From an uncultured Bacteroidales bacterium (GTDB taxonomy: Bacteria > Bacteroidota > Bacteroidia > Bacteroidales > WCHB1-69): a stretch of DNA of 64,000 nucleotides. Within the stretch, counting starts at the first letter, position 1. Every line of letters starts with the position of its first letter. The stretch spans positions 32,647 to 96,646 of the forward strand of contig CAJOFD010000005.1 of assembly GCA_905233585.1 (NCBI GenBank), read 5' to 3'. The notes beneath the pieces are model-generated. The model was given only the letters and a program-made list of their open reading frames with translations, ran no database searches and was not told the origin of the DNA. Below are positions 1 to 64,000 of the stretch, piece after piece. The position numbers and the translations under genes are program-made.

Positions 1-439
1 TACTTTTATACAGAGGTTGAATTCCAAGACGGGATTGAATTTTCGTATGCCTACGGAGGCGGAATGGGAATATGCGGCACGGGGAGGCAACAAGAGCAAT
101 GGATATACATATTCCGGTAGTAATACTATAGGAGATGTAGCGTGGTATGATGACAATAGCAATAATACTACCCATCAGGTTATGCAAAAACAAGCCAATG
201 AATTGGGCTTGTATGATATGAGTGGTAATGTTTATGAATGGTGCAGTGATTGGTATAGCAGCACCTACTATAGTGAGAGTGCAGGAGCGAGCAATCCTAA
301 GGGACCGTCATCAGGCTCTTACCGCGTGTATCGGGGTGGCAGTTGGCGCAGCAATGCGAGGGCCTGCCGTGTTTCGTATCGTACCTACCGCGATCCCGAC
401 AACCGCAACTACTGCCTCGGCTTTCGCCTTGCCCTATAG
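1..439 (+). CDS. Formylglycine-generating-enzyme/sulfatase-modifying-factor family protein, C-terminal part (5' end outside window)
   Basis: FRMPTEAEWEYAARGG, GNVYEWCSDWY and RGGSW...LGFRLAL are FGE-sulfatase (C-type lectin-like) motifs; reading frame runs in from the window edge. Confidence 0.85.
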   Translation, partial: TFIQRLNSKTGLNFRMPTEAEWEYAARGGNKSNGYTYSGSNTIGDVAWYDDNSNNTTHQVMQKQANELGLYDMSGNVYEWCSDWYSSTYYSESAGASNPKGPSSGSYRVYRGGSWRSNARACRVSYRTYRDPDNRNYCLGFRLAL

Positions 440-538
440 TTCTTCCTAAAAAAAGAGAAGGCAAAAGAATTTTATTGGAATCAGATTATGCATAAAAAAT
501 ATTTTCAATAAATTAGTTATTGGTAAGAAAAAAAGTTG

Positions 539-548
539 TATCTTTGCA
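539..548 (+). promoter_or_regulatory. Bacteroidota -7 promoter box (TATCTTTGCA) upstream of rpmB
   Basis: TATCTTTGCA matches TAnnTTTG; 49 bp before the rpmB start. Confidence 0.7.
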
Positions 549-596
549 TTTCTGAAAATTTAATAGAATAAAAAATAAAGGAAAGGTATTTATATT

Positions 597-833
597 ATGT
601 CAAAAATTTGTGTGATAACAGGGAAAAAAGCTTTAAAAGGAAATTATGTTTCTCATTCAAATATAAAAACGAAACGTAGATTTTATCCAAATTTGCAAGA
701 AAAGAAATTTTATATTCCGGAAACAGACGAATGGGTGATATTGAAAGTTTCTGCTAAGGGTATTAAACACATCAATAGAAATGGTGTTTTAAATTCTTTG
801 CAAAAAGCGTATGACAAAGGTATTATTTACTAA
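597..833 (+). CDS. rpmB: 50S ribosomal protein L28
   Basis: MSKICVITGKKALKGNYVSHSNIKTKRRFYPNLQ..., 78 aa, typical L28. Confidence 0.93.
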   Translation: MSKICVITGKKALKGNYVSHSNIKTKRRFYPNLQEKKFYIPETDEWVILKVSAKGIKHINRNGVLNSLQKAYDKGIIY

Positions 834-857
834 GTAGTAGAATAACCGAATATAAAA

Positions 858-886
858 AAAGAGCAACATTTGTTGCTCTTTTTTTA
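858..886. terminator. Bidirectional intrinsic terminator between convergent rpmB and the helicase gene
   Basis: AAAGAGCAACA-TT-TGTTGCTCTTT followed by a T tract, A tract on the other side. Confidence 0.8.
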
Positions 887-3800
887 TATTGTTTTGGGGT
901 TAATTTTAATTTCATTGTCTTCTTTTGAAATATATATCAATGTGGTGGATTTGACTATATATCCCATTTGGGTTAATATTTCTGCATATTCTTTAATTTG
1001 GTCTTCGTATGTTTTTTTATATTCTTTACCTGTTTTATAATCAATTATATAGACATTTTTGTCGGATATAATTAAACGATCAATTCTTCGTATTTTACCA
1101 GCAAGGTTATTTATTTCAACTTCATTTCGAATAATACTTTTATCTGGTCCAAATAACAATTTTTGATATTGTGGACAGAAAAGTTTGTTTATGATATTTT
1201 CAAGTTGTATTTTTTCATTTGTAGCTAAATTTTTCTGTTTTTTGATGGATTCTATACATATTTTAATATCTTCAATATATACAATTTGAGAAAGATAAGC
1301 GTGTATTAAATCTCCCCAAGCAGAAGCCTCTGCCAATTGTTTTATGCGATGTGTCTGGATTTTAGCCTGTATAGGCAGGGATTGGGTTTTTGTTATCCAT
1401 TTTTGCTCACATTGGGCAGTTTGTTTTTGTTCTTTTGCAACCGATTGCCCGTAAGTGTATCGAATAATATTGTTGTCTTCTTCAAGTGTTGTTTGCTCTT
1501 TTATAATAGATGAGAAGAAAGTTTTTAAATAATTCTTTAAAGAAAAGATTTCTTTTTTGTTAGAGTCTTCGTCTTTTATTGTTTCTGTTTTGATAATATG
1601 CAAATGATTTTTTGCACGGGTAAAGACAACATAATCAATATTAATATCATCTAATAATTGGGCTTCTATCTCTTTTTGGTAATCCGTATTCCAAACTGAC
1701 AGGGCAGTTCGTTTGCTAAAATCAATATTTGTACTTTTTAGGGCATTTGTTGTAATGTCTTGAGGAATATTAACCCAGTGAAGTTTTGTATTTTTATTAC
1801 CTTTCTCATAGATTGGATAGATAACAATTGGAAATTCCAATCCTTTTGATTTATGGCTTGTCATTATCGTAACCGCATTGATATTTTCAGGACTTACAAT
1901 GGCAAGGTTGTCTTTTTTCTCTTCCCAATAGTCAAAAAATTGGTGTTGTTCATATTGTTGTTGATTTGAAAAAGTTGCAATGAAATTCAAAAAAGCTAAT
2001 AAATACGGATTCGGAGTGTTATCTAATCCGAAAATATGATACAATAATTCAGTTTTTTGATACCAATCTTTTTTTTGCAATGTCAACAAATTAAATTGGG
2101 GATAATATTTTTGTATAACTTGTTCTATATCTGTATCTTTTGCATGTTTTAGAAAGTTGTTGTTAGATTCCAATGTTTGTTTTGCTGCAATATATAACAG
2201 TATATTTGCTTTGGCGATTTCGTTTTGTGGATTATTGATGTATTGTAAAATGCTAATAATGAAACGAATGTTTTCGTCATTTTTAAGTAAAAGTGCTTCA
2301 GATGAAATAATATCTATGTTGTTTGCTAATAAAAATTGGGCAATTTCAGCCCCGTGTTTGTTTTCTCTGACCAAAATAGCAATGTCTTCCCATTTGTATC
2401 CCAAATTTTGAGATTGTTCTATTATTCTTTTTATTTCTGAATGTATTTCGGAATCAGTGTCTGATATATCTTTATCTATCTGAATAAGTGATAACTGTAC
2501 TAATCCACCCTTGTTGTTCTCTTTTGCTTTTTGGTTTAGTTCACTGTAAATCTTATTGATGTTGTTTTCTCCGATATTTTCACTTTGGAAATAAGCGCAG
2601 AGTTCTTTAAAATATTGGTTATTAAATGTTACAATATTTTCATAAGAACGATAATTGGTATCCAAAGTAATTTTTCCCATAGCAGTATGATTGTTGAATA
2701 CCGTTTCATCGCTTGTCGGGTATTGCCCCTGTGTATATTGTGTTGCCATTTCAGATAGTGTATTGATTAATTCAACTTTTCCGCTTCTAAATCTGTAAAT
2801 GGCTTGTTTGGGATCTCCTAAAATAGTAATATGACCATTGGTAGCAGTGGCTTCTTCTAACAAAGGCCGAAGACTGTCCCATTGTAAACCAGAGGTGTCT
2901 TGAAATTCATCAATGAAGAAATATTTGTATTTAGTCCCCATTTTCTCATAAACAAAAGGAATAGGTTCTTCTTTTATGTGTTTGGCTAATTTTACATTGG
3001 CTTCACTAATGTGAGTAAGGTGTTTTTGTTGTTTTATTTTTTCGTAGCCTAAGTGCATTTCTTGTAGCAAGGCAACACTATAAATATGTTTCAATATCAT
3101 ATCTATAGATACATATTGTCCATATTGTTTTAAAATATTTTCATATTTTTTCCGTAATTTTTCTGCCATATCATTCAGTAGGTCGGTTGAATATTTTTTT
3201 TCTGAGGCCTTATTACAACCGTTTGTGTCGCCATTACGGAATTGCATGAGAGTGTTTGAGTTGATTTGGCTCTTTTCAAATGTTTTATATTCGCCATTTG
3301 CAAAATTGTCAAAACAATTGTATAGTGTTCCACGATTGAAATCCTCTCTTGTTAAACCATATTGTTGAATGATGCCTATGGCTTCTTGTCCCAATTGTTT
3401 CAACTGAAAGTCTATGTTGTTTCTTTGTTTGAACAGATTAGATATGATATTTTGGAAATCTGATAATTTTTGTATTCCTTTATTTTTTTCTAAATAGGGA
3501 ATAGTGTTTTCAGAAAAAAGATTTTGTCCGCCATCTTTTTTTAATTTATCGTCTATTTTCCAACTTTTATTATCGGTTAATTGTGTTTCAAGAAATTTTA
3601 GAACAATTTGATTTAAATCAGGTTCGCCATTCTCGCCAATACGAGCCATTAAATTTTCGATAATTTGATTGATAAGCGTTTTTTCGCTCAATTCAACTTG
3701 AGCATGCAAGGGAATATCAAGTTCGATAGCAAAGGCTTGTACAATTTTTTGGAAAAAACTGTCAATGGTGCAAATGGAAAAATTGTTGTAGTTGTGTAAA

Positions 3801-4105
3801 ATATTGGATAAGGATTCTTTACATCTTTTTTTTATCTCTTCTTCTGAAATGTCCAGTTCATTTTTGAGGGCTATTAACAAATCATTTTGTTTGCCTTCTG
3901 GAATTTCTTTTAGGAATCTAAGAATACGTTCTTTCATTTCCCCAACGGCTTTGTTGGTGAAAGTTATCGCTAAAATGTTTTTATATATGTTTGTTTGAGA
4001 GTATTTTATACATAATTTAATATATTCTTTGGCTAAATTGTAAGTTTTGCCTGTTCCTGCCGAGGCTTCAAAAATAGAAAATTGGGGTTTGTCAGATAAA
4101 ATCAT
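884..4105 (-). CDS. UvrD/REP-family helicase-nuclease (AddA/RecB-like)
   Basis: EASAGTGKTYNLAKEY Walker A, FFIDEFQDTSGLQWD Walker B, TSHKSKGLEFPIV, C-terminal nuclease-like IRRIDRLII...IIDYKTG. Confidence 0.88.
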   Translation of the reverse strand: MILSDKPQFSIFEASAGTGKTYNLAKEYIKLCIKYSQTNIYKNILAITFTNKAVGEMKERILRFLKEIPEGKQNDLLIALKNELDISEEEIKKRCKESLSNILHNYNNFSICTIDSFFQKIVQAFAIELDIPLHAQVELSEKTLINQIIENLMARIGENGEPDLNQIVLKFLETQLTDNKSWKIDDKLKKDGGQNLFSENTIPYLEKNKGIQKLSDFQNIISNLFKQRNNIDFQLKQLGQEAIGIIQQYGLTREDFNRGTLYNCFDNFANGEYKTFEKSQINSNTLMQFRNGDTNGCNKASEKKYSTDLLNDMAEKLRKKYENILKQYGQYVSIDMILKHIYSVALLQEMHLGYEKIKQQKHLTHISEANVKLAKHIKEEPIPFVYEKMGTKYKYFFIDEFQDTSGLQWDSLRPLLEEATATNGHITILGDPKQAIYRFRSGKVELINTLSEMATQYTQGQYPTSDETVFNNHTAMGKITLDTNYRSYENIVTFNNQYFKELCAYFQSENIGENNINKIYSELNQKAKENNKGGLVQLSLIQIDKDISDTDSEIHSEIKRIIEQSQNLGYKWEDIAILVRENKHGAEIAQFLLANNIDIISSEALLLKNDENIRFIISILQYINNPQNEIAKANILLYIAAKQTLESNNNFLKHAKDTDIEQVIQKYYPQFNLLTLQKKDWYQKTELLYHIFGLDNTPNPYLLAFLNFIATFSNQQQYEQHQFFDYWEEKKDNLAIVSPENINAVTIMTSHKSKGLEFPIVIYPIYEKGNKNTKLHWVNIPQDITTNALKSTNIDFSKRTALSVWNTDYQKEIEAQLLDDINIDYVVFTRAKNHLHIIKTETIKDEDSNKKEIFSLKNYLKTFFSSIIKEQTTLEEDNNIIRYTYGQSVAKEQKQTAQCEQKWITKTQSLPIQAKIQTHRIKQLAEASAWGDLIHAYLSQIVYIEDIKICIESIKKQKNLATNEKIQLENIINKLFCPQYQKLLFGPDKSIIRNEVEINNLAGKIRRIDRLIISDKNVYIIDYKTGKEYKKTYEDQIKEYAEILTQMGYIVKSTTLIYISKEDNEIKINPKTI

Positions 4106-4111
4106 ATTATT

Positions 4112-4741
4112 TTAAGGTATGTGAATATATTTATGACTTTGTATGGAAATACGCCATTGCGGGTGGGCAAGAATGTAATCAACAATACCTTGATATGTAT
4201 ATTTACATTTAGACCATTCGGGTTGCAGGTACAACCTGCAGTTTTTGTTTACTTTCTTTGCATTTTCCTCTGCCCATAAAAAGTCATCGGTAGATTCGAT
4301 AATTACTTTTAGTTCATTGGCTTTTGCATAAAATTCATCGTGCAAAAATACTCCTTTTTTTGGGGAAAAACATATCCAATTCCACTGCCCACTCAAATGG
4401 TGTGAACCAGAAGTCTCTAAATGTGTTTGAAAATGAATTTCTTTTAGTCTTTTGCAAAGATAGTTCAAATTATATTTGCAAGGTTCACCTCCTGTAATGA
4501 CAATGGTTTTGGTGGGAAGATATTGAAGTTTGTCTATAATTTCATCAACAGCCACTAGAGGATGAATGGCAGCATTCCATGCTTCTTTGACATCGCAAAA
4601 ACTGCAACCTACATCACAACCTCCAATTCGTAAAAAATAGGCGGCTGTTCCAGTGTAAAAACCTTCGCCTTGCAAGGTATAAAAATCTTCCATAATCGGA
4701 AGCATGGTTCCGTTTTCTAATTTTTCCTGATTTTCTATCAT
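4112..4741 (-). CDS. queE: 7-carboxy-7-deazaguanine synthase
   Basis: FYTLQGEGFYTGTAAYFLRIGGCDVGCSFCDVKEAW radical SAM QueE signature; ATG at 4741 preferred because the ORF-track TTG (4759) lies in the -7 box. Confidence 0.9.
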   Translation of the reverse strand: MIENQEKLENGTMLPIMEDFYTLQGEGFYTGTAAYFLRIGGCDVGCSFCDVKEAWNAAIHPLVAVDEIIDKLQYLPTKTIVITGGEPCKYNLNYLCKRLKEIHFQTHLETSGSHHLSGQWNWICFSPKKGVFLHDEFYAKANELKVIIESTDDFLWAEENAKKVNKNCRLYLQPEWSKCKYTYQGIVDYILAHPQWRISIQSHKYIHIP

Positions 4742-4754
4742 TATTTCTATTTTA

Positions 4755-4764
4755 TGCAAAGATA
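4755..4764 (-). promoter_or_regulatory. -7 promoter box of queE
   Basis: TATCTTTGCA on the minus strand just upstream of queE. Confidence 0.65.
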
Positions 4765-4932
4765 CTACTTTTTTTTATGTAAAAATAGCCTTTTGTTGAG
4801 GGCTGAAAATGCAAAATTACGTATATCATATTATCAATCATAAGGTTGTCTTTTTTTGGAAAATACGTTTATCATATCTTTTTTTTTTGTAATTTTGACA
4901 AATATTTATCATATAATTAAATTCATTTTATT

Positions 4933-5331
4933 ATGGGTATAGTTAATACGGAAGGAAAAAGATATTCCGATGAAGAATTGCAAGAGTTTAAAGAGTTGAT
5001 TTTAGAAAAGTTAGCCAAGGCTCGTGAAGATATGAAACAATTTGCCGATGCTGTAAATGGATCGAAAGGCAACGATGTAATGGATACTTCGCCTTCTTTT
5101 AAATTGTTGGAAGAAGGTCAATCAACGTTGTTTAAAGAAGAAAATAGTCGTTTAGCCGGTCGGTTGGAGAAATATATCAAGAATTTAGAGGCAGCCTTGA
5201 TACGTATTGAAAATAAAACATACGGCATTTGTAGAGAAACAGGCGAGTTAATTCCCAAAGAAAGATTGATGAGTGTACCTCATGCAACGCTTTCTTATGA
5301 GGCCAAAATAAACGAGAAAAAGAAGAAATAA
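4933..5331 (+). CDS. TraR/DksA-family regulator
   Basis: KTYGICRETGELIPKERLMSVPHATLSYEAK; DksA-like C-terminal motif lacking a complete four-Cys zinc finger. Confidence 0.85.
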   Translation: MGIVNTEGKRYSDEELQEFKELILEKLAKAREDMKQFADAVNGSKGNDVMDTSPSFKLLEEGQSTLFKEENSRLAGRLEKYIKNLEAALIRIENKTYGICRETGELIPKERLMSVPHATLSYEAKINEKKKK

Positions 5332-6000
5332 GTGAAAAAAAGACTTACATTTTCTGTTCTTTTGGCCATATTGTTGATAGTTTTAGATCAAATATTAAAA
5401 ATATGGACAAAGACACACATGTATCTTGGCGAAGAACATGCCATTTTCGGTCAATGGTTTTTATTGCACTTTATAGAAAATGAAGGTATGGCCTTTGGTA
5501 TGAGTTTTGGCGGTATCAATGGGAAAATTTTTCTTACCTTATTTAGATTGATTGCTGCTATTTTTATTGGCTATGCAATAGTTAAAATGTCAAAAAATGC
5601 AGTTCCTAAACGATTGTTAATATTTACTGTTTTTGTTTTTGCAGGTGCTATTGGCAATGTAATAGATTGTTTTTGCTACGGACAAATTTTTTCTAAAAGT
5701 GAATATTTTGGAGCCATTGCCCAATTGTTTCCGGAAAGTGGGGGATATGCTCCTATATTGCAAGGCAAAGTAGTAGATATGATACAATTCGATTTGTTTA
5801 CAATCAATTTTTCCGAATCTTTACCATTGATTGGAGGTGCAGCATTCAATTTTTTTCCGGCGGTGTTTAATTTAGCAGATACATGGATAACAATAGGTTT
5901 GTTCGCAATAATACTCTTTTGTTACAAACCGTTATCCCAATTTATAGTATCTTGGGAACAGAAAAAGACAAAGACAAAGACAAAGAATACGCAGATGTAG
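5332..6000 (+). CDS. lspA: Lipoprotein signal peptidase (signal peptidase II)
   Basis: Multi-TM; VLDQILKIWTK, ENEGMAFGM, GAIGNVIDCFCYGQIFS, FNLADTWI; GTG start directly after the DksA-like gene. Confidence 0.9.
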   Translation: MKKRLTFSVLLAILLIVLDQILKIWTKTHMYLGEEHAIFGQWFLLHFIENEGMAFGMSFGGINGKIFLTLFRLIAAIFIGYAIVKMSKNAVPKRLLIFTVFVFAGAIGNVIDCFCYGQIFSKSEYFGAIAQLFPESGGYAPILQGKVVDMIQFDLFTINFSESLPLIGGAAFNFFPAVFNLADTWITIGLFAIILFCYKPLSQFIVSWEQKKTKTKTKNTQM

Positions 6001-6096
6001 TCTTTAAATGAGAATAAAACAAACTGATTGTGAATGGTTTGTAAAAAAAATATAAATTTTTTTTGATTTATTTCGCTAATATTCAAAATAATATTG

Positions 6097-6106
6097 TACC
6101 TTTGCA
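6097..6106 (+). promoter_or_regulatory. -7 promoter box of the HU gene
   Basis: TACCTTTGCA 41 bp before the HU start. Confidence 0.6.
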
Positions 6107-6146
6107 ATCTAATTTTTGAAATTAATAATTAAAAAAGTAAGTAAAA

Positions 6147-6431
6147 ATGACAAAAGCAGATTTAGTATCAGAAATTGCAAACAAAACAGGTGTAGATAAA
6201 GCCGCAGTTCAAATTGTTGTTGATTCTTTTATGACAACCGTAAAAGGTTCTTTGTTGAAAAAAGAAAACGTATATTTAAGAGGTTTTGGTAGTTTTATTA
6301 TTAAAGAAAGAGCAAAGAAAACCGGAAGAAATATTTCTAAAGGTACAACACTCATTATCCCTGCTCACAAGATTCCTGCTTTCAAACCGGCAAAATCTTT
6401 TTCTACAGTTGTAAAAGCAAAAGTTAAATAA
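6147..6431 (+). CDS. HU-family DNA-binding protein
   Basis: MTKADLVSEIANKTGVDKAAV...FGSFIIKERAKKTGRNISKGTTLIIPAHKIPAFKPAKSF. Confidence 0.93.
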   Translation: MTKADLVSEIANKTGVDKAAVQIVVDSFMTTVKGSLLKKENVYLRGFGSFIIKERAKKTGRNISKGTTLIIPAHKIPAFKPAKSFSTVVKAKVK

Positions 6432-6448
6432 AAAAATAGAGTGTAATT

Positions 6449-6538
6449 ATGCCTAGTGGAAAAAAGAGGAAAAGACACAAGATGTCTACCCATAAACGTA
6501 AAAAACGTTTACGCAAGAATAGACACAAGAAGAAATAA
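6449..6538 (+). CDS. 29-aa AURKAIP1/COX24-domain small basic protein (bS22/mS38-like ribosomal protein)
   Basis: Manual translation MPSGKKRKRHKMSTHKRKKRLRKNRHKKK; not in the supplied ORF track; resembles the small Bacteroidota AURKAIP1/COX24 proteins. Confidence 0.85.
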   Translation: MPSGKKRKRHKMSTHKRKKRLRKNRHKKK

Positions 6539-6564
6539 TACATTTTAAACTTCTTATATGTTGG

Positions 6565-6614
6565 ACTAAATCACATATTCCCCAATATTAGTGAATGTGT
6601 GGTTTAGTTTTTTT
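6565..6614 (+). terminator. Strong hairpin with U tract between the small basic ORF and rng
   Basis: ACTAAATCACATATTC (6565-6580) pairs with GAATGTGTGGTTTAGT (6593-6608), 16 bp including two G-U, followed by 7 T. Confidence 0.8.
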
Positions 6615-6619
6615 ATTAG

Positions 6620-8227
6620 TTGAATGCACCATTTGATAAAAATAACCTTACTTTGAGTAAAGAATTATATATAGACAGTAGAGATGGCAATGTGCAAATC
6701 GCTTTGTTGGAGAACAAGGTATTGGTAGAATTGCATAAAGAAAAGCAATCCAATAGCTTTAGAGTTGGTGATATTTATGTGGGCAAAGTCAAAAAACTGA
6801 TACCCGGTCTGAATGCTGCATTTGTAGATATTGGTTGTGAAAAAGACGCATTTCTGCATTATCAAGATTTGGGTAGCAGGTTTACCACATTTCATGCATA
6901 TACAAAACAATGCTTGCAAGGTAATGTTAAAAGTCCATCGTTATCAGATGTAAAGATAATAGATGAAATAAATAAACATGGCGAAATAAAAGATGTGCTT
7001 TCAGCGGGAGATCTGATATTGACACAAATATCCAAAGAAGCCATTTCAACCAAAGGGCCACGTTTGTCCGGTGAAATTTCATTGGTGGGACGGTTCTGTA
7101 TAATGTTGCCTTTTTCCGAAGATGTAATGGTGTCTCAAAAGATAAAATCCAAGGCAGAACGTAATCGGTTGAGGGATATAATGCTGAAAATAAAGCCACC
7201 TCACATGGGTATCATCATTCGTACGGTGGCCAAAGACCAAAATCTTGAGACACTACACGCTGATATGCGTTTGTTGTTATCAAAATGGAATGATATTGTT
7301 TCCGGAATGAGAGGCAATCGTTTCCCAAAATTGGTGGCAAGTGAATTGGACAAAACCTCCGTTGTCTTGAGAGATATGCTCAACGATACATTTGATGCTA
7401 TTTATGTCCATAAAAATTATTTCAATGAAGTAAAAAATTATATTCAACATAATGCCAATAATCAAATTGATTTGCTAAAATTGTACAAAAAAGAGGCACC
7501 TATGTTTGAATATTATGGCATTGCCCGACAAATCAAATCATCGTTTGGAAGGAGTGTCTCATTAAAAGGTGGTGTGTATCTGATCATAGAACATACCGAA
7601 GCCTTGCACGTAATAGATGTAAATAGCGGTCATCGCGTCAGTACGGACAAAACGCAAGAAGATAATGCATTGGATGTAAATATATCGGCGGCAAAGGAAA
7701 TCGCCAGACAGTTGCGGCTACGCGATATGGGCGGTATTATCATTGTCGATTTTATCGATATGCGCAGGGCTGCCAATAGAAAAGCCTTATATAAATGTAT
7801 GCTTGATGAAATGTCCAAGGACAAAGCCCGTCATACTATTTTGCCTGTAAACAAATTCGGACTTATTCAGATTACACGGCAAAGAGTGCGTCCTGAAATC
7901 AATATTGAAATAAGAGAGACCTGTCCCTCTTGCAGCGGAACAGGAAAAGTGAGACCTCCGGTGCTGATTGTTGATGAAATTGAAAACAATTTGCAAATAT
8001 TGGTACAAAAAAACAATGAGCGTTATTTGGAAATACAAGTTCATCCGTTTTTATATGCCTATTTAACACGCCATTTGTTTTGTTTAAGATTAAAATGGAT
8101 GATAAAATATCGTTGTAAAATCAAATTAACTGCGGTAGAATCTTTCCAATTGTTAGAGTATCGTTTCTTTTCCAATCATATTGGAGAAATAAATTTCAAC
8201 GAAACGCAAGAAGAATTTCATGAATAG
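6620..8227 (+). CDS. rng: Ribonuclease E/G family protein (RNase G)
   Basis: GDIYVGKVKKLIPGLNAAFVDIG S1 region; LHVIDVNSGHR, GGIIIVDFIDM, KFGLIQITRQRVRP, CPSCSGTGKV; TTG start. Confidence 0.92.
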   Translation: MNAPFDKNNLTLSKELYIDSRDGNVQIALLENKVLVELHKEKQSNSFRVGDIYVGKVKKLIPGLNAAFVDIGCEKDAFLHYQDLGSRFTTFHAYTKQCLQGNVKSPSLSDVKIIDEINKHGEIKDVLSAGDLILTQISKEAISTKGPRLSGEISLVGRFCIMLPFSEDVMVSQKIKSKAERNRLRDIMLKIKPPHMGIIIRTVAKDQNLETLHADMRLLLSKWNDIVSGMRGNRFPKLVASELDKTSVVLRDMLNDTFDAIYVHKNYFNEVKNYIQHNANNQIDLLKLYKKEAPMFEYYGIARQIKSSFGRSVSLKGGVYLIIEHTEALHVIDVNSGHRVSTDKTQEDNALDVNISAAKEIARQLRLRDMGGIIIVDFIDMRRAANRKALYKCMLDEMSKDKARHTILPVNKFGLIQITRQRVRPEINIEIRETCPSCSGTGKVRPPVLIVDEIENNLQILVQKNNERYLEIQVHPFLYAYLTRHLFCLRLKWMIKYRCKIKLTAVESFQLLEYRFFSNHIGEINFNETQEEFHE

Positions 8228-8873
8228 ATTGCAAACGCCTGTATTATTGGCAATATGTTTATATGTTCTAACTATCGCACAGGGGCAGCAGATAGCCTTG
8301 CTGAAATATCAGGGGGGGGGCGACTGGTATGCCAATCCGACATCATTGCCCAATTTGATTAAATTTTGCAACAGCAACTTACATACCCATTTGGATTTGC
8401 AGCCGGCGACGGTAGAGGCGGGCAGTAAAAATATTTTCAACTATCCTTTCGTTCACATGACGGGGCATGGCAATGTTGTTTTTTCCGATGCGGAAGCAAA
8501 CAACATTCGCAAATATTTGATAAGCGGCGGATTTTTGCATATTGACGACAATTACGGTTTGGATAAATTTATAAGAAGAGAAATGAAGAAGGTGTTTCCC
8601 GAACTTGACTTCGTGGAAATACCTTTTTCGCATCCTATTTATCACCAAAGTTACGAATTTCCCAACGGCTTACCCAAAATTCATGAACATGACGGCAAAT
8701 CCCCTCAAGGTTTTGCATTGTTTTATGAAGGCAGAATGGTTTGTTTCTATACCTACGAATGCGACTTGGGGGACGGCTGGGAAGACTATGCCGTGCATTT
8801 GGATGACGAGGCCACAAGAACCAAAGCATTGAGAATGGGGGCGAATATTATTCAATATGTGTTCAGCAGATAG
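8220..8873 (+). CDS. DUF4159 domain-containing protein, signal peptide
   Basis: LLKYQGGGDWYANP...HMTGHGNVVFSDAEANNIRKYLISGGFLHIDDNYG...; contains a 9-G tract. Confidence 0.85.
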   Translation: MNRLQTPVLLAICLYVLTIAQGQQIALLKYQGGGDWYANPTSLPNLIKFCNSNLHTHLDLQPATVEAGSKNIFNYPFVHMTGHGNVVFSDAEANNIRKYLISGGFLHIDDNYGLDKFIRREMKKVFPELDFVEIPFSHPIYHQSYEFPNGLPKIHEHDGKSPQGFALFYEGRMVCFYTYECDLGDGWEDYAVHLDDEATRTKALRMGANIIQYVFSR

Positions 8874-8885
8874 GGGATTGCGGCT

Positions 8886-9290
8886 ATGGAAAAAACCAGA
8901 ATAGACAAATGGCTTTGGATGGTGCGTCTGTTCAAGACAAGAACGATGGCCAACGAAGCCTGCTTGGCAGGCAAGGTGAAAATACAGGGCAATAATGTCA
9001 AACCGTCAAAAGAGGTGGTGCCCAATCTCGTTATTACTGTTACCATAGGACAATTGCAGAAAACCATAGAGGTTATCGGCAGCCCCAAGAACAGAATATC
9101 GGCGGGTTTGGTGCCCGATTATTACATAGACAGAACTCCTCAAGCAGAATATGACAGGGTCAAGATGCTGTCCATGCGTTTTGAGAGGCGGGAACACGGT
9201 CTCGGCCGCCCGACCAAAAGAGACAGACGGCAATTGGATTATCTAAAAGATTATTTGAAACAAACAGAAGATTGGGAAGACGATGAATAG
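8886..9290 (+). CDS. RNA-binding S4-domain protein (Hsp15-like)
   Basis: TRIDKWLWMVRLFKTRTMANEACLAGKVKIQGNNVKPSKEV. Confidence 0.88.
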   Translation: MEKTRIDKWLWMVRLFKTRTMANEACLAGKVKIQGNNVKPSKEVVPNLVITVTIGQLQKTIEVIGSPKNRISAGLVPDYYIDRTPQAEYDRVKMLSMRFERREHGLGRPTKRDRRQLDYLKDYLKQTEDWEDDE

Positions 9291-10092
9291 TTCAGCAAAG
9301 AATAATACAAAGGTAGTATGGATAACCGGCGCCTCATCGGGGATAGGCAAGGCAACGGCCTTGGCCTTCGCCGCCCAAGGGTACAGTCTCATACTTACCG
9401 CCTTGGAAGCCGATTGGCTGGAAACGGTAAAACAACAAGCCCTGCAATCGGGCAGCCCGCGTGTGGCGAGCCTTCCGTTTGATTTGTCGCGGCTGGAAGA
9501 ACTGCCAGCCTTGGCAGAAACGGCGTGGCAACAGTTCGGCAGGATAGACATTTTCTACAACAATGCCGGCATCAGCCAGCGGGGGACAACGGTTGATACC
9601 GAAATGCGGGTATTCAACAAGGTGATGGATATAGATTTTTATGCTCCCGTCATGTTATGCAAGACCATTTTGCCCAAAATGTTGGCACAGGGCGGGGGAC
9701 AATTGGCGGTAACGACCAGTATAGCGGGTAAGTTCGGTTTTCCTTTGCGCTCTGCCTATTGTTCGGCAAAGCATGCGCTCTATGGTTTTTACGAAACCAT
9801 ACAGGCGGAATATTATCAGCAAAACATAAGGGTAACCATCGTTTGTCCGGGACGTGTGCAGACCAATATTTCCGTCAATGCATTGGAAAAGGACGGTCAG
9901 AAACATGGCGTGATGGACAAAGGACAGGCAGGGGGCATTGCGGCAGAAAAAGCAGGCAGGCAAATCTGCAAAGCGATAATCAAACAAAAAAGAGAAGTCT
10001 TCATCGGAAGCAAAGAATTGATAATGGTATATCTCAAACGTTTCTTCCCGGGTCTGACGGCAAAAATCGCCAGAAACATTTCCAACATGTAA
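9283..10092 (+). CDS. SDR-family oxidoreductase
   Basis: WITGASSGIGKATA, NNAGIS, YCSAKHALYGF. Confidence 0.9.
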   Translation: MNSSAKNNTKVVWITGASSGIGKATALAFAAQGYSLILTALEADWLETVKQQALQSGSPRVASLPFDLSRLEELPALAETAWQQFGRIDIFYNNAGISQRGTTVDTEMRVFNKVMDIDFYAPVMLCKTILPKMLAQGGGQLAVTTSIAGKFGFPLRSAYCSAKHALYGFYETIQAEYYQQNIRVTIVCPGRVQTNISVNALEKDGQKHGVMDKGQAGGIAAEKAGRQICKAIIKQKREVFIGSKELIMVYLKRFFPGLTAKIARNISNM

Positions 10093-10146
10093 GGGGAGAC
10101 GATACCATAATTTGTACGATATGCTAACAAAAGATATTTTTTCGAC

Positions 10147-11313
10147 ATGGGAATAAAGAAAAGAATAGCCATCTTGGGTTCGACGGGGAGTATCGGCAGG
10201 CAAACCTTGGCGGTTGTCGAAAACCACAGGGAAAGATTTTCAGTAGAAGTGCTCACCGCGCAGAACAATGCGGATTTGTTGATAGAACAAGCCGTCAAAT
10301 TTCAGCCCAATGCGGTAGTTATCACCAACGAAGCCCTCTATGGCAAGGTGCAGGAGGCATTGAACAAGTTTGACATTAAGGTTTTTGCCGGCAGGAGGTC
10401 ATTGCTGGACATTGTCAGCATGTCGTCCATCGATATGGTGGTGGTTGCCTTGGTAGGATTTGCCGGCTTGGAGCCCACCTACAACGCATTGGACGCCGGT
10501 AAGGTCGTCGCCTTGGCGAACAAAGAAACTTTGGTTGCCGGAGGTGAAATCATTATGCAAAAGGCACTTGAAAAAAAATCCTGTGTGCTGCCTGTGGACT
10601 CGGAGCACTCCGCTATTTTCCAATGTCTTGTCGGGGAGCATGACAACGAGATAGAACTGCTGACCTTGACGGCCTCAGGGGGTCCGTTCTTGGGAAAAAA
10701 CAAAAAAGAACTCTCCGCCGTAAGTCCGGCGCAAGCCTTGAAACACCCCAATTGGTCTATGGGCAACAAGGTTACCATCGATTCGGCGACATTGATGAAC
10801 AAAGGCTTGGAGATGATAGAAGCCCACTGGCTGTTCGGCGTTGTTCCGAGCAAAATACAAGTCATTGTTCACCCCCAAAGTATCGTCCACTCGCTGGTGC
10901 ATTTTTCGGACGGTGCCGTCAAAGCCCAAATGGGTCTTCCGGACATGAAACTTCCCATACAATATGCCCTGTCGTTTCCGCAGAGGCTGAGCATGCCGTA
11001 TCCGCACTTCACGTTCGCCGATTACGGGCAATTGGATTTTCTCGCTCCCGACACCGAGACCTTTGAGTGCCTTGGCATCGCCTACGAAGCCATCGCCCGA
11101 GGCGGGAATATGCCTTGCGTGATGAACGCCGCCAACGAAGAAGCCGTGTGGGCGTTCCTGCAAGAAAAAATCAAGTTCCTGGACATTCCTGTGGTCATCA
11201 AAAAAACTATGGATACGGTCAGTCGGGACAAAAGCGTGTCATTGGATATCTTGGCAGAGACCGATGACTGCGCAAGGATAAAAGCAAAAGAAATAATTGA
11301 AACCATAAATTAA
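10147..11313 (+). CDS. dxr: 1-deoxy-D-xylulose-5-phosphate reductoisomerase
   Basis: KRIAILGSTGSIGRQTLAVV, ANKETLVAGG, PVDSEHSAIFQCL, ATLMNKGLEMIEAHWLFG. Confidence 0.95.
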   Translation: MGIKKRIAILGSTGSIGRQTLAVVENHRERFSVEVLTAQNNADLLIEQAVKFQPNAVVITNEALYGKVQEALNKFDIKVFAGRRSLLDIVSMSSIDMVVVALVGFAGLEPTYNALDAGKVVALANKETLVAGGEIIMQKALEKKSCVLPVDSEHSAIFQCLVGEHDNEIELLTLTASGGPFLGKNKKELSAVSPAQALKHPNWSMGNKVTIDSATLMNKGLEMIEAHWLFGVVPSKIQVIVHPQSIVHSLVHFSDGAVKAQMGLPDMKLPIQYALSFPQRLSMPYPHFTFADYGQLDFLAPDTETFECLGIAYEAIARGGNMPCVMNAANEEAVWAFLQEKIKFLDIPVVIKKTMDTVSRDKSVSLDILAETDDCARIKAKEIIETIN

Positions 11314-11318
11314 GAGAT

Positions 11319-12779
11319 ATGAATATAGTTATTATGACAGCCCAATTGTTGCTGGGGTTGGCAATATTGGTTTTTGTCCATGAGACAGGACATTTTGTTG
11401 CGGCACGCATTTTCAAGGTGAGAGTGCCCAAGTTCTACTTGTTTTTCAACCCGAAATTTTCCATCGTGAAGTTCAAACGTATCAAGGGGAAGTGGCAGGT
11501 CAAGTTCTTTTCCGCCAATCTGCCCGACACGGAAGTCGTTACCAACGCCGACGGCAGCCCCGTCTTGGATGCGAAAGGCAAAAACAAATACAAGATGATA
11601 GATACGCAGTCATTGGACGATGACGACTGGCGGAAATACCCCGAAAACACCGAATACGGTATCGGCTGGCTGCCCTTGGGGGGCTATTGCCAAATCGCCG
11701 GCATGATAGACGAGACGCAGACGGTCGAAAATCTGTCCAGCGAACCCCAACCCTGGGAGTTCCGATTCAAACCGGCATGGCAGCGGCTCATTATTGTCTT
11801 GGCAGGTGTTATCGTCAATATGATAGTGGGGGTGTTGCTTTTCGCCATGGTTATCCGCTGTTACGAAAAGCAGTATATTCCCAACGCCGGGATTACCGAA
11901 GGGCTCTATGCCTTTGAGTCGGCAAAAAACATAGGCTTCGCAACGGGCGACAAAATCATCTCCATAGACGGGAAAAGCTACGAACGCTACAGCGATATCA
12001 AGCCCGCATTGATATTGGGCAATATGGCGCAGGTCGAGCGGGACGGTAAATTGATGGATATTGTATTGGGAGACCGCATTTATGATACGATGAAGGTTCA
12101 CATGAACACCTTTTTGGAACCGATGAACTTTCCTTTTGTCATAGATTCCGTCGTCAATCCCGATTTGGCATCAGGCAAACTCCAAAAGGGGGACAAACTG
12201 ATTGGGTTGAACGACAGGCAACTGGAATGTTACGGCACTTGGCAGGAATTTCATCTCGATTATGCCAACCAGCCTGTCACCTTGACCTATTTGAGGGACA
12301 ACGACACGCTAACGACCACCGCCGTCTTGGACAGCAACGGTCTGCTGGGCGTTTTTTGTACCATGCCTGACTTTAAGATGGCAACATATTCGATAGGACA
12401 GTCCTTTGTCTATGGTTGGAAAGACGCGATGAACAATTTGAGGCTCAACATATCGGGTTTGGGCAAATTGTTGTCGGGACAAGAGAAAGCCTCGTCGCTT
12501 TCGGGACCTATCGGCATAGCGCAAATATACGGCAACGTGTGGAATTGGGGCAGGTTCTGGTACATTACGGGACTGTTGTCCGTCATTTTGGCTTTTATGA
12601 ACGTACTGCCGATACCGGGGCTGGACGGCGGACATGCTATCTTTACATTAATAGAGCTATTGACCGGACGGAAGGTGTCGGATAACGTTATCCAAGCCGC
12701 CCAAACAGTCGGAATGATAATATTGTTATTATTAATGATATTTGTTTTCGGAAACGACATTCTAAAATTATTTCACTAA
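11319..12779 (+). CDS. rseP: RIP metalloprotease RseP
   Basis: VFVHETGHFVAARIF (HExxH-type), PDZ region, NVLPIPGLDGGHAIF. Confidence 0.92.
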   Translation: MNIVIMTAQLLLGLAILVFVHETGHFVAARIFKVRVPKFYLFFNPKFSIVKFKRIKGKWQVKFFSANLPDTEVVTNADGSPVLDAKGKNKYKMIDTQSLDDDDWRKYPENTEYGIGWLPLGGYCQIAGMIDETQTVENLSSEPQPWEFRFKPAWQRLIIVLAGVIVNMIVGVLLFAMVIRCYEKQYIPNAGITEGLYAFESAKNIGFATGDKIISIDGKSYERYSDIKPALILGNMAQVERDGKLMDIVLGDRIYDTMKVHMNTFLEPMNFPFVIDSVVNPDLASGKLQKGDKLIGLNDRQLECYGTWQEFHLDYANQPVTLTYLRDNDTLTTTAVLDSNGLLGVFCTMPDFKMATYSIGQSFVYGWKDAMNNLRLNISGLGKLLSGQEKASSLSGPIGIAQIYGNVWNWGRFWYITGLLSVILAFMNVLPIPGLDGGHAIFTLIELLTGRKVSDNVIQAAQTVGMIILLLLMIFVFGNDILKLFH

Positions 12780-12802
12780 ACATGTTTCCTTGAACAAATC
12801 GG

Positions 12803-12836
12803 AACACCCTCACTGAAAAGTGAGGGTGTTTTGTTT
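12803..12836. terminator. Intrinsic terminator after rseP (convergent with rlmN)
   Basis: AACACCCTCACT-GAAA-AGTGAGGGTGTT, 12-bp stem with GAAA tetraloop and T-rich tail. Confidence 0.85.
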
Positions 12837-12858
12837 TATTTAGGTATCAACAAATATG

Positions 12859-13902
12859 TTATCTGTTACCGTTGTGCTGCTTGCTGACCAATTGTCCGCA
12901 TGCGGCGGCGATGTCCTGACCCTTGCTTTGACGAACATAGACGAGCATGTTCTTACTCTCCAATAATTCGGCAAAGGCTTGTTGCCGTTCTTTTGTTGTC
13001 GGCTCAAATGCGGAAAGAGGGTGTGGGTTGTAGTTTATCAAATTGATTTTGACGGGGAAATTTCTGCACAGCGCAGCCAACTTCTGGGCGTCATCGGTGC
13101 TGTCGTTGATATTTTTGAGTAACAAATACTCAATGGTGATACGTTGTCCTGTCGTTTTGTGGTAGTCCTTCAAGGCGGCAACAAGTTCGGAAATAGAATA
13201 TCTCTCCGCAACGGGCATAATGGTTTTCCTTTTTTCCGCATCTGCCGCATGAAGCGATATTGCGAGACCTATATTCGGCTGCAGGACAGCCAAACGGGAC
13301 AATTTGGTGCTAATGCCAGCTGTAGAAAGCGTAATACGGCTCGGAGACATCTCCATGCCATCTTTTCCTGTTATTATATCAATGGCTTTACTCACATTGT
13401 CAAGATTGAGTAGTGGTTCTCCCATGCCCATAATGACGATATTTGACAGATGTGTGCCATAATTCGTTTTAGATAGTTCATTAGCCAAGAACACCTGCTG
13501 ATAGATTTCATCGGCATGGAGGTTTCTCTTAAAACCCATAGACCCCGTTGCACAGAATCTGCAACCCAATGCACAGCCGACCTGCGACGAAATGCACACC
13601 GTTGTACGCTGCTTTGACGGAATGAGAACCATTTCTATCTGCTGACGGTCGAATAATCGCAAAATATATTTGCGGCTGCCGTCCTGACTGACATGTTCCT
13701 GTTCAACAGAAAGGCTCCTTATATAGAAATTGGCTTCCAAAATGCTCCGCAAGGCTGCCGAAAGATTGGTCATGGCAGCAAAATCAGACACATTCTTCTG
13801 CCAAATCCATTGGTATATTTGTTTGGCTCTAAAAGATTTTTCATTGTTTGCTATTAAAAAATCACTTATCTCTGAAATACTTAAATCGTTAATTGCCTTC
13901 AT
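12859..13902 (-). CDS. rlmN: 23S rRNA (adenine(2503)-C(2))-methyltransferase RlmN
   Basis: GCALGCRFCATGSMGFKRNL, NIVIMGMGEPLLN; ATG 13902 preferred over the TTG in the upstream simple repeat. Confidence 0.93.
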   Translation of the reverse strand: MKAINDLSISEISDFLIANNEKSFRAKQIYQWIWQKNVSDFAAMTNLSAALRSILEANFYIRSLSVEQEHVSQDGSRKYILRLFDRQQIEMVLIPSKQRTTVCISSQVGCALGCRFCATGSMGFKRNLHADEIYQQVFLANELSKTNYGTHLSNIVIMGMGEPLLNLDNVSKAIDIITGKDGMEMSPSRITLSTAGISTKLSRLAVLQPNIGLAISLHAADAEKRKTIMPVAERYSISELVAALKDYHKTTGQRITIEYLLLKNINDSTDDAQKLAALCRNFPVKINLINYNPHPLSAFEPTTKERQQAFAELLESKNMLVYVRQSKGQDIAAACGQLVSKQHNGNR

Positions 13903-14035
13903 ACGCTCACCTCTCAACTTTCAATTATCAAATTTAAATTATCACCTCTCATTTCTCACCTCTCAATTCTCAACTATCAATTCTTACCTCTCAATTCTCA
14001 ACTCTCAACTCTCAAATATTAATTCTCAGTTTTCA
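13903..14035. repeat. Degenerate simple repeat (CTCTCAATTCTCAACT type)
   Basis: Repeated CTCTCAA/TTCTCAA/CACCTCTCA words; related tracts at 15279-15310, 41235-41312 and 43746-43790. Confidence 0.8.
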
Positions 14036-14799
14036 ACTTCGTTTCCGCTGTTATCATCTTCTTCTTGTTGGTCATCATTATTATTTGAATAATTGTATGA
14101 TTTGCGCTCGAAGATATTCACATAATAATTAATGGTGTTATTCCAATTGTTAATGAAATTGGTGTATGATTCCGCGTGTGTAAAACGTTCTGCTGCTTCA
14201 ACATATGAAAGAATTTCATCATATATATTATCTATGACGAGCCTTGCATTTCGGAGAGCTCCTTTCTGCTTGAGCCCTTTTTCAGTATTTCTCTGGTCAA
14301 TGAGTACTGCAAAATACATATTCTTTTCCTTTAATGTTTGCACAAGTGCCATAATGTTCAATTTAGTAAGATGTGTCTGCATGGTAGGGGATTGCAGGTC
14401 TTCTATTAGATTGCGTATGCGGCTTGTTTGCTCGTCCTTTTGCTGCTGGTTGTCTATTTTATAATTATTAAGGACACTTTTCAATTTCTTTGCAGATGAT
14501 TGTTCAGATGAATAGACGCCATTATTTGACCAAGCATTGATGATATTTCTAATGCATGAATAAATCATATCTCTTTCGTTATCTGTCTGATTGATAATTT
14601 GTGTCAAATCGCTTCCTTTTGAAAGTTTGTAGCAACGGTTTTCTTCATTATAGGCTTCGTTGAAAGATGAAAAATAATTTTCAAGTTCTTCATTGCCTGT
14701 TGTATCTATTGCGGACATTTTTTCTTTGAACAGATACATAAATTCGATATGCAATCCGTTAGTAAGTTTTACTTTGTCTAATTTGATAAACTTTCCCAT
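14026..14799 (-). CDS. DUF6261-like hypothetical protein, copy 1
   Basis: Paralogous to 42632-43501 (NERD..YS.IRNI..AWSN, KQ.GALRNAR..ID..YD, NFIN.WN..I); acidic Asn/Asp/Glu-rich C-terminus; family name from memory. Confidence 0.75.
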   Translation of the reverse strand: MGKFIKLDKVKLTNGLHIEFMYLFKEKMSAIDTTGNEELENYFSSFNEAYNEENRCYKLSKGSDLTQIINQTDNERDMIYSCIRNIINAWSNNGVYSSEQSSAKKLKSVLNNYKIDNQQQKDEQTSRIRNLIEDLQSPTMQTHLTKLNIMALVQTLKEKNMYFAVLIDQRNTEKGLKQKGALRNARLVIDNIYDEILSYVEAAERFTHAESYTNFINNWNNTINYYVNIFERKSYNYSNNNDDQQEEDDNSGNEVEN

Positions 14800-14845
14800 G
14801 ATAAAATTGATTTTAAATTTATTTACAATTATATGATTTCAACCC

Positions 14846-14855
14846 TGCAAAGATA
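14846..14855 (-). promoter_or_regulatory. -7 promoter box of DUF6261-like copy 1
   Basis: TATCTTTGCA on the minus strand between repeat array and gene. Confidence 0.65.
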
Positions 14856-14874
14856 CCATTTTTTTTCATATAAT

Positions 14875-15160
14875 TCTTGCGGAACTATCCGAAAATACTA
14901 CTTTTTACAAAATCATATTTGCAGAACACTCCGCAAGTACCAATTTTACAAAAATACATTTGCGGAATACTCCGCAAGTACTATTTTTTACAAAAATACA
15001 TTTGCGGAACTCTCCGCAAGTACAAATTTTACAAAAATATACTTGCGGAACTCTCCGCAAGAACTACTTTTTACAAAAATATATTTGCGGAACACTCCGC
15101 AAGCACTACTTTTTATAAAAATACATTTGCGGAATACTCCGCAAGTACAAATTTTTAGAA
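14875..15160. repeat. Tandem palindrome array 1, about 7 units of 41-43 bp
   Basis: Units such as TTTGCGGAACACTCCGCAAGTACTACTTTTTACAAAAATACA; TTGCGGA-NNNN-TCCGCAA palindrome (7-4-7). Confidence 0.92.
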
Positions 15161-15228
15161 AATGTTTCTCACCGCGAAACCTCTTTCATTGTAAAACTTT
15201 ATTTGTGGTTATCAAAGAAAGTTTTGTA
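15151..15228. repeat. Partial copy of shared intergenic element (TTTTTAGAAAATGTTTCTCACCGCGAAACC...)
   Basis: Near-identical to 15534-15613 and 41747-41821. Confidence 0.88.
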
Positions 15229-15354
15229 TAAATCTTACAAATGCTTATAAAATTAGAATTTATATTTGCGAGAAAGAAAATTGAGAATTGATAAATGAGA
15301 AATGATAGGTAGAACTTAATCTTTTCCATATTGATGACAAACGTAGAGAAAAGA

Positions 15355-15613
15355 ATGCGGTTTAGAAATATTTTCGTATAAAAATGTGAAACTTGGAGCG
15401 TAAAAAAACTGCCCGGGAAAATGGGATGACAAGTTCAATAGTATGTTGATTTGAAAAACAGTATTTGCATTACAAATCTACACGCCTATGAAACAAATAA
15501 TGGTGTTGCAGTTTTAGCGAGAAGTTTCCCTATTTTTAGAAAATGTTTCTCACCGCGAAACCCCTTTCTTTGCAAAACTTTCTTTGGGGTTATCAAAGAA
15601 AGTTGTATATAAA
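15355..15613. repeat. Shared inverted-repeat intergenic element, copy 1
   Basis: GAAACTT...AAACTGC / GCAGTTTTAGCGAGAAGTTTC ends at 15388-15528; homologous to 41569-41821. Confidence 0.85.
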
Positions 15614-15640
15614 AATCGTATACATTCAATGTTTCCTTAC

Positions 15641-15680
15641 AAAAAAAGAGACGTAGCTTGCTACGTCTCCAAAAAAATAT
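15641..15680 (-). terminator. Intrinsic terminator downstream of the minus-strand 17629-15799 gene cluster
   Basis: Minus strand: GGAGACGTAGC-AA-GCTACGTCTC then T7. Confidence 0.8.
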
Positions 15681-15798
15681 GACATAAACATATAAAAATA
15701 TAAATAATTATATTAACCAAACCTAACTGCCAATATGTAGATTCGTTCCATAATACATATTTGCAAAAAATTATTTATCATATATATTCTCTTTGCTT

Positions 15799-16404
15799 TC
15801 ATTTCTCATTTTCCGATGCTTTCAACTCCACTCTTACGGTGTTTGAATAATGTACTTTTTGGTTTAAATCGACGGTGGCTATGCGATAATAATATGTTTT
15901 TGGGGCTTGCAATCCATTTATCGGCAGATGATTTTTTTTGACAGGCAGCCCTTTGTAACCGTTTACAGGCTGTTGGAAAAGACTGTCGCATGCCAAATAA
16001 AAATAGTAGTCAAAAGATTTGAAATTCCGTTGCCATCTGGCGACGAATGACTGTTTCTCGGGTTTGATTTTGGGCGACAATGCCAGCGGTGGTGTCAGCA
16101 GGCAGTAACTCACCTGACCGCTATGAACGTTTTGGCGGAATTGATACGCACGGATATAAATGCTGTAAACGCTTCCGGGCTTGATATTTTCGTTCAGCAC
16201 TATGCCGGGAACGCCGGTATAATAAGGTATCTGTTTTTTGTTGATAACGACAACTTCGTAGCCGTCAGCCTGAGGCACGCTATCCCACGTTAGGGATATG
16301 GCGGTGGGAGTCGCTCCAACTTTTTGTATCTGTGGAGTAGGGATTTGGGCAAAATTTTTGCAGGTAATCATCACGAGAAACAATGCGGCAAGGTATTTTT
16401 TCAT
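15799..16404 (-). CDS. Fibronectin type III-like hypothetical protein, signal peptide
   Basis: PTAISLTWDSVPQADGYEVVV and second FnIII-like repeat. Confidence 0.7.
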   Translation of the reverse strand: MKKYLAALFLVMITCKNFAQIPTPQIQKVGATPTAISLTWDSVPQADGYEVVVINKKQIPYYTGVPGIVLNENIKPGSVYSIYIRAYQFRQNVHSGQVSYCLLTPPLALSPKIKPEKQSFVARWQRNFKSFDYYFYLACDSLFQQPVNGYKGLPVKKNHLPINGLQAPKTYYYRIATVDLNQKVHYSNTVRVELKASENEK

Positions 16405-16410
16405 CAGAGT

Positions 16411-16782
16411 TTAGTCTTTAAAGACAAAGTAAACGGCCAACACTATCAGGACAAACGCCAGCAGATGATTCCATTTGAGGCTGGTGTTGCGGAACACCAA
16501 CAACGAAAACAAGACGAATACCGTCAGGGAAATCACCTCTTGAATAACCTTCAATTGTATGATATTGAACGGTCCTCCGTTCGATTCGAAGCCAATGCGG
16601 TTGGCGGGTACTTGCAGACAATATTCAAAAAAGGCTATCGCCCAACTAAAAACGATGATACCTATCAAGGGCAGGGACGAAAACCAGTCAAACTCCCGTA
16701 ATTTAAGATGTCCGTACCACGCAAATGTCATAAAAACATTGGCAACAATGAGCAATAATATTGTCGCTAAACCTTTATTCAT
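16411..16782 (-). CDS. DMT-family (DUF486) membrane protein
   Basis: FMTFAWYGHLK...WAIAFFEYCLQVPANRIGF...QLKVIQEVISLTVF. Confidence 0.88.
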   Translation of the reverse strand: MNKGLATILLLIVANVFMTFAWYGHLKLREFDWFSSLPLIGIIVFSWAIAFFEYCLQVPANRIGFESNGGPFNIIQLKVIQEVISLTVFVLFSLLVFRNTSLKWNHLLAFVLIVLAVYFVFKD

Positions 16783-17629
16783 GATGTTGATAATATGAAA
16801 TTAAACCTTCGATGGGATTTTGTATGATTGTAGTGATGTTCACATTCAATTCCCTGCCGACTGCCCGCAATTGTTTTTCAAAAACATAGGCGATTGACCC
16901 GATGAAACCGATAGGGTAGTCTTGTACCTCTTCAAATTGGAACACCTGTTCGCGGAAAAAGTCCCGGAAGCAATCTTTCAGCAAGTTGTCTATATACGGA
17001 TGATTGTTGTTTTCCCGCAGAAAGTGTGAATATGAAGCGAAGTAAGCACCCATCTTTGGTGCTTGATACATTTCATAGACAATATCGGAAGGTGTTTTTT
17101 GATTTTCGGCATAAAATTTCTCCGTCAAATCTTTCGGTGTCTTTCCTTTTAATAAATTTTGGATAAACTTCATTCCCAAATAGGTTCCGCTGCCTTCATC
17201 GCCCAAAACATAACCTAACGACAGTATATTTTTTACGATGGATTTTCCGTCATAAATGCAAGAATTAGAACCAGTTCCGAGTATGCAGACGCACATTTTA
17301 TCCCCCTGAGAAATCGATATTGCAGCGCCGAGCATATCATGGTCGGCAATAATCGCTGCATTTGGACTTATCAGCCTTAATATTTTTTGCATGATGGTCT
17401 GTTTGGGGAGGGTGGAGCAGCCTGCACCATAAAAGTATATCTTGGGGATACTTTGTATTTTATGTTCTTTCAAAACCGGAATAACTTCAGTGGTAATGAT
17501 TTTGTTTATCTCTCCTTCTGAAAGATAACTGACATTTATTCCGCTTGTACGGAATTGCAACACCTGATTTTTGTCATCTATATAAGCCCAATCTGTTCCT
17601 GTGGCTCCGCTATCAGCAATTAGTTTCAT
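16775..17629 (-). CDS. BadF/BadG-type ATPase, N-acetylglucosamine kinase-like
   Basis: LIADSGATGTDWAYID, ILGTGSNSCIYDG, YVLGDEGSGTYLG. Confidence 0.85.
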   Translation of the reverse strand: MKLIADSGATGTDWAYIDDKNQVLQFRTSGINVSYLSEGEINKIITTEVIPVLKEHKIQSIPKIYFYGAGCSTLPKQTIMQKILRLISPNAAIIADHDMLGAAISISQGDKMCVCILGTGSNSCIYDGKSIVKNILSLGYVLGDEGSGTYLGMKFIQNLLKGKTPKDLTEKFYAENQKTPSDIVYEMYQAPKMGAYFASYSHFLRENNNHPYIDNLLKDCFRDFFREQVFQFEEVQDYPIGFIGSIAYVFEKQLRAVGRELNVNITTIIQNPIEGLISYYQHHE

Positions 17630-17694
17630 CTGTTATTTTATTATTTTGTACAAAAGTACCAAAAAATATAATACCAAAGCGACAATTGCATCAA

Positions 17695-17772
17695 TTTACA
17701 TGTAAAAAATCATGTGAAATTGTATGTAAACAATGTAAAGTAAAATAAAATTTACATGTAAATATATGTAAA
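17695..17772. promoter_or_regulatory. Cluster of TTTACATGTAAA palindromes and ATGTAAAC half-sites
   Basis: Perfect 12-bp palindromes at 17695-17706 and 17751-17762, half-sites between and after. Confidence 0.5.
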
Positions 17773-18094
17773 CTTTTTAAAATAAAAGTAAATCAACGGG
17801 GTAAAAACTGAGTAATTGTGTTGTGGACGCTAAAAATTATTTATTTTCAATAAATTTATTATATTAAAGTATATAAAAACAATATTTTAATTAAAAAATA
17901 CACATAAATACTTTAATAAATTTATGTGAATATAATACTTTTATTCAACTTATTTTAATGTTTTATATAAATATCAGAATAATAGTATTTTATGTTATTT
18001 AAATAAACTAAAACTTTAATAATTTTGCGTTAAATTGTATGTTTTTACATTTTGTAAATTTTGTGAATTTTATTTTGGATAAAAAATAAAGTTG

Positions 18095-18104
18095 TATCTT
18101 TGCA
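18095..18104 (+). promoter_or_regulatory. -7 promoter box of the HTH gene
   Basis: TATCTTTGCA; the ORF-track TTG start falls inside it. Confidence 0.7.
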
Positions 18105-18129
18105 AAGTGTAAATTTAATTTTTGCAGAG

Positions 18130-18573
18130 ATGAAAGACAGATTAAAAAAATTTATTGCGGAGATGGGAATAAATCAGGGTGATTTTGCCAAGCAGATTGG
18201 TATCTCCTCCTCCCTATTGAGTTTTATTTTGAATGGGCAGAGAAATATTAATGATAATATTTTATCGGCTATCTTGTTGGCCAATCCGAATCTAAATCCC
18301 AAGTGGTTGATGGATGGTGAAGGTGAAATGTTTTTAACAGCATTACTTCCTGAAGATTATGACGACAAGCAATTGCAGTTGTTTGAAGACAAAGATGAAG
18401 AACCGATAGAAACAACTCCCAAAGTTGAACCGGAATATGTCATACCAGAATCAAATATTCCGAAGCAAGATTCAGTTTCAACTCCGGAATCGCATTCTCA
18501 AGGACATAAAAAAATAAAAAAGATAGTGTTTTTCTATGAGGATAAGACATTTGCAGAATATTATCCCGAATAA
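18130..18573 (+). CDS. XRE-family helix-turn-helix protein
   Basis: MKDRLKKFIAEMGINQGDFAKQIGISSSLLSFILNGQRNIND...WLMDGEGEMF. Confidence 0.85.
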   Translation: MKDRLKKFIAEMGINQGDFAKQIGISSSLLSFILNGQRNINDNILSAILLANPNLNPKWLMDGEGEMFLTALLPEDYDDKQLQLFEDKDEEPIETTPKVEPEYVIPESNIPKQDSVSTPESHSQGHKKIKKIVFFYEDKTFAEYYPE

Positions 18574-18627
18574 AAGAATATTGAAAAAAAATATATTATT
18601 TTCTTTCATTTGCATAAAAATAAATGC

Positions 18628-18637
18628 TATCTTTGCA
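18628..18637 (+). promoter_or_regulatory. -7 promoter box of the TonB-like gene
   Basis: TATCTTTGCA with upstream TTTG at 18609. Confidence 0.65.
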
Positions 18638-18664
18638 CGTGAAAAATTAATATAATAATTGTAT

Positions 18665-19351
18665 ATGGAAGCAAAAAAATCAAAAAAAGCGGATTTGGAA
18701 TGGCGTAAACCTTTATTTCTTGAAATAGGTTTGTTGGTAGCTTTAGTAGTAGTATTACTTGCTTTTGAATATATTGGTACTCGTGACAAGGTAGAAGTCT
18801 TTTCGGGTGGTATTGCGGCTACAATTGAAGAGGAACAGATTATTCAAACAGAACAACAAAAAGACTTGTTGCCTCCTCCTCCTCCAGAAAAAAGTCAAAC
18901 TTTGTTGGAAATAGTTGAAGACGATATTGCTGTTGAAGATATTATCATAGATTCTGAAGCCGATGAAAATATGCAGGTAGAAGAGCATGAATATGTAGAA
19001 GTTTCTGATACAAAAGAAGCCGAACCTGAAGAAGAAGAAGTTTTCGTGATTGTTGAGGAAGAATCTTCATTCCCCGGTGGAGAAGAAGCGTTGTACAAAT
19101 ATCTTCGGGACAACTTGACATATCCGTCAAGAGCAAGAGAAGCCGGTATTGAAGGAACTGTTCGTTTGACTTTCGTTGTTGAGAAAAATGGTAGCATTTC
19201 AAACGTTAGAGTAAAACGTTCCGTTGCAACAGCATTAGACGAAGAAGCCGTAAGAGTTGTGAAGGCTATGCCTAAATGGAACCCCGGCAAACAAAGAGGT
19301 AAGGCTGTTCGTAGTCAATTTGAATTGCCTATTATATTTAAATTGAATTAA
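18665..19351 (+). CDS. TonB-family energy transducer
   Basis: N-terminal TM, acidic linker, FPGGEEALYKYLRDNLTYPSRAREAGIEGTVRLTFVVEKNGSISNVRVKRS. Confidence 0.9.
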   Translation: MEAKKSKKADLEWRKPLFLEIGLLVALVVVLLAFEYIGTRDKVEVFSGGIAATIEEEQIIQTEQQKDLLPPPPPEKSQTLLEIVEDDIAVEDIIIDSEADENMQVEEHEYVEVSDTKEAEPEEEEVFVIVEEESSFPGGEEALYKYLRDNLTYPSRAREAGIEGTVRLTFVVEKNGSISNVRVKRSVATALDEEAVRVVKAMPKWNPGKQRGKAVRSQFELPIIFKLN

Positions 19352-19379
19352 AAACAAGATAAATAAAAATAAAAAAAAA

Positions 19380-19407
19380 GGCTGTTATCTATAATAGCCT
19401 TTTTTTA
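19380..19407 (+). terminator. Intrinsic terminator after the TonB-like gene
   Basis: GGCTGTTAT-CT-ATAATAGCC then T7. Confidence 0.8.
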
Positions 19408-19414
19408 TATACAG

Positions 19415-20386
19415 ATGATAAGAATGAACGAATTGAATGCATTGATAGCACAAACTATCCAAAGTATAGATTGGCAAAAAAAACCAGAAAATTTGTATCA
19501 ACCTGTAGAATATATTTTGTCTCAAGGCGGAAAACGTATTCGCCCGCATTTATGTTTGATGGCTTGTCGTATGTTTGACGGCAATATTCAGGAAGCCATA
19601 GTACCAGCTGTTGCCTTTGAAATGTTGCATAATTTCACTCTAATCCATGATGATATTATGGACAAAGCCGATTTAAGACGGGGCAAAGAAACTATTTATA
19701 AAAAATGGAATACCAATATTGCCATTTTGTCAGGAGATACGCTATTTGCAAAGGCTTTTGAGTATATGCTTTCATATCAAGGAGAGGGCAAAGACGAGTT
19801 GCTGAAATTATTGACCAAAACTTCTGTAGAAATATGTGAAGGACAACAATATGACCTTGATTTTGAACAAATGGAAAATGTGTCCGTTCAACAATATTTG
19901 GAAATGATACGCTTAAAAACATCAGTGATGTTGGCGGCTTGTTTGCAGGCAGGAGCGATTGTGGCAAACGCCAATACAACCCATCAAGAAATGATTTACC
20001 AATTTGGGATAAAAATCGGATTGGCATTTCAAATCCAAGATGATTTTTTAGATGTTTATGCCGACGTGGAAAAATTTGGCAAACAAGTAGGCGGAGATAT
20101 TGCTGAAAATAAAAAAACATATATGCTTTTACAATTAATTAATATAATAGATAATCAAGATAAGCAAACCCTTTACTATTATATGAATCACAATTTGGAA
20201 AAACAAGATAAATATCAAAAAGTAAAAGCATTATACGACAAATACAAAATTGGTGATATGGCAAAACAAGTCATCAATACGTATTTTGAAGAAGCAATGG
20301 ATTTGTTGAAACAAATAAATATTGCAGAGGCCAACAAACAAGAATTGTTGGTTTTTGCCAATAAATTGATGAATAGAGACTACTAA
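19415..20386 (+). CDS. Polyprenyl synthetase family protein
   Basis: GGKRIRPHL, LIHDDIMDKADLRRGKET, FQIQDDFLD. Confidence 0.92.
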   Translation: MIRMNELNALIAQTIQSIDWQKKPENLYQPVEYILSQGGKRIRPHLCLMACRMFDGNIQEAIVPAVAFEMLHNFTLIHDDIMDKADLRRGKETIYKKWNTNIAILSGDTLFAKAFEYMLSYQGEGKDELLKLLTKTSVEICEGQQYDLDFEQMENVSVQQYLEMIRLKTSVMLAACLQAGAIVANANTTHQEMIYQFGIKIGLAFQIQDDFLDVYADVEKFGKQVGGDIAENKKTYMLLQLINIIDNQDKQTLYYYMNHNLEKQDKYQKVKALYDKYKIGDMAKQVINTYFEEAMDLLKQINIAEANKQELLVFANKLMNRDY

Positions 20387-20388
20387 TT

Positions 20389-22218
20389 ATGGTCAATCGA
20401 GACATTTATAAAGGACGACAGTTTATCATTTTATTCTTTTTGGGTATTGTTGCCATCATTTATGTCATTCGTTTGTTTTTTTTACAAGTGATTGACGACA
20501 AATGGAAAAGTGCTGCGGAGAATAATGCCATTCGTAGAATTGTCAATGCCGCTCCAAGAGGGGTGATATATGATAGAAACGGAGCAATATTAGTTGATAA
20601 TGAAATGTCTTACGATTTAATGGTCGTTCCCTTTAATGTCAAAGATTTGGATACAATTGAATTAAGTTTTATTTTAGGTATAGACACCGCCGATTTAATG
20701 GCTCGCTTAAGAAAAGCCAAAAACTATTCTTCATACGTTCCTTCAGTTTTGGTAAAACAACTTACTCCGCAAATGAATGCTTATATATTAGAGCGTTCGC
20801 ATAAATATAAGGGTTTTTATGTGTATCCCCGTACGGTAAGAAAATATCATACCAGTGGAGCGGCTCATTCGTTGGGGTATATTGCCGAAGTGAATTATAA
20901 TGATATGGAAAAAGACAATTACTATGCTTTGGGAGATTATATTGGCAAAAGTGGTATAGAACGTTATTATGAAACAGATTTGCGTGGTACCAAAGGTGTA
21001 AGGTATGTATTGGTAGATAATTTCAGACGAGATAAAGGAAGTTATAAAGACGGAGAATTGGATATAGATGCTGTTCCCGGGAAAAGTTTGTGGTGTTCCC
21101 TAGATAAAGATTTGCAAGAATATGGAGAAAAACTCATGAAAGGCAAGCGGGGTAGTATTGTTGCCATAGAACCCTCAAGTGGTGAAATCTTGGCTTTGGT
21201 AAGCAGTCCCTCCTACGATCCATCATTATTGATAGGTAGCGATAGAGGAAAAAATTACATGAAATTGCAAAATGATTCAATCAATAAACCATTGTTCAAT
21301 AGAGCTTTAATGGCACAATATCCTCCCGGTTCCACATTTAAATTGGTAAATGCTTTGGTGTTTCAACAAGCCCATATTGTCAATAATTCCACATTATATT
21401 CATGTAGTATGGGCTATGCTTATGGAAATCGAAAATTGGGGTGCCATGGTCATGCTTCTCCACTTGATATTATAGGTTCTGTGCAAAATTCATGCAACGC
21501 TTGGTATTGTCGCGGTTTGGTATCCATGTTGGAAAACCGAAAATATTACAAATCAACAGAAGATGCTTATAATCATTGGTATAAAATGGTTACTCAATTG
21601 GGGTTTGGACAAAAATTTAATAGTGATTTGCCTTATGAATTAACCGGCTTTATTCCATCTGCAGAATTTTACAATAAACATTATGGTCAAGGACGATGGA
21701 AAGCCACCACTATAATTTCCATATCTATAGGTCAAGGAGAAATAAATGCCACTCCAATACAATTGGCCAATTTGGTTTCGACCATTGCCAATAGAGGTTA
21801 TTATTATCCGCCACACATTGTAAAAGCGATAGGACATAAGGATTCATTAAATACCAATTTTAACCAGAAAAAAAATTCAGGTATAGAAGCCAAATATTTT
21901 GAACCTGTTATTTTAGGTATGGAAAGAGCGGTAACAGGCGGTACTGCACGCAGGGCAGCCGTACCGGGATATAGAGTAGGGGCAAAAACGGGAACGGCTC
22001 AAAATCCACCCTACGCAGACCATTCTTTATTGGTGTGCTTTGCGCCGTTGGAAAATCCTAAAATAGCAATTTCTGTTATTGTTGAGAATGGAGGGTTTGG
22101 AGCAACTTGGGCTGCACCTATCGCCAGTTTGATGATGGAAAAATATCTTACGGATACCATCACCCGTCCTGATTTAGAAGCCTCTATTGCCAATCGTTCA
22201 ATTTATTATGTAAAATAG
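20389..22218 (+). CDS. mrdA: Penicillin-binding protein 2
   Basis: PPGSTFKLV (SxxK), VQNSCNAWY, GAKTGTAQNP. Confidence 0.93.
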   Translation: MVNRDIYKGRQFIILFFLGIVAIIYVIRLFFLQVIDDKWKSAAENNAIRRIVNAAPRGVIYDRNGAILVDNEMSYDLMVVPFNVKDLDTIELSFILGIDTADLMARLRKAKNYSSYVPSVLVKQLTPQMNAYILERSHKYKGFYVYPRTVRKYHTSGAAHSLGYIAEVNYNDMEKDNYYALGDYIGKSGIERYYETDLRGTKGVRYVLVDNFRRDKGSYKDGELDIDAVPGKSLWCSLDKDLQEYGEKLMKGKRGSIVAIEPSSGEILALVSSPSYDPSLLIGSDRGKNYMKLQNDSINKPLFNRALMAQYPPGSTFKLVNALVFQQAHIVNNSTLYSCSMGYAYGNRKLGCHGHASPLDIIGSVQNSCNAWYCRGLVSMLENRKYYKSTEDAYNHWYKMVTQLGFGQKFNSDLPYELTGFIPSAEFYNKHYGQGRWKATTIISISIGQGEINATPIQLANLVSTIANRGYYYPPHIVKAIGHKDSLNTNFNQKKNSGIEAKYFEPVILGMERAVTGGTARRAAVPGYRVGAKTGTAQNPPYADHSLLVCFAPLENPKIAISVIVENGGFGATWAAPIASLMMEKYLTDTITRPDLEASIANRSIYYVK

Positions 22219-22219
22219 T

Positions 22220-23449
22220 ATGAAATCCAGATTTGACAAACGGTTGATTGTTTACTATCTTATATTGGTTTTTATAGGATTTATGAGCGTTTTGTCCACT
22301 TCGTACAAACAGGGACATTTTTCGTTCCAAACAAGTTATGGCTATCAGATGATATGGATTGCTACTTCTATTATATTGGCTATTGTTATTTGTGTATTTA
22401 ACAATAGATTTTTTTGGCATGCCGCACCATGGCTCTATACGTTTTTTACAATAATGTTGGTTGTTGTAGTACTCTTTGGTACGGAACGTTCTGGGGCAAA
22501 ATCGTGGTTGGGAATCGGCAATTTTGGCATACAACCCGCAGAATTTGCCAAATATGCCACTTGTTTGTTCTTGGCACGCCGTTTGTCGGATATGCATTGC
22601 GATTTAAGCAAAAAGAAATCTCTCATTCCTATTCTTGTTATTATAGGTATTCCTATTGGTTTGATATTGTTGCAAAACGATACAGGTTCAGCTTTGCCTT
22701 TGTTGTTCTTGGTGTTTGCCTTGTTTAGAGAAGGTTTGACACCATGGATACTTATTATTGCAGTTTGTGCCGTTGTATTGTTTGTACTGCTGGTATATTT
22801 GCCACAATGGATTGTATTTGCTATGGTTGTTCTTTTATTTGCTTGGATGATGTTCCGATTGAGAAAACGTAAAAAGTATCATTTGGGACTTATTATCGTT
22901 TTCCTTATTGTCACCACCTATATTTTTACAGTTGATTTGGTTTATAATCAAGTATTAAAACCTCATCAAAAACAAAGAATTGAATTGTTGTTTGGAAAAA
23001 TAAACGATACCAAAGGGATAGGATACAATGTCAATCAAGCCAAAATCGCCATTGGTTCGGGAGGATTCTTTGGCAAAGGTTTTGGCAATGGTACCCAAAC
23101 AAAATTAAATTTTGTCCCGGAACAGGTTACAGACTTTATTTTCTGTACCATAGGGGAAGAAGGTGGATTTGTCGGTACTACATTTGTCATTATTATTTTT
23201 GTTCTGTTAATTGGGCGTATTATTCGTATCGCCGAAAAAAGTCAAAATGCTTTTGTCCGTTCGTATGGTTATTGTATTGCGAGCATATTTTTTGCCCACG
23301 TGGCTATTAATATAGGTATGACCATTGGTTTGATGCCTGTAATAGGTATTCCTTTGCCATTCATTAGTTATGGCGGATCTTCCTTATGGGCTTTTACCTT
23401 AATGTTGTTTACATTTATTATGGAATCCAGAAACGATAATTGGGATTAA
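22220..23449 (+). CDS. rodA: Rod shape-determining protein RodA
   Basis: Multi-TM SEDS protein; GAKSWLGIG, QNDTGSALP, GIPLPFISYGGSS. Confidence 0.93.
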   Translation: MKSRFDKRLIVYYLILVFIGFMSVLSTSYKQGHFSFQTSYGYQMIWIATSIILAIVICVFNNRFFWHAAPWLYTFFTIMLVVVVLFGTERSGAKSWLGIGNFGIQPAEFAKYATCLFLARRLSDMHCDLSKKKSLIPILVIIGIPIGLILLQNDTGSALPLLFLVFALFREGLTPWILIIAVCAVVLFVLLVYLPQWIVFAMVVLLFAWMMFRLRKRKKYHLGLIIVFLIVTTYIFTVDLVYNQVLKPHQKQRIELLFGKINDTKGIGYNVNQAKIAIGSGGFFGKGFGNGTQTKLNFVPEQVTDFIFCTIGEEGGFVGTTFVIIIFVLLIGRIIRIAEKSQNAFVRSYGYCIASIFFAHVAINIGMTIGLMPVIGIPLPFISYGGSSLWAFTLMLFTFIMESRNDNWD

Positions 23450-23452
23450 AGT

Positions 23453-23986
23453 TTAATAACGATTTATTCTCATTATTTCACTTAAAGGTTTTCTTATTTT
23501 TTTCCTCTGTTCATTATCGGTATATCCTATGCTTACTATCAATGCCAAATGTTTATAGGGTGGAATATGCAGTAATTTTTTCACTTTTTTTTCGTTAAAC
23601 CACCCCATGATACAGGTTCCCAGACCAAGTTCTTGTGCTTGAAGACAAAGATTTTCTGTTGCAATGCCAATATCCATAAGAGAATAATCTTTGCGTTTGA
23701 TTAAACTTCCAATCCAAGAGGTAAAATTCGGCTTTTCAACAATAATAGCAACAATTACTGGTGCTTGTTCCACAAATTTATTCATACCCAAACTATTGGC
23801 ACATTTAGCTATTTCATTTTTCAAGTCTTTATCATCAACTATCACAAAAGTCCAACCTTGAGCATTGCATGCAGATGGGGCTAAACGAGCCGCTTCTATA
23901 CATTGTTGTATTTTTTCTTTTTCAACGGGTTTGTCTAAATATGCTCTTTCGCTTTGTCTGTTTTGAATGGCTTCTGTTACGGTCAT
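23453..23986 (-). CDS. Nitroreductase family protein
   Basis: NRQSERAY, AARLAPSACNAQGWTFVIV, LGLGTCIMGWF. Confidence 0.9.
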   Translation of the reverse strand: MTVTEAIQNRQSERAYLDKPVEKEKIQQCIEAARLAPSACNAQGWTFVIVDDKDLKNEIAKCANSLGMNKFVEQAPVIVAIIVEKPNFTSWIGSLIKRKDYSLMDIGIATENLCLQAQELGLGTCIMGWFNEKKVKKLLHIPPYKHLALIVSIGYTDNEQRKKIRKPLSEIMRINRY

Positions 23987-23997
23987 AATGTTGATAT

Positions 23998-26598
23998 TTA
24001 ATTGTTAAGGTCTTTTTTCTTTTCATATTTAACATCTCTAAGCATATTGGCTTTTGCTCTTAAACTGAATTCAAATCGGCGGTAGGAGCCAAATGGAATC
24101 CACGAAAAGCCCATTTTCCAGCAATGCAAATCTCTTTCTATTCCAATTTCGGAAGCGGAGAAACTTTTGGTTTGGAAATCGTAACCTGTTGAGAATGTTA
24201 CACTCCATTTGGGTGTTAGAGCAAAATTACCACGAATATTGATGATATTTCTGAATGTATGTGTGTATTTTTGCAATGTATCTACATAATAATGATAACG
24301 ATAATACAGCATATTGTCGGTCATATTGTATGATAGATTGTACGAAAAGGCAATATTCCAATCACCAAAAGCACTTGGAGAATTAGGCTTGTCTTTTTGT
24401 TCATCTTTGTTCTTTTTGCTTTTAAAGGTATTATTATTCAAATTGTATGTCAAACTGAGATTCCATGCCGTAGAAGACAATCTGAATAATCTATGATTGG
24501 CTTTTAATTCGGTAACATTGCAACGATACCCATTAGAGTCGATAGAATAGGGGTCAAAGTTGAAATTAAAAGAAAGAGTAAGGCTTTTAAATAAAGTTGT
24601 TCTACCTGATAAGGTCAGGTATTTCCATCTAAGGCTGTCGGCGGCAAAATCGTACCCTGACGAAAGGGTAACATTTTCCAACAATGTTATTTTCTTGAAT
24701 GTTCCTTCTTCCGAACGGCTTTTAACTTTCATTTCCAATCTGTTGGAGATTGAAAAATTGATAGAGGCAGATGTTTGGTTGGCAGGCACTCCATACAAAG
24801 AATTGGCAAGATATGAATAAGTAATTTCTTGCCCCTGCAAACTATTAAAATAACTATGATACATAGCCTTGTTTAAATTGGGAATATACATAAAATTGAC
24901 AGAAGGAGTCAGTTCGTGTCTAAATGCAGATATTCTTCCTTTTTTCATGGAATATAAACCATATAGATTGATGGAAAAATTGGTGGTATAATTTAAATTA
25001 TGTGTAGGATAAAAACCATAATTTGTATCTCTATTCACAATACCGACGAGATGACCGTTGTCATCAAGTGTTGTGCCGCCCCAAGTTTGTCTGATACCGG
25101 TGAATTGCCAAGTTTCAACAAAATTGATAGTGTTTGTCCACACTAAATGTTTGAAAATATTGACAGTGCTTTTTATTGGAATCGAATGTCTGATACCATA
25201 TCGCAGGTCTTTTACAGTTTGTGTGGAGAAAAATTGGGTGGTAGAATCATAATTTTTGCTTAATTCATTGTTTATATCAACCGTGTATTGCATAGATATA
25301 TTTTCCCACCATCTCAATTTGCCTACAACTTTTTTTCTTCTGAAAGGGTAGAACTGTGAAATATTGAAATTGATATATGGCAATTTTAAAGTAAAACTTT
25401 TTTGTGATAGGTTTTGATTCAATTCTGCATTGATACCTAAAAAGTAGCGACTTTTCCAACTTGTGCTAAAACTAATTGATGAAGAGGTCGATGCTTGTGT
25501 TGATTTTTGGATACTTTCAGCAACGGTATTTTGGTTGTATGAATTGTTCATAAAATTCACAGAAGCCGAAAATCGGTTGGTAGGGTGTGCTTTTGGACTT
25601 TGTTGGTGTGTCCATTGTACCGAAAAATTGTGCGATTTTATTTCAGATGAGGTATTAATAATCCCTTCTCTCATAAATTCATACGACAAATTCAAATTTC
25701 CTGAAAACTTATATCGTTTGGCATAATTGGACGCTAAGCCTGCTCCAATACTTCCTCGTGTATAAATATTAGTGGTAATAGCAAAATCAACCACATCTTT
25801 GATTGCAAAATAATATCCCAAGCCCTTGAAATAAAATCCATAACGGGAATCCTGTCCGGGAGAAGGTATTAAAATACCATTTTTATGTTTGCTTGAAGTT
25901 GGAAAATAGCCAAAAGGTAAACCAATCGGCAATGGGACATTGGCAACTTTTACGCCCAATGCTCCCGTTACAATTTTATCGTTGGGAATGACTTTGGCCC
26001 GTTTGAAAAATGCTTCAAAATGAGGTTCAGGCAAATTACATGTGGTATATTTGCCTTTGAGTATGAAACTATTATTGTTAGAATCCTTTTTGACGATATT
26101 GCCATGCAAAAAACTTTCGTCTTCTTGGGTAATGACATTTTTTATCAAGCCTTTTTGACTGGTAAAATTGTAAGTAAGCCCTTCTGATTCAAAAGTGTAA
26201 CTTCCTTGTGAAAAAACAGGGGTTTCTATCAGTTTGCCATTGGTATCGGTTCTGCCAGAGGCTGTCAATTCATTTTTATCAAAGTCCAATTCCACTTGAT
26301 ATGATTTTAAATTAATATCATTTTGTGATACTTGGGCTTGATTGTGAAGAAATGCTTTGTTGTTTTTTATATCAAAAGTAAGAGAGTCTTCGGCTTCATA
26401 ATTTATTGTTGATTTTATTGCATTGGATGACAACGGCATTTTTTTCAAGGTATCGGTCGCCGATGAGTCTTGAAAAAATGAATTTGTGTCGGATTTTGCA
26501 ATATTTGTTTGTATTTCTTGTGCAAAAGCATAAGAAGTACCAAAAAACAAAATGCTTGTCCATACGCACATTATTTTTCTAAAATGCCTATTCTTCAA
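23998..26598 (-). CDS. LptD/OstA-like outer membrane LPS assembly protein
   Basis: Signal peptide, OstA-like N-terminal region (NYEAEDSLTFDIKNNKAFLHNQAQV), long beta-rich C-terminus. Confidence 0.8.
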   Translation of the reverse strand: MKNRHFRKIMCVWTSILFFGTSYAFAQEIQTNIAKSDTNSFFQDSSATDTLKKMPLSSNAIKSTINYEAEDSLTFDIKNNKAFLHNQAQVSQNDINLKSYQVELDFDKNELTASGRTDTNGKLIETPVFSQGSYTFESEGLTYNFTSQKGLIKNVITQEDESFLHGNIVKKDSNNNSFILKGKYTTCNLPEPHFEAFFKRAKVIPNDKIVTGALGVKVANVPLPIGLPFGYFPTSSKHKNGILIPSPGQDSRYGFYFKGLGYYFAIKDVVDFAITTNIYTRGSIGAGLASNYAKRYKFSGNLNLSYEFMREGIINTSSEIKSHNFSVQWTHQQSPKAHPTNRFSASVNFMNNSYNQNTVAESIQKSTQASTSSSISFSTSWKSRYFLGINAELNQNLSQKSFTLKLPYINFNISQFYPFRRKKVVGKLRWWENISMQYTVDINNELSKNYDSTTQFFSTQTVKDLRYGIRHSIPIKSTVNIFKHLVWTNTINFVETWQFTGIRQTWGGTTLDDNGHLVGIVNRDTNYGFYPTHNLNYTTNFSINLYGLYSMKKGRISAFRHELTPSVNFMYIPNLNKAMYHSYFNSLQGQEITYSYLANSLYGVPANQTSASINFSISNRLEMKVKSRSEEGTFKKITLLENVTLSSGYDFAADSLRWKYLTLSGRTTLFKSLTLSFNFNFDPYSIDSNGYRCNVTELKANHRLFRLSSTAWNLSLTYNLNNNTFKSKKNKDEQKDKPNSPSAFGDWNIAFSYNLSYNMTDNMLYYRYHYYVDTLQKYTHTFRNIINIRGNFALTPKWSVTFSTGYDFQTKSFSASEIGIERDLHCWKMGFSWIPFGSYRRFEFSLRAKANMLRDVKYEKKKDLNN

Positions 26599-26698
26599 TA
26601 TTTTATATAAAATTATTTTTAATTTAAAATTAATACAAATTTTGATTATCTTTGCAAAAACTCTTAAATAACAAAATTACGAAAATCTTATATATAAA

Positions 26699-27934
26699 AT
26701 GGGTAAAATTAATGATTTTTTTAAGGACGGGAAAAAACACCTGATAATAGGTATGTGTATATTGGGGTTCTTGTCATTTTTGGTGCTTACATCAAGTGAA
26801 GTTTATGCCAACAAACCAATCAAAGTAGTGGTTATAGATGCCGGTCACGGCGGACATGATCCTGGTGCAATAGGCTATTCTGGTGCAAACGAAAAAGATA
26901 TTGCCCTTGCGATTGCTTTGAAGGTCGGTAACCGTATCAGCGAGGCTTTTCCTGATATTAAGGTAATATATACTCGAAACACAGATGTGTTTGTAGAATT
27001 GAAACAGAGAGCCATTATTGCCAATGAGAATAATGCCGATTATTTTATTTCAATACATTGTAATTCAGCTCCGAATGCTACAAGTATGGGTACAGAAACA
27101 TTTGTTATGGGTATGGATAAAAACAATGCTAATTTGGCTGTTGCTCAACGCGAAAATGCTTCTATCTTGTTAGAAGCCAATGCCGAAGAAAATTATGGCA
27201 ATTTTAACCCTACTTCCAACGAGGCCTATATCATTTTCCAATTGTATCAAAATGTTTATTCTGAACGAAGCATTCATTTGGCTAAATCCATACAAAATGA
27301 ATTTTCAACACGCATTCACCGAAAAGACAGAGGTGTAAAACAAGCACCTATATTGGTGTTGTGGCGTACGGCAATGCCGTCTATTTTGGTAGAAGTGGGT
27401 TTTATAAGCAATAAAGAAGAAGAAGCTTATCTCGTTTCCCAAAAAGGACAAGATGAAATTGCCAAATCTATTTTCAATGGGTTTGCAAAAGTGGCAGAAG
27501 GCGAAGGCAACAAAGCGGTACAAAGTGCTATTGAAAAATATGAAGAACCTAAACCTCAAACAAAAGAAGAGGTTAAATCAAAAGTTGAAGAACCCGTAAA
27601 ACAAGAAATGAAAGAACAACAAAACGTAAATACGCAAACAAACACACAAGTGTCAAACGCAACTGTTTGTTATAAAATACAATTTTTAGTTTCTTCCACC
27701 AAACAAGATCTTTCAGGTAGCAAATTTGCAGGAATAAAGGATATTGAAATTGAACAATTGAAAGAAAATTTGTATCGTTATACATCAGGTCATTTTTCAA
27801 CTTATCAAGAAGCATTGGTTGGTTTGGAAAATATCAAAAATACCAAATACAAAGAAGCGTATATTGTAGCCTTTGATAAAAATGGACAAAAAATTTCTGT
27901 CAGTGAGGCAAAAAAATTAGAAAAGTCAAAATAA
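26699..27934 (+). CDS. N-acetylmuramoyl-L-alanine amidase
   Basis: VVIDAGHGGHDPGAIG, FISIHCNSAPNATSMGTETFV, SILVEVGFISNKEEE. Confidence 0.93.
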   Translation: MGKINDFFKDGKKHLIIGMCILGFLSFLVLTSSEVYANKPIKVVVIDAGHGGHDPGAIGYSGANEKDIALAIALKVGNRISEAFPDIKVIYTRNTDVFVELKQRAIIANENNADYFISIHCNSAPNATSMGTETFVMGMDKNNANLAVAQRENASILLEANAEENYGNFNPTSNEAYIIFQLYQNVYSERSIHLAKSIQNEFSTRIHRKDRGVKQAPILVLWRTAMPSILVEVGFISNKEEEAYLVSQKGQDEIAKSIFNGFAKVAEGEGNKAVQSAIEKYEEPKPQTKEEVKSKVEEPVKQEMKEQQNVNTQTNTQVSNATVCYKIQFLVSSTKQDLSGSKFAGIKDIEIEQLKENLYRYTSGHFSTYQEALVGLENIKNTKYKEAYIVAFDKNGQKISVSEAKKLEKSK

Positions 27935-27935
27935 A

Positions 27936-28883
27936 ATGGGAAAAAATATATTGAAAACCAAAGAAGTAACCATAGCGATATTTGCTATTGTTGCCTTGTT
28001 TTTATTGATATGGGGCGTAAATTTTTTGAGAGGAATTAATATTTTTAAGAAACAAAATACCTATTATGCCATTTTTGAAAAAACTGATGGACTTATGCCT
28101 GCCCATTCTGTGGTGGTTAATGGTATGGTAGTAGGCAATGTGGACAATATCAATCTTTTGCCTGAACAAGGAAATAAAATTCTGGTGGCCATCAAAGTCA
28201 ATAAGGAAATTCAAATTCCGACAAACTCCCAAATTAAAATAGTGTCCCCATCTCCTTTGAGTTCGCCGCAAGTTGAATTGTTGTTTGGCGATGAAAAAAC
28301 ATATTTTCAATATGGAGATACGCTTATCGGCAATGTCAATGCCGGTTTGTTAGATGGAGTTGATGTGTTGATAGCTAATCTTACTTCCATATCTTATTCA
28401 TTGGATACCATTGCCAATTCTTTGAAAACAACGATAGCAACAGGCACACTGGATAATACTTTGCGAAATATTGAAGCCATTTCCGATAAGATTGAATATA
28501 TTTTAGCTCAAAATCAAGGAAAAATCGACAATGTTATGTCTAATATAGATACTTTTTCGCAAACATTGTCCAAAAATGAAGAAAAAATCAACAATATAAT
28601 AACCGATTTAAATAAAATTTCTTCGCAATTGGCTGAAGCACAATTGAAAGGAACAATAGACAATGCCTCCAAGGCTATTGCCAAATTAGATACATTGATT
28701 GCAGGTGTGAATGCAGGGGACGGTACTTTGGGACAATTGGTTACAAACGACAGTTTGTATATCAGTCTGAAAAATACTTTGACAAGTTTAGACGCCCTGT
28801 TGGTAGACTTGAAGGCCAAACCAAAAAAATACATCAACGTTACCGTATTTGGTAAAAGAGAGAAAAAAGACAAGACTAAATAA
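27936..28883 (+). CDS. MlaD/MCE-family protein
   Basis: N-terminal TM then YYAIFEKTDGLMPAHSVVVNGMVVGNVDNINL. Confidence 0.88.
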   Translation: MGKNILKTKEVTIAIFAIVALFLLIWGVNFLRGINIFKKQNTYYAIFEKTDGLMPAHSVVVNGMVVGNVDNINLLPEQGNKILVAIKVNKEIQIPTNSQIKIVSPSPLSSPQVELLFGDEKTYFQYGDTLIGNVNAGLLDGVDVLIANLTSISYSLDTIANSLKTTIATGTLDNTLRNIEAISDKIEYILAQNQGKIDNVMSNIDTFSQTLSKNEEKINNIITDLNKISSQLAEAQLKGTIDNASKAIAKLDTLIAGVNAGDGTLGQLVTNDSLYISLKNTLTSLDALLVDLKAKPKKYINVTVFGKREKKDKTK

Positions 28884-28999
28884 TACTGATCGTATTATGA
28901 TATATAAATAGAGTATTAACTAAAGTATTTGAACAAGAAATAGATAGAATAAATTTAGTTTGCATATCATAGAATAGGAAAAAGCGAAATAGCGTATCT

Positions 29000-29125
29000 G
29001 GTTTTTCTGAAACTTCGACAATTTCACAAAAACACTCCAGACACAAGCGCACGGCTTACATGCATCTGCGTGGACTTGTACGTTGTAATTGGAGTGTTAA
29101 GGTAGTCGAAGACCTCAGAAAAACC
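29000..29125. other. Large nested inverted repeat / structured element
   Basis: GGTTTTTCTGA/TCAGAAAAACC, CTTCGAC/GTCGAAG, AACACTCCA/TGGAGTGTT, ACAAG/CTTGT, CGCA/TGCG in nested order. Confidence 0.75.
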
Positions 29126-29270
29126 GATGAAGACTAAAAAGTGCCACGCTTTTTTTATGTGCAAATTTTTCCAAAAACCAATAGGCACAAAACAATTTAA
29201 TTCAAATAATAAAATTTTTAATTTAAAACCGAAGACGTGCTGATGGGATATAACTAGCACATGTACAGAA

Positions 29271-29600
29271 ATGAAAAAAGTTTTTGAATTATTAGTATTA
29301 GGTATATTATTTTACGGTTGCGAGAAAAAACAATGTAAGGTATATGTAACTTCAAAAGAATATCATTCTTGGTTTCAATCATTCAGGATTGATAAAAAAA
29401 CTTCTAAAACAAGTGATAAAAACGTATTTTATATTGAATATGCAGATTATATTCCAAGCGTTATTTTTTATGTGCCTTTTGGACAATATATAATTTCAGC
29501 ACAAAAAGAAATATTAAATAAATACATTAGCACTTATTCAGCAGAATTTGATTGTAATGATATAACTGCAAAAAGAAATGAAATTGATATAGAATTATAG
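29271..29600 (+). CDS. Small hypothetical lipoprotein
   Basis: MKKVFELLVLGILFYGCEKK lipobox-like signal; no recognised domain. Confidence 0.6.
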   Translation: MKKVFELLVLGILFYGCEKKQCKVYVTSKEYHSWFQSFRIDKKTSKTSDKNVFYIEYADYIPSVIFYVPFGQYIISAQKEILNKYISTYSAEFDCNDITAKRNEIDIEL

Positions 29601-29689
29601 TTTGTAACCATAAAAAAAATAAATCTTACAAATACATTCCAACGTGTTTTTATTCTTACATTTTCATTCTATATTTGCTAAAAAAGTGC

Positions 29690-29699
29690 TATCTTTGCA
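29690..29699 (+). promoter_or_regulatory. -7 promoter box of pyrG
   Basis: TATCTTTGCA 32 bp before the start codon. Confidence 0.65.
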
Positions 29700-29721
29700 A
29701 ATTGTGAAAGTATTTTTATAA

Positions 29722-32156
<2,435 letters not shown>

Positions 32157-32158
32157 AT

Positions 32159-33208
32159 ATGAAATTTCTCTTTGTCATTCAAGGGGAAGGTAGGGGACAT
32201 TTTAGTCAAGCCATTGCTTTGCAGCAAAAATTGCAAGCCAATGGACATGAAGTAGAGCAGGTGCTTATCGGGAAAAGTCCTTTTCGTAAAATTCCCGATT
32301 ATGTAACATTGGGTTTTAAAGACAAAATTCAATATTTTGACAGTCCTAATTTTTTGCCAACAAAACGTTATACGCCGCTGTTATTGAGCATTGTTTATAA
32401 TTTATGGCATGCCAAAAGATATTTCGCTGCCATGCGTTTTTTAAAAAAAGCAATCAATCAGTCAAAGGCGAATAGGATAATCAATTTTTACGAACCATTG
32501 CTTGGTTTGACCTATAAACGATATGCACTTGTAAAACCAATGATTTGTGTTGCCCATCAATATACTTATTTGCATAAAGAGTATGCTTTCCCCAAATGTT
32601 TTTTTCTTCGCAAATATTTTTTAAAACGATTAACACAGATTACTGCATGGGGAGCCATGCGTAAAATTGGACTTTCTTTTGAATTTATGCCGGATTTGCC
32701 ACAGCAAAATTTGTACATCATTCCACCTTTGTTGCGACAGGATATTTTAAACGCAAAATCGGGACATATTGCACAAAAAGATTATTATTTAGTTTATTTG
32801 TTAAATCACGGATTTTTGCAAGATATTGAACATCATATTTTAAAAAAGAATATAATTGTATTTTCTGCCCAAGAAAAAACAATGAGAAATCCCCATATAC
32901 ACTTTCAGAAAATGGCGAATCAAGCTTTTGTAAATGCGTTATTGTCAGCCCAAGCAGTTGTAACTACGGCAGGTTTTGAAATGGTGGCTGAGGCTATGTT
33001 TTTAGATAAACCTTTGTTGTTGATACCTGTCAATTTTGAACAAAAAACCAATGCTTTTTCAGCTCAAAGAATAGGTAAGGTTATTGTTGCCAATAAGATA
33101 GATATGACTATTTTTGAGCAGTTTGTGGAAAATGCTCACTCAAATGATACTTTTGCCCAATGGGTGTTGCGGGAACAAAATCGCATTGATGATTTAATAA
33201 CAATGTAA
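32159..33208 (+). CDS. MurG-like glycosyltransferase family protein
   Basis: IQGEGRGHFSQAIALQQKLQANGHEV; C-terminal AVVTTAGFEMVAEAMFLDKPLLLIPV. Confidence 0.82.
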   Translation: MKFLFVIQGEGRGHFSQAIALQQKLQANGHEVEQVLIGKSPFRKIPDYVTLGFKDKIQYFDSPNFLPTKRYTPLLLSIVYNLWHAKRYFAAMRFLKKAINQSKANRIINFYEPLLGLTYKRYALVKPMICVAHQYTYLHKEYAFPKCFFLRKYFLKRLTQITAWGAMRKIGLSFEFMPDLPQQNLYIIPPLLRQDILNAKSGHIAQKDYYLVYLLNHGFLQDIEHHILKKNIIVFSAQEKTMRNPHIHFQKMANQAFVNALLSAQAVVTTAGFEMVAEAMFLDKPLLLIPVNFEQKTNAFSAQRIGKVIVANKIDMTIFEQFVENAHSNDTFAQWVLREQNRIDDLITM

Positions 33209-33448
33209 TTTGTTTAAAATCATATAATTATTTTTATTTTTCATTTTATCAATAAAAATAAAATAAAAAAAATTTATTTTTATATGAAATATTTGTAATA
33301 TATTGTATATTATTTATTTGTAAGAAAAAAATAAAAAAAAATCAAATTTTTGTTATTTTTTTTGGAAAATATGCAATAAATATAAAAATATATCGTTTTA
33401 TTTGGCAAAAATAATATAAAAAATACAAATAAAACTTAATATAAAAAT

Positions 33449-34753
33449 ATGTCATACTTATTTACATCAGAATCAGTATCGCAAGGTCACCCCGATAAAG
33501 TGGCAGACCAAATATCAGATGCTTTATTAGATGAATTTTTAAAAAGAGACCCCAATTCCAAGGTTGCTTGTGAAACTTTGGTAACTACTGGTTTGGTGGT
33601 TTGTGCAGGTGAAGTTAATACAACGGCATACGTAGATGTGCAACAAACTGCACGCAATGTGATAAAAGAAATAGGTTATACCAAAGGAGAATATATGTTT
33701 GAGGCAAACTCCTGTGGAGTTATTTCAACTATACATGAACAATCTCCCGATATTCATAGTGGAGTGGTGAAAGCCAAAAATGAAGAACAAGGTGCAGGGG
33801 ATCAAGGTATGATGTTTGGCTATGCTTGTGATGATATGGACAATTATATGCCATATACGATAGAATTGGCCAATCGTTTTATTGCCGAATTGACAAGAAT
33901 ACGCAAGGAAGGCCGCAGAATGAAATATTTGCGTCCCGATGCCAAAACTCAAGTTACCTTGGAATTTAATAAAAAAGGGAAACCTATTGCTATCAACACT
34001 TTGGTTTTCTCTGTTCAACATGATGATTTCTTGGGTGATGATGAAGTCATGCGTCAAACTATAGAAAATGATATTAAAAAGTTGGTGATTCCAGCAGTAA
34101 GAAAAAATTGTCCTTCTTTGTTAAGACGTTTATTTTCGTCTGATTATCGTTTGTATGTCAATCCATCGGGTAAATTTGTTATCGGTGGTCCTCATGGCGA
34201 TACGGGTTTGACGGGCAGAAAAATAATTGTAGATACTTATGGTGGCAAATGTCCTCATGGCGGTGGAGCTTTTTCAGGTAAGGACCCTTCAAAAGTAGAT
34301 AGATCGGCTGCCTACGCCGCAAGACATATTGCCAAAAACATTGTGGCAGCAGGTATTGCCAGTGAATGTACCGTTCAATTATCATATGCTATAGGTGTTG
34401 CACAACCTGTTGGTTTGTATATCAATACGAATGGAACAGCAAAAGTGAAACAAAACGGCAAACTGATAACAGATGAAGAAATCGCTCAAGTGGTTGGCAA
34501 AATGTTCGATTTGACACCGTTTGGTATCGTCAAACGTTTAGGCTTAACCAATCCGATTTATTTGGAAACGGCTTCTCGTGGTCATTTTGGCATTGCCTCT
34601 TATCCAAAAGAAGTGGAAGTTTTCTACAAAGGTAAAGATGTAAAAGTTAAAAAAATAGACGGAGAAGACAGATATTTCAAGGTGGTGGAATGCTATACTT
34701 GGGAAAAATTAGATTATGTTGATGCGTTGAAAAAGGCTTTTAAAATCAAATAA
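33449..34753 (+). CDS. metK: S-adenosylmethionine synthase
   Basis: [61 protein letters not shown]. Confidence 0.97.
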
Positions 34754-34873
34754 AAAAATAAAGCGGTTGATATAAAGATAAACAACCGCCCAATCATCAA
34801 CAAAATAAATTAATTACATAGTGTTATACGATAAAAAATAATTTTTGTTACAATAAAATAAAAAAAAATCGAT

Positions 34874-36325
34874 ATGAAAGCATTAGAACCTTCCGTTTTG
34901 TGGAACAATTTTCAGTCAATATGCGGTATTCCGCATCCTTCTAAACATGAAGAAAAAATAGTGTCATGGTTGTGCGACTGGGCAAAACAACACAACATCA
35001 GTGTCAGAAAAGATGAAACCGGTAACGTAATATTATCCAAACCGGCCACTCCCGGTATGGAAAATCGTAAGGGTGTAATTTTGCAAGCACACATAGATAT
35101 GGTGCCTCAAAAAAATGCGGATAAAAATCACGATTTCACCAAGGACCCTATAGAGATGATGGTTGGTGAAGACGGTTGGGTGAGAGCCAATGGTACCACC
35201 TTGGGTGCCGATGACGGTATCGGCTGTGCTGCCGCATTGAGCGTATTGGAATCCACCGATATTGCCCATGGTCCAATAGAAGTATTGATAACTATAGACG
35301 AAGAAACAGGTATGACTGGAGCCTTTGGTTTGAAAACCGGAGAATTTAAAGGTGACATTCTGTTGAATTTAGATTCTGAAACAGAGGGCGAACTTTATGT
35401 AGGGTGTGCAGGTGGTTTGGATGCCAATATTTCTTTTGATTACAAACAAATGCCTGTTCCTGCCAATACCAACGCTTTCCAATTGGAAGTAAAGGGATTG
35501 AGAGGCGGACATTCCGGTATGGATATAGATTGTGGCAACGGTAATGCCAATAAAATTATCATTCGTTTCTTGAAACTCATTGTCCGCAAATATCAAGTTG
35601 CATTGGCATCGATAAATGGCGGTAGTTTGAGAAATGCCATTCCAAGAGAAGCGTTTGCTGTCATTTTGGTTCCAAGCAATAATGTTGAAGCCGTAAAACA
35701 AGAAATGCAAGCATTTTTGCCAATAGTACAAAAAGAGTTATCAGCCACAGAACCTGATTTGACAATGAATTTATTGCCGGCAGATATGCCAAATCATATC
35801 ATCGAACAACAAGTAGCCGAAAATATGATAGACGCTGTTTATGCTTGTCCCAATGGAGTGATGAGAATGAGCGATTCTATGGCTAATCTGGTGGAAACTT
35901 CTACCAATTTGGCTATTGTCAAATCCAATGGAAACACGATAGACATATCTTGTCTGCTCAGAAGTTCAGTAGATTCAGCAAAAGAAGACTTGATGGAAAT
36001 GATGGAATCGTTGTTCAGATTGGCAGGGGCAACATCTAAATTTACTGGCGGATACCCGGGCTGGAAACCCAATATGGATTCCCCGATTTTGCATACCATG
36101 ATGGATACCTACAAAAGATTGTATGGCACAGACGCTAAAATAATGGCTATACATGCCGGATTGGAATGCGGTTTGTTGGGAGGTAAATATCCTCACTGGG
36201 ATATGATTTCGTTTGGTCCGACAATTCTGAATCCCCATTCTCCAAATGAGAGAGTAAATATAGAAAGTGTAGAAAAATTCTGGAGATTCTTGGTAGAAAC
36301 ACTGAAAAACATTCCTGTAAAATAA
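34874..36325 (+). CDS. Aminoacyl-histidine dipeptidase (PepD-like, M20)
   Basis: GVILQAHIDMVPQK, LGADDGIGCAAAL, TIDEETGMTGAFGL. Confidence 0.92.
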   Translation: MKALEPSVLWNNFQSICGIPHPSKHEEKIVSWLCDWAKQHNISVRKDETGNVILSKPATPGMENRKGVILQAHIDMVPQKNADKNHDFTKDPIEMMVGEDGWVRANGTTLGADDGIGCAAALSVLESTDIAHGPIEVLITIDEETGMTGAFGLKTGEFKGDILLNLDSETEGELYVGCAGGLDANISFDYKQMPVPANTNAFQLEVKGLRGGHSGMDIDCGNGNANKIIIRFLKLIVRKYQVALASINGGSLRNAIPREAFAVILVPSNNVEAVKQEMQAFLPIVQKELSATEPDLTMNLLPADMPNHIIEQQVAENMIDAVYACPNGVMRMSDSMANLVETSTNLAIVKSNGNTIDISCLLRSSVDSAKEDLMEMMESLFRLAGATSKFTGGYPGWKPNMDSPILHTMMDTYKRLYGTDAKIMAIHAGLECGLLGGKYPHWDMISFGPTILNPHSPNERVNIESVEKFWRFLVETLKNIPVK

Positions 36326-36346
36326 AAAAACTAACATTTCACGAAT

Positions 36347-36385
36347 GCAGCATAGAAAGTTTTTAGCTTTTTGTGCTGCTTTTTT
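36347..36385 (+). terminator. Intrinsic terminator after the dipeptidase gene
   Basis: GCAGCA...TGCTGC with extended pairing then T6. Confidence 0.7.
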
Positions 36386-36480
36386 ATGGCATAGGGGAGT
36401 TTTTGTCCTGAAGCAATGAAAAATAATGTTACCTTTGCATGCAAAATGACAATAACTTATATGTAAGAAAAATCCCGACC

Positions 36481-37404
36481 ATGAATTTGAAATCATTAAT
36501 ACTAAATTATCTGAAAGGTGTAGCCATGGGTGCCGCCGATGTTGTTCCGGGGGTCTCAGGGGGAACCATTGCATTTATCACAGGTATATATGAGCGACTG
36601 ATAGCAGCGATAAAAAGTTTCAATCTGACTACTTTGAAATTGTTGCTCAGAGGCAAATTCGTGCAGTTTTGGCAGGCCATAGACGGAACCTTTTTACTAT
36701 CGCTGTTTTTGGGTATCGCCACCAGTTTTCTGTCATTGTCCAAAGTGATAACATGGCTCTTGGTGCAGTATCCGGATTTGGTGTGGGCGTTTTTCTTCGG
36801 TTTAATCCTGGCTTCGACCTATTTTGTCGGGAAGACGGTGAAATGGAACCTCAAAACCATTGTTGTATTTTTGCTGTTTGCCGTATTGTCGTTTATCATC
36901 ACAGCACCTACCAATGAGCCGTTGAATACCTCCGGAGCGTTGTGGTATATATTCCTTTGTGGGGCGATAGCCATTTGTGCGATGATATTACCGGGTATTT
37001 CGGGCAGTTTCATACTTGTGCTGTTGGGACAATATATGTATATCATGTCGGCGTTGTCTGAGTTGCAATTGCTGATAATAGGCGTATTTATCTGCGGTGC
37101 CGTTGTCGGGTTGCTGAGCTTTGCCAATCTGCTGTCTTGGTTGTTCAAACATTATGAAAAGATAACCTTGGCGGCCTTGACAGGCTTTATGTTCGGCTCC
37201 CTGAACAAAATCTGGCCGTGGAAAAGCACCTTGACGTTTTACACAAAAGGAGAACAGCAGTTTCCATTAACACAGCAGAACATCTTGCCTCAAGCCGACG
37301 GACAATTTTGGTTTGCCGTAGGTTTGATAATATTCGGATTTGTGTTGATATTTGCCATAGAATGGATTGCAGGACAATTAAAAAAAGAAAATAACAAACA
37401 ATGA
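36481..37404 (+). CDS. DUF368 membrane protein
   Basis: LKGVAMGAADVVPGVSGGTIAFITGIYERLI, ICAMILPGISGSFILVLLGQY. Confidence 0.92.
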   Translation: MNLKSLILNYLKGVAMGAADVVPGVSGGTIAFITGIYERLIAAIKSFNLTTLKLLLRGKFVQFWQAIDGTFLLSLFLGIATSFLSLSKVITWLLVQYPDLVWAFFFGLILASTYFVGKTVKWNLKTIVVFLLFAVLSFIITAPTNEPLNTSGALWYIFLCGAIAICAMILPGISGSFILVLLGQYMYIMSALSELQLLIIGVFICGAVVGLLSFANLLSWLFKHYEKITLAALTGFMFGSLNKIWPWKSTLTFYTKGEQQFPLTQQNILPQADGQFWFAVGLIIFGFVLIFAIEWIAGQLKKENNKQ

Positions 37405-38168
37405 GATTATACGGATTGATAGGAAAAAATCTGGGGCATTCGTGGTCGGCGAACTATTTCAAAAGAAAGTTCAAGAAAGAGAATATTACCGATGCGAAAT
37501 TCCGCATGTTTGAACTTGAGGATCTATCCGAACTTATGCCTCTCATTCAATCAAAGCCCGAATTGTGCGGTTTCACGGTAACGGCACCGTTTAAACAAGC
37601 CATTATACCTTATTTGCACAGCATATCGGAGACTGCCCAAGAGGTAGGAGCGGTAAATGTTGTCAAGGTAAAAAGAACTCCCAGCGGAAAAATAAGATTG
37701 CATGGAGGCAATAGCGATTATGCAGGCTTTGAAGAGCTTATCGTCCAACACTATTTTGAACTGGACCGTCCTGCCATAGTCTTGGGCAACGGCGGAGCCG
37801 CCAAAGCGGTGTGTTATGTCTTAATGTATTGTGGCATAGATTATACTATCGTTTCAAGGACAAAGACCGCCAACACGATAAGCTATGAAGAATTGACCGA
37901 TGATATGTTGCGGCAGGCCGCTTTGATTGTCAATGCGACGCCGCTGGGCTCGTCGCCATATATCAACGAGTGTCCGGATATTAATTATGACTGTTTGTCC
38001 GAAAGACATACCTTGATAGATTTGAATTACAACCCAAGGATAACCTTGTTTATGCAAAAAGGCAGAGAAAAAGGGGCTTATGCCGTCAACGGATATGAGA
38101 TGTTGGTTAAACAGGCAGAAGGCGCTTGGGAGTTTTGGACATCAAAAAAGAAAACCTATATCATATGA
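37401..38168 (+). CDS. aroE: Shikimate dehydrogenase
   Basis: LIGKNLGHSWSANYF, GFTVTAPFKQAIIPY, LGNGGAAKAVCYVL, NATPLG. Confidence 0.92.
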   Translation: MRLYGLIGKNLGHSWSANYFKRKFKKENITDAKFRMFELEDLSELMPLIQSKPELCGFTVTAPFKQAIIPYLHSISETAQEVGAVNVVKVKRTPSGKIRLHGGNSDYAGFEELIVQHYFELDRPAIVLGNGGAAKAVCYVLMYCGIDYTIVSRTKTANTISYEELTDDMLRQAALIVNATPLGSSPYINECPDINYDCLSERHTLIDLNYNPRITLFMQKGREKGAYAVNGYEMLVKQAEGAWEFWTSKKKTYII

Positions 38169-39229
38169 TAGAAAACAAAGAGAAGACTAATCTCGACGCA
38201 TACGGTGAGTTCGGGTTGATAGATTTATTAACCAAAGAAATCAAGTTAAAGAACAAGAGTTCCATCATGGGAGTGGGGGACGATGCCGCCATTATCGACA
38301 GCGGCAACAGACTGCAATTGGTTTCAACAGACCTGTTGGTGGAAGGCATTCATTTTGATATGCACTATACTCCCTTAAGGCATTTGGGCTACAAGGCTAT
38401 TGCGAGCAATTTGTCAGACATCGCCGCCATGAACGCCAAGCCCGAACAGGTGTTGGTGGGTATTGCCGTTTCGTCCAAATATACCGTTGAGGCCATAGAA
38501 GAGTTGTATCTGGGTATGCGCATATGCTGCCAACGCTACGGTGTGGACTTGGTCGGGGGCGACACGACATCAAGTGCGGGCGGATTATTCATCTCGGTAA
38601 CCGTCATAGGCTATGCCTCCGAGGAAAAAATAGTGAAGAGAAGTACGGCGAACGAACATGATTTGATTTGTGTGAGCGGGGACTTGGGCTCCGCATATAT
38701 GGGTCTGCTGATTTTGGAAAGAGAGAAGCAAGTCTTTTTGGCAAATCCGCAGGCACAACCTGATTTGGAGGGTTTTGACTATGTCTTGGAGCGTCAGCTG
38801 AAGCCTGAACCCCGTCTGGATATTGTTCAAATATTGGAGGAAAAAGACATTGTGCCGACGTCCATGATAGATATTTCTGACGGATTGGCGTCCGAGATTA
38901 TGCACATATGCAAGGAATCGGACAAGGGATGCCGTCTCTACGAAGAGAAAATACCCATCGACACCAAGACATACGATTCCTGCTTGGAGTTCGGCATTAC
39001 TCCTTCGGTGGCGGCACTCAACGGGGGCGAAGACTATGAGTTGCTGTTCACCATCAGACAAGATGATTACGAAAAGATAAAACACTCCCCGGATATCACC
39101 GTTATAGGTTACATCACCGAAAAGGCAGAAGGTTGTTCCCTGATAACCAAAGATGACAAACTGATAGAACTCAAGGCGCAGGGCTGGAATGCCTTTGTCA
39201 AACATACTAATGATGAAAAAGCGGAATAG
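38165..39229 (+). CDS. thiL: Thiamine-phosphate kinase
   Basis: GVGDDAAIID, STDLLVEGIHFDM, NLSDIAAMNAKPEQVLVGI, LVGGDTT. Confidence 0.93.
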   Translation: MIENKEKTNLDAYGEFGLIDLLTKEIKLKNKSSIMGVGDDAAIIDSGNRLQLVSTDLLVEGIHFDMHYTPLRHLGYKAIASNLSDIAAMNAKPEQVLVGIAVSSKYTVEAIEELYLGMRICCQRYGVDLVGGDTTSSAGGLFISVTVIGYASEEKIVKRSTANEHDLICVSGDLGSAYMGLLILEREKQVFLANPQAQPDLEGFDYVLERQLKPEPRLDIVQILEEKDIVPTSMIDISDGLASEIMHICKESDKGCRLYEEKIPIDTKTYDSCLEFGITPSVAALNGGEDYELLFTIRQDDYEKIKHSPDITVIGYITEKAEGCSLITKDDKLIELKAQGWNAFVKHTNDEKAE

Positions 39230-39701
39230 ACTGTTCATTGCCTTGGTTGCCATGACACTTATAGTGGCGATGTTGTCTTGCCGCAAGCGGGACAAATATC
39301 CAGATGAGCCCTATCTGGAGTTTAGGAGTCTGACCAAAATAGACAACGGCACCCCGATAGACAATGAGGCGTTGCTGACAACCTATTTCACCGACGGCAA
39401 GGGCAATATCGGCGCCATAGGCGATGATACCGCCAAGAATTTTTTTATCACTTATTACGAACTGCAAAACGGCACATGGGTGGCTCCCGAGGAGTTCGCC
39501 GAGAGTTTTCATGTCTGTCTGCCGCAAATGCTGCCTTCCGGCATCGAGGAAGCCTTGGACGGCGAAATCGAGTTGAAGATTAACATCAACAACCCGTATT
39601 CTACTTTTGACACAATTAGGTTCGAGTGTTATGTCAAAGACAGAAACAATCTCAAAAGCAATATCATTACCACAGATTCATTAATTATAAAAAAAAAATA
39701 A
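39210..39701 (+). CDS. Hypothetical lipoprotein
   Basis: LIVAMLSCRKRDKYPDEP lipobox; overlaps the thiL end. Confidence 0.7.
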   Translation: MMKKRNRLFIALVAMTLIVAMLSCRKRDKYPDEPYLEFRSLTKIDNGTPIDNEALLTTYFTDGKGNIGAIGDDTAKNFFITYYELQNGTWVAPEEFAESFHVCLPQMLPSGIEEALDGEIELKININNPYSTFDTIRFECYVKDRNNLKSNIITTDSLIIKKK

Positions 39702-39704
39702 TAT

Positions 39705-41234
39705 ATGATACCATTTCAGCATATAGAGAAATTTATATTTAACGATAAGCCTATCAAACTTGCGGACAATATAATGGAACATGTGGAAAAATCGTACCAT
39801 TTTTTGGAGAATTTTTCGCGGGATAAGATCATTTATGGCGTGAACACGGGCTTTGGTCCCATGGCACAGTACAGGATTATCGCCAAAGATTTGAATGCTC
39901 TTCAATATAATATAGTACGCAGCCATTCGAGCGGGACAGGTCCGTCGTTGAAGCCGATAGAAGTCAAAGCGGCGATGCTGACACGTCTATTTACCTTTAT
40001 ACGTGGCTACTCGGGGGTACACCCTCAGGTTGTTGAGCAGTTGCTTACCTTTATCAACAAAGGCATTTATCCGTACATACCCGAACACGGGAGTGTCGGC
40101 GCAAGCGGTGATTTGGTGCAGTTGGCACATCTGGCACTGGCGCTGATAGGCGAGGGCGAAGTTTTTTATCAAGGGCAATGGCAGCCGACAGACATCGTGC
40201 TATTCAATGAAGGCATCAAACCTTTGCGATTGCACTTGCGCGACGGTTTGGCATTGTGTAACGGAACGGCGGTGATGACCGCTATCGGTTTGGTCAATAT
40301 TCACCAAAGCCGCAAACTGTTGCATTTCGCCATGCTGACCTCATTGCTGATTAACGAAATCGCTTCTTCGTACGATGACTGTTTTGCGGAAAAATTAAAC
40401 AATCTCAAATTCCACAAGGGACAACAAAACGTGGCGGCGACCATACGAAAAATGGCCGAGGGGAGCCGTTGCCTCAGAGACAGACAACAGGAATTGTACG
40501 AACAAAAGCATTCGGAAAAAATCTTGGACGCAAAAGTGCAGCCCTATTATTCTTTGCGTTGTGTGCCGCAAGTGCTCGGACCCGTCTGGGATACCATCGA
40601 CAATGCGCAGGAAGTCATCATGAACGAATTTAACTCCATCGATGACAATCCGATTGTCGATATGAAGACCAAGAATGTTTACCACGGCGGGAATTTTCAC
40701 GGCGACTACGTATCTTTGGAGATGGACAAGCTGAAAATAGCCGTCACCAAACTGACCATGCTTGCCGAACGTCAGCTCAATTACATCTGCCACGACAGAA
40801 TCAACGGCATTTTGCCGCCATTTGCCAACTTGGGCAAATTGGGGCTCAACTACGGCATTCAAGCCATGCAGTTTACGGCGACCAGCACCACCGCCGAATC
40901 GCAGACACTATCCAATCCGATGTATGTGCATTCTATCCCAAACAACAATGACAATCAGGACATCGTTTCTATGGGTACGAACTCCGCCTTGTTGGCAAGA
41001 AAGGTGATAGACAACGCTTTTCAGGTGATGGCAATATATTCCATCGGGCTGGCTCAAGCCGTAGATTGTCTGAAATTAAAGAGAAAACTGTCTAAACAAA
41101 CTTCCGCCTTCTATCAAAAGATCAGAAAAATCGTCCCCACATTCGTTGACGACACGCCTAAATATCAAGATATACAAAATGTATATAATTGGCTCATCAG
41201 CGAACAGGAAGAAACAGAATTAGAACTGCAATAG
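39705..41234 (+). CDS. Aromatic amino acid ammonia-lyase, resembling Flavobacterium tyrosine ammonia-lyase
   Basis: IIYGVNTGFGPMAQYRI, LQYNIVRSHSSGTGP, GSVGASGDLVQLAHL (MIO ASG), YHGGNFHGDYVSLEMDKLKIAVTKLTMLAERQLNY. Confidence 0.88.
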   Translation: MIPFQHIEKFIFNDKPIKLADNIMEHVEKSYHFLENFSRDKIIYGVNTGFGPMAQYRIIAKDLNALQYNIVRSHSSGTGPSLKPIEVKAAMLTRLFTFIRGYSGVHPQVVEQLLTFINKGIYPYIPEHGSVGASGDLVQLAHLALALIGEGEVFYQGQWQPTDIVLFNEGIKPLRLHLRDGLALCNGTAVMTAIGLVNIHQSRKLLHFAMLTSLLINEIASSYDDCFAEKLNNLKFHKGQQNVAATIRKMAEGSRCLRDRQQELYEQKHSEKILDAKVQPYYSLRCVPQVLGPVWDTIDNAQEVIMNEFNSIDDNPIVDMKTKNVYHGGNFHGDYVSLEMDKLKIAVTKLTMLAERQLNYICHDRINGILPPFANLGKLGLNYGIQAMQFTATSTTAESQTLSNPMYVHSIPNNNDNQDIVSMGTNSALLARKVIDNAFQVMAIYSIGLAQAVDCLKLKRKLSKQTSAFYQKIRKIVPTFVDDTPKYQDIQNVYNWLISEQEETELELQ

Positions 41235-41312
41235 TTGAGAGGGGAGAAGTTAAAATTTTGAGTTGAGAGGTGAGAAATGAGAGTTGAGAAGTTAAAAATT
41301 TGGAAATAATAT
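41235..41312. repeat. Degenerate simple repeat (GAGTTGAGAGGTGAGAAATGAGAG type)
   Basis: Inverted relative to the 43746-43790 tract. Confidence 0.75.
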
Positions 41313-41389
41313 ATGCTCGCCGGGAGGCGAAGAGTGAGAATTTTAATTGATAATTTTTTTTGTTTTTAAATTATATTTATTTCTATTGT

Positions 41390-41420
41390 GGAGACGTGCT
41401 TCGGCATGTCTCCCTTTTTT
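41390..41420 (+). terminator. Intrinsic terminator with UUCG loop downstream of the lyase gene
   Basis: GGAGACGTGC-TTCG-GCATGTCTCC-C-T6. Confidence 0.85.
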
Positions 41421-41483
41421 ATACTTTTTTGTAAGGACACATTGAATGTGTCCGCTATTATGTATCTTTATTTGAGATTATCT

Positions 41484-41560
41484 AATCGGACGCACGCAGT
41501 GCGTCCTTACATTAATATTAATATATCATCGCCAATGTGCCATGATATTTCTTTATATTA
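41484..41560. repeat. Direct repeat with GGACGCACGCAGTGCGTCC palindrome, copy A
   Basis: tcggacgcacgc[a/g]gtgcgtccttacattaatattaatatatcatcgc repeated at 41823-41885. Confidence 0.85.
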
Positions 41561-41568
41561 AGAATTCA

Positions 41569-41821
41569 TGCGGTTTAGAGTTATTTTTGTAAAAAATGTG
41601 AAACTTGGAGCGTATAAAAACTGCTTGAAAGAATGGGCTGGCAAATTTGTAAGTCCGCATTCTTTAAACATTATATCTACAAGATAAGTTACTATATCCT
41701 ATGAAAGAAATAATGTTGTTGCAGTTTTAGCGACAAGTTTCCCCATTTTTAGAAAATGTTTCTCACCGCGAAACCCTTTCTTTGCCAACCTTTCTTTGGG
41801 GTTCTCAAAGAAAGGTTGATA
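41569..41821. repeat. Shared inverted-repeat intergenic element, copy 2
   Basis: Homologous to 15355-15613; inverted repeat 41600-41741 and hairpin 41786-41818. Confidence 0.85.
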
Positions 41822-41822
41822 T

Positions 41823-41885
41823 ATCGGACGCACGCGGTGCGTCCTTACATTAATATTAATATATCATCGCAAATGTGCCATGTTA
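41823..41885. repeat. Direct repeat with GGACGCACGCGGTGCGTCC palindrome, copy B
   Basis: Second copy of 41484-41560. Confidence 0.85.
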
Positions 41886-41990
41886 CTTTTTAACATAAAA
41901 AATATATATCGCATTATTGCGATAATATTTCTTTATAAGAAATATTAATTCTAATTTTTCATTTCTTATTTATCAATTTTTCAAGACCAA

Positions 41991-42514
41991 CTTTCGCCAA
42001 GCAGCGAAACCACTACTTTTTGAAAAAACCTACTTTCGCCAAGCGGCGAAACCACTACTTTTTGAAAAGACCCACTTTCGCCAAGCGGCGAAACCACTAC
42101 TTTTTGAAAAGACCTACTTTCGCCAAGCGGCGAAACCATTACTTTTTGAAAATACCTACTTTCGCCAAGCGGCGAAACCATTACTTTTTGAAAATACCTA
42201 CTTTCGCCAAGCGGCGAAACCACTACTTTTTGAAAATACCTACTTTCGTCAAGCAGCGAAACCACTACTTTTTGAAAAGACCTACTTTCGCCAAGCGGCG
42301 AAACCACTACTTTTTGAAAAGACCCACTTTCGCCAAGCGGCGAAACTATTACTTTTTGAAAAGACCTACTTTCGCCAAGCAGCGAAACCCATATTTTTTG
42401 AAAAGATACACTTTCGCCAATCGGCGAAAACTATATTTTTTGAAAAGAACACCTTTCGCCAAGCAGCGAAACCCATATTTTTTGAAAAGATACACTTTCG
42501 CCAATCGGCGAAAA
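41991..42514. repeat. Tandem palindrome array 2: 13 units at exact 42-bp period
   Basis: Units start at 41991, 42033, 42075 ... 42495; CTTTCGCCAAGCGGCGAAACCACTACTTTTTGAAAAGACCTA; TTTCGCC-NNNN-GGCGAAA palindrome. Confidence 0.95.
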
Positions 42515-42578
42515 TATAAAAAATTAAAAAAATATTATTTTTTCTGATAGGATTTGATATTTGTATTAAAAAAAGTTG

Positions 42579-42588
42579 TATCTTTGCC
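42579..42588 (+). promoter_or_regulatory. -7 promoter box of DUF6261-like copy 2
   Basis: TATCTTTGCC between array and gene. Confidence 0.65.
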
Positions 42589-42631
42589 GAAAATTTAACA
42601 TATAGATTATTAACTTTTAAAATATTAGTTT

Positions 42632-43501
42632 ATGGGAGAGTTTTTAACTATCAACAAATCTAAAATGACGAATGCTGACCATTTCAATTTTATGGAAGAA
42701 TTCAAGCTTTCGCTGTCCAGCGTGGACATTAGTGACAACGCAAAACTAACCGCCGCTTTCGGGGAATTTAACGACGCATTTACGGAAGAGGACAATTATT
42801 ATATGCTATCAAGAGCCAACCAGTTCACTGATGATATCAACAAGGTGGATAATGAACGGGACAATGCTTATTCGACTATTCGCAACATTGCCACTGCTTG
42901 GTCTAATTGTTTTGTCATGTCTGACGAACAGGCGGCTGGGCAAAAAATAAAAAATATCATTGATGTCTATAACATCGATATCAATAAACGCTCCTCAACA
43001 GAGACTGCGCAGATTACCAATCTCGTTGCTGACCTGCAGAGTGCTAATATGGCAGCCAATATAACACTGTTAAAATTGACGGATATATTGCTTTACCTTT
43101 CCGATAAGAATGAAGAATTTAAGGGATTGATTCTTCAACGCAATGCTATCAATGCTCAAAAACAAAATGGAGCACTTCGCAACGCCCGCAACATCATTGA
43201 TGAAAAATATGATGCCCTTGTGCAACTTATCGAAGCCTATTCTGTTATATTAGATAACCCTGAGGGATATAACAATTTCATCAATGCGTGGAATATTAAT
43301 ATCGAGCGTTACCGCCGTATATTAAATAAGACGACATATAACCCTTCGGAAGATGACGAGAACAATGATATTGACGGAGACGACAACAATGACAATGGCG
43401 GAAATGATGAAAACAACAATGGAGACATATCGGATGACGGCACAAACATTATCGCCGACCTAGATGATGACAACGGAGTTGTGACAGAAGTACAAGAATA
43501 A
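42632..43501 (+). CDS. DUF6261-like hypothetical protein, copy 2
   Basis: Paralogous to 14026-14799 along its length; long acidic Asp/Asn-rich C-terminal tail. Confidence 0.78.
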   Translation: MGEFLTINKSKMTNADHFNFMEEFKLSLSSVDISDNAKLTAAFGEFNDAFTEEDNYYMLSRANQFTDDINKVDNERDNAYSTIRNIATAWSNCFVMSDEQAAGQKIKNIIDVYNIDINKRSSTETAQITNLVADLQSANMAANITLLKLTDILLYLSDKNEEFKGLILQRNAINAQKQNGALRNARNIIDEKYDALVQLIEAYSVILDNPEGYNNFINAWNINIERYRRILNKTTYNPSEDDENNDIDGDDNNDNGGNDENNNGDISDDGTNIIADLDDDNGVVTEVQE

Positions 43502-43531
43502 ATTATTAAACAATGTAATTTTCTTATTTAG

Positions 43532-43554
43532 AGGCGTACTTCGGTACGCCTTTA
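43532..43554 (+). terminator. Hairpin with UUCG loop after DUF6261-like copy 2
   Basis: AGGCGTAC-TTCG-GTACGCCT then TTATT. Confidence 0.75.
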
Positions 43555-43560
43555 TTATTT

Positions 43561-43705
43561 CCTGTCAGCGGACAGGCAAAAATACTCTTAATAGTATCAT
43601 CGCTTATCGGCGGAAAGTTAAATTTACAACAAGTACATTCATCGCCTGTCGGCTGAAATATATATAATGTTCCAAAAAATAGTATCGCCTGTAAGCTGAG
43701 ATGAT
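43561..43705. repeat. Degenerate palindrome array 3, about 4 units with 42-43 bp spacing
   Basis: CCTGTC at 43561 and 43645 (84 bp apart); ATCGC[C/T] at 43599, 43641, 43684. Confidence 0.65.
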
Positions 43706-43745
43706 ATAAAAAACGGCCGCCATATAATGGCAGCCTGTCTTTTAT

Positions 43746-43790
43746 CATTTCTCAATTCTCATCTATCAATTCTCAATTTAGCAATCTCAT
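43746..43790. repeat. Degenerate simple repeat (TTCTCAATTCTCATC type)
   Basis: Same family as 13903-14035. Confidence 0.7.
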
Positions 43791-45226
43791 CATTCCGCTG
43801 CCCCGACAGATGGCGGATTGTTGCGGACGGTACCGAAAATGTCCGAGGAGGGGCTTGGCAGATATTTCCCGGCACCTTTGCACGGCGAGTTGCTTGATAG
43901 CGAAAAGTCCCAGGCTGTTCTCGTGGCATTGTTGAACATCGGCTCGATGTTGATTAATGTATTTTTATGGTTGAGCTTGTTCAGGTTGTCGGCGGAGGCT
44001 TTAATCAGGCAATTATTCAGTTGTATGTCAAACAGCGATTGTCCTACCGAGTCGGTAAGTATCTCGTTGCTTTGTCCCCCAATGCCCGAAATGATGTTGT
44101 TGTTCAATTCGGCAAGCATGTCGCCATAGACCACGGTAGTATTTTGTTCGGTCGCATATTTGTAATAATTGCTGATGAACACGGAGGGTGTTGTCCGCGT
44201 ACTTTCGTAGAGGTTGTAAATGGTATTGTTGTTCAATCGGCAGTTGCCGCCGGCACTCAAATAAACGCCATAGACGGCACAGTCGGTGATGATATTGTTC
44301 TCCGCCGTCAGATTATAGGCTCTGGTGTGCAGCCCGAAGAGGGCATTTTGTTTGATAATGGTATTGCTCAACAGCAATTTGTTGCCCATGGCGTTTTCTA
44401 TGGTCTCAGCCTGTATGCCGATATAGGCATTGGAGATTTGGGCATAATTGATCACATGGTCTTTGTCGCTTTCCATCAGCCAGATTCTGTCCCAGAGGGC
44501 GTAATCTTGCATAGACCAGTAGTCTGTTCTGTCTCCGCGGAACGCCACGGGTTGGTCTTTGCTGCCGTTTACATGCAGGCAGCTCCCCCGATAGCACAGC
44601 ATGCCTCCGTTTTTGTGAAAATACACTTGGGTACCTGCCTCTATATCCAGTTGTGCCGCCGAATCCACAACGGCATAACCATAGATGACGTAGGGTTTGT
44701 CGTTCTTCCAGGTGATATGTTCGTTCTCATGGGCGACAATCTTGCACGGCAAGCCGAAATAGGTCGCATCGGGGAGAATGAAATGCACGTCCTGTCCCGC
44801 CGCTTCCAGTACAACCCTTTGTTTGGTATTATTGGTGTAAAAGAAAATAGTGTCCGTAACCACCAGCGGATTGTTGGCGCCGTTGGGCGGAATATTGACA
44901 CGGATAAAAATATATATGCTGTCGCCGCCGGCTATCTCCACATCGTCAAGCTCGTTGCTCGCACTGCCGTCTATATTTAGACTGTAATACGAAGAACTGC
45001 CGTTGTACATACGGATATTCGTCTTGACCGTCTGTTTGTATGGATTATATACTTTGAGTTGTTTGGTCGTGGTCGTCAGAGACGTAAAAACCGTATCGAA
45101 AAATACCGTATTGGTTGAAAAACGCAAGTACGCTTCTGCGCCATTATAGAAAACCGTCTTGCGGCACCCTTGAAAACTTATGGCCAACAGGGCGGTCAAT
45201 ACATATATATATATATTTCTTTTCAT
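43790..45226 (-). CDS. Right-handed beta-helix lipoprotein (hypothetical)
   Basis: LLAISFQGCRK lipobox; repeated NNNI.../ISNAYIG.../NNTIYN-type motifs. Confidence 0.78.
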   Translation of the reverse strand: MKRNIYIYVLTALLAISFQGCRKTVFYNGAEAYLRFSTNTVFFDTVFTSLTTTTKQLKVYNPYKQTVKTNIRMYNGSSSYYSLNIDGSASNELDDVEIAGGDSIYIFIRVNIPPNGANNPLVVTDTIFFYTNNTKQRVVLEAAGQDVHFILPDATYFGLPCKIVAHENEHITWKNDKPYVIYGYAVVDSAAQLDIEAGTQVYFHKNGGMLCYRGSCLHVNGSKDQPVAFRGDRTDYWSMQDYALWDRIWLMESDKDHVINYAQISNAYIGIQAETIENAMGNKLLLSNTIIKQNALFGLHTRAYNLTAENNIITDCAVYGVYLSAGGNCRLNNNTIYNLYESTRTTPSVFISNYYKYATEQNTTVVYGDMLAELNNNIISGIGGQSNEILTDSVGQSLFDIQLNNCLIKASADNLNKLNHKNTLINIEPMFNNATRTAWDFSLSSNSPCKGAGKYLPSPSSDIFGTVRNNPPSVGAAE

Positions 45227-45334
45227 CGTTATAACAAAACGTAAAAATGGTGTCTTTAGTACATCATGACTTTTTTTTGTTTTTTTTTGATGAATAGTCT
45301 TGGCAAAAACGGGTTTATTTCCATAAAAAAATTA

Positions 45335-45344
45335 TACCTTTGCA
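45335..45344 (+). promoter_or_regulatory. -7 promoter box upstream of iorA
   Basis: TACCTTTGCA. Confidence 0.6.
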
Positions 45345-45408
45345 GTGAAATGGCAATAAGCCCGATTTTTATTTTAATTATAGAATTGAAAAATAAAAAA
45401 ATATAGAT

Positions 45409-46995
45409 ATGCAAAAATTATTATTGTTAGGAGATGAAGCGATAGCACAAGCCTTTATCGATGCAGGCGGTAGCGCTATCAACAGTTATCCGGGGACACC
45501 GTCCACACAGATTACCGAATATGTAATCAAATCCAAAGAAGCCAAGGAAAAAGGTATCATCGCCAACTGGTGTGCCAACGAAAAGACCGCTTTGGAAGCG
45601 TCTATCGGCGTAGCATATGCCGGCAAACGTGCCATGACTTGTATGAAACACGTCGGCCTCAATGTTTGCGGAGACCCCTTTATGAATGCCGCCATCATTG
45701 GTACTAAAGGCGTTTTGGTTGTTGTCGCCGATGACCCCAGCATGTTTTCTTCGCAAGACGAACAAGACAGCCGCTTTTACGGACATTGGGCTATGATTCC
45801 CATGTTGGAACCTTCCAACCAGCAGGAAGCATACGATATGGTTTTCTTTGGTTATGAGTTGTCCGAAAAATTGGGAACGCCTGTACTTTATCGTATCCCC
45901 ACACGGTTGGCTCACAGCCGCGCCGGTGTACAACGCAGGGCGTCCTTGCCTCAAAACCCATTGACAGAACCTGCCGATGCAAGTTCTTTCGTTTTGTTGC
46001 CCGTCAATGCAAAAAGGTTGTATCGCAACCTTATCGACAAACAGCCTTTGTTCACCAAGTCTTCTGAAGAATCAGGCTACAACAAATATTTTGACGGCGA
46101 AAACAAAAAGTTGGGTATCATAACAAGTGGTATCGCCTACAATTATTTGATGGAAAACTTCAAAGACGGAAAATGTCCTTATCCTGTTGTCAAGATAACT
46201 CAGTATCCGTTACCTTACAATATGCTCAGCAAATTGTATGATGAATGTGAAGAAATACTCGTGCTCGAAGACGGTCAGCCCTTCATCGAAGAACAGATAA
46301 AAGGTTTTCTCGGCAAAGGTAAGAAAGTAATGGGACGTTTGGATGAAACCATTCGCCGTGACGGGGAAATGAATGCCGAAAAGATTGCTGCGGCTTTGCA
46401 TTTGGCTGCTGCACAAACCATGTCAGTGCCGGACGTAGTTACCAATCGTCCTCCAGCATTGTGTCAGGGTTGCCCTCACGTGGACAGTTATACCGCCTTG
46501 AATGCTGTAATGGCTAAATACAACAAAGGAAAGGTTTTCGGCGATATAGGTTGCTACACTTTAGGCTTTAATATGAAAGCCATCAACACTACAGTATGTA
46601 TGGGTGCTTCTATTACTATGGCAAAAGGTGCTGCCGAAGTCGGCATTTTCCCATCGGTAGCCGTTATCGGAGACGGTACTTTCGGTCATAGCGGTATGAC
46701 AGGTTTGTTGGATTGTGTGAACGAAAAAGCCAATGTCGTTGTTATGATACTCGATAATGATATTACTGCCATGACAGGCGGACAACCTTCTTCGGCTCAC
46801 TGCAAAATCGCACAGATATGTATAGGCTTGGGCGTAGAACCCGAACATATTCGTGAGATTGTTCCGCTACAAAAGAACCATGAAGAATTCGTTAAAGTGC
46901 TTGAGGAAGAAATCAACTATAACGGAGTATCTGTAATTATTCCTCGTAGAACATGTATTGTAGAACTCAAAAAGCATATTGGCGAAAAAAAATAA
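45409..46995 (+). CDS. iorA: Indolepyruvate:ferredoxin oxidoreductase, alpha subunit
   Basis: INSYPGTPSTQITEY, MKHVGLNVCGDPFM, ALCQGCPHVDSY, GDIGCYTLG, VAVIGDGTFGHSGMTGLLDCVNEKANVVVMILDN. Confidence 0.92.
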   Translation: MQKLLLLGDEAIAQAFIDAGGSAINSYPGTPSTQITEYVIKSKEAKEKGIIANWCANEKTALEASIGVAYAGKRAMTCMKHVGLNVCGDPFMNAAIIGTKGVLVVVADDPSMFSSQDEQDSRFYGHWAMIPMLEPSNQQEAYDMVFFGYELSEKLGTPVLYRIPTRLAHSRAGVQRRASLPQNPLTEPADASSFVLLPVNAKRLYRNLIDKQPLFTKSSEESGYNKYFDGENKKLGIITSGIAYNYLMENFKDGKCPYPVVKITQYPLPYNMLSKLYDECEEILVLEDGQPFIEEQIKGFLGKGKKVMGRLDETIRRDGEMNAEKIAAALHLAAAQTMSVPDVVTNRPPALCQGCPHVDSYTALNAVMAKYNKGKVFGDIGCYTLGFNMKAINTTVCMGASITMAKGAAEVGIFPSVAVIGDGTFGHSGMTGLLDCVNEKANVVVMILDNDITAMTGGQPSSAHCKIAQICIGLGVEPEHIREIVPLQKNHEEFVKVLEEEINYNGVSVIIPRRTCIVELKKHIGEKK

Positions 46996-47020
46996 TCTAA
47001 ATAAACAGGAGGAAATAATC

Positions 47021-47596
47021 ATGAAGAAAGATATAATATTGTGCGGAGTTGGCGGAGACGGTATCGTTTCGGTTGCCAAAATAATTTCAGATGCAGCACT
47101 AAACAAAAATTTGAATTTGAAACAATCGGAAATTCATGGAATGTCCCAACGCGGTGGCTCTGTTTTTTCCCACCTGCGTATTTCTGACAAACCCATATAC
47201 GCAGACGTTATTCCGGAAGGGCAGGCAGACATCATCTTGTCAAGCGAACCTATGGAGGCTTTGCGTTATTTGCCGTTCTTGTCCAAAGAAGGGTGTATCA
47301 TCACCAATTCGGAACCTTTTGTCAATATCAACAACTATCCCGATATGGAAAAGGTGATGGCTGAATTGAACAAGATAAAAAATGTGGTTGCTTTCAACGC
47401 AAATGAAATGGCAAAAGTTGTAAAGGCACGCTCCAATATGGTTTTGTTGGGTGCTACCGTTCCATTTTTGGATTTGGATTTGGCAGAATTGGAAAATTCA
47501 ATACAACATATCTTCGGCCGCAAGGGCGAAGATGTGGTGAAATCCAATTTGGCTGCCATACGTGCCGGCTATGAGTTCGCCATAAAAGCAAAATAA
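47021..47596 (+). CDS. iorB: Indolepyruvate oxidoreductase, beta subunit
   Basis: DIILCGVGGDGIVSVAKII, SEIHGMSQRGGSVFSHLRISD. Confidence 0.9.
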   Translation: MKKDIILCGVGGDGIVSVAKIISDAALNKNLNLKQSEIHGMSQRGGSVFSHLRISDKPIYADVIPEGQADIILSSEPMEALRYLPFLSKEGCIITNSEPFVNINNYPDMEKVMAELNKIKNVVAFNANEMAKVVKARSNMVLLGATVPFLDLDLAELENSIQHIFGRKGEDVVKSNLAAIRAGYEFAIKAK

Positions 47597-47633
47597 AGTA
47601 GAGACTTGTCGATTTTTAATAAATTTTGTCCAT

Positions 47634-47663
47634 GGATAATCCGAAAGGATTATCCTTTTTTTT
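47634..47663 (+). terminator. Intrinsic terminator after iorB
   Basis: GGATAATCC-GAAA-GGATTATCC-T8. Confidence 0.88.
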
Positions 47664-47689
47664 GCCTTGTCCGCCTCTCAAAAAAGTTG

Positions 47690-47699
47690 TATCTTTGCA
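47690..47699 (+). promoter_or_regulatory. -7 promoter box of rsmI
   Basis: TATCTTTGCA 26 bp before the start. Confidence 0.65.
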
Positions 47700-47715
47700 A
47701 CAAATTTAGCAGATA

Positions 47716-48429
47716 ATGAATAGTAAGTTAGTGTTAGTGCCTACACCGATAGGCAATTTGGAAGATATAACCCTTAGAGCCTTAAATGTGTTGAAGACGG
47801 CTGATATTATTTTGGCGGAAGATACCCGTGTCAGCAAAAAATTATTGACGCATTACAGCATAGACAAGCCGTTGATGCCATACCATCAGCACAACGAACA
47901 TCAGATGTTGCAACATTATATCGGAAAAATACAAACCCATGCTCTTACGGCCTTGCTGACCGATGCGGGTACCCCTGGCATTTCAGACCCCGGCTTCCTG
48001 ATAGTCAGAGAATGCTTGAAATGCAACATCGAAGTGGAATGTCTGCCCGGAGCAACGGCCTTTGTTCCTGCCTTGGTAGCCTCCGGATTGCCCTGCGACA
48101 GATTTTATTTCTATGGATTTTTACCACGGAAAAAGGGGAGAATGTCGGCTATGCAAAAACTGCAAGCCATGGACGACACTTTTGTACTGTACGAATCTCC
48201 ATTCCGTTTGGTGAAAACATTGGAACAACTCTTGGATACATTGGGCAATCGCAACATTTGTGTCGGACGGGAAATCACCAAAATATATGAGGAATATTTT
48301 CGGGGAACGATAAGCGATGCCATTGGCTATTTCGGTGCCAAAACCGTCAAAGGTGAAATCGTTATCATTGTTAGTGGAAACGCTACAAACAACGATAATG
48401 AAACGGATAACGAAGATGAAGGCGAATAA
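47716..48429 (+). CDS. rsmI: 16S rRNA (cytidine(1402)-2'-O)-methyltransferase
   Basis: LVLVPTPIGNLEDITLRAL, AEDTRVSKKLL, TDAGTPGISDPGFLIV. Confidence 0.94.
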   Translation: MNSKLVLVPTPIGNLEDITLRALNVLKTADIILAEDTRVSKKLLTHYSIDKPLMPYHQHNEHQMLQHYIGKIQTHALTALLTDAGTPGISDPGFLIVRECLKCNIEVECLPGATAFVPALVASGLPCDRFYFYGFLPRKKGRMSAMQKLQAMDDTFVLYESPFRLVKTLEQLLDTLGNRNICVGREITKIYEEYFRGTISDAIGYFGAKTVKGEIVIIVSGNATNNDNETDNEDEGE

Positions 48430-49604
48430 TGGCTGGCATATATATACATATTCCTTTTTGTGTTCAGAAATGCAGTTATTGTAATTTTTTCTCTACAACA
48501 ACCCTTCAAAAAATACCGTCTTATATGGAGGCGGTGAAACGTGAATTACTTATCCGAAAAGATTATTTGCCTACAACAAAAATAGACAGCCTTTATTTCG
48601 GCGGGGGTACACCTTCGCTCTTGCCTGTAGGGGTCATAGCCGATTTTTTGGCTTTTGTGGAAAAATATTTTGACATATCGCAGGCTGAAATCACCTTGGA
48701 GTCCAATCCCAACAACCTTGATGAAATTTATTTGAAACAATTGCATCAAACCGCCGTCAATAGATTGAGCATAGGCATACAATCTTTTTATGATGAACAT
48801 TTGCAGTTGTTGCGGCGGGTACATAGTGCCAAAATGGCAGAACATTCTATTGAATTGGCACAAAAAATCGGTTTTGAAAACCTTTCTATAGACCTCATTT
48901 ATGGTATTCCCGATATGACATTGGAACAATGGCATAACAATTTGCAAAAGGTGAAGAATATTCCGCATCTTTCGTGCTATTCATTAACCATAGAACCGCA
49001 TACGTTGATGGCTTCGCAAATCAAAAAAGGGCTTGTCCGCCCCTTGAATGAAGATATTTTGATGGAACAAATAAATGTCTTGTTGCAATTCGCCGATGAA
49101 AACCATTTCCGCCATTATGAGATTTCCAATTTTTGCAAACCGAATTGTTTATCGCGGCACAATTACGCCTATTGGCAACAAATGCCTTATCTCGGTTTAG
49201 GAGCGGCGGCTCATTCTTATAATATAAATTCACGGCAGTGGAATATTGCTCATGTGGACAAATATATCAAATTTATACAGGATATTTATAGCCATGAGCA
49301 ACCACAACAGCTTTATGCCAAACATGAAAATCTTTTATACGAAAAGGAAATACTCTCACCGCTCATGCGGCTCAATGAATATATTATGACAGCCTTGCGG
49401 ACCGACATCGGAGTGGATTTGCAGAAAATTGAAAACCTGTTTTCTTCTCAAACGAAGGCTTTGCTTTTGCACAAACTTTCCGCCGTCAATGCTGACCATT
49501 ACACAATTGCAGACAGTCACATTGCATTGACAAGAACAGGCTTTTTATTTGCTGACAATATTGCCCTTAAATTGTTTTTTGAAGAAAACGAAATGATTTT
49601 TTAG
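48429..49604 (+). CDS. hemW: Radical SAM heme chaperone HemW-like
   Basis: AGIYIHIPFCVQKCSYCNFFS, SLYFGGGTPSLLP, RLSIGIQSF. Confidence 0.9.
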   Translation: MAGIYIHIPFCVQKCSYCNFFSTTTLQKIPSYMEAVKRELLIRKDYLPTTKIDSLYFGGGTPSLLPVGVIADFLAFVEKYFDISQAEITLESNPNNLDEIYLKQLHQTAVNRLSIGIQSFYDEHLQLLRRVHSAKMAEHSIELAQKIGFENLSIDLIYGIPDMTLEQWHNNLQKVKNIPHLSCYSLTIEPHTLMASQIKKGLVRPLNEDILMEQINVLLQFADENHFRHYEISNFCKPNCLSRHNYAYWQQMPYLGLGAAAHSYNINSRQWNIAHVDKYIKFIQDIYSHEQPQQLYAKHENLLYEKEILSPLMRLNEYIMTALRTDIGVDLQKIENLFSSQTKALLLHKLSAVNADHYTIADSHIALTRTGFLFADNIALKLFFEENEMIF

Positions 49605-50092
49605 CCCCACATACCGAATAGGACAGCAATAAATATTATTAAGCAGGTAATCAATTTAAAAAAGGTTGCTCCCACAAAGCCGACAAAAGCCCCGCAAGCC
49701 GCTTTGAAGGCTTGGGATATATCGCTATCGCTTTTTTGAAGATTGTTGTAGATAATCTCCCCGACAAAGGCTCCAACAAAAGGCATATAGAGCAATCCCC
49801 ACGGTATAAACAAGCCGATAATAGTTCCCAATACACAACCCCATGCCCCCAATTTGCTTCCTCCGAACTTTTTGGTACTCAATACGGGGGCAAGATAGTC
49901 GGCAATGGTTACAACAAGGGTAACAATAGCCATAATAACGATAATATGAACAGAGAAGGGGTGTTTGTTGGAAAATTGCAAAACCAACAATCCCAAAAAT
50001 GCAATAGGGGGACCCGGTATAACGGGCAAAAAACAACCCGCAATGCCAACTACGGGTAACAAAAGTGCAAGTATATACAATATAGTTTCCAT
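49601..50092 (-). CDS. DUF456 membrane protein
   Basis: GCFLPVIPGPPIAFLGLL, GGSKLGAWGCVLGTIIGLF. Confidence 0.88.
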   Translation of the reverse strand: METILYILALLLPVVGIAGCFLPVIPGPPIAFLGLLVLQFSNKHPFSVHIIVIMAIVTLVVTIADYLAPVLSTKKFGGSKLGAWGCVLGTIIGLFIPWGLLYMPFVGAFVGEIIYNNLQKSDSDISQAFKAACGAFVGFVGATFFKLITCLIIFIAVLFGMWG

Positions 50093-50102
50093 ATATTGGG
50101 GA

Positions 50103-51263
50103 TTACAAGTCGATAATCTCCGTATATTTCAATATTTTTACGTTGTTGAAATAGAATTGGAGAATATCTATGCAACTATAGCCTTTCTTCACCATCTCAA
50201 TAGCCCCTTCCTGACTAAGTCCGACACCATGTCCATAACCTTTGCCCGATAAATGTACATTATCGCCATGAGGTGTTACCGAAAAAAATGCCGAACGCAA
50301 CTTAAAATGCTCTCTTATGTTCTTGGACAATATGGTGTCTCCGTCTATTACCCATTTGGCAATACGGACAGGTTGTTTGTAATTCAATATGCTATCTTGG
50401 CAAGCGCCACTACGACCATATTTGTCACCGTAATGTTTAACAAAATAATCTATCCACATTTTTTGGGGAATAATTTTCTCCCATTTTGCATTTCTTGCGT
50501 TTATACTGAAACTATCCTCTTTGGATTGCAGGTATGGAATATCGTGCAACCATATTTGCGAGGCTGCTTCTGTCATGCCACCACTGTTGGAATGATAGGC
50601 AGGTGAAATCAATTTGTTGTTACTATCTACAATTACATCGCTGAATGTTTCATAGGTGGCACGCAAGATATCTCCTTTGGTGCATCGACCTTTGTACGAT
50701 TGGCAATGTACACCATCGCAAAGGTTGCAGCCTTCTTTTATATGTTTGTGAATATTGGCTAGACAATAAGTACGGGCGGCTATGGCTTGTATCTTGAAAA
50801 ATTCCACATCATCGGAACTGCCATACACTTCCGATTGCACAACTCCAGCAACATATTTTTCCAAACCAATGGTATTGATAAGAATCAATTCTCCTTTACC
50901 GATAGATACCCGAAGTTCATCTTCGTACATACGGTCTTGCGGAAGCCCATCAATATGGAGCGAGAATACATTGTTGTATTTTGCCCCCAAAAATTCTACG
51001 GTAGAATATGTGCCAATAAGTGTAACTCCCTGTTCAACGACTATTTTTCCGTTCAAATAGGACAATGTAAGAGCGTTACCCGTATTCAATTCAACTGTGG
51101 TGAGTTTGTTGTTGTCGCAAAGCAAATTATATTTGCCAGAAATGGCACTTACAATTACTTTTTGTGGTGAATATGTGCTTAACAATCTTACTTTGATATT
51201 GAGTCCAAAAGTGCAATTGGTCAAAAAAAGAATAAAAAATATGAATATATATGATTTTTTCAT
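50103..51263 (-). CDS. SpoIID/LytB-domain protein
   Basis: LEKYVAGVVQSEVYGSSDDVEFFKIQAIAARTYCLANI, HSNSGGMTEAASQIW, GYGHGVGLSQEGA. Confidence 0.9.
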   Translation of the reverse strand: MKKSYIFIFFILFLTNCTFGLNIKVRLLSTYSPQKVIVSAISGKYNLLCDNNKLTTVELNTGNALTLSYLNGKIVVEQGVTLIGTYSTVEFLGAKYNNVFSLHIDGLPQDRMYEDELRVSIGKGELILINTIGLEKYVAGVVQSEVYGSSDDVEFFKIQAIAARTYCLANIHKHIKEGCNLCDGVHCQSYKGRCTKGDILRATYETFSDVIVDSNNKLISPAYHSNSGGMTEAASQIWLHDIPYLQSKEDSFSINARNAKWEKIIPQKMWIDYFVKHYGDKYGRSGACQDSILNYKQPVRIAKWVIDGDTILSKNIREHFKLRSAFFSVTPHGDNVHLSGKGYGHGVGLSQEGAIEMVKKGYSCIDILQFYFNNVKILKYTEIIDL

Positions 51264-51370
51264 TTGAATCGAATTTAGTGTGAGGTATTATGTTCAAAAA
51301 CAAAACCTATACAATAACGAAAAAAAACGGAAATATTGTGTTTCTGTATCAACATAGGAGAGTTTGGCTG

Positions 51371-52060
51371 TTATTTTTGTTTGTATATTGGAATTTTGTA
51401 ATTGAATAATTTTTCATGTTTTTGAGCCAACCAGTTCAATAGAGGATAATAAGCGATTAAACACACCATGGCAATTGTTCCGCCGGCAAAGACATCGGTA
51501 GCAAAGTGTTGCGATAGGTAAATGCGTGAATATGCTCCTAAAATGGCAAGACAAAAGCAAATAAATTGTATGAAATATGCTATATTATTTTTATTGTTTT
51601 TACACAGATAGTAGGTGAGTACAACAGACAAGCCGCCAAAGATGACAAAAAATGTTGTCGTGTGTCCCGAAGGAAAAGAGTGATGACTGTGCATATTTAC
51701 CCCTTCCACTATTGGAAGCATATCAAAAGAACCGATGTTTTCAAAAAAAAGTTTGGGACGTGGAGCATTCACTATATGTTTGATTATTTGTATGATTATT
51801 GTGGAAGAAAGTCCGCTGATGGCTAAATATAAGGCTGGTCCGACTTTGACAAACAACAAAATAAACACAAGCACAAAAAGACCATATTCCGCAATGGTGG
51901 TGAAAGACTTAAAAAAAATATCAAACACATGATTGTGATATGCATTCATCTGCAAATGCAATTCCGCTTTGGGTATTACATAGATAAGTATGCCCAATAG
52001 GGCAAATGTTATTGTCCATAAGGTAAAAAATAAAGCGTTGTTTTTAAAAAAATCTTTCAT
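51371..52060 (-). CDS. PAP2-family phosphatase
   Basis: KHIVNAPRPK, HHSFPSGHTTTFF, SRIYLSQHFATDVFAG. Confidence 0.9.
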   Translation of the reverse strand: MKDFFKNNALFFTLWTITFALLGILIYVIPKAELHLQMNAYHNHVFDIFFKSFTTIAEYGLFVLVFILLFVKVGPALYLAISGLSSTIIIQIIKHIVNAPRPKLFFENIGSFDMLPIVEGVNMHSHHSFPSGHTTTFFVIFGGLSVVLTYYLCKNNKNNIAYFIQFICFCLAILGAYSRIYLSQHFATDVFAGGTIAMVCLIAYYPLLNWLAQKHEKLFNYKIPIYKQK

Positions 52061-52067
52061 CTTATAA

Positions 52068-52108
52068 AAAATACAAGAGAGAGAACAATAGGTTTTTCTC
52101 TCTCTTGT
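52068..52108 (-). terminator. Intrinsic terminator downstream of the S46 peptidase
   Basis: Minus strand ACAAGAGAGAGAA...TTCTCTCTCTTGT (13-bp stem) then ATTTTTT. Confidence 0.85.
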
Positions 52109-52117
52109 TTGTATTGT

Positions 52118-54250
52118 TTATTGTACAATAGTCATTTCGTCAACCAAATATTTGGCATTGGCATATTTATCTATAATAAACAAGCAATAGCGAATATCTA
52201 AAATGATATTTCTGCACAAATCCACATCATATTGAATATCGCTCATGGTTCCTTCCCAGCATCTGTCAAAGTTAAGTCCAATCAATTCTCCTTTGGCATT
52301 AAGGACAGGGCTACCTGAATTTCCGCCTGTAGTATGGTTGGTGGCAATAAAGCAAACGGGCAATTCACCATATTTATTGGCATATCGACCATAGTCTTTG
52401 TGTTTGTACAAATCTTTCAATTTAGGTTCTACAACATAGTCGTAAATGTCAGGATTTTCTTTTTGCATAATTCCTTCTATGGTTGTGTAGTGTTTGTAAA
52501 TCATGCCGTCTTTGGGTTGATAACCTTTGATGTTGCCATATGCGACACGCAAGGTAAGGTTTGCATCAGGATAAAATGTTTTTTCGGGTTGCATTTCCAT
52601 CATGGCTTTTGTCCACAATCTGTCCAAAGAATCGGTTTGTTTGCTTAAATTGGAATATTTTGGGGCAATATTTGTATTATAATGTTCTACAATAGGAATA
52701 GTAAAGGTAAACAGAATATCTTTTTTTAGTTTGTTTAATGCCTTTTTGTCGTCCTTGGCAACTATTTCCAACATTTTGTCTTTATTGAGAAGGATGGATT
52801 TGGAATATATCTCATTGCTCAATTTAGTAAGTCCAATTTTATGTACCTTGTCTAATGTAGCATTTGGAATATCTTGTGCATTAGCGAAATATGCTGTTGC
52901 CAAAGCATCAAAAATCTCCTTATCCAAATTGCTGTTATAGTCTTTGAAAAAATTGTTGATACGCAAAGTATATTGTTGTTTTTGTTGGCTGTTTAAGGAG
53001 TCTGCTTGCAAAATTCCGTGCATTTGCCAAGCGAATTTTATGCTTTCAATACTATAGAATGCTTCCATAAAATACGATACTTCTTTGGCAATAGGACGTA
53101 ATTGGTCGTAAAAGGCTTTGTAGGCTTCAACCATACCGCCGTATTGTTGTTGCCTATCGGAATTTTCTGCTACCCATTGGTTAAAACGTTGTTCTAATTC
53201 TTGTTTATGTTTTATCACATCAAGGCGTTGAAGACCATTGTTTTGTCCTATCCATTTTTTCCAACCATTGGCAATGCCAGCGGCTTTGGCGGAATATTGA
53301 ATACGGGTAAGTTTGTCTTTTTCCATATATTTTTTGATGATATCCAAACGTTGTGTTCTCAAATCAATGGCAATTGGGTTTGTCTGGTTTTGAATCAATT
53401 CGACTGCAAATGAAGTTAAAAATTGTTGTGTCATTCCAGGATAGCCAAACACGAAAGTAAAATCATTGGTTTTAGTATCTTTTAATGAAATTGTCAAATG
53501 TTTCTTAGGCTTATATGGCACATTGTCCTTGTTGTAAGGAGCAGGTTTGCCATCTTTTCCGCAATAAATTCTGAAAACGGAAAAATCGCCAGTATGTCTT
53601 GGCCACATCCAATTGTCCGTATCTCCTCCGAATTTTCCAATATTGGAGGGAGGTGCTCCCACTAAACGAATGTCAGTAAACACTTCGTTGATAAACAACA
53701 AATATTGGTTTCCGTTGTAAATAGGCTTAACAACAGCCTTGTAATGTGTACCTTCTGTTGCTTTTTGTTGTATTGTTTTTATGTTTTGGGTAACAATGGT
53801 CTTACGCTCATTTTCTGTCATATTATTGCGTATCCCATTAAGGACTTCGGCAGTAACGTCTTTCATTTCCACCAACAATGTAACACTTAACCCGTTATTT
53901 GGTAATTCTTCATTTTTGTTTCTTGCCCAAAATCCATTGGTTAAGTAGTCGTGTTGCAAAGAACTATGCGATTGAATATATCCGTAACCACAATGGTGAT
54001 TGGTTAGTAATAAGCCTTGATCGGAAACGATTTCACCCGTACATCCGCCACCGAATAAAACAACCGCATCTTTCAAACTGCCATGATTGACATCATAAAT
54101 GTCTTTGGCTGAAATTTTCATTCCTTTTTGTTGCATATCCGATTCATTTAATTGCAACAAATAAGGCAACCACATACCTTCGTCCGCTTGTGCAATAGGT
54201 AGTAACATGCACAATAACAATCCACTGATTAAGATTCTTTTTTTACTCAT
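52118..54250 (-). CDS. S46-family dipeptidyl peptidase (DPP11-like)
   Basis: GGGCTGEIVSDQGLLLTNHHCGYGYIQSHS, HTTGGNSGSPVLNAKGELIGLNFDRCWEGTMSDIQYD. Confidence 0.92.
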   Translation of the reverse strand: MSKKRILISGLLLCMLLPIAQADEGMWLPYLLQLNESDMQQKGMKISAKDIYDVNHGSLKDAVVLFGGGCTGEIVSDQGLLLTNHHCGYGYIQSHSSLQHDYLTNGFWARNKNEELPNNGLSVTLLVEMKDVTAEVLNGIRNNMTENERKTIVTQNIKTIQQKATEGTHYKAVVKPIYNGNQYLLFINEVFTDIRLVGAPPSNIGKFGGDTDNWMWPRHTGDFSVFRIYCGKDGKPAPYNKDNVPYKPKKHLTISLKDTKTNDFTFVFGYPGMTQQFLTSFAVELIQNQTNPIAIDLRTQRLDIIKKYMEKDKLTRIQYSAKAAGIANGWKKWIGQNNGLQRLDVIKHKQELEQRFNQWVAENSDRQQQYGGMVEAYKAFYDQLRPIAKEVSYFMEAFYSIESIKFAWQMHGILQADSLNSQQKQQYTLRINNFFKDYNSNLDKEIFDALATAYFANAQDIPNATLDKVHKIGLTKLSNEIYSKSILLNKDKMLEIVAKDDKKALNKLKKDILFTFTIPIVEHYNTNIAPKYSNLSKQTDSLDRLWTKAMMEMQPEKTFYPDANLTLRVAYGNIKGYQPKDGMIYKHYTTIEGIMQKENPDIYDYVVEPKLKDLYKHKDYGRYANKYGELPVCFIATNHTTGGNSGSPVLNAKGELIGLNFDRCWEGTMSDIQYDVDLCRNIILDIRYCLFIIDKYANAKYLVDEMTIVQ

Positions 54251-54270
54251 TTTTTATTTATTATAATAAA

Positions 54271-55203
54271 TTAATACATTTTTTTTCGTTTCAACAAATA
54301 TTCCATCAACACTTGATGAAAACCATTGTTTATATCGACATCAACCAAATCAATGCGATATTGTCCACAACGAATTTTTAATTCATTCAAAAATAGCTGC
54401 ATGGATTTTTGATAAATATCTTTTAAATCACTTGCATTGAATTTAAATTGATTGCCGTTTTCCATATCTATAAATTTATATGGGCGATTTTGATAATTGA
54501 AATCCAATTCCAAATTTTTATCATAAACATGGAAAAATATCACATTGTGTTTATTGTGTCGAAGATGTTGAAGGGCTAAAAACAAATTTTCATTATCTTG
54601 AAAATCAAAAGCGTCACTGAATATAACAACTAAAGAACGTTTATGTATCTGCTCTGCAATTTCATGCAAATTTTGGGCAATATCTGTTTTGTTTTGTTCT
54701 TTAGTATCAAATAGTTGCATACACTTTTCCAATTCGGAAAACAGAAATTTGTGATGCACCGTACTTGATTTGGCTAGAGTGTGCAACAGTAATCGGTCTG
54801 TAAACAAAGACAATCCAACAGCATCTCTTTGCCGGCGGAGCAGTTGTATAAGAGCTGCTGCGGCATAAATAGAAAAATATAGTTTGTTTAAGTGTTTTAA
54901 ATCAATTATTTTTTGGGGAGGAAACAGCATTGAAGAAGAACAATCTATAATTAATTGGCATCTCAAATTGGTTTCTTCTTCAAAATCTTTTACAAACAAC
55001 TTGTCTGTTTTTCCATACAATTTCCAATCTATGTTTTTGGTGGATTCACCTGAATTGTAGGGATGATATTCTGCAAATTCTACAGAAAAACCATGAAAAG
55101 GACTTTGATGCAATCCTGTAATAAATCCTTCAACCATTTGATCGGCAATTAATTCTAAATTGTCAAATTGATAAAATTCATTGATGTCAATTTTTCTATT
55201 CAT
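54271..55203 (-). CDS. DUF58-domain protein
   Basis: GFSVEFAEYHPYNSGESTKNIDWKLYGKTDKLFVKDFEEETNLRCQLIIDCSSSM. Confidence 0.92.
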   Translation of the reverse strand: MNRKIDINEFYQFDNLELIADQMVEGFITGLHQSPFHGFSVEFAEYHPYNSGESTKNIDWKLYGKTDKLFVKDFEEETNLRCQLIIDCSSSMLFPPQKIIDLKHLNKLYFSIYAAAALIQLLRRQRDAVGLSLFTDRLLLHTLAKSSTVHHKFLFSELEKCMQLFDTKEQNKTDIAQNLHEIAEQIHKRSLVVIFSDAFDFQDNENLFLALQHLRHNKHNVIFFHVYDKNLELDFNYQNRPYKFIDMENGNQFKFNASDLKDIYQKSMQLFLNELKIRCGQYRIDLVDVDINNGFHQVLMEYLLKRKKMY

Positions 55204-55432
55204 ACACTACAAAGATAAGAAAAAATATAACATAAAAAAATCTTATTGTCATTTTGTGTTATTTTTTTGCCATGTTTGGATTTATTCATTAGGATTCAAT
55301 TGTATTTGTTGATATTGTGTTTGTAGTTAATTGTATTTTGCAGATTTATTTTTTTTATTATATAGGTTTTACTAAACAGACAAGACAAATGTTTATACAT
55401 TTTAATTAATATATATATTACTCAGTCAAACA

Positions 55433-55446
55433 TGTCATTTTGTCAG
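55433..55446 (+). promoter_or_regulatory. Candidate regulatory motif TGTCATTTTGTCAG upstream of dnaK
   Basis: Direct repeat TGTCA-TTT-TGTCA; partial second copy (TGTCATTTTGTG) near 55248. Confidence 0.35.
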
Positions 55447-55647
55447 TGTAAAACATGCTAAGCAGACATTTTTGCAGCTTTCTAAAAATTTTCAATATAT
55501 TTATATATTTCTTATTATCAATTATTTATAAAAAAATATAGCATAATATTGATGTTTGTACATAAATTGGCACAATGATTGAGAAAAGGATAAACTGAAA
55601 TAAAAAAAAATATAAACACAGAAATAAAAAGAAAGGATTTTAAAGAT

Positions 55648-57558
55648 ATGGGAAAAATAATAGGAATAGACTTAGGAACAACGAATTCATGCGTTGCAGT
55701 AATGGAAGGGAATGAACCTGTGGTTATTCCCAATAGTGAAGGGAATAGAACAACTCCTTCTATAGTAGCATTTATAGACGAAGGTGACCGTAAAGTTGGT
55801 GACCCTGCCAAACGTCAGGCGGTAACTAATCCACGTAAAACTGTATATTCTATTAAACGTTTCATGGGTGAAACTTTTGATCAAGTGGCAACGGAAATTT
55901 CAAGGGTAGGATATGAAGTTGTAAAAGGCGATAATAACACGCCACGTGTAAAAATAGACGATAGGCTTTATACCCCACAAGAAATTTCTGCCATTATTCT
56001 TCAAAAAATGAAGAAAACTGCAGAAGATTATTTGGGACAAGAAGTAACTGAAGCCGTTATTACAGTGCCTGCATATTTCAGCGACTCACAACGTCAAGCA
56101 ACAAAAGAAGCCGGTGAAATTGCTGGTTTGTCAGTAAAACGTATCATCAACGAACCTACCGCTGCTGCTTTGGCTTATGGCTTGGATAAAAAAATGGAAA
56201 ATAGCAAAGTGGCTGTATTCGACCTTGGTGGTGGTACATTTGATATTTCTATTTTGGAATTGGGAGATGGTGTTTTCGAAGTAAAATCAACCAACGGAGA
56301 TACACACCTTGGTGGTGATGACTTTGACCATGTAATTATTGATTGGTTGGCTGAAGAATTTCAAAAAGAAAATGGCATAGATTTGAGAAAAGACCCTATG
56401 GCTCACCAACGTTTGAAAGAAGCTGCAGAAAAAGCAAAAATAGAATTGTCTTCATCAACATCAACAGAAATAAACTTACCTTATATCATGCCTGTTGATG
56501 GTATGCCAAAACACTTGGTGAAAACTTTAACCCGTTCAAAATTTGAACAATTAGCCGATAGTTTGATTCGTGCAACCATCGTTCCGTGCGAAAAAGCTTT
56601 GAAAGATGCTGGAATGACTGCTGCTGATGTTGATACCGTTATTTTGGTAGGAGGTTCAACACGTATTCCTGCTATCCAAAAAGTAGTTGAAGACTTCTTC
56701 AAGAAAACTCCGTCAAAAGGAGTAAATCCAGATGAGGTTGTGGCTATTGGTGCCGCTATACAAGGTGGTGTATTGACAGGTGAAGTAAAAGACGTGTTAT
56801 TGTTAGATGTAACACCATTGTCTTTGGGTATAGAAACTTTGGGCGGCGTAATGACAAAATTAATAGAAGCCAATACGACTATTCCAACTAAGAAAACCGA
56901 AGTGTTTTCTACCGCTGCAGACAATCAACCTTCGGTAACTATAAATGTATTGCAAGGTGAACGTCCTATGGCAAAAGACAACAAACAGGTTGGTAGGTTT
57001 GACCTTGACGGTATTATGCCTGCACCTCGTGGTGTGCCTCAAATTGAAGTTTCTTTCGATATTGATGCCAATGGTATATTAAATGTATCTGCTAAGGATA
57101 AAGCCACGGGGAAAGAACAACATATCACTATTACAGCATCTTCTGGCTTAAGTGAAAGTGAAATTCAAAAAATGAAGGCTGAAGCCGCAGCCAATGCTGA
57201 AAATGACAAGAAAGTAAAAGAAGAGATAGACAAACTTAACGCTGCTGATTCTATGATATTCACAACTGACAAACAGTTGAAAGAATTTGGAGACAAATTG
57301 CCAGCAGACAAGAAAAGCCAAATAGAAGCCGCCAATGAAAAATTGCGTGAAGCACATAAAAACAGAGACATCGCTGCTATTGATACTTTAATGTCCGATT
57401 TGAATAACATTTGGCAAAGTGTATCTCAAGAAATGTATAATGCTCAAGCACAGGCTCAACAACAAGGAACCAATGCCGGTCAGCAACAAAGTTCAGAAAA
57501 CACAAACAAAACCAACGACCAAGAAGTAACTGACGTTGATTTTGAAGAAGTTAAATAA
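55648..57558 (+). CDS. dnaK: Molecular chaperone DnaK
   Basis: [18 protein letters not shown]...; full-length Hsp70. Confidence 0.98.
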
Positions 57559-57575
57559 TATTAGTATGATGAGTG

Positions 57576-57608
57576 AAAAAGCGTAATTCTTAGGATTACG
57601 CTTTTTTT
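57576..57608 (+). terminator. Intrinsic terminator after dnaK
   Basis: AAAAAGCGTAAT...ATTACGCTTTTTTT. Confidence 0.82.
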
Positions 57609-57701
57609 AACTTTTTCAGCAACAAAGACTAAATATATTGATTTTCAATATGATTAATTCATTTTTAGGTGATAGAATCTTGTTTGAATTGATTTTTATG
57701 C

Positions 57702-57711
57702 TATCTTTGCA
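57702..57711 (+). promoter_or_regulatory. -7 promoter box of the GlmU-like gene
   Basis: TATCTTTGCA; start codon only 6 nt beyond its end. Confidence 0.65.
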
Positions 57712-57717
57712 AAGATT

Positions 57718-58899
57718 ATGAATGTAATTTTATTTGATAATAAACATAGAGGTGATTTATTGCCTTTCACTTTTACACGTCCGCAGGCTGATATTAGAGT
57801 GGGGATTTTGACCGTTCGTGAAAAATGGGAAAAACGAATAGGGGGATTTAGTTCAACTTTAACGCAAGCCTATCTCACACCCAAATATCCATTGATTACC
57901 AATGATGACAATTTATTAATCAATGCTTCAATTTGTCCTACATATGAATTGTTTGCAGCGGTTATGTCTTTAAAGTTAGGTCAAACATTAACACAAGGTG
58001 AAGAAGTTATTGCCCATAGAGTTGAAACAATACCACATGATATAGAAGACTATCGTGGAGAAATTGTAGAATTTTCCAGAAACTATACGACAATTTATCA
58101 TTTATGGGATATTTTTTCTAAAAATGAAGAAGAAATACAAATAGATTTTGATTTATTGACTAAAGGACGTGTATCACAACCTATAAGTCCAACGAATACA
58201 GTTTTTTGTCCTGAAAATGTTTTTGTAGAAGAAGGGGCAATTGTTGAATGTTCGATTATCAATGCCAAAAATGCCAAGGTGTATATTGGCAAAGATGCAG
58301 AAGTAATGGAAAATTCTGTAATACGAGGTAGTTGTGCATTGTTGGAACATGCACAACTGAAAATTGGTACCAAAGTATATGGAGCAACAACTATAGGACC
58401 TTATTCCAAAGTTGGCGGTGAAGTCAGCAATATTGTAATTTTTGGCTATTCCAACAAAGCTCATGATGGTTTTATGGGCAATTCTGTTTTGGGCGAATGG
58501 TGCAATATAGGAGCTGGTACCAATACATCTAATTTGAAAAACAACTATAGTATTGTAAAATTATGGAATTATCCTACAAGAGGCTTTAGACCGACAGGCT
58601 TGCAGTTTTGTGGTTTGATGATGGGAGACCATTCCAAATGTGGTATTAATGTTATGTTTAATACGGGAACGGTTGTTGGGGTTTCTGCTAATATTTTTGG
58701 CTCCGGCTATCAACGCAATTTCTATCCATCATTTCATTGGGGAGGCGGAACAACCAATATATCAGACTATAAACTAGATGTCGCATTAGATGTAGCAGCA
58801 AAAGTATATAAACGAAGAAATAAAGTTTTTAATGAATTAGATGGACAAATTTTGTACTCCGTATATAATCAAACGGAAGAATTTAGACACAAATACTAA
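57718..58899 (+). CDS. GlmU-family putative sugar nucleotidyltransferase
   Basis: FDNKHRGDLLPFTFTRPQADIRVGILTVREKW; left-handed beta-helix hexapeptides; NIGAGTNTSNLKNNY. Confidence 0.88.
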   Translation: MNVILFDNKHRGDLLPFTFTRPQADIRVGILTVREKWEKRIGGFSSTLTQAYLTPKYPLITNDDNLLINASICPTYELFAAVMSLKLGQTLTQGEEVIAHRVETIPHDIEDYRGEIVEFSRNYTTIYHLWDIFSKNEEEIQIDFDLLTKGRVSQPISPTNTVFCPENVFVEEGAIVECSIINAKNAKVYIGKDAEVMENSVIRGSCALLEHAQLKIGTKVYGATTIGPYSKVGGEVSNIVIFGYSNKAHDGFMGNSVLGEWCNIGAGTNTSNLKNNYSIVKLWNYPTRGFRPTGLQFCGLMMGDHSKCGINVMFNTGTVVGVSANIFGSGYQRNFYPSFHWGGGTTNISDYKLDVALDVAAKVYKRRNKVFNELDGQILYSVYNQTEEFRHKY

Positions 58900-58934
58900 A
58901 CATAGACAAAATTTGTCTTTTATAACTGATAATT

Positions 58935-61406
58935 ATGGCAAAAAAAGTAAAAATAATTAATAACGACGAAGAATTAAAAGATATTCTTAATCAAGAGGGA
59001 GGTGGGATTGTTCCCATGTTGAGTGAAGGAGACTTGCAAGAAATGATGAATACATCATTACCGGACAATATACCTTTATTAGTTCTTCGCAATATTGTAT
59101 TGTTTCCCGGTATAGTTGTTCCTGTAACAATAGGCAGACATAAATCTCTTACCTTGATAGAAGAAGCCTATAAAGAAGGAACCATTATTGGTACCGTTGT
59201 ACAAAAAGATGAATATATCGATAATCCCAAATCAAAGGATTTGTATAAAGTGGGAACTTCCGCACGAATACTCAAATTGTTTTCCATGCCCGATGGAACA
59301 AAAACTGTGCTTTTGCAAGGTTTAAGAGTATTTTCGGTATCAAAGATATACGATGCTTTTGAAGATAAATATCATTATGTAGGATATTTTAGGGCAGATG
59401 TAGAAGAGTTGGATTATAACGATTTTGACCCATTAATATCAAATAATGAAGATTTTAAAGCTACAATAGCCACTTTGGTGGATATGATGGGACAATATTT
59501 TAAATTGTCTGCAGGAGCTGATGTGCCTGATGAATTATTGACGGCTTTTGCAAAGTCTAATAATAATGTATTTATACTCAATTTTATAGCTTCAAATCTT
59601 CCGATTTCTACTACCATTAAACAACGTATTTTAGAAACAACCAATATGCTGAAGAGGGCAGACATGGTATTGGAACAAATGGCTTTAGTATTGGCAGGTG
59701 TGCAATTGAAAGCAAAGATTCAGAATAAAGCAAAAATAGAGTTGGACAAACAACAAAAAGAATATTTTCTGAATCAACAGATGAAAGCCATTCAAGATGA
59801 ACTTGGAGAAAATGGTCAGGACCAACAACTTATTAAGGATTTGAAAAAAAAGGCAAAAGCAAAGAAGTGGGATAAAACCACCCAAGAACATTTTGATAAG
59901 GAATTGGAAAAACTACAACGTATGCACCCGGCTTCGGCAGACATGAATGTGCAACTAAATTATTTGGAAGCCTTGTTAGATTTGCCATGGAATGAATATA
60001 CTCGAGATTCTTTGGATTTGGCAGAGGCTCAAAGAATTTTAGATGAAGACCATTTCGGTTTGGCTAAAATAAAAGAAAGAATTATAGAACATTTGGCTGT
60101 CTTGCATTTGCGTGGTGATATGAAAGCCCCAATTCTTTGTTTTGTTGGGCCTCCGGGAGTCGGCAAAACGTCTTTGGGAAAATCAATTGCCCGTGCAATG
60201 AACCGTAAATATGTCAGAATGTCATTAGGGGGTGTCAGAGATGAAGCTGAAATTAGGGGACATCGCAAAACTTATATCGGTGCAATGCCAGGACGTATTG
60301 TACAAAATTTACAAAAAGCTGGTAGTGCCAATCCTGTTTTTGTTTTAGATGAAATAGACAAGTTATCCGGAATGAATGGTCAAGGCGATCCTTCTGCGGC
60401 TATGCTTGAAGTACTTGATCCAGAACAAAATACACAATTTAATGACAATTATATTGAAACTCCTTTTGATTTATCACATATATTGTTCATTGCAACGGCT
60501 AACACATTGAGTACCATACCTCCTGCGTTAAGAGATAGAATGGAAATTATTGAGTTGAGCAGTTATTTGTTAGAAGAAAAAATTATGATAGCTAAACGCC
60601 ATCTTATTCCCCAACAAATAAAAGCCAACGGACTAAAAGCCAAAGATATATCTTTCTCCGATAAGATAATAGAACAAATAATTTCCGATTATACAAGAGA
60701 AGCAGGGGTGAGAACTTTGGAAAAAATGATTGCTAAAATTGTTCGTCATAGAGCATTTTGTATTGTTGGAAACAAAAAAACTACCAAAGCAGTGAAAAAA
60801 GACGATTTGGCAGAGATATTAGGTGTTCCCTTGTTCAAACGCACACAGGATTTCCAAGAAAATACCATAGGTGTAGCCAAAGGTTTGGCTTGGACATCGG
60901 TAGGGGGAGAAGTTTTGTTTGTAGAAACAGCTGTTGCCAAAAACGGGAAAGGCGGATTGGTTTTAACCGGTAATTTGGGCGATGTGATGAAAGAATCTGC
61001 AACCATTGCATATGAATACATTAAAAGCCATGCCGATACATTAAACACAACAATTGATTTTGCTAATGTTGATGTTTATGTACATGTGCCAGAAGGTGCA
61101 ACTCCAAAAGATGGTCCTTCGGCAGGCATTACAATGCTGACCGCAATGACTTCTGTATTTACCAACACTGCTATTCGACCAAATGTTGCTATGACAGGTG
61201 AAATATCTTTGCGTGGAAAGATTTTGCCTGTTGGTGGCATAAAAGAAAAAATCTTGGCAGCCAAAAGGGAAAATATCACCACCTTGGTATTACCTGCCGC
61301 CAATAGAAAAGATGTGGAAGATATTGAAAAAGAATATATTTCAGGATTGAATTTTCATTATTTTGAAAATGTGAGTGATGCTCTTGCTTTTAATTTAGGA
61401 CATTAG
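58935..61406 (+). CDS. lon: Endopeptidase La (Lon)
   Basis: FVGPPGVGKTSLGKSIARAM, PKDGPSAGITMLTAM, GGIKEKILAAKREN. Confidence 0.97.
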   Translation: MAKKVKIINNDEELKDILNQEGGGIVPMLSEGDLQEMMNTSLPDNIPLLVLRNIVLFPGIVVPVTIGRHKSLTLIEEAYKEGTIIGTVVQKDEYIDNPKSKDLYKVGTSARILKLFSMPDGTKTVLLQGLRVFSVSKIYDAFEDKYHYVGYFRADVEELDYNDFDPLISNNEDFKATIATLVDMMGQYFKLSAGADVPDELLTAFAKSNNNVFILNFIASNLPISTTIKQRILETTNMLKRADMVLEQMALVLAGVQLKAKIQNKAKIELDKQQKEYFLNQQMKAIQDELGENGQDQQLIKDLKKKAKAKKWDKTTQEHFDKELEKLQRMHPASADMNVQLNYLEALLDLPWNEYTRDSLDLAEAQRILDEDHFGLAKIKERIIEHLAVLHLRGDMKAPILCFVGPPGVGKTSLGKSIARAMNRKYVRMSLGGVRDEAEIRGHRKTYIGAMPGRIVQNLQKAGSANPVFVLDEIDKLSGMNGQGDPSAAMLEVLDPEQNTQFNDNYIETPFDLSHILFIATANTLSTIPPALRDRMEIIELSSYLLEEKIMIAKRHLIPQQIKANGLKAKDISFSDKIIEQIISDYTREAGVRTLEKMIAKIVRHRAFCIVGNKKTTKAVKKDDLAEILGVPLFKRTQDFQENTIGVAKGLAWTSVGGEVLFVETAVAKNGKGGLVLTGNLGDVMKESATIAYEYIKSHADTLNTTIDFANVDVYVHVPEGATPKDGPSAGITMLTAMTSVFTNTAIRPNVAMTGEISLRGKILPVGGIKEKILAAKRENITTLVLPAANRKDVEDIEKEYISGLNFHYFENVSDALAFNLGH

Positions 61407-61412
61407 AACAAA

Positions 61413-63062
61413 ATGAGAAAATTTTTTCTAAATATCATTATATTGTTTGTTGTTTTAACGGGTTTTTCGCAAAACAGCAAACAATATTTGGTTATTTTGT
61501 TTATGGATAAGCCTAATTATCATGCAGATAGTATTTCGTCTTATATTTCCACCAAAGCCTTGGAAAAACGATATTTTTATCATACTGATATGGCAAAAGT
61601 GGAAGATTGTCCTGTTTATCAACCATATATTGATACCATATTGGCATTGGATACACAAATAAATTTAATAACAACATCAAAATGGTTCAATTATGCAGTT
61701 ATTTCAGCCACTGCAGATGTTATTCCTTTGATAGAAAAACAAAAATTTGTTTATCAAGTTGATAGTTTAAAAAACATAGATGTTGCTTATTTACTAACAA
61801 ATGATGATTTATATCCACCAACAACCAAAACATTCAAACCGATAGATACAATTGTCTATCCAACGCTTTTGTTGGATTCTGCCTATTATGGTTTGATGTA
61901 TCATCAAATAGCGATGTTTTCAGGTCAATATTTGCATAACGCTGATTATCAAGGACAAAATATGAATATTGCTGTGATTGATGCAGATTTTGGAGGAGTA
62001 GATACATTGGATTTTAGTAAAGAATGGTACAGAAATCATGTGAAATATTCTTATGATTATATCAAAGAATCTAGTTGTTGGGGTGATCATGGTTTAAATG
62101 TACTTTCTATAATGGCAGCCAATCAGCCGTACAATAGAGTGGGAACAGCACCTTATGCTGACTATGTTTTAATACGAACGGAAGCAATTTGTTTCGAAAA
62201 TCGTATAGAACAATTTTTCATGGTTAGAGCAATGGAAATATGTGATAGTCTTGGTGTTGATGTAGTCAATTTGTCTTTAGGTCATACGACATTTGATGAT
62301 AATCTGGAGAGTTATCATTATGAAGATTTGGATGGCTTGCATTCTGTTGCATCTATTGCCGCTTCTCGTTTAGCTCGCAAAAATACAATTGTTGTTATTG
62401 CCGCAGGTAATTTAGGTGATAAACCTTGGAAATATATTTCTACTCCTGCAGATGGTAAAGATGTTTTGTCTATTGCCGCTGTGGATAGAGACTCTATAGT
62501 TACATCATTTAGTTCAAGGGGAAGTCTTAATTTTTCAATTATTAAGCCATCGGTTGCTGCCTTAGGTGAGGGGTGTACTTGTATTGATTATAGGGGATAT
62601 GTTAATGAAAATGTAGCAGGAACCTCTTTTGCCACGCCTTTGATTTCAGGTATGGCCGCTTGTTTGTGGCAGGCTTTTCCTAATTATACCGCACAAGATA
62701 TTATGCAGGCAATCATACAGAGTGCTTCACATTATGGACGTGCAGATACTTTGATAGGCAATGGTATTCCCAATTTTTGGAAAGCTTATTTGTTATTACA
62801 ACAAGATAATTTAGCCATAATGCCTATAGAAGAAAATACTTATTTTATTTATCCGACTATTACTAATGATGTGATTAAAATCAATGTTTTAGAAAAATCT
62901 AATATTAAAATATTCAATCAATTAGGAAGTGAAATTTATAATAATACTTTAAATGTAGGTTTACATACGTTATCGCTAAAAAATAAAGCTTCTGGGCTTT
63001 ATTTTATAACAATAACCGATGAACTAGGTAAAACATATTACAAAAAAATTGTCAAACAATAA
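61413..63062 (+). CDS. S8-family serine peptidase with T9SS type A sorting domain
   Basis: VIDADFGGVDTL, DHGLNVLSIMAAN, AGTSFATPLISGMAACLW; C-terminal SGLYFITITDELGKTYYKKIVKQ. Confidence 0.88.
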   Translation: MRKFFLNIIILFVVLTGFSQNSKQYLVILFMDKPNYHADSISSYISTKALEKRYFYHTDMAKVEDCPVYQPYIDTILALDTQINLITTSKWFNYAVISATADVIPLIEKQKFVYQVDSLKNIDVAYLLTNDDLYPPTTKTFKPIDTIVYPTLLLDSAYYGLMYHQIAMFSGQYLHNADYQGQNMNIAVIDADFGGVDTLDFSKEWYRNHVKYSYDYIKESSCWGDHGLNVLSIMAANQPYNRVGTAPYADYVLIRTEAICFENRIEQFFMVRAMEICDSLGVDVVNLSLGHTTFDDNLESYHYEDLDGLHSVASIAASRLARKNTIVVIAAGNLGDKPWKYISTPADGKDVLSIAAVDRDSIVTSFSSRGSLNFSIIKPSVAALGEGCTCIDYRGYVNENVAGTSFATPLISGMAACLWQAFPNYTAQDIMQAIIQSASHYGRADTLIGNGIPNFWKAYLLLQQDNLAIMPIEENTYFIYPTITNDVIKINVLEKSNIKIFNQLGSEIYNNTLNVGLHTLSLKNKASGLYFITITDELGKTYYKKIVKQ

Positions 63063-63071
63063 TTTGTAAGT

Positions 63072-64000
63072 ATGAAAAAAGAAAACGAAGAATATATCTA
63101 TTTAAAGGGAATACGGGTAAATAATCTTAAAAATATAGATTTAAAATTGCCACGTAATCAATTAATTGTTATTACAGGTGTATCTGGAAGTGGCAAATCA
63201 TCATTGGTTTTTGATACCATTTATGCAGAAGGACAACGCAGATATATTGAAAGTATAAGTGCATATGCTCGACAATTTTTAGGAAAAATATCTAAACCTG
63301 CCATCGATTATGTGGAAGGTATTCCACCATCAATTGTGATAGAACAGCAAACCTACGCCCACAATTCACGTTCTACAGTGGGAACTAGTTCCGAAATATA
63401 TGAATACCTTAAATTACTTTTTGCCCGATTGGGACAGACATATTCTCCAATTAGCGGAAAATTAGTAAAAAGAGATTCGGTAAATGATGTTTGCAATTTT
63501 TTATTTAATCTTGACCCATCTAATCGTGTTATCATCTTGGCTCCTTTGGCAAAATTGACCAAAATTGAATTTGTAAAAAACCTTGAAACTATTGAAAGCA
63601 TGGGTTTTAGTAGATTATTTGTCGCTGATGAAATAGTTGATATTCAAACTGCTAAACAAAAAAATTTTAAAGATAAAGTCTATTTGTTGATAGACAGATG
63701 TACCCTTGATAATAGTGCCGAAAATCATTCCAGAATAGCAGAATCTATTGAAACTGCATATTTTCAAGGTAATGGTAATTGTGTTATTTGCGTTTTGGAT
63801 AAAGACAAAAATAAAAAATACCACACGTTTTCAAATAAATTTGAAGCCGATGGTATTGTATTCCGCAAACCTAATCCCAATATGTTTACCTTTACCAATT
63901 CGTATGGAGCATGTCCAACGTGCAATGGAACAGGAGAAATAAATGGCATTTCACCAGACCTTGTTATTCCTGACAAAAACTTATCGGTATATGATGGGGC
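63072..64000 (+). CDS. uvrA: Excinuclease ABC subunit A, N-terminal part (truncated by window end)
   Basis: Manual translation MKKENEEYIYLKGIRVNNLKNIDLKLPRNQLIVITGVSGSGKSSLVFDTIYAEGQRRYIESISAYARQFLG...; absent from ORF track because open at the edge. Confidence 0.95.
   Translation, partial: MKKENEEYIYLKGIRVNNLKNIDLKLPRNQLIVITGVSGSGKSSLVFDTIYAEGQRRYIESISAYARQFLGKISKPAIDYVEGIPPSIVIEQQTYAHNSRSTVGTSSEIYEYLKLLFARLGQTYSPISGKLVKRDSVNDVCNFLFNLDPSNRVIILAPLAKLTKIEFVKNLETIESMGFSRLFVADEIVDIQTAKQKNFKDKVYLLIDRCTLDNSAENHSRIAESIETAYFQGNGNCVICVLDKDKNKKYHTFSNKFEADGIVFRKPNPNMFTFTNSYGACPTCNGTGEINGISPDLVIPDKNLSVYDG

Follow-up and report, generated by a model that had tools for sequence, protein, structure and literature searches.

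A row of four 42-bp units behind a DUF6261 gene in a Bacteroidales genome, and the palindromic arrays that accompany this gene family

Does the short intergenic stretch behind one of the DUF6261 genes of this Bacteroidales genome hold a true array of repeated sites, and how does it relate to the arrays found in front of such genes? Within the window, by which we mean the whole 64,000-nucleotide stretch of DNA that was analysed, DUF6261 copy 1 lies at 14026-14799 on the minus strand (257 aa; PF19775, 6.7e-34) and copy 2 at 42632-43501 on the plus strand (289 aa; PF19775, E 1e-32). Array 1 (14877-15162) consists of about seven units of 42 bp with the core TTGCGG-N5/6-CCGCAA, and array 2 (41983-42513) of 13 units of exactly 42 bp with the core TTTCGCCAAGCGGCGAAA. 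The stretch in question, array 3, starts 56 bp past the stop codon of copy 2, and this gene does have arrays on either side, as the preliminary description had proposed, with array 2 upstream and array 3 downstream. Array 3 sits between two convergent intrinsic-terminator-like hairpins, right behind the one at the 3' end of the DUF6261 gene (43532-43551, plus strand; AGGCGTAC-TTCG-GTACGCCT and a T-rich tail). The second hairpin (43715-43735, minus strand) belongs to a convergent NosD-like beta-helix gene (43790-45226, minus strand), which is conserved and was matched in 57 of the 59 genomes of the family.

Other elements lie close by. A putative Bacteroidota-type -7 box, TATCTTTG, was recognised by eye at 42579-42586 on the plus strand, between array 2 and the DUF6261 gene, with TTTG candidates at 42553 and 42560. 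This box is not enriched between arrays and genes (12 of 94 loci, 7.2 expected), and a common promoter motif linking the two was rejected. An element of about 270 bp upstream of array 2 (41560-41835, also at 15354-15610 and 15150-15220) was likewise discarded as a part of the system, because it is dispersed over the genome, with 19 BLAST matches at 77-100% identity that mostly lie away from arrays; several copies are no more than about 1.5 kb from a DUF6261 gene, with no other association with arrays. Additionally, heptamer-type low-complexity stretches (TCTCAATTCTCAA / TGAGAGTTGAGAA) occur close to the two DUF6261 loci, at the ends of genes (13906-14028, 41236-41299 and 43745-43791), and adjoin the arrays on contigs C43 and C46.

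The words first seen to recur in array 3 stand where they had been placed, CCTGTC at 43561 and 43645 and ATCGCT/C at 43599, 43641 and 43684. We divide the stretch, which like the other arrays is assigned no strand, into unit 1 at 43557-43598, enclosing the perfect hairpin CCTGTC-AGCG-GACAGG (43561-43576), unit 2 at 43599-43640 with the core ATCGCTTATCGGCGGAAA, unit 3 at 43641-43683 with the core ATCGCCTGTCGGCTGAAA, and unit 4, represented by its core only, from 43684 to about 43701 (ATCGCCTGTAAGCTGAGA). The spacings of these four units over 43557-43701 are 42, 42 and 43 bp. The hairpin of unit 1, which had been listed among the residual stems of the array, is present in full, but its centre of symmetry is displaced by about 4 bp relative to the dyad of unit 3.

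Could such a pattern have arisen by chance in AT-rich DNA between genes? In coding DNA of this genome, too, 100-bp stretches reach lag-42 matches of 0.46-0.5. Over 43557-43705, however, lag 42 gives 48.6% matches, the highest value among lags 5-99, and none of 2000 dinucleotide shuffles attained it, so that the proposed 42-bp periodicity is real. In the broader interval 43500-43750 lag 42 is still the best (0.378; p 0.0005, or 0.008 over lags 20-79). The block of four units and 18 columns scores 80, compared with a mean of 42 and a maximum of 53 in 400 shuffles. Across the 460 kb sampled from the window's genome for all block and profile scans, just five blocks of 42-bp period whose core is not simple reach a score of 76 or more, namely array 3 and four in the promoter arrays of DUF6261 genes, whereas the control periods of 38, 40, 44 and 46 bp yielded none. 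Furthermore, the core TCGCCTGTCGGCTGAAA, with at most 3 mismatches allowed, has four matches in the window, every one inside the array 3 stretch (0.07 expected). Chance recurrence is refuted by the shuffles, and we consider it vanishingly improbable. In B-DNA, with about 10.4 bp per turn, four turns correspond to 41.6 bp. Array 3 is a genuine row of dyad-like sites four helical turns apart.

The preliminary description had also taken the stems of array 3 for degenerate relatives of the array 2 palindrome, and here the evidence did not follow. The layout TCGCC-N4-GGC-GA resembles array 2, but no more closely than it resembles unrelated arrays, and in consensus similarity to array 3, array 2 comes only 9th to 12th of 88 unrelated arrays drawn from many genomes. 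When the array 2 profile was compared with the array 3 units, single units were not among the top matches in the 460 kb and their scores were ordinary. In 2.75 million tests, units 2 and 3 were the only in-phase pair to reach a joint score of at least 10.9 with this profile; the outcome depends in part on the periodicity of array 3 itself. Apart from this suggestive joint match, neither the profile nor the consensus comparison speaks for derivation from array 2, which is not established.

How array 3 has aged is seen from where its units still agree. Compared in pairs, the units are 72% identical over the 19-bp core and 32% identical over the linkers; in array 2 the corresponding values are 95% and 84%. 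Of 100000 column permutations, 22 attained the concentration of conservation seen in array 3. Even at a score of 30, array 3 goes unreported by Tandem Repeats Finder, since only the cores still resemble each other and the linkers have lost their likeness. The earlier label of a decayed array thus suits the linkers, which are randomised, but not the cores and the spacing, which have been retained. A reader might see here a non-functional relic, left from an ancient array that once stood upstream of a DUF6261 copy since lost or displaced: the linkers are at background identity, the core is imperfect and is an exact match to none of the genome's four DUF6261 arrays, and BLAST found no cognate of the array elsewhere in the genome. 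A neutral relic would be expected to lose its spacing through indels and its cores together with its linkers, whereas in array 3 the linkers are saturated and the cores and the 42, 42 and 43 bp steps persist, which suggests constraint on core and spacing. We hold the relic explanation to be possible, if somewhat doubtful, for array 3 alone. The stretch looks as though its core and spacing have been under constraint rather than in plain decay.

The arrays of the window are part of something more general. In the window's genome each of the four DUF6261 genes has an upstream array, and across Bacteroidales the best upstream lag is 41 bp in 33 and 42 bp in 26 of 70 DUF6261 genes (47 lags compared; 59 of the 70 together), these 70 loci being those that scored best in each profile search and not a random sample. 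The regions downstream of the same 70 genes have no comparable excess at lags 41 and 42. In a closed 4.30-Mb genome, G296, the 38 DUF6261 genes are dispersed, and for 37 of them the strongest lag upstream falls at 40-43 bp, a few of these being weak. Placement can vary. In Prevotella nigrescens FDAARGOS_1486 a 41-bp array with a palindrome around TGCCGAAGTTCGGCA overlaps the annotated start of the DUF6261 gene K8O81_RS10460, and at locus L066 (G439:C12) the gene has a 42-bp array directly past its stop codon and none upstream, a parallel to array 3. The contig that carries a DUF6261 copy in genome G004 ends 4 bp ahead of the start codon; arrays are able to interrupt assemblies, and for that reason the pattern may have escaped notice in draft genomes. 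Overall, nearly every DUF6261 copy in Bacteroidales is coupled to a private array, a widespread and previously undescribed association. In the open-licence papers searched, DUF6261 has a single mention, in one paper, and we found there no description of the system, nor one of 41/42-bp Bacteroidetes arrays, absence from these papers being no proof.

The spacing of these arrays is far more constant than their sequence. In 91 arrays, 566 of 590 steps from one unit to the next measure 41 or 42 bp; an in-frame coding repeat was dismissed as an explanation because these two lengths are equally common. Consensus units have a palindrome score of 5.95 (3.90 when shuffled), with 44 of the 91 arrays exceeding all 20 shuffles, and the palindrome arms are better conserved than the linkers (0.82 versus 0.75; Wilcoxon 2e-7). 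Unit sequences are private to each copy, the promoter arrays of different DUF6261 genes in G296 being about as alike as shuffled ones apart from a slight tail. Likeness between arrays climbs with protein identity, a 13-of-16 match being present in 70% of protein pairs at least 60% identical and in 2.7% of pairs below 35%, a link that co-inheritance alone could also yield. At loci L003 and L004 the proteins are 77% identical by BLAST and the cores differ. As for the linkers, the motif ACTACTTTTT is common, within the window's genome, to many units of arrays 1, 2, L001, L004 and C8 despite their different palindromes and may be a phased A-tract. Other periods occur in G296 as well: at a threshold of 0.5 in 395 kb, lags 42 (22) and 63 (19) stand out, and among the arrays with a 63-bp period (L163 3427-3650, L165 601-781, L170 5143-5316, L172 3868-4087) several visibly consist of 21-bp units, the length of two helical turns.

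Palindromes able to form hairpins would also suit arrays that act as RNA, in which rows of transcribed hairpins are bound or processed and DUF6261 is the RNA-binding partner. A strict spacing of four turns fits DNA rather than RNA hairpins, the arrays of the window lie upstream of the TATCTTTG box or behind terminators, and a search of Rfam gave one sub-threshold match and no family above its gathering score. We judge a role as RNA improbable.

Whole arrays or their cores also occur away from DUF6261 genes. The array 2 palindrome recurs on contig C43 in 13 units of 42 bp, placed behind the terminator of a TMEM260-like gene at a locus with no DUF6261 match, and between the two arrays the core is 96.6% and the linker 57.2% identical. 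Contigs C8 and C9 likewise carry the core TTGCGG...CCGCAA that arrays 1, L001 and L004 have in common. All four non-promoter arrays found in the window's genome (C43, C8, C9 and array 3) face an intrinsic terminator at 2-117 bp. Among 400 random positions in G296, a control set in which coding DNA is included, 31 do so, and G296's own arrays follow the tendency only weakly. In that genome whole arrays recur at remote intergenic sites at roughly 79-94% identity, three DUF6261 promoter arrays being repeated at 2, 2 and 3 such sites. BLAST detected remote copies for only these few (3 of 33 promoter arrays), and 15 of the 18 orphan arrays in the 395-kb sample match no DUF6261 array. Array 3 has the look of an old member of this remote type.

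Might the arrays instead be a mobile or self-amplifying minisatellite, similar to a MITE or REP element, that DUF6261 spreads or expands and of which array 3 is a dead copy? The recurrence of whole arrays in G296 would agree with this, as would the dispersal of DUF6261 genes, with up to 38 in a genome. When orthologous loci, proposed earlier as a check, were compared, array 3 was missing from 19 orthologous neighbourhoods of the beta-helix gene, a result that spreading could account for. There is also a precedent in the BrickBuilt element of P. gingivalis, an intergenic minisatellite MITE (PMC4596501). Against such an origin, DUF6261 has no transposase domain, the repeat unit changes with nearly every gene copy, unlike in a single spreading element, and the period stays at 41-42 bp while the sequence is free. 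Nor would simple spreading predict that the palindrome shared by array 2 and C43 is kept (97%, rounded) when its linkers have diverged (57%). On balance we think a mobile minisatellite rather unlikely.

For the DUF6261 protein itself, a Pfam search returned PF19775 only, with no transposase, Y1 transposase or DNA-binding domain, and comparison with PDB sequences gave no convincing match. The predicted model of copy 2 is all-helical and of low confidence (pLDDT 65); a Foldseek search with it found no match below E 0.001, and no function emerged from the fold. NCBIfam, PADLOC and PHROGs returned nothing convincing, and a scan of viral contigs found no relative. Both copies of the window (14026-14799 and 42632-43501) have Asn/Asp-rich C-terminal tails of variable length, in place of which the relatives at L009, L015 and L023 carry an additional C-terminal stretch. 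The closest relative of copy 2 in another genome (L031, 5-859 of JAFZUH010000217.1) shares about 75% DNA identity with it and has other neighbours; its sequence stops 4 bp short of the start codon, which might come from the upstream array having broken the assembly.

The reading that we favour, and to which we give about an even chance, makes array 3 a member of a gene-plus-array system in which DUF6261, or a partner, binds the palindromes, with autoregulation and remote action as the outcome. DUF6261 is the natural candidate binder because its gene is the constant neighbour of the arrays. Each DUF6261 protein, or an obligate partner, would recognise its own palindrome as a symmetric oligomer; a spacing of 41-42 bp would put the sites on one face of the helix, where the proteins could stack into a regular complex. 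At the promoter array this would lead to autoregulation of the DUF6261 gene. The arrays behind terminators (C43, C8, C9 and array 3) would be targets, at which the complex may cap gene ends, bridge DNA or limit read-through, and array 3 would be the oldest-looking target in the window, with a specificity that is weakened or different. As neither the sequence nor the predicted fold shows a DNA-binding domain, binding by DUF6261 is something we infer, together with autoregulation and remote action. More speculatively, and with distinctly less confidence, DUF6261 could be an array-binding family with dozens of paralogues per genome. Each paralogue, with a palindrome of its own choosing, would assemble helix-phased nucleoprotein arrays at its promoter and at the remote arrays that match it, giving many orthogonal, rapidly diverging circuits within a single chromosome that organise DNA or regulate genes. 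DUF6261 lacks a known function, and an adjacent private array at fixed helical spacing provides a direct handle on it; a gene-plus-array system would supply dozens of orthogonal protein-site pairs inside one genome. Array 3 adds that arrays can also sit behind a gene, and that core and spacing can outlast the similarity of linkers.

Several known systems share parts of this arrangement. REP and REPIN palindromes are associated with RAYT (Y1) transposases, and the repeats also occur elsewhere in the genome. The likeness to DUF6261 is that of a protein family adjoining palindromic repeats with further occurrences in the genome; in contrast, DUF6261 has no Y1 transposase domain and its arrays are long, regular tandem rows, private to each copy. 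Iterons, parS-type centromeres and multi-operator arrays are helix-phased repeated dyads adjoining the gene of a presumed binding protein, and the dyads beside DUF6261 genes resemble them to the point that autoregulation is plausible and a mode of action of the partition or operator kind is conceivable. They differ in that no Rep, ParB or helix-turn-helix family was detected and in that there are up to 38 paralogues per chromosome with differing arrays. CRISPR arrays are rows of identical, palindrome-containing repeats with unique spacers and cas genes. The rows of palindrome-containing repeats are the common feature, but the DUF6261 arrays acquire no variable spacers, their linkers being repeated within arrays 1 and 2 and drifting together, their period is 41-42 bp, and a search of defence families gave no convincing match for DUF6261. 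BrickBuilt of Porphyromonas gingivalis likewise consists of spacerless tandem repeats, intergenic and in multiple copies in a Bacteroidales genome, and as far as the available part of its description goes it is a single repeat family with a 23-nt unit and leader and tail inverted-repeat ends, tied to no gene family (PMC4596501). The unit of array 3 is 42 bp, and the DUF6261 arrays have a period of 41-42 bp, a unit of their own for each gene and DUF6261 adjacent. Within this gene-plus-array pattern array 3 takes its place as an array of the usual period next to DUF6261, set downstream of the gene instead of upstream.
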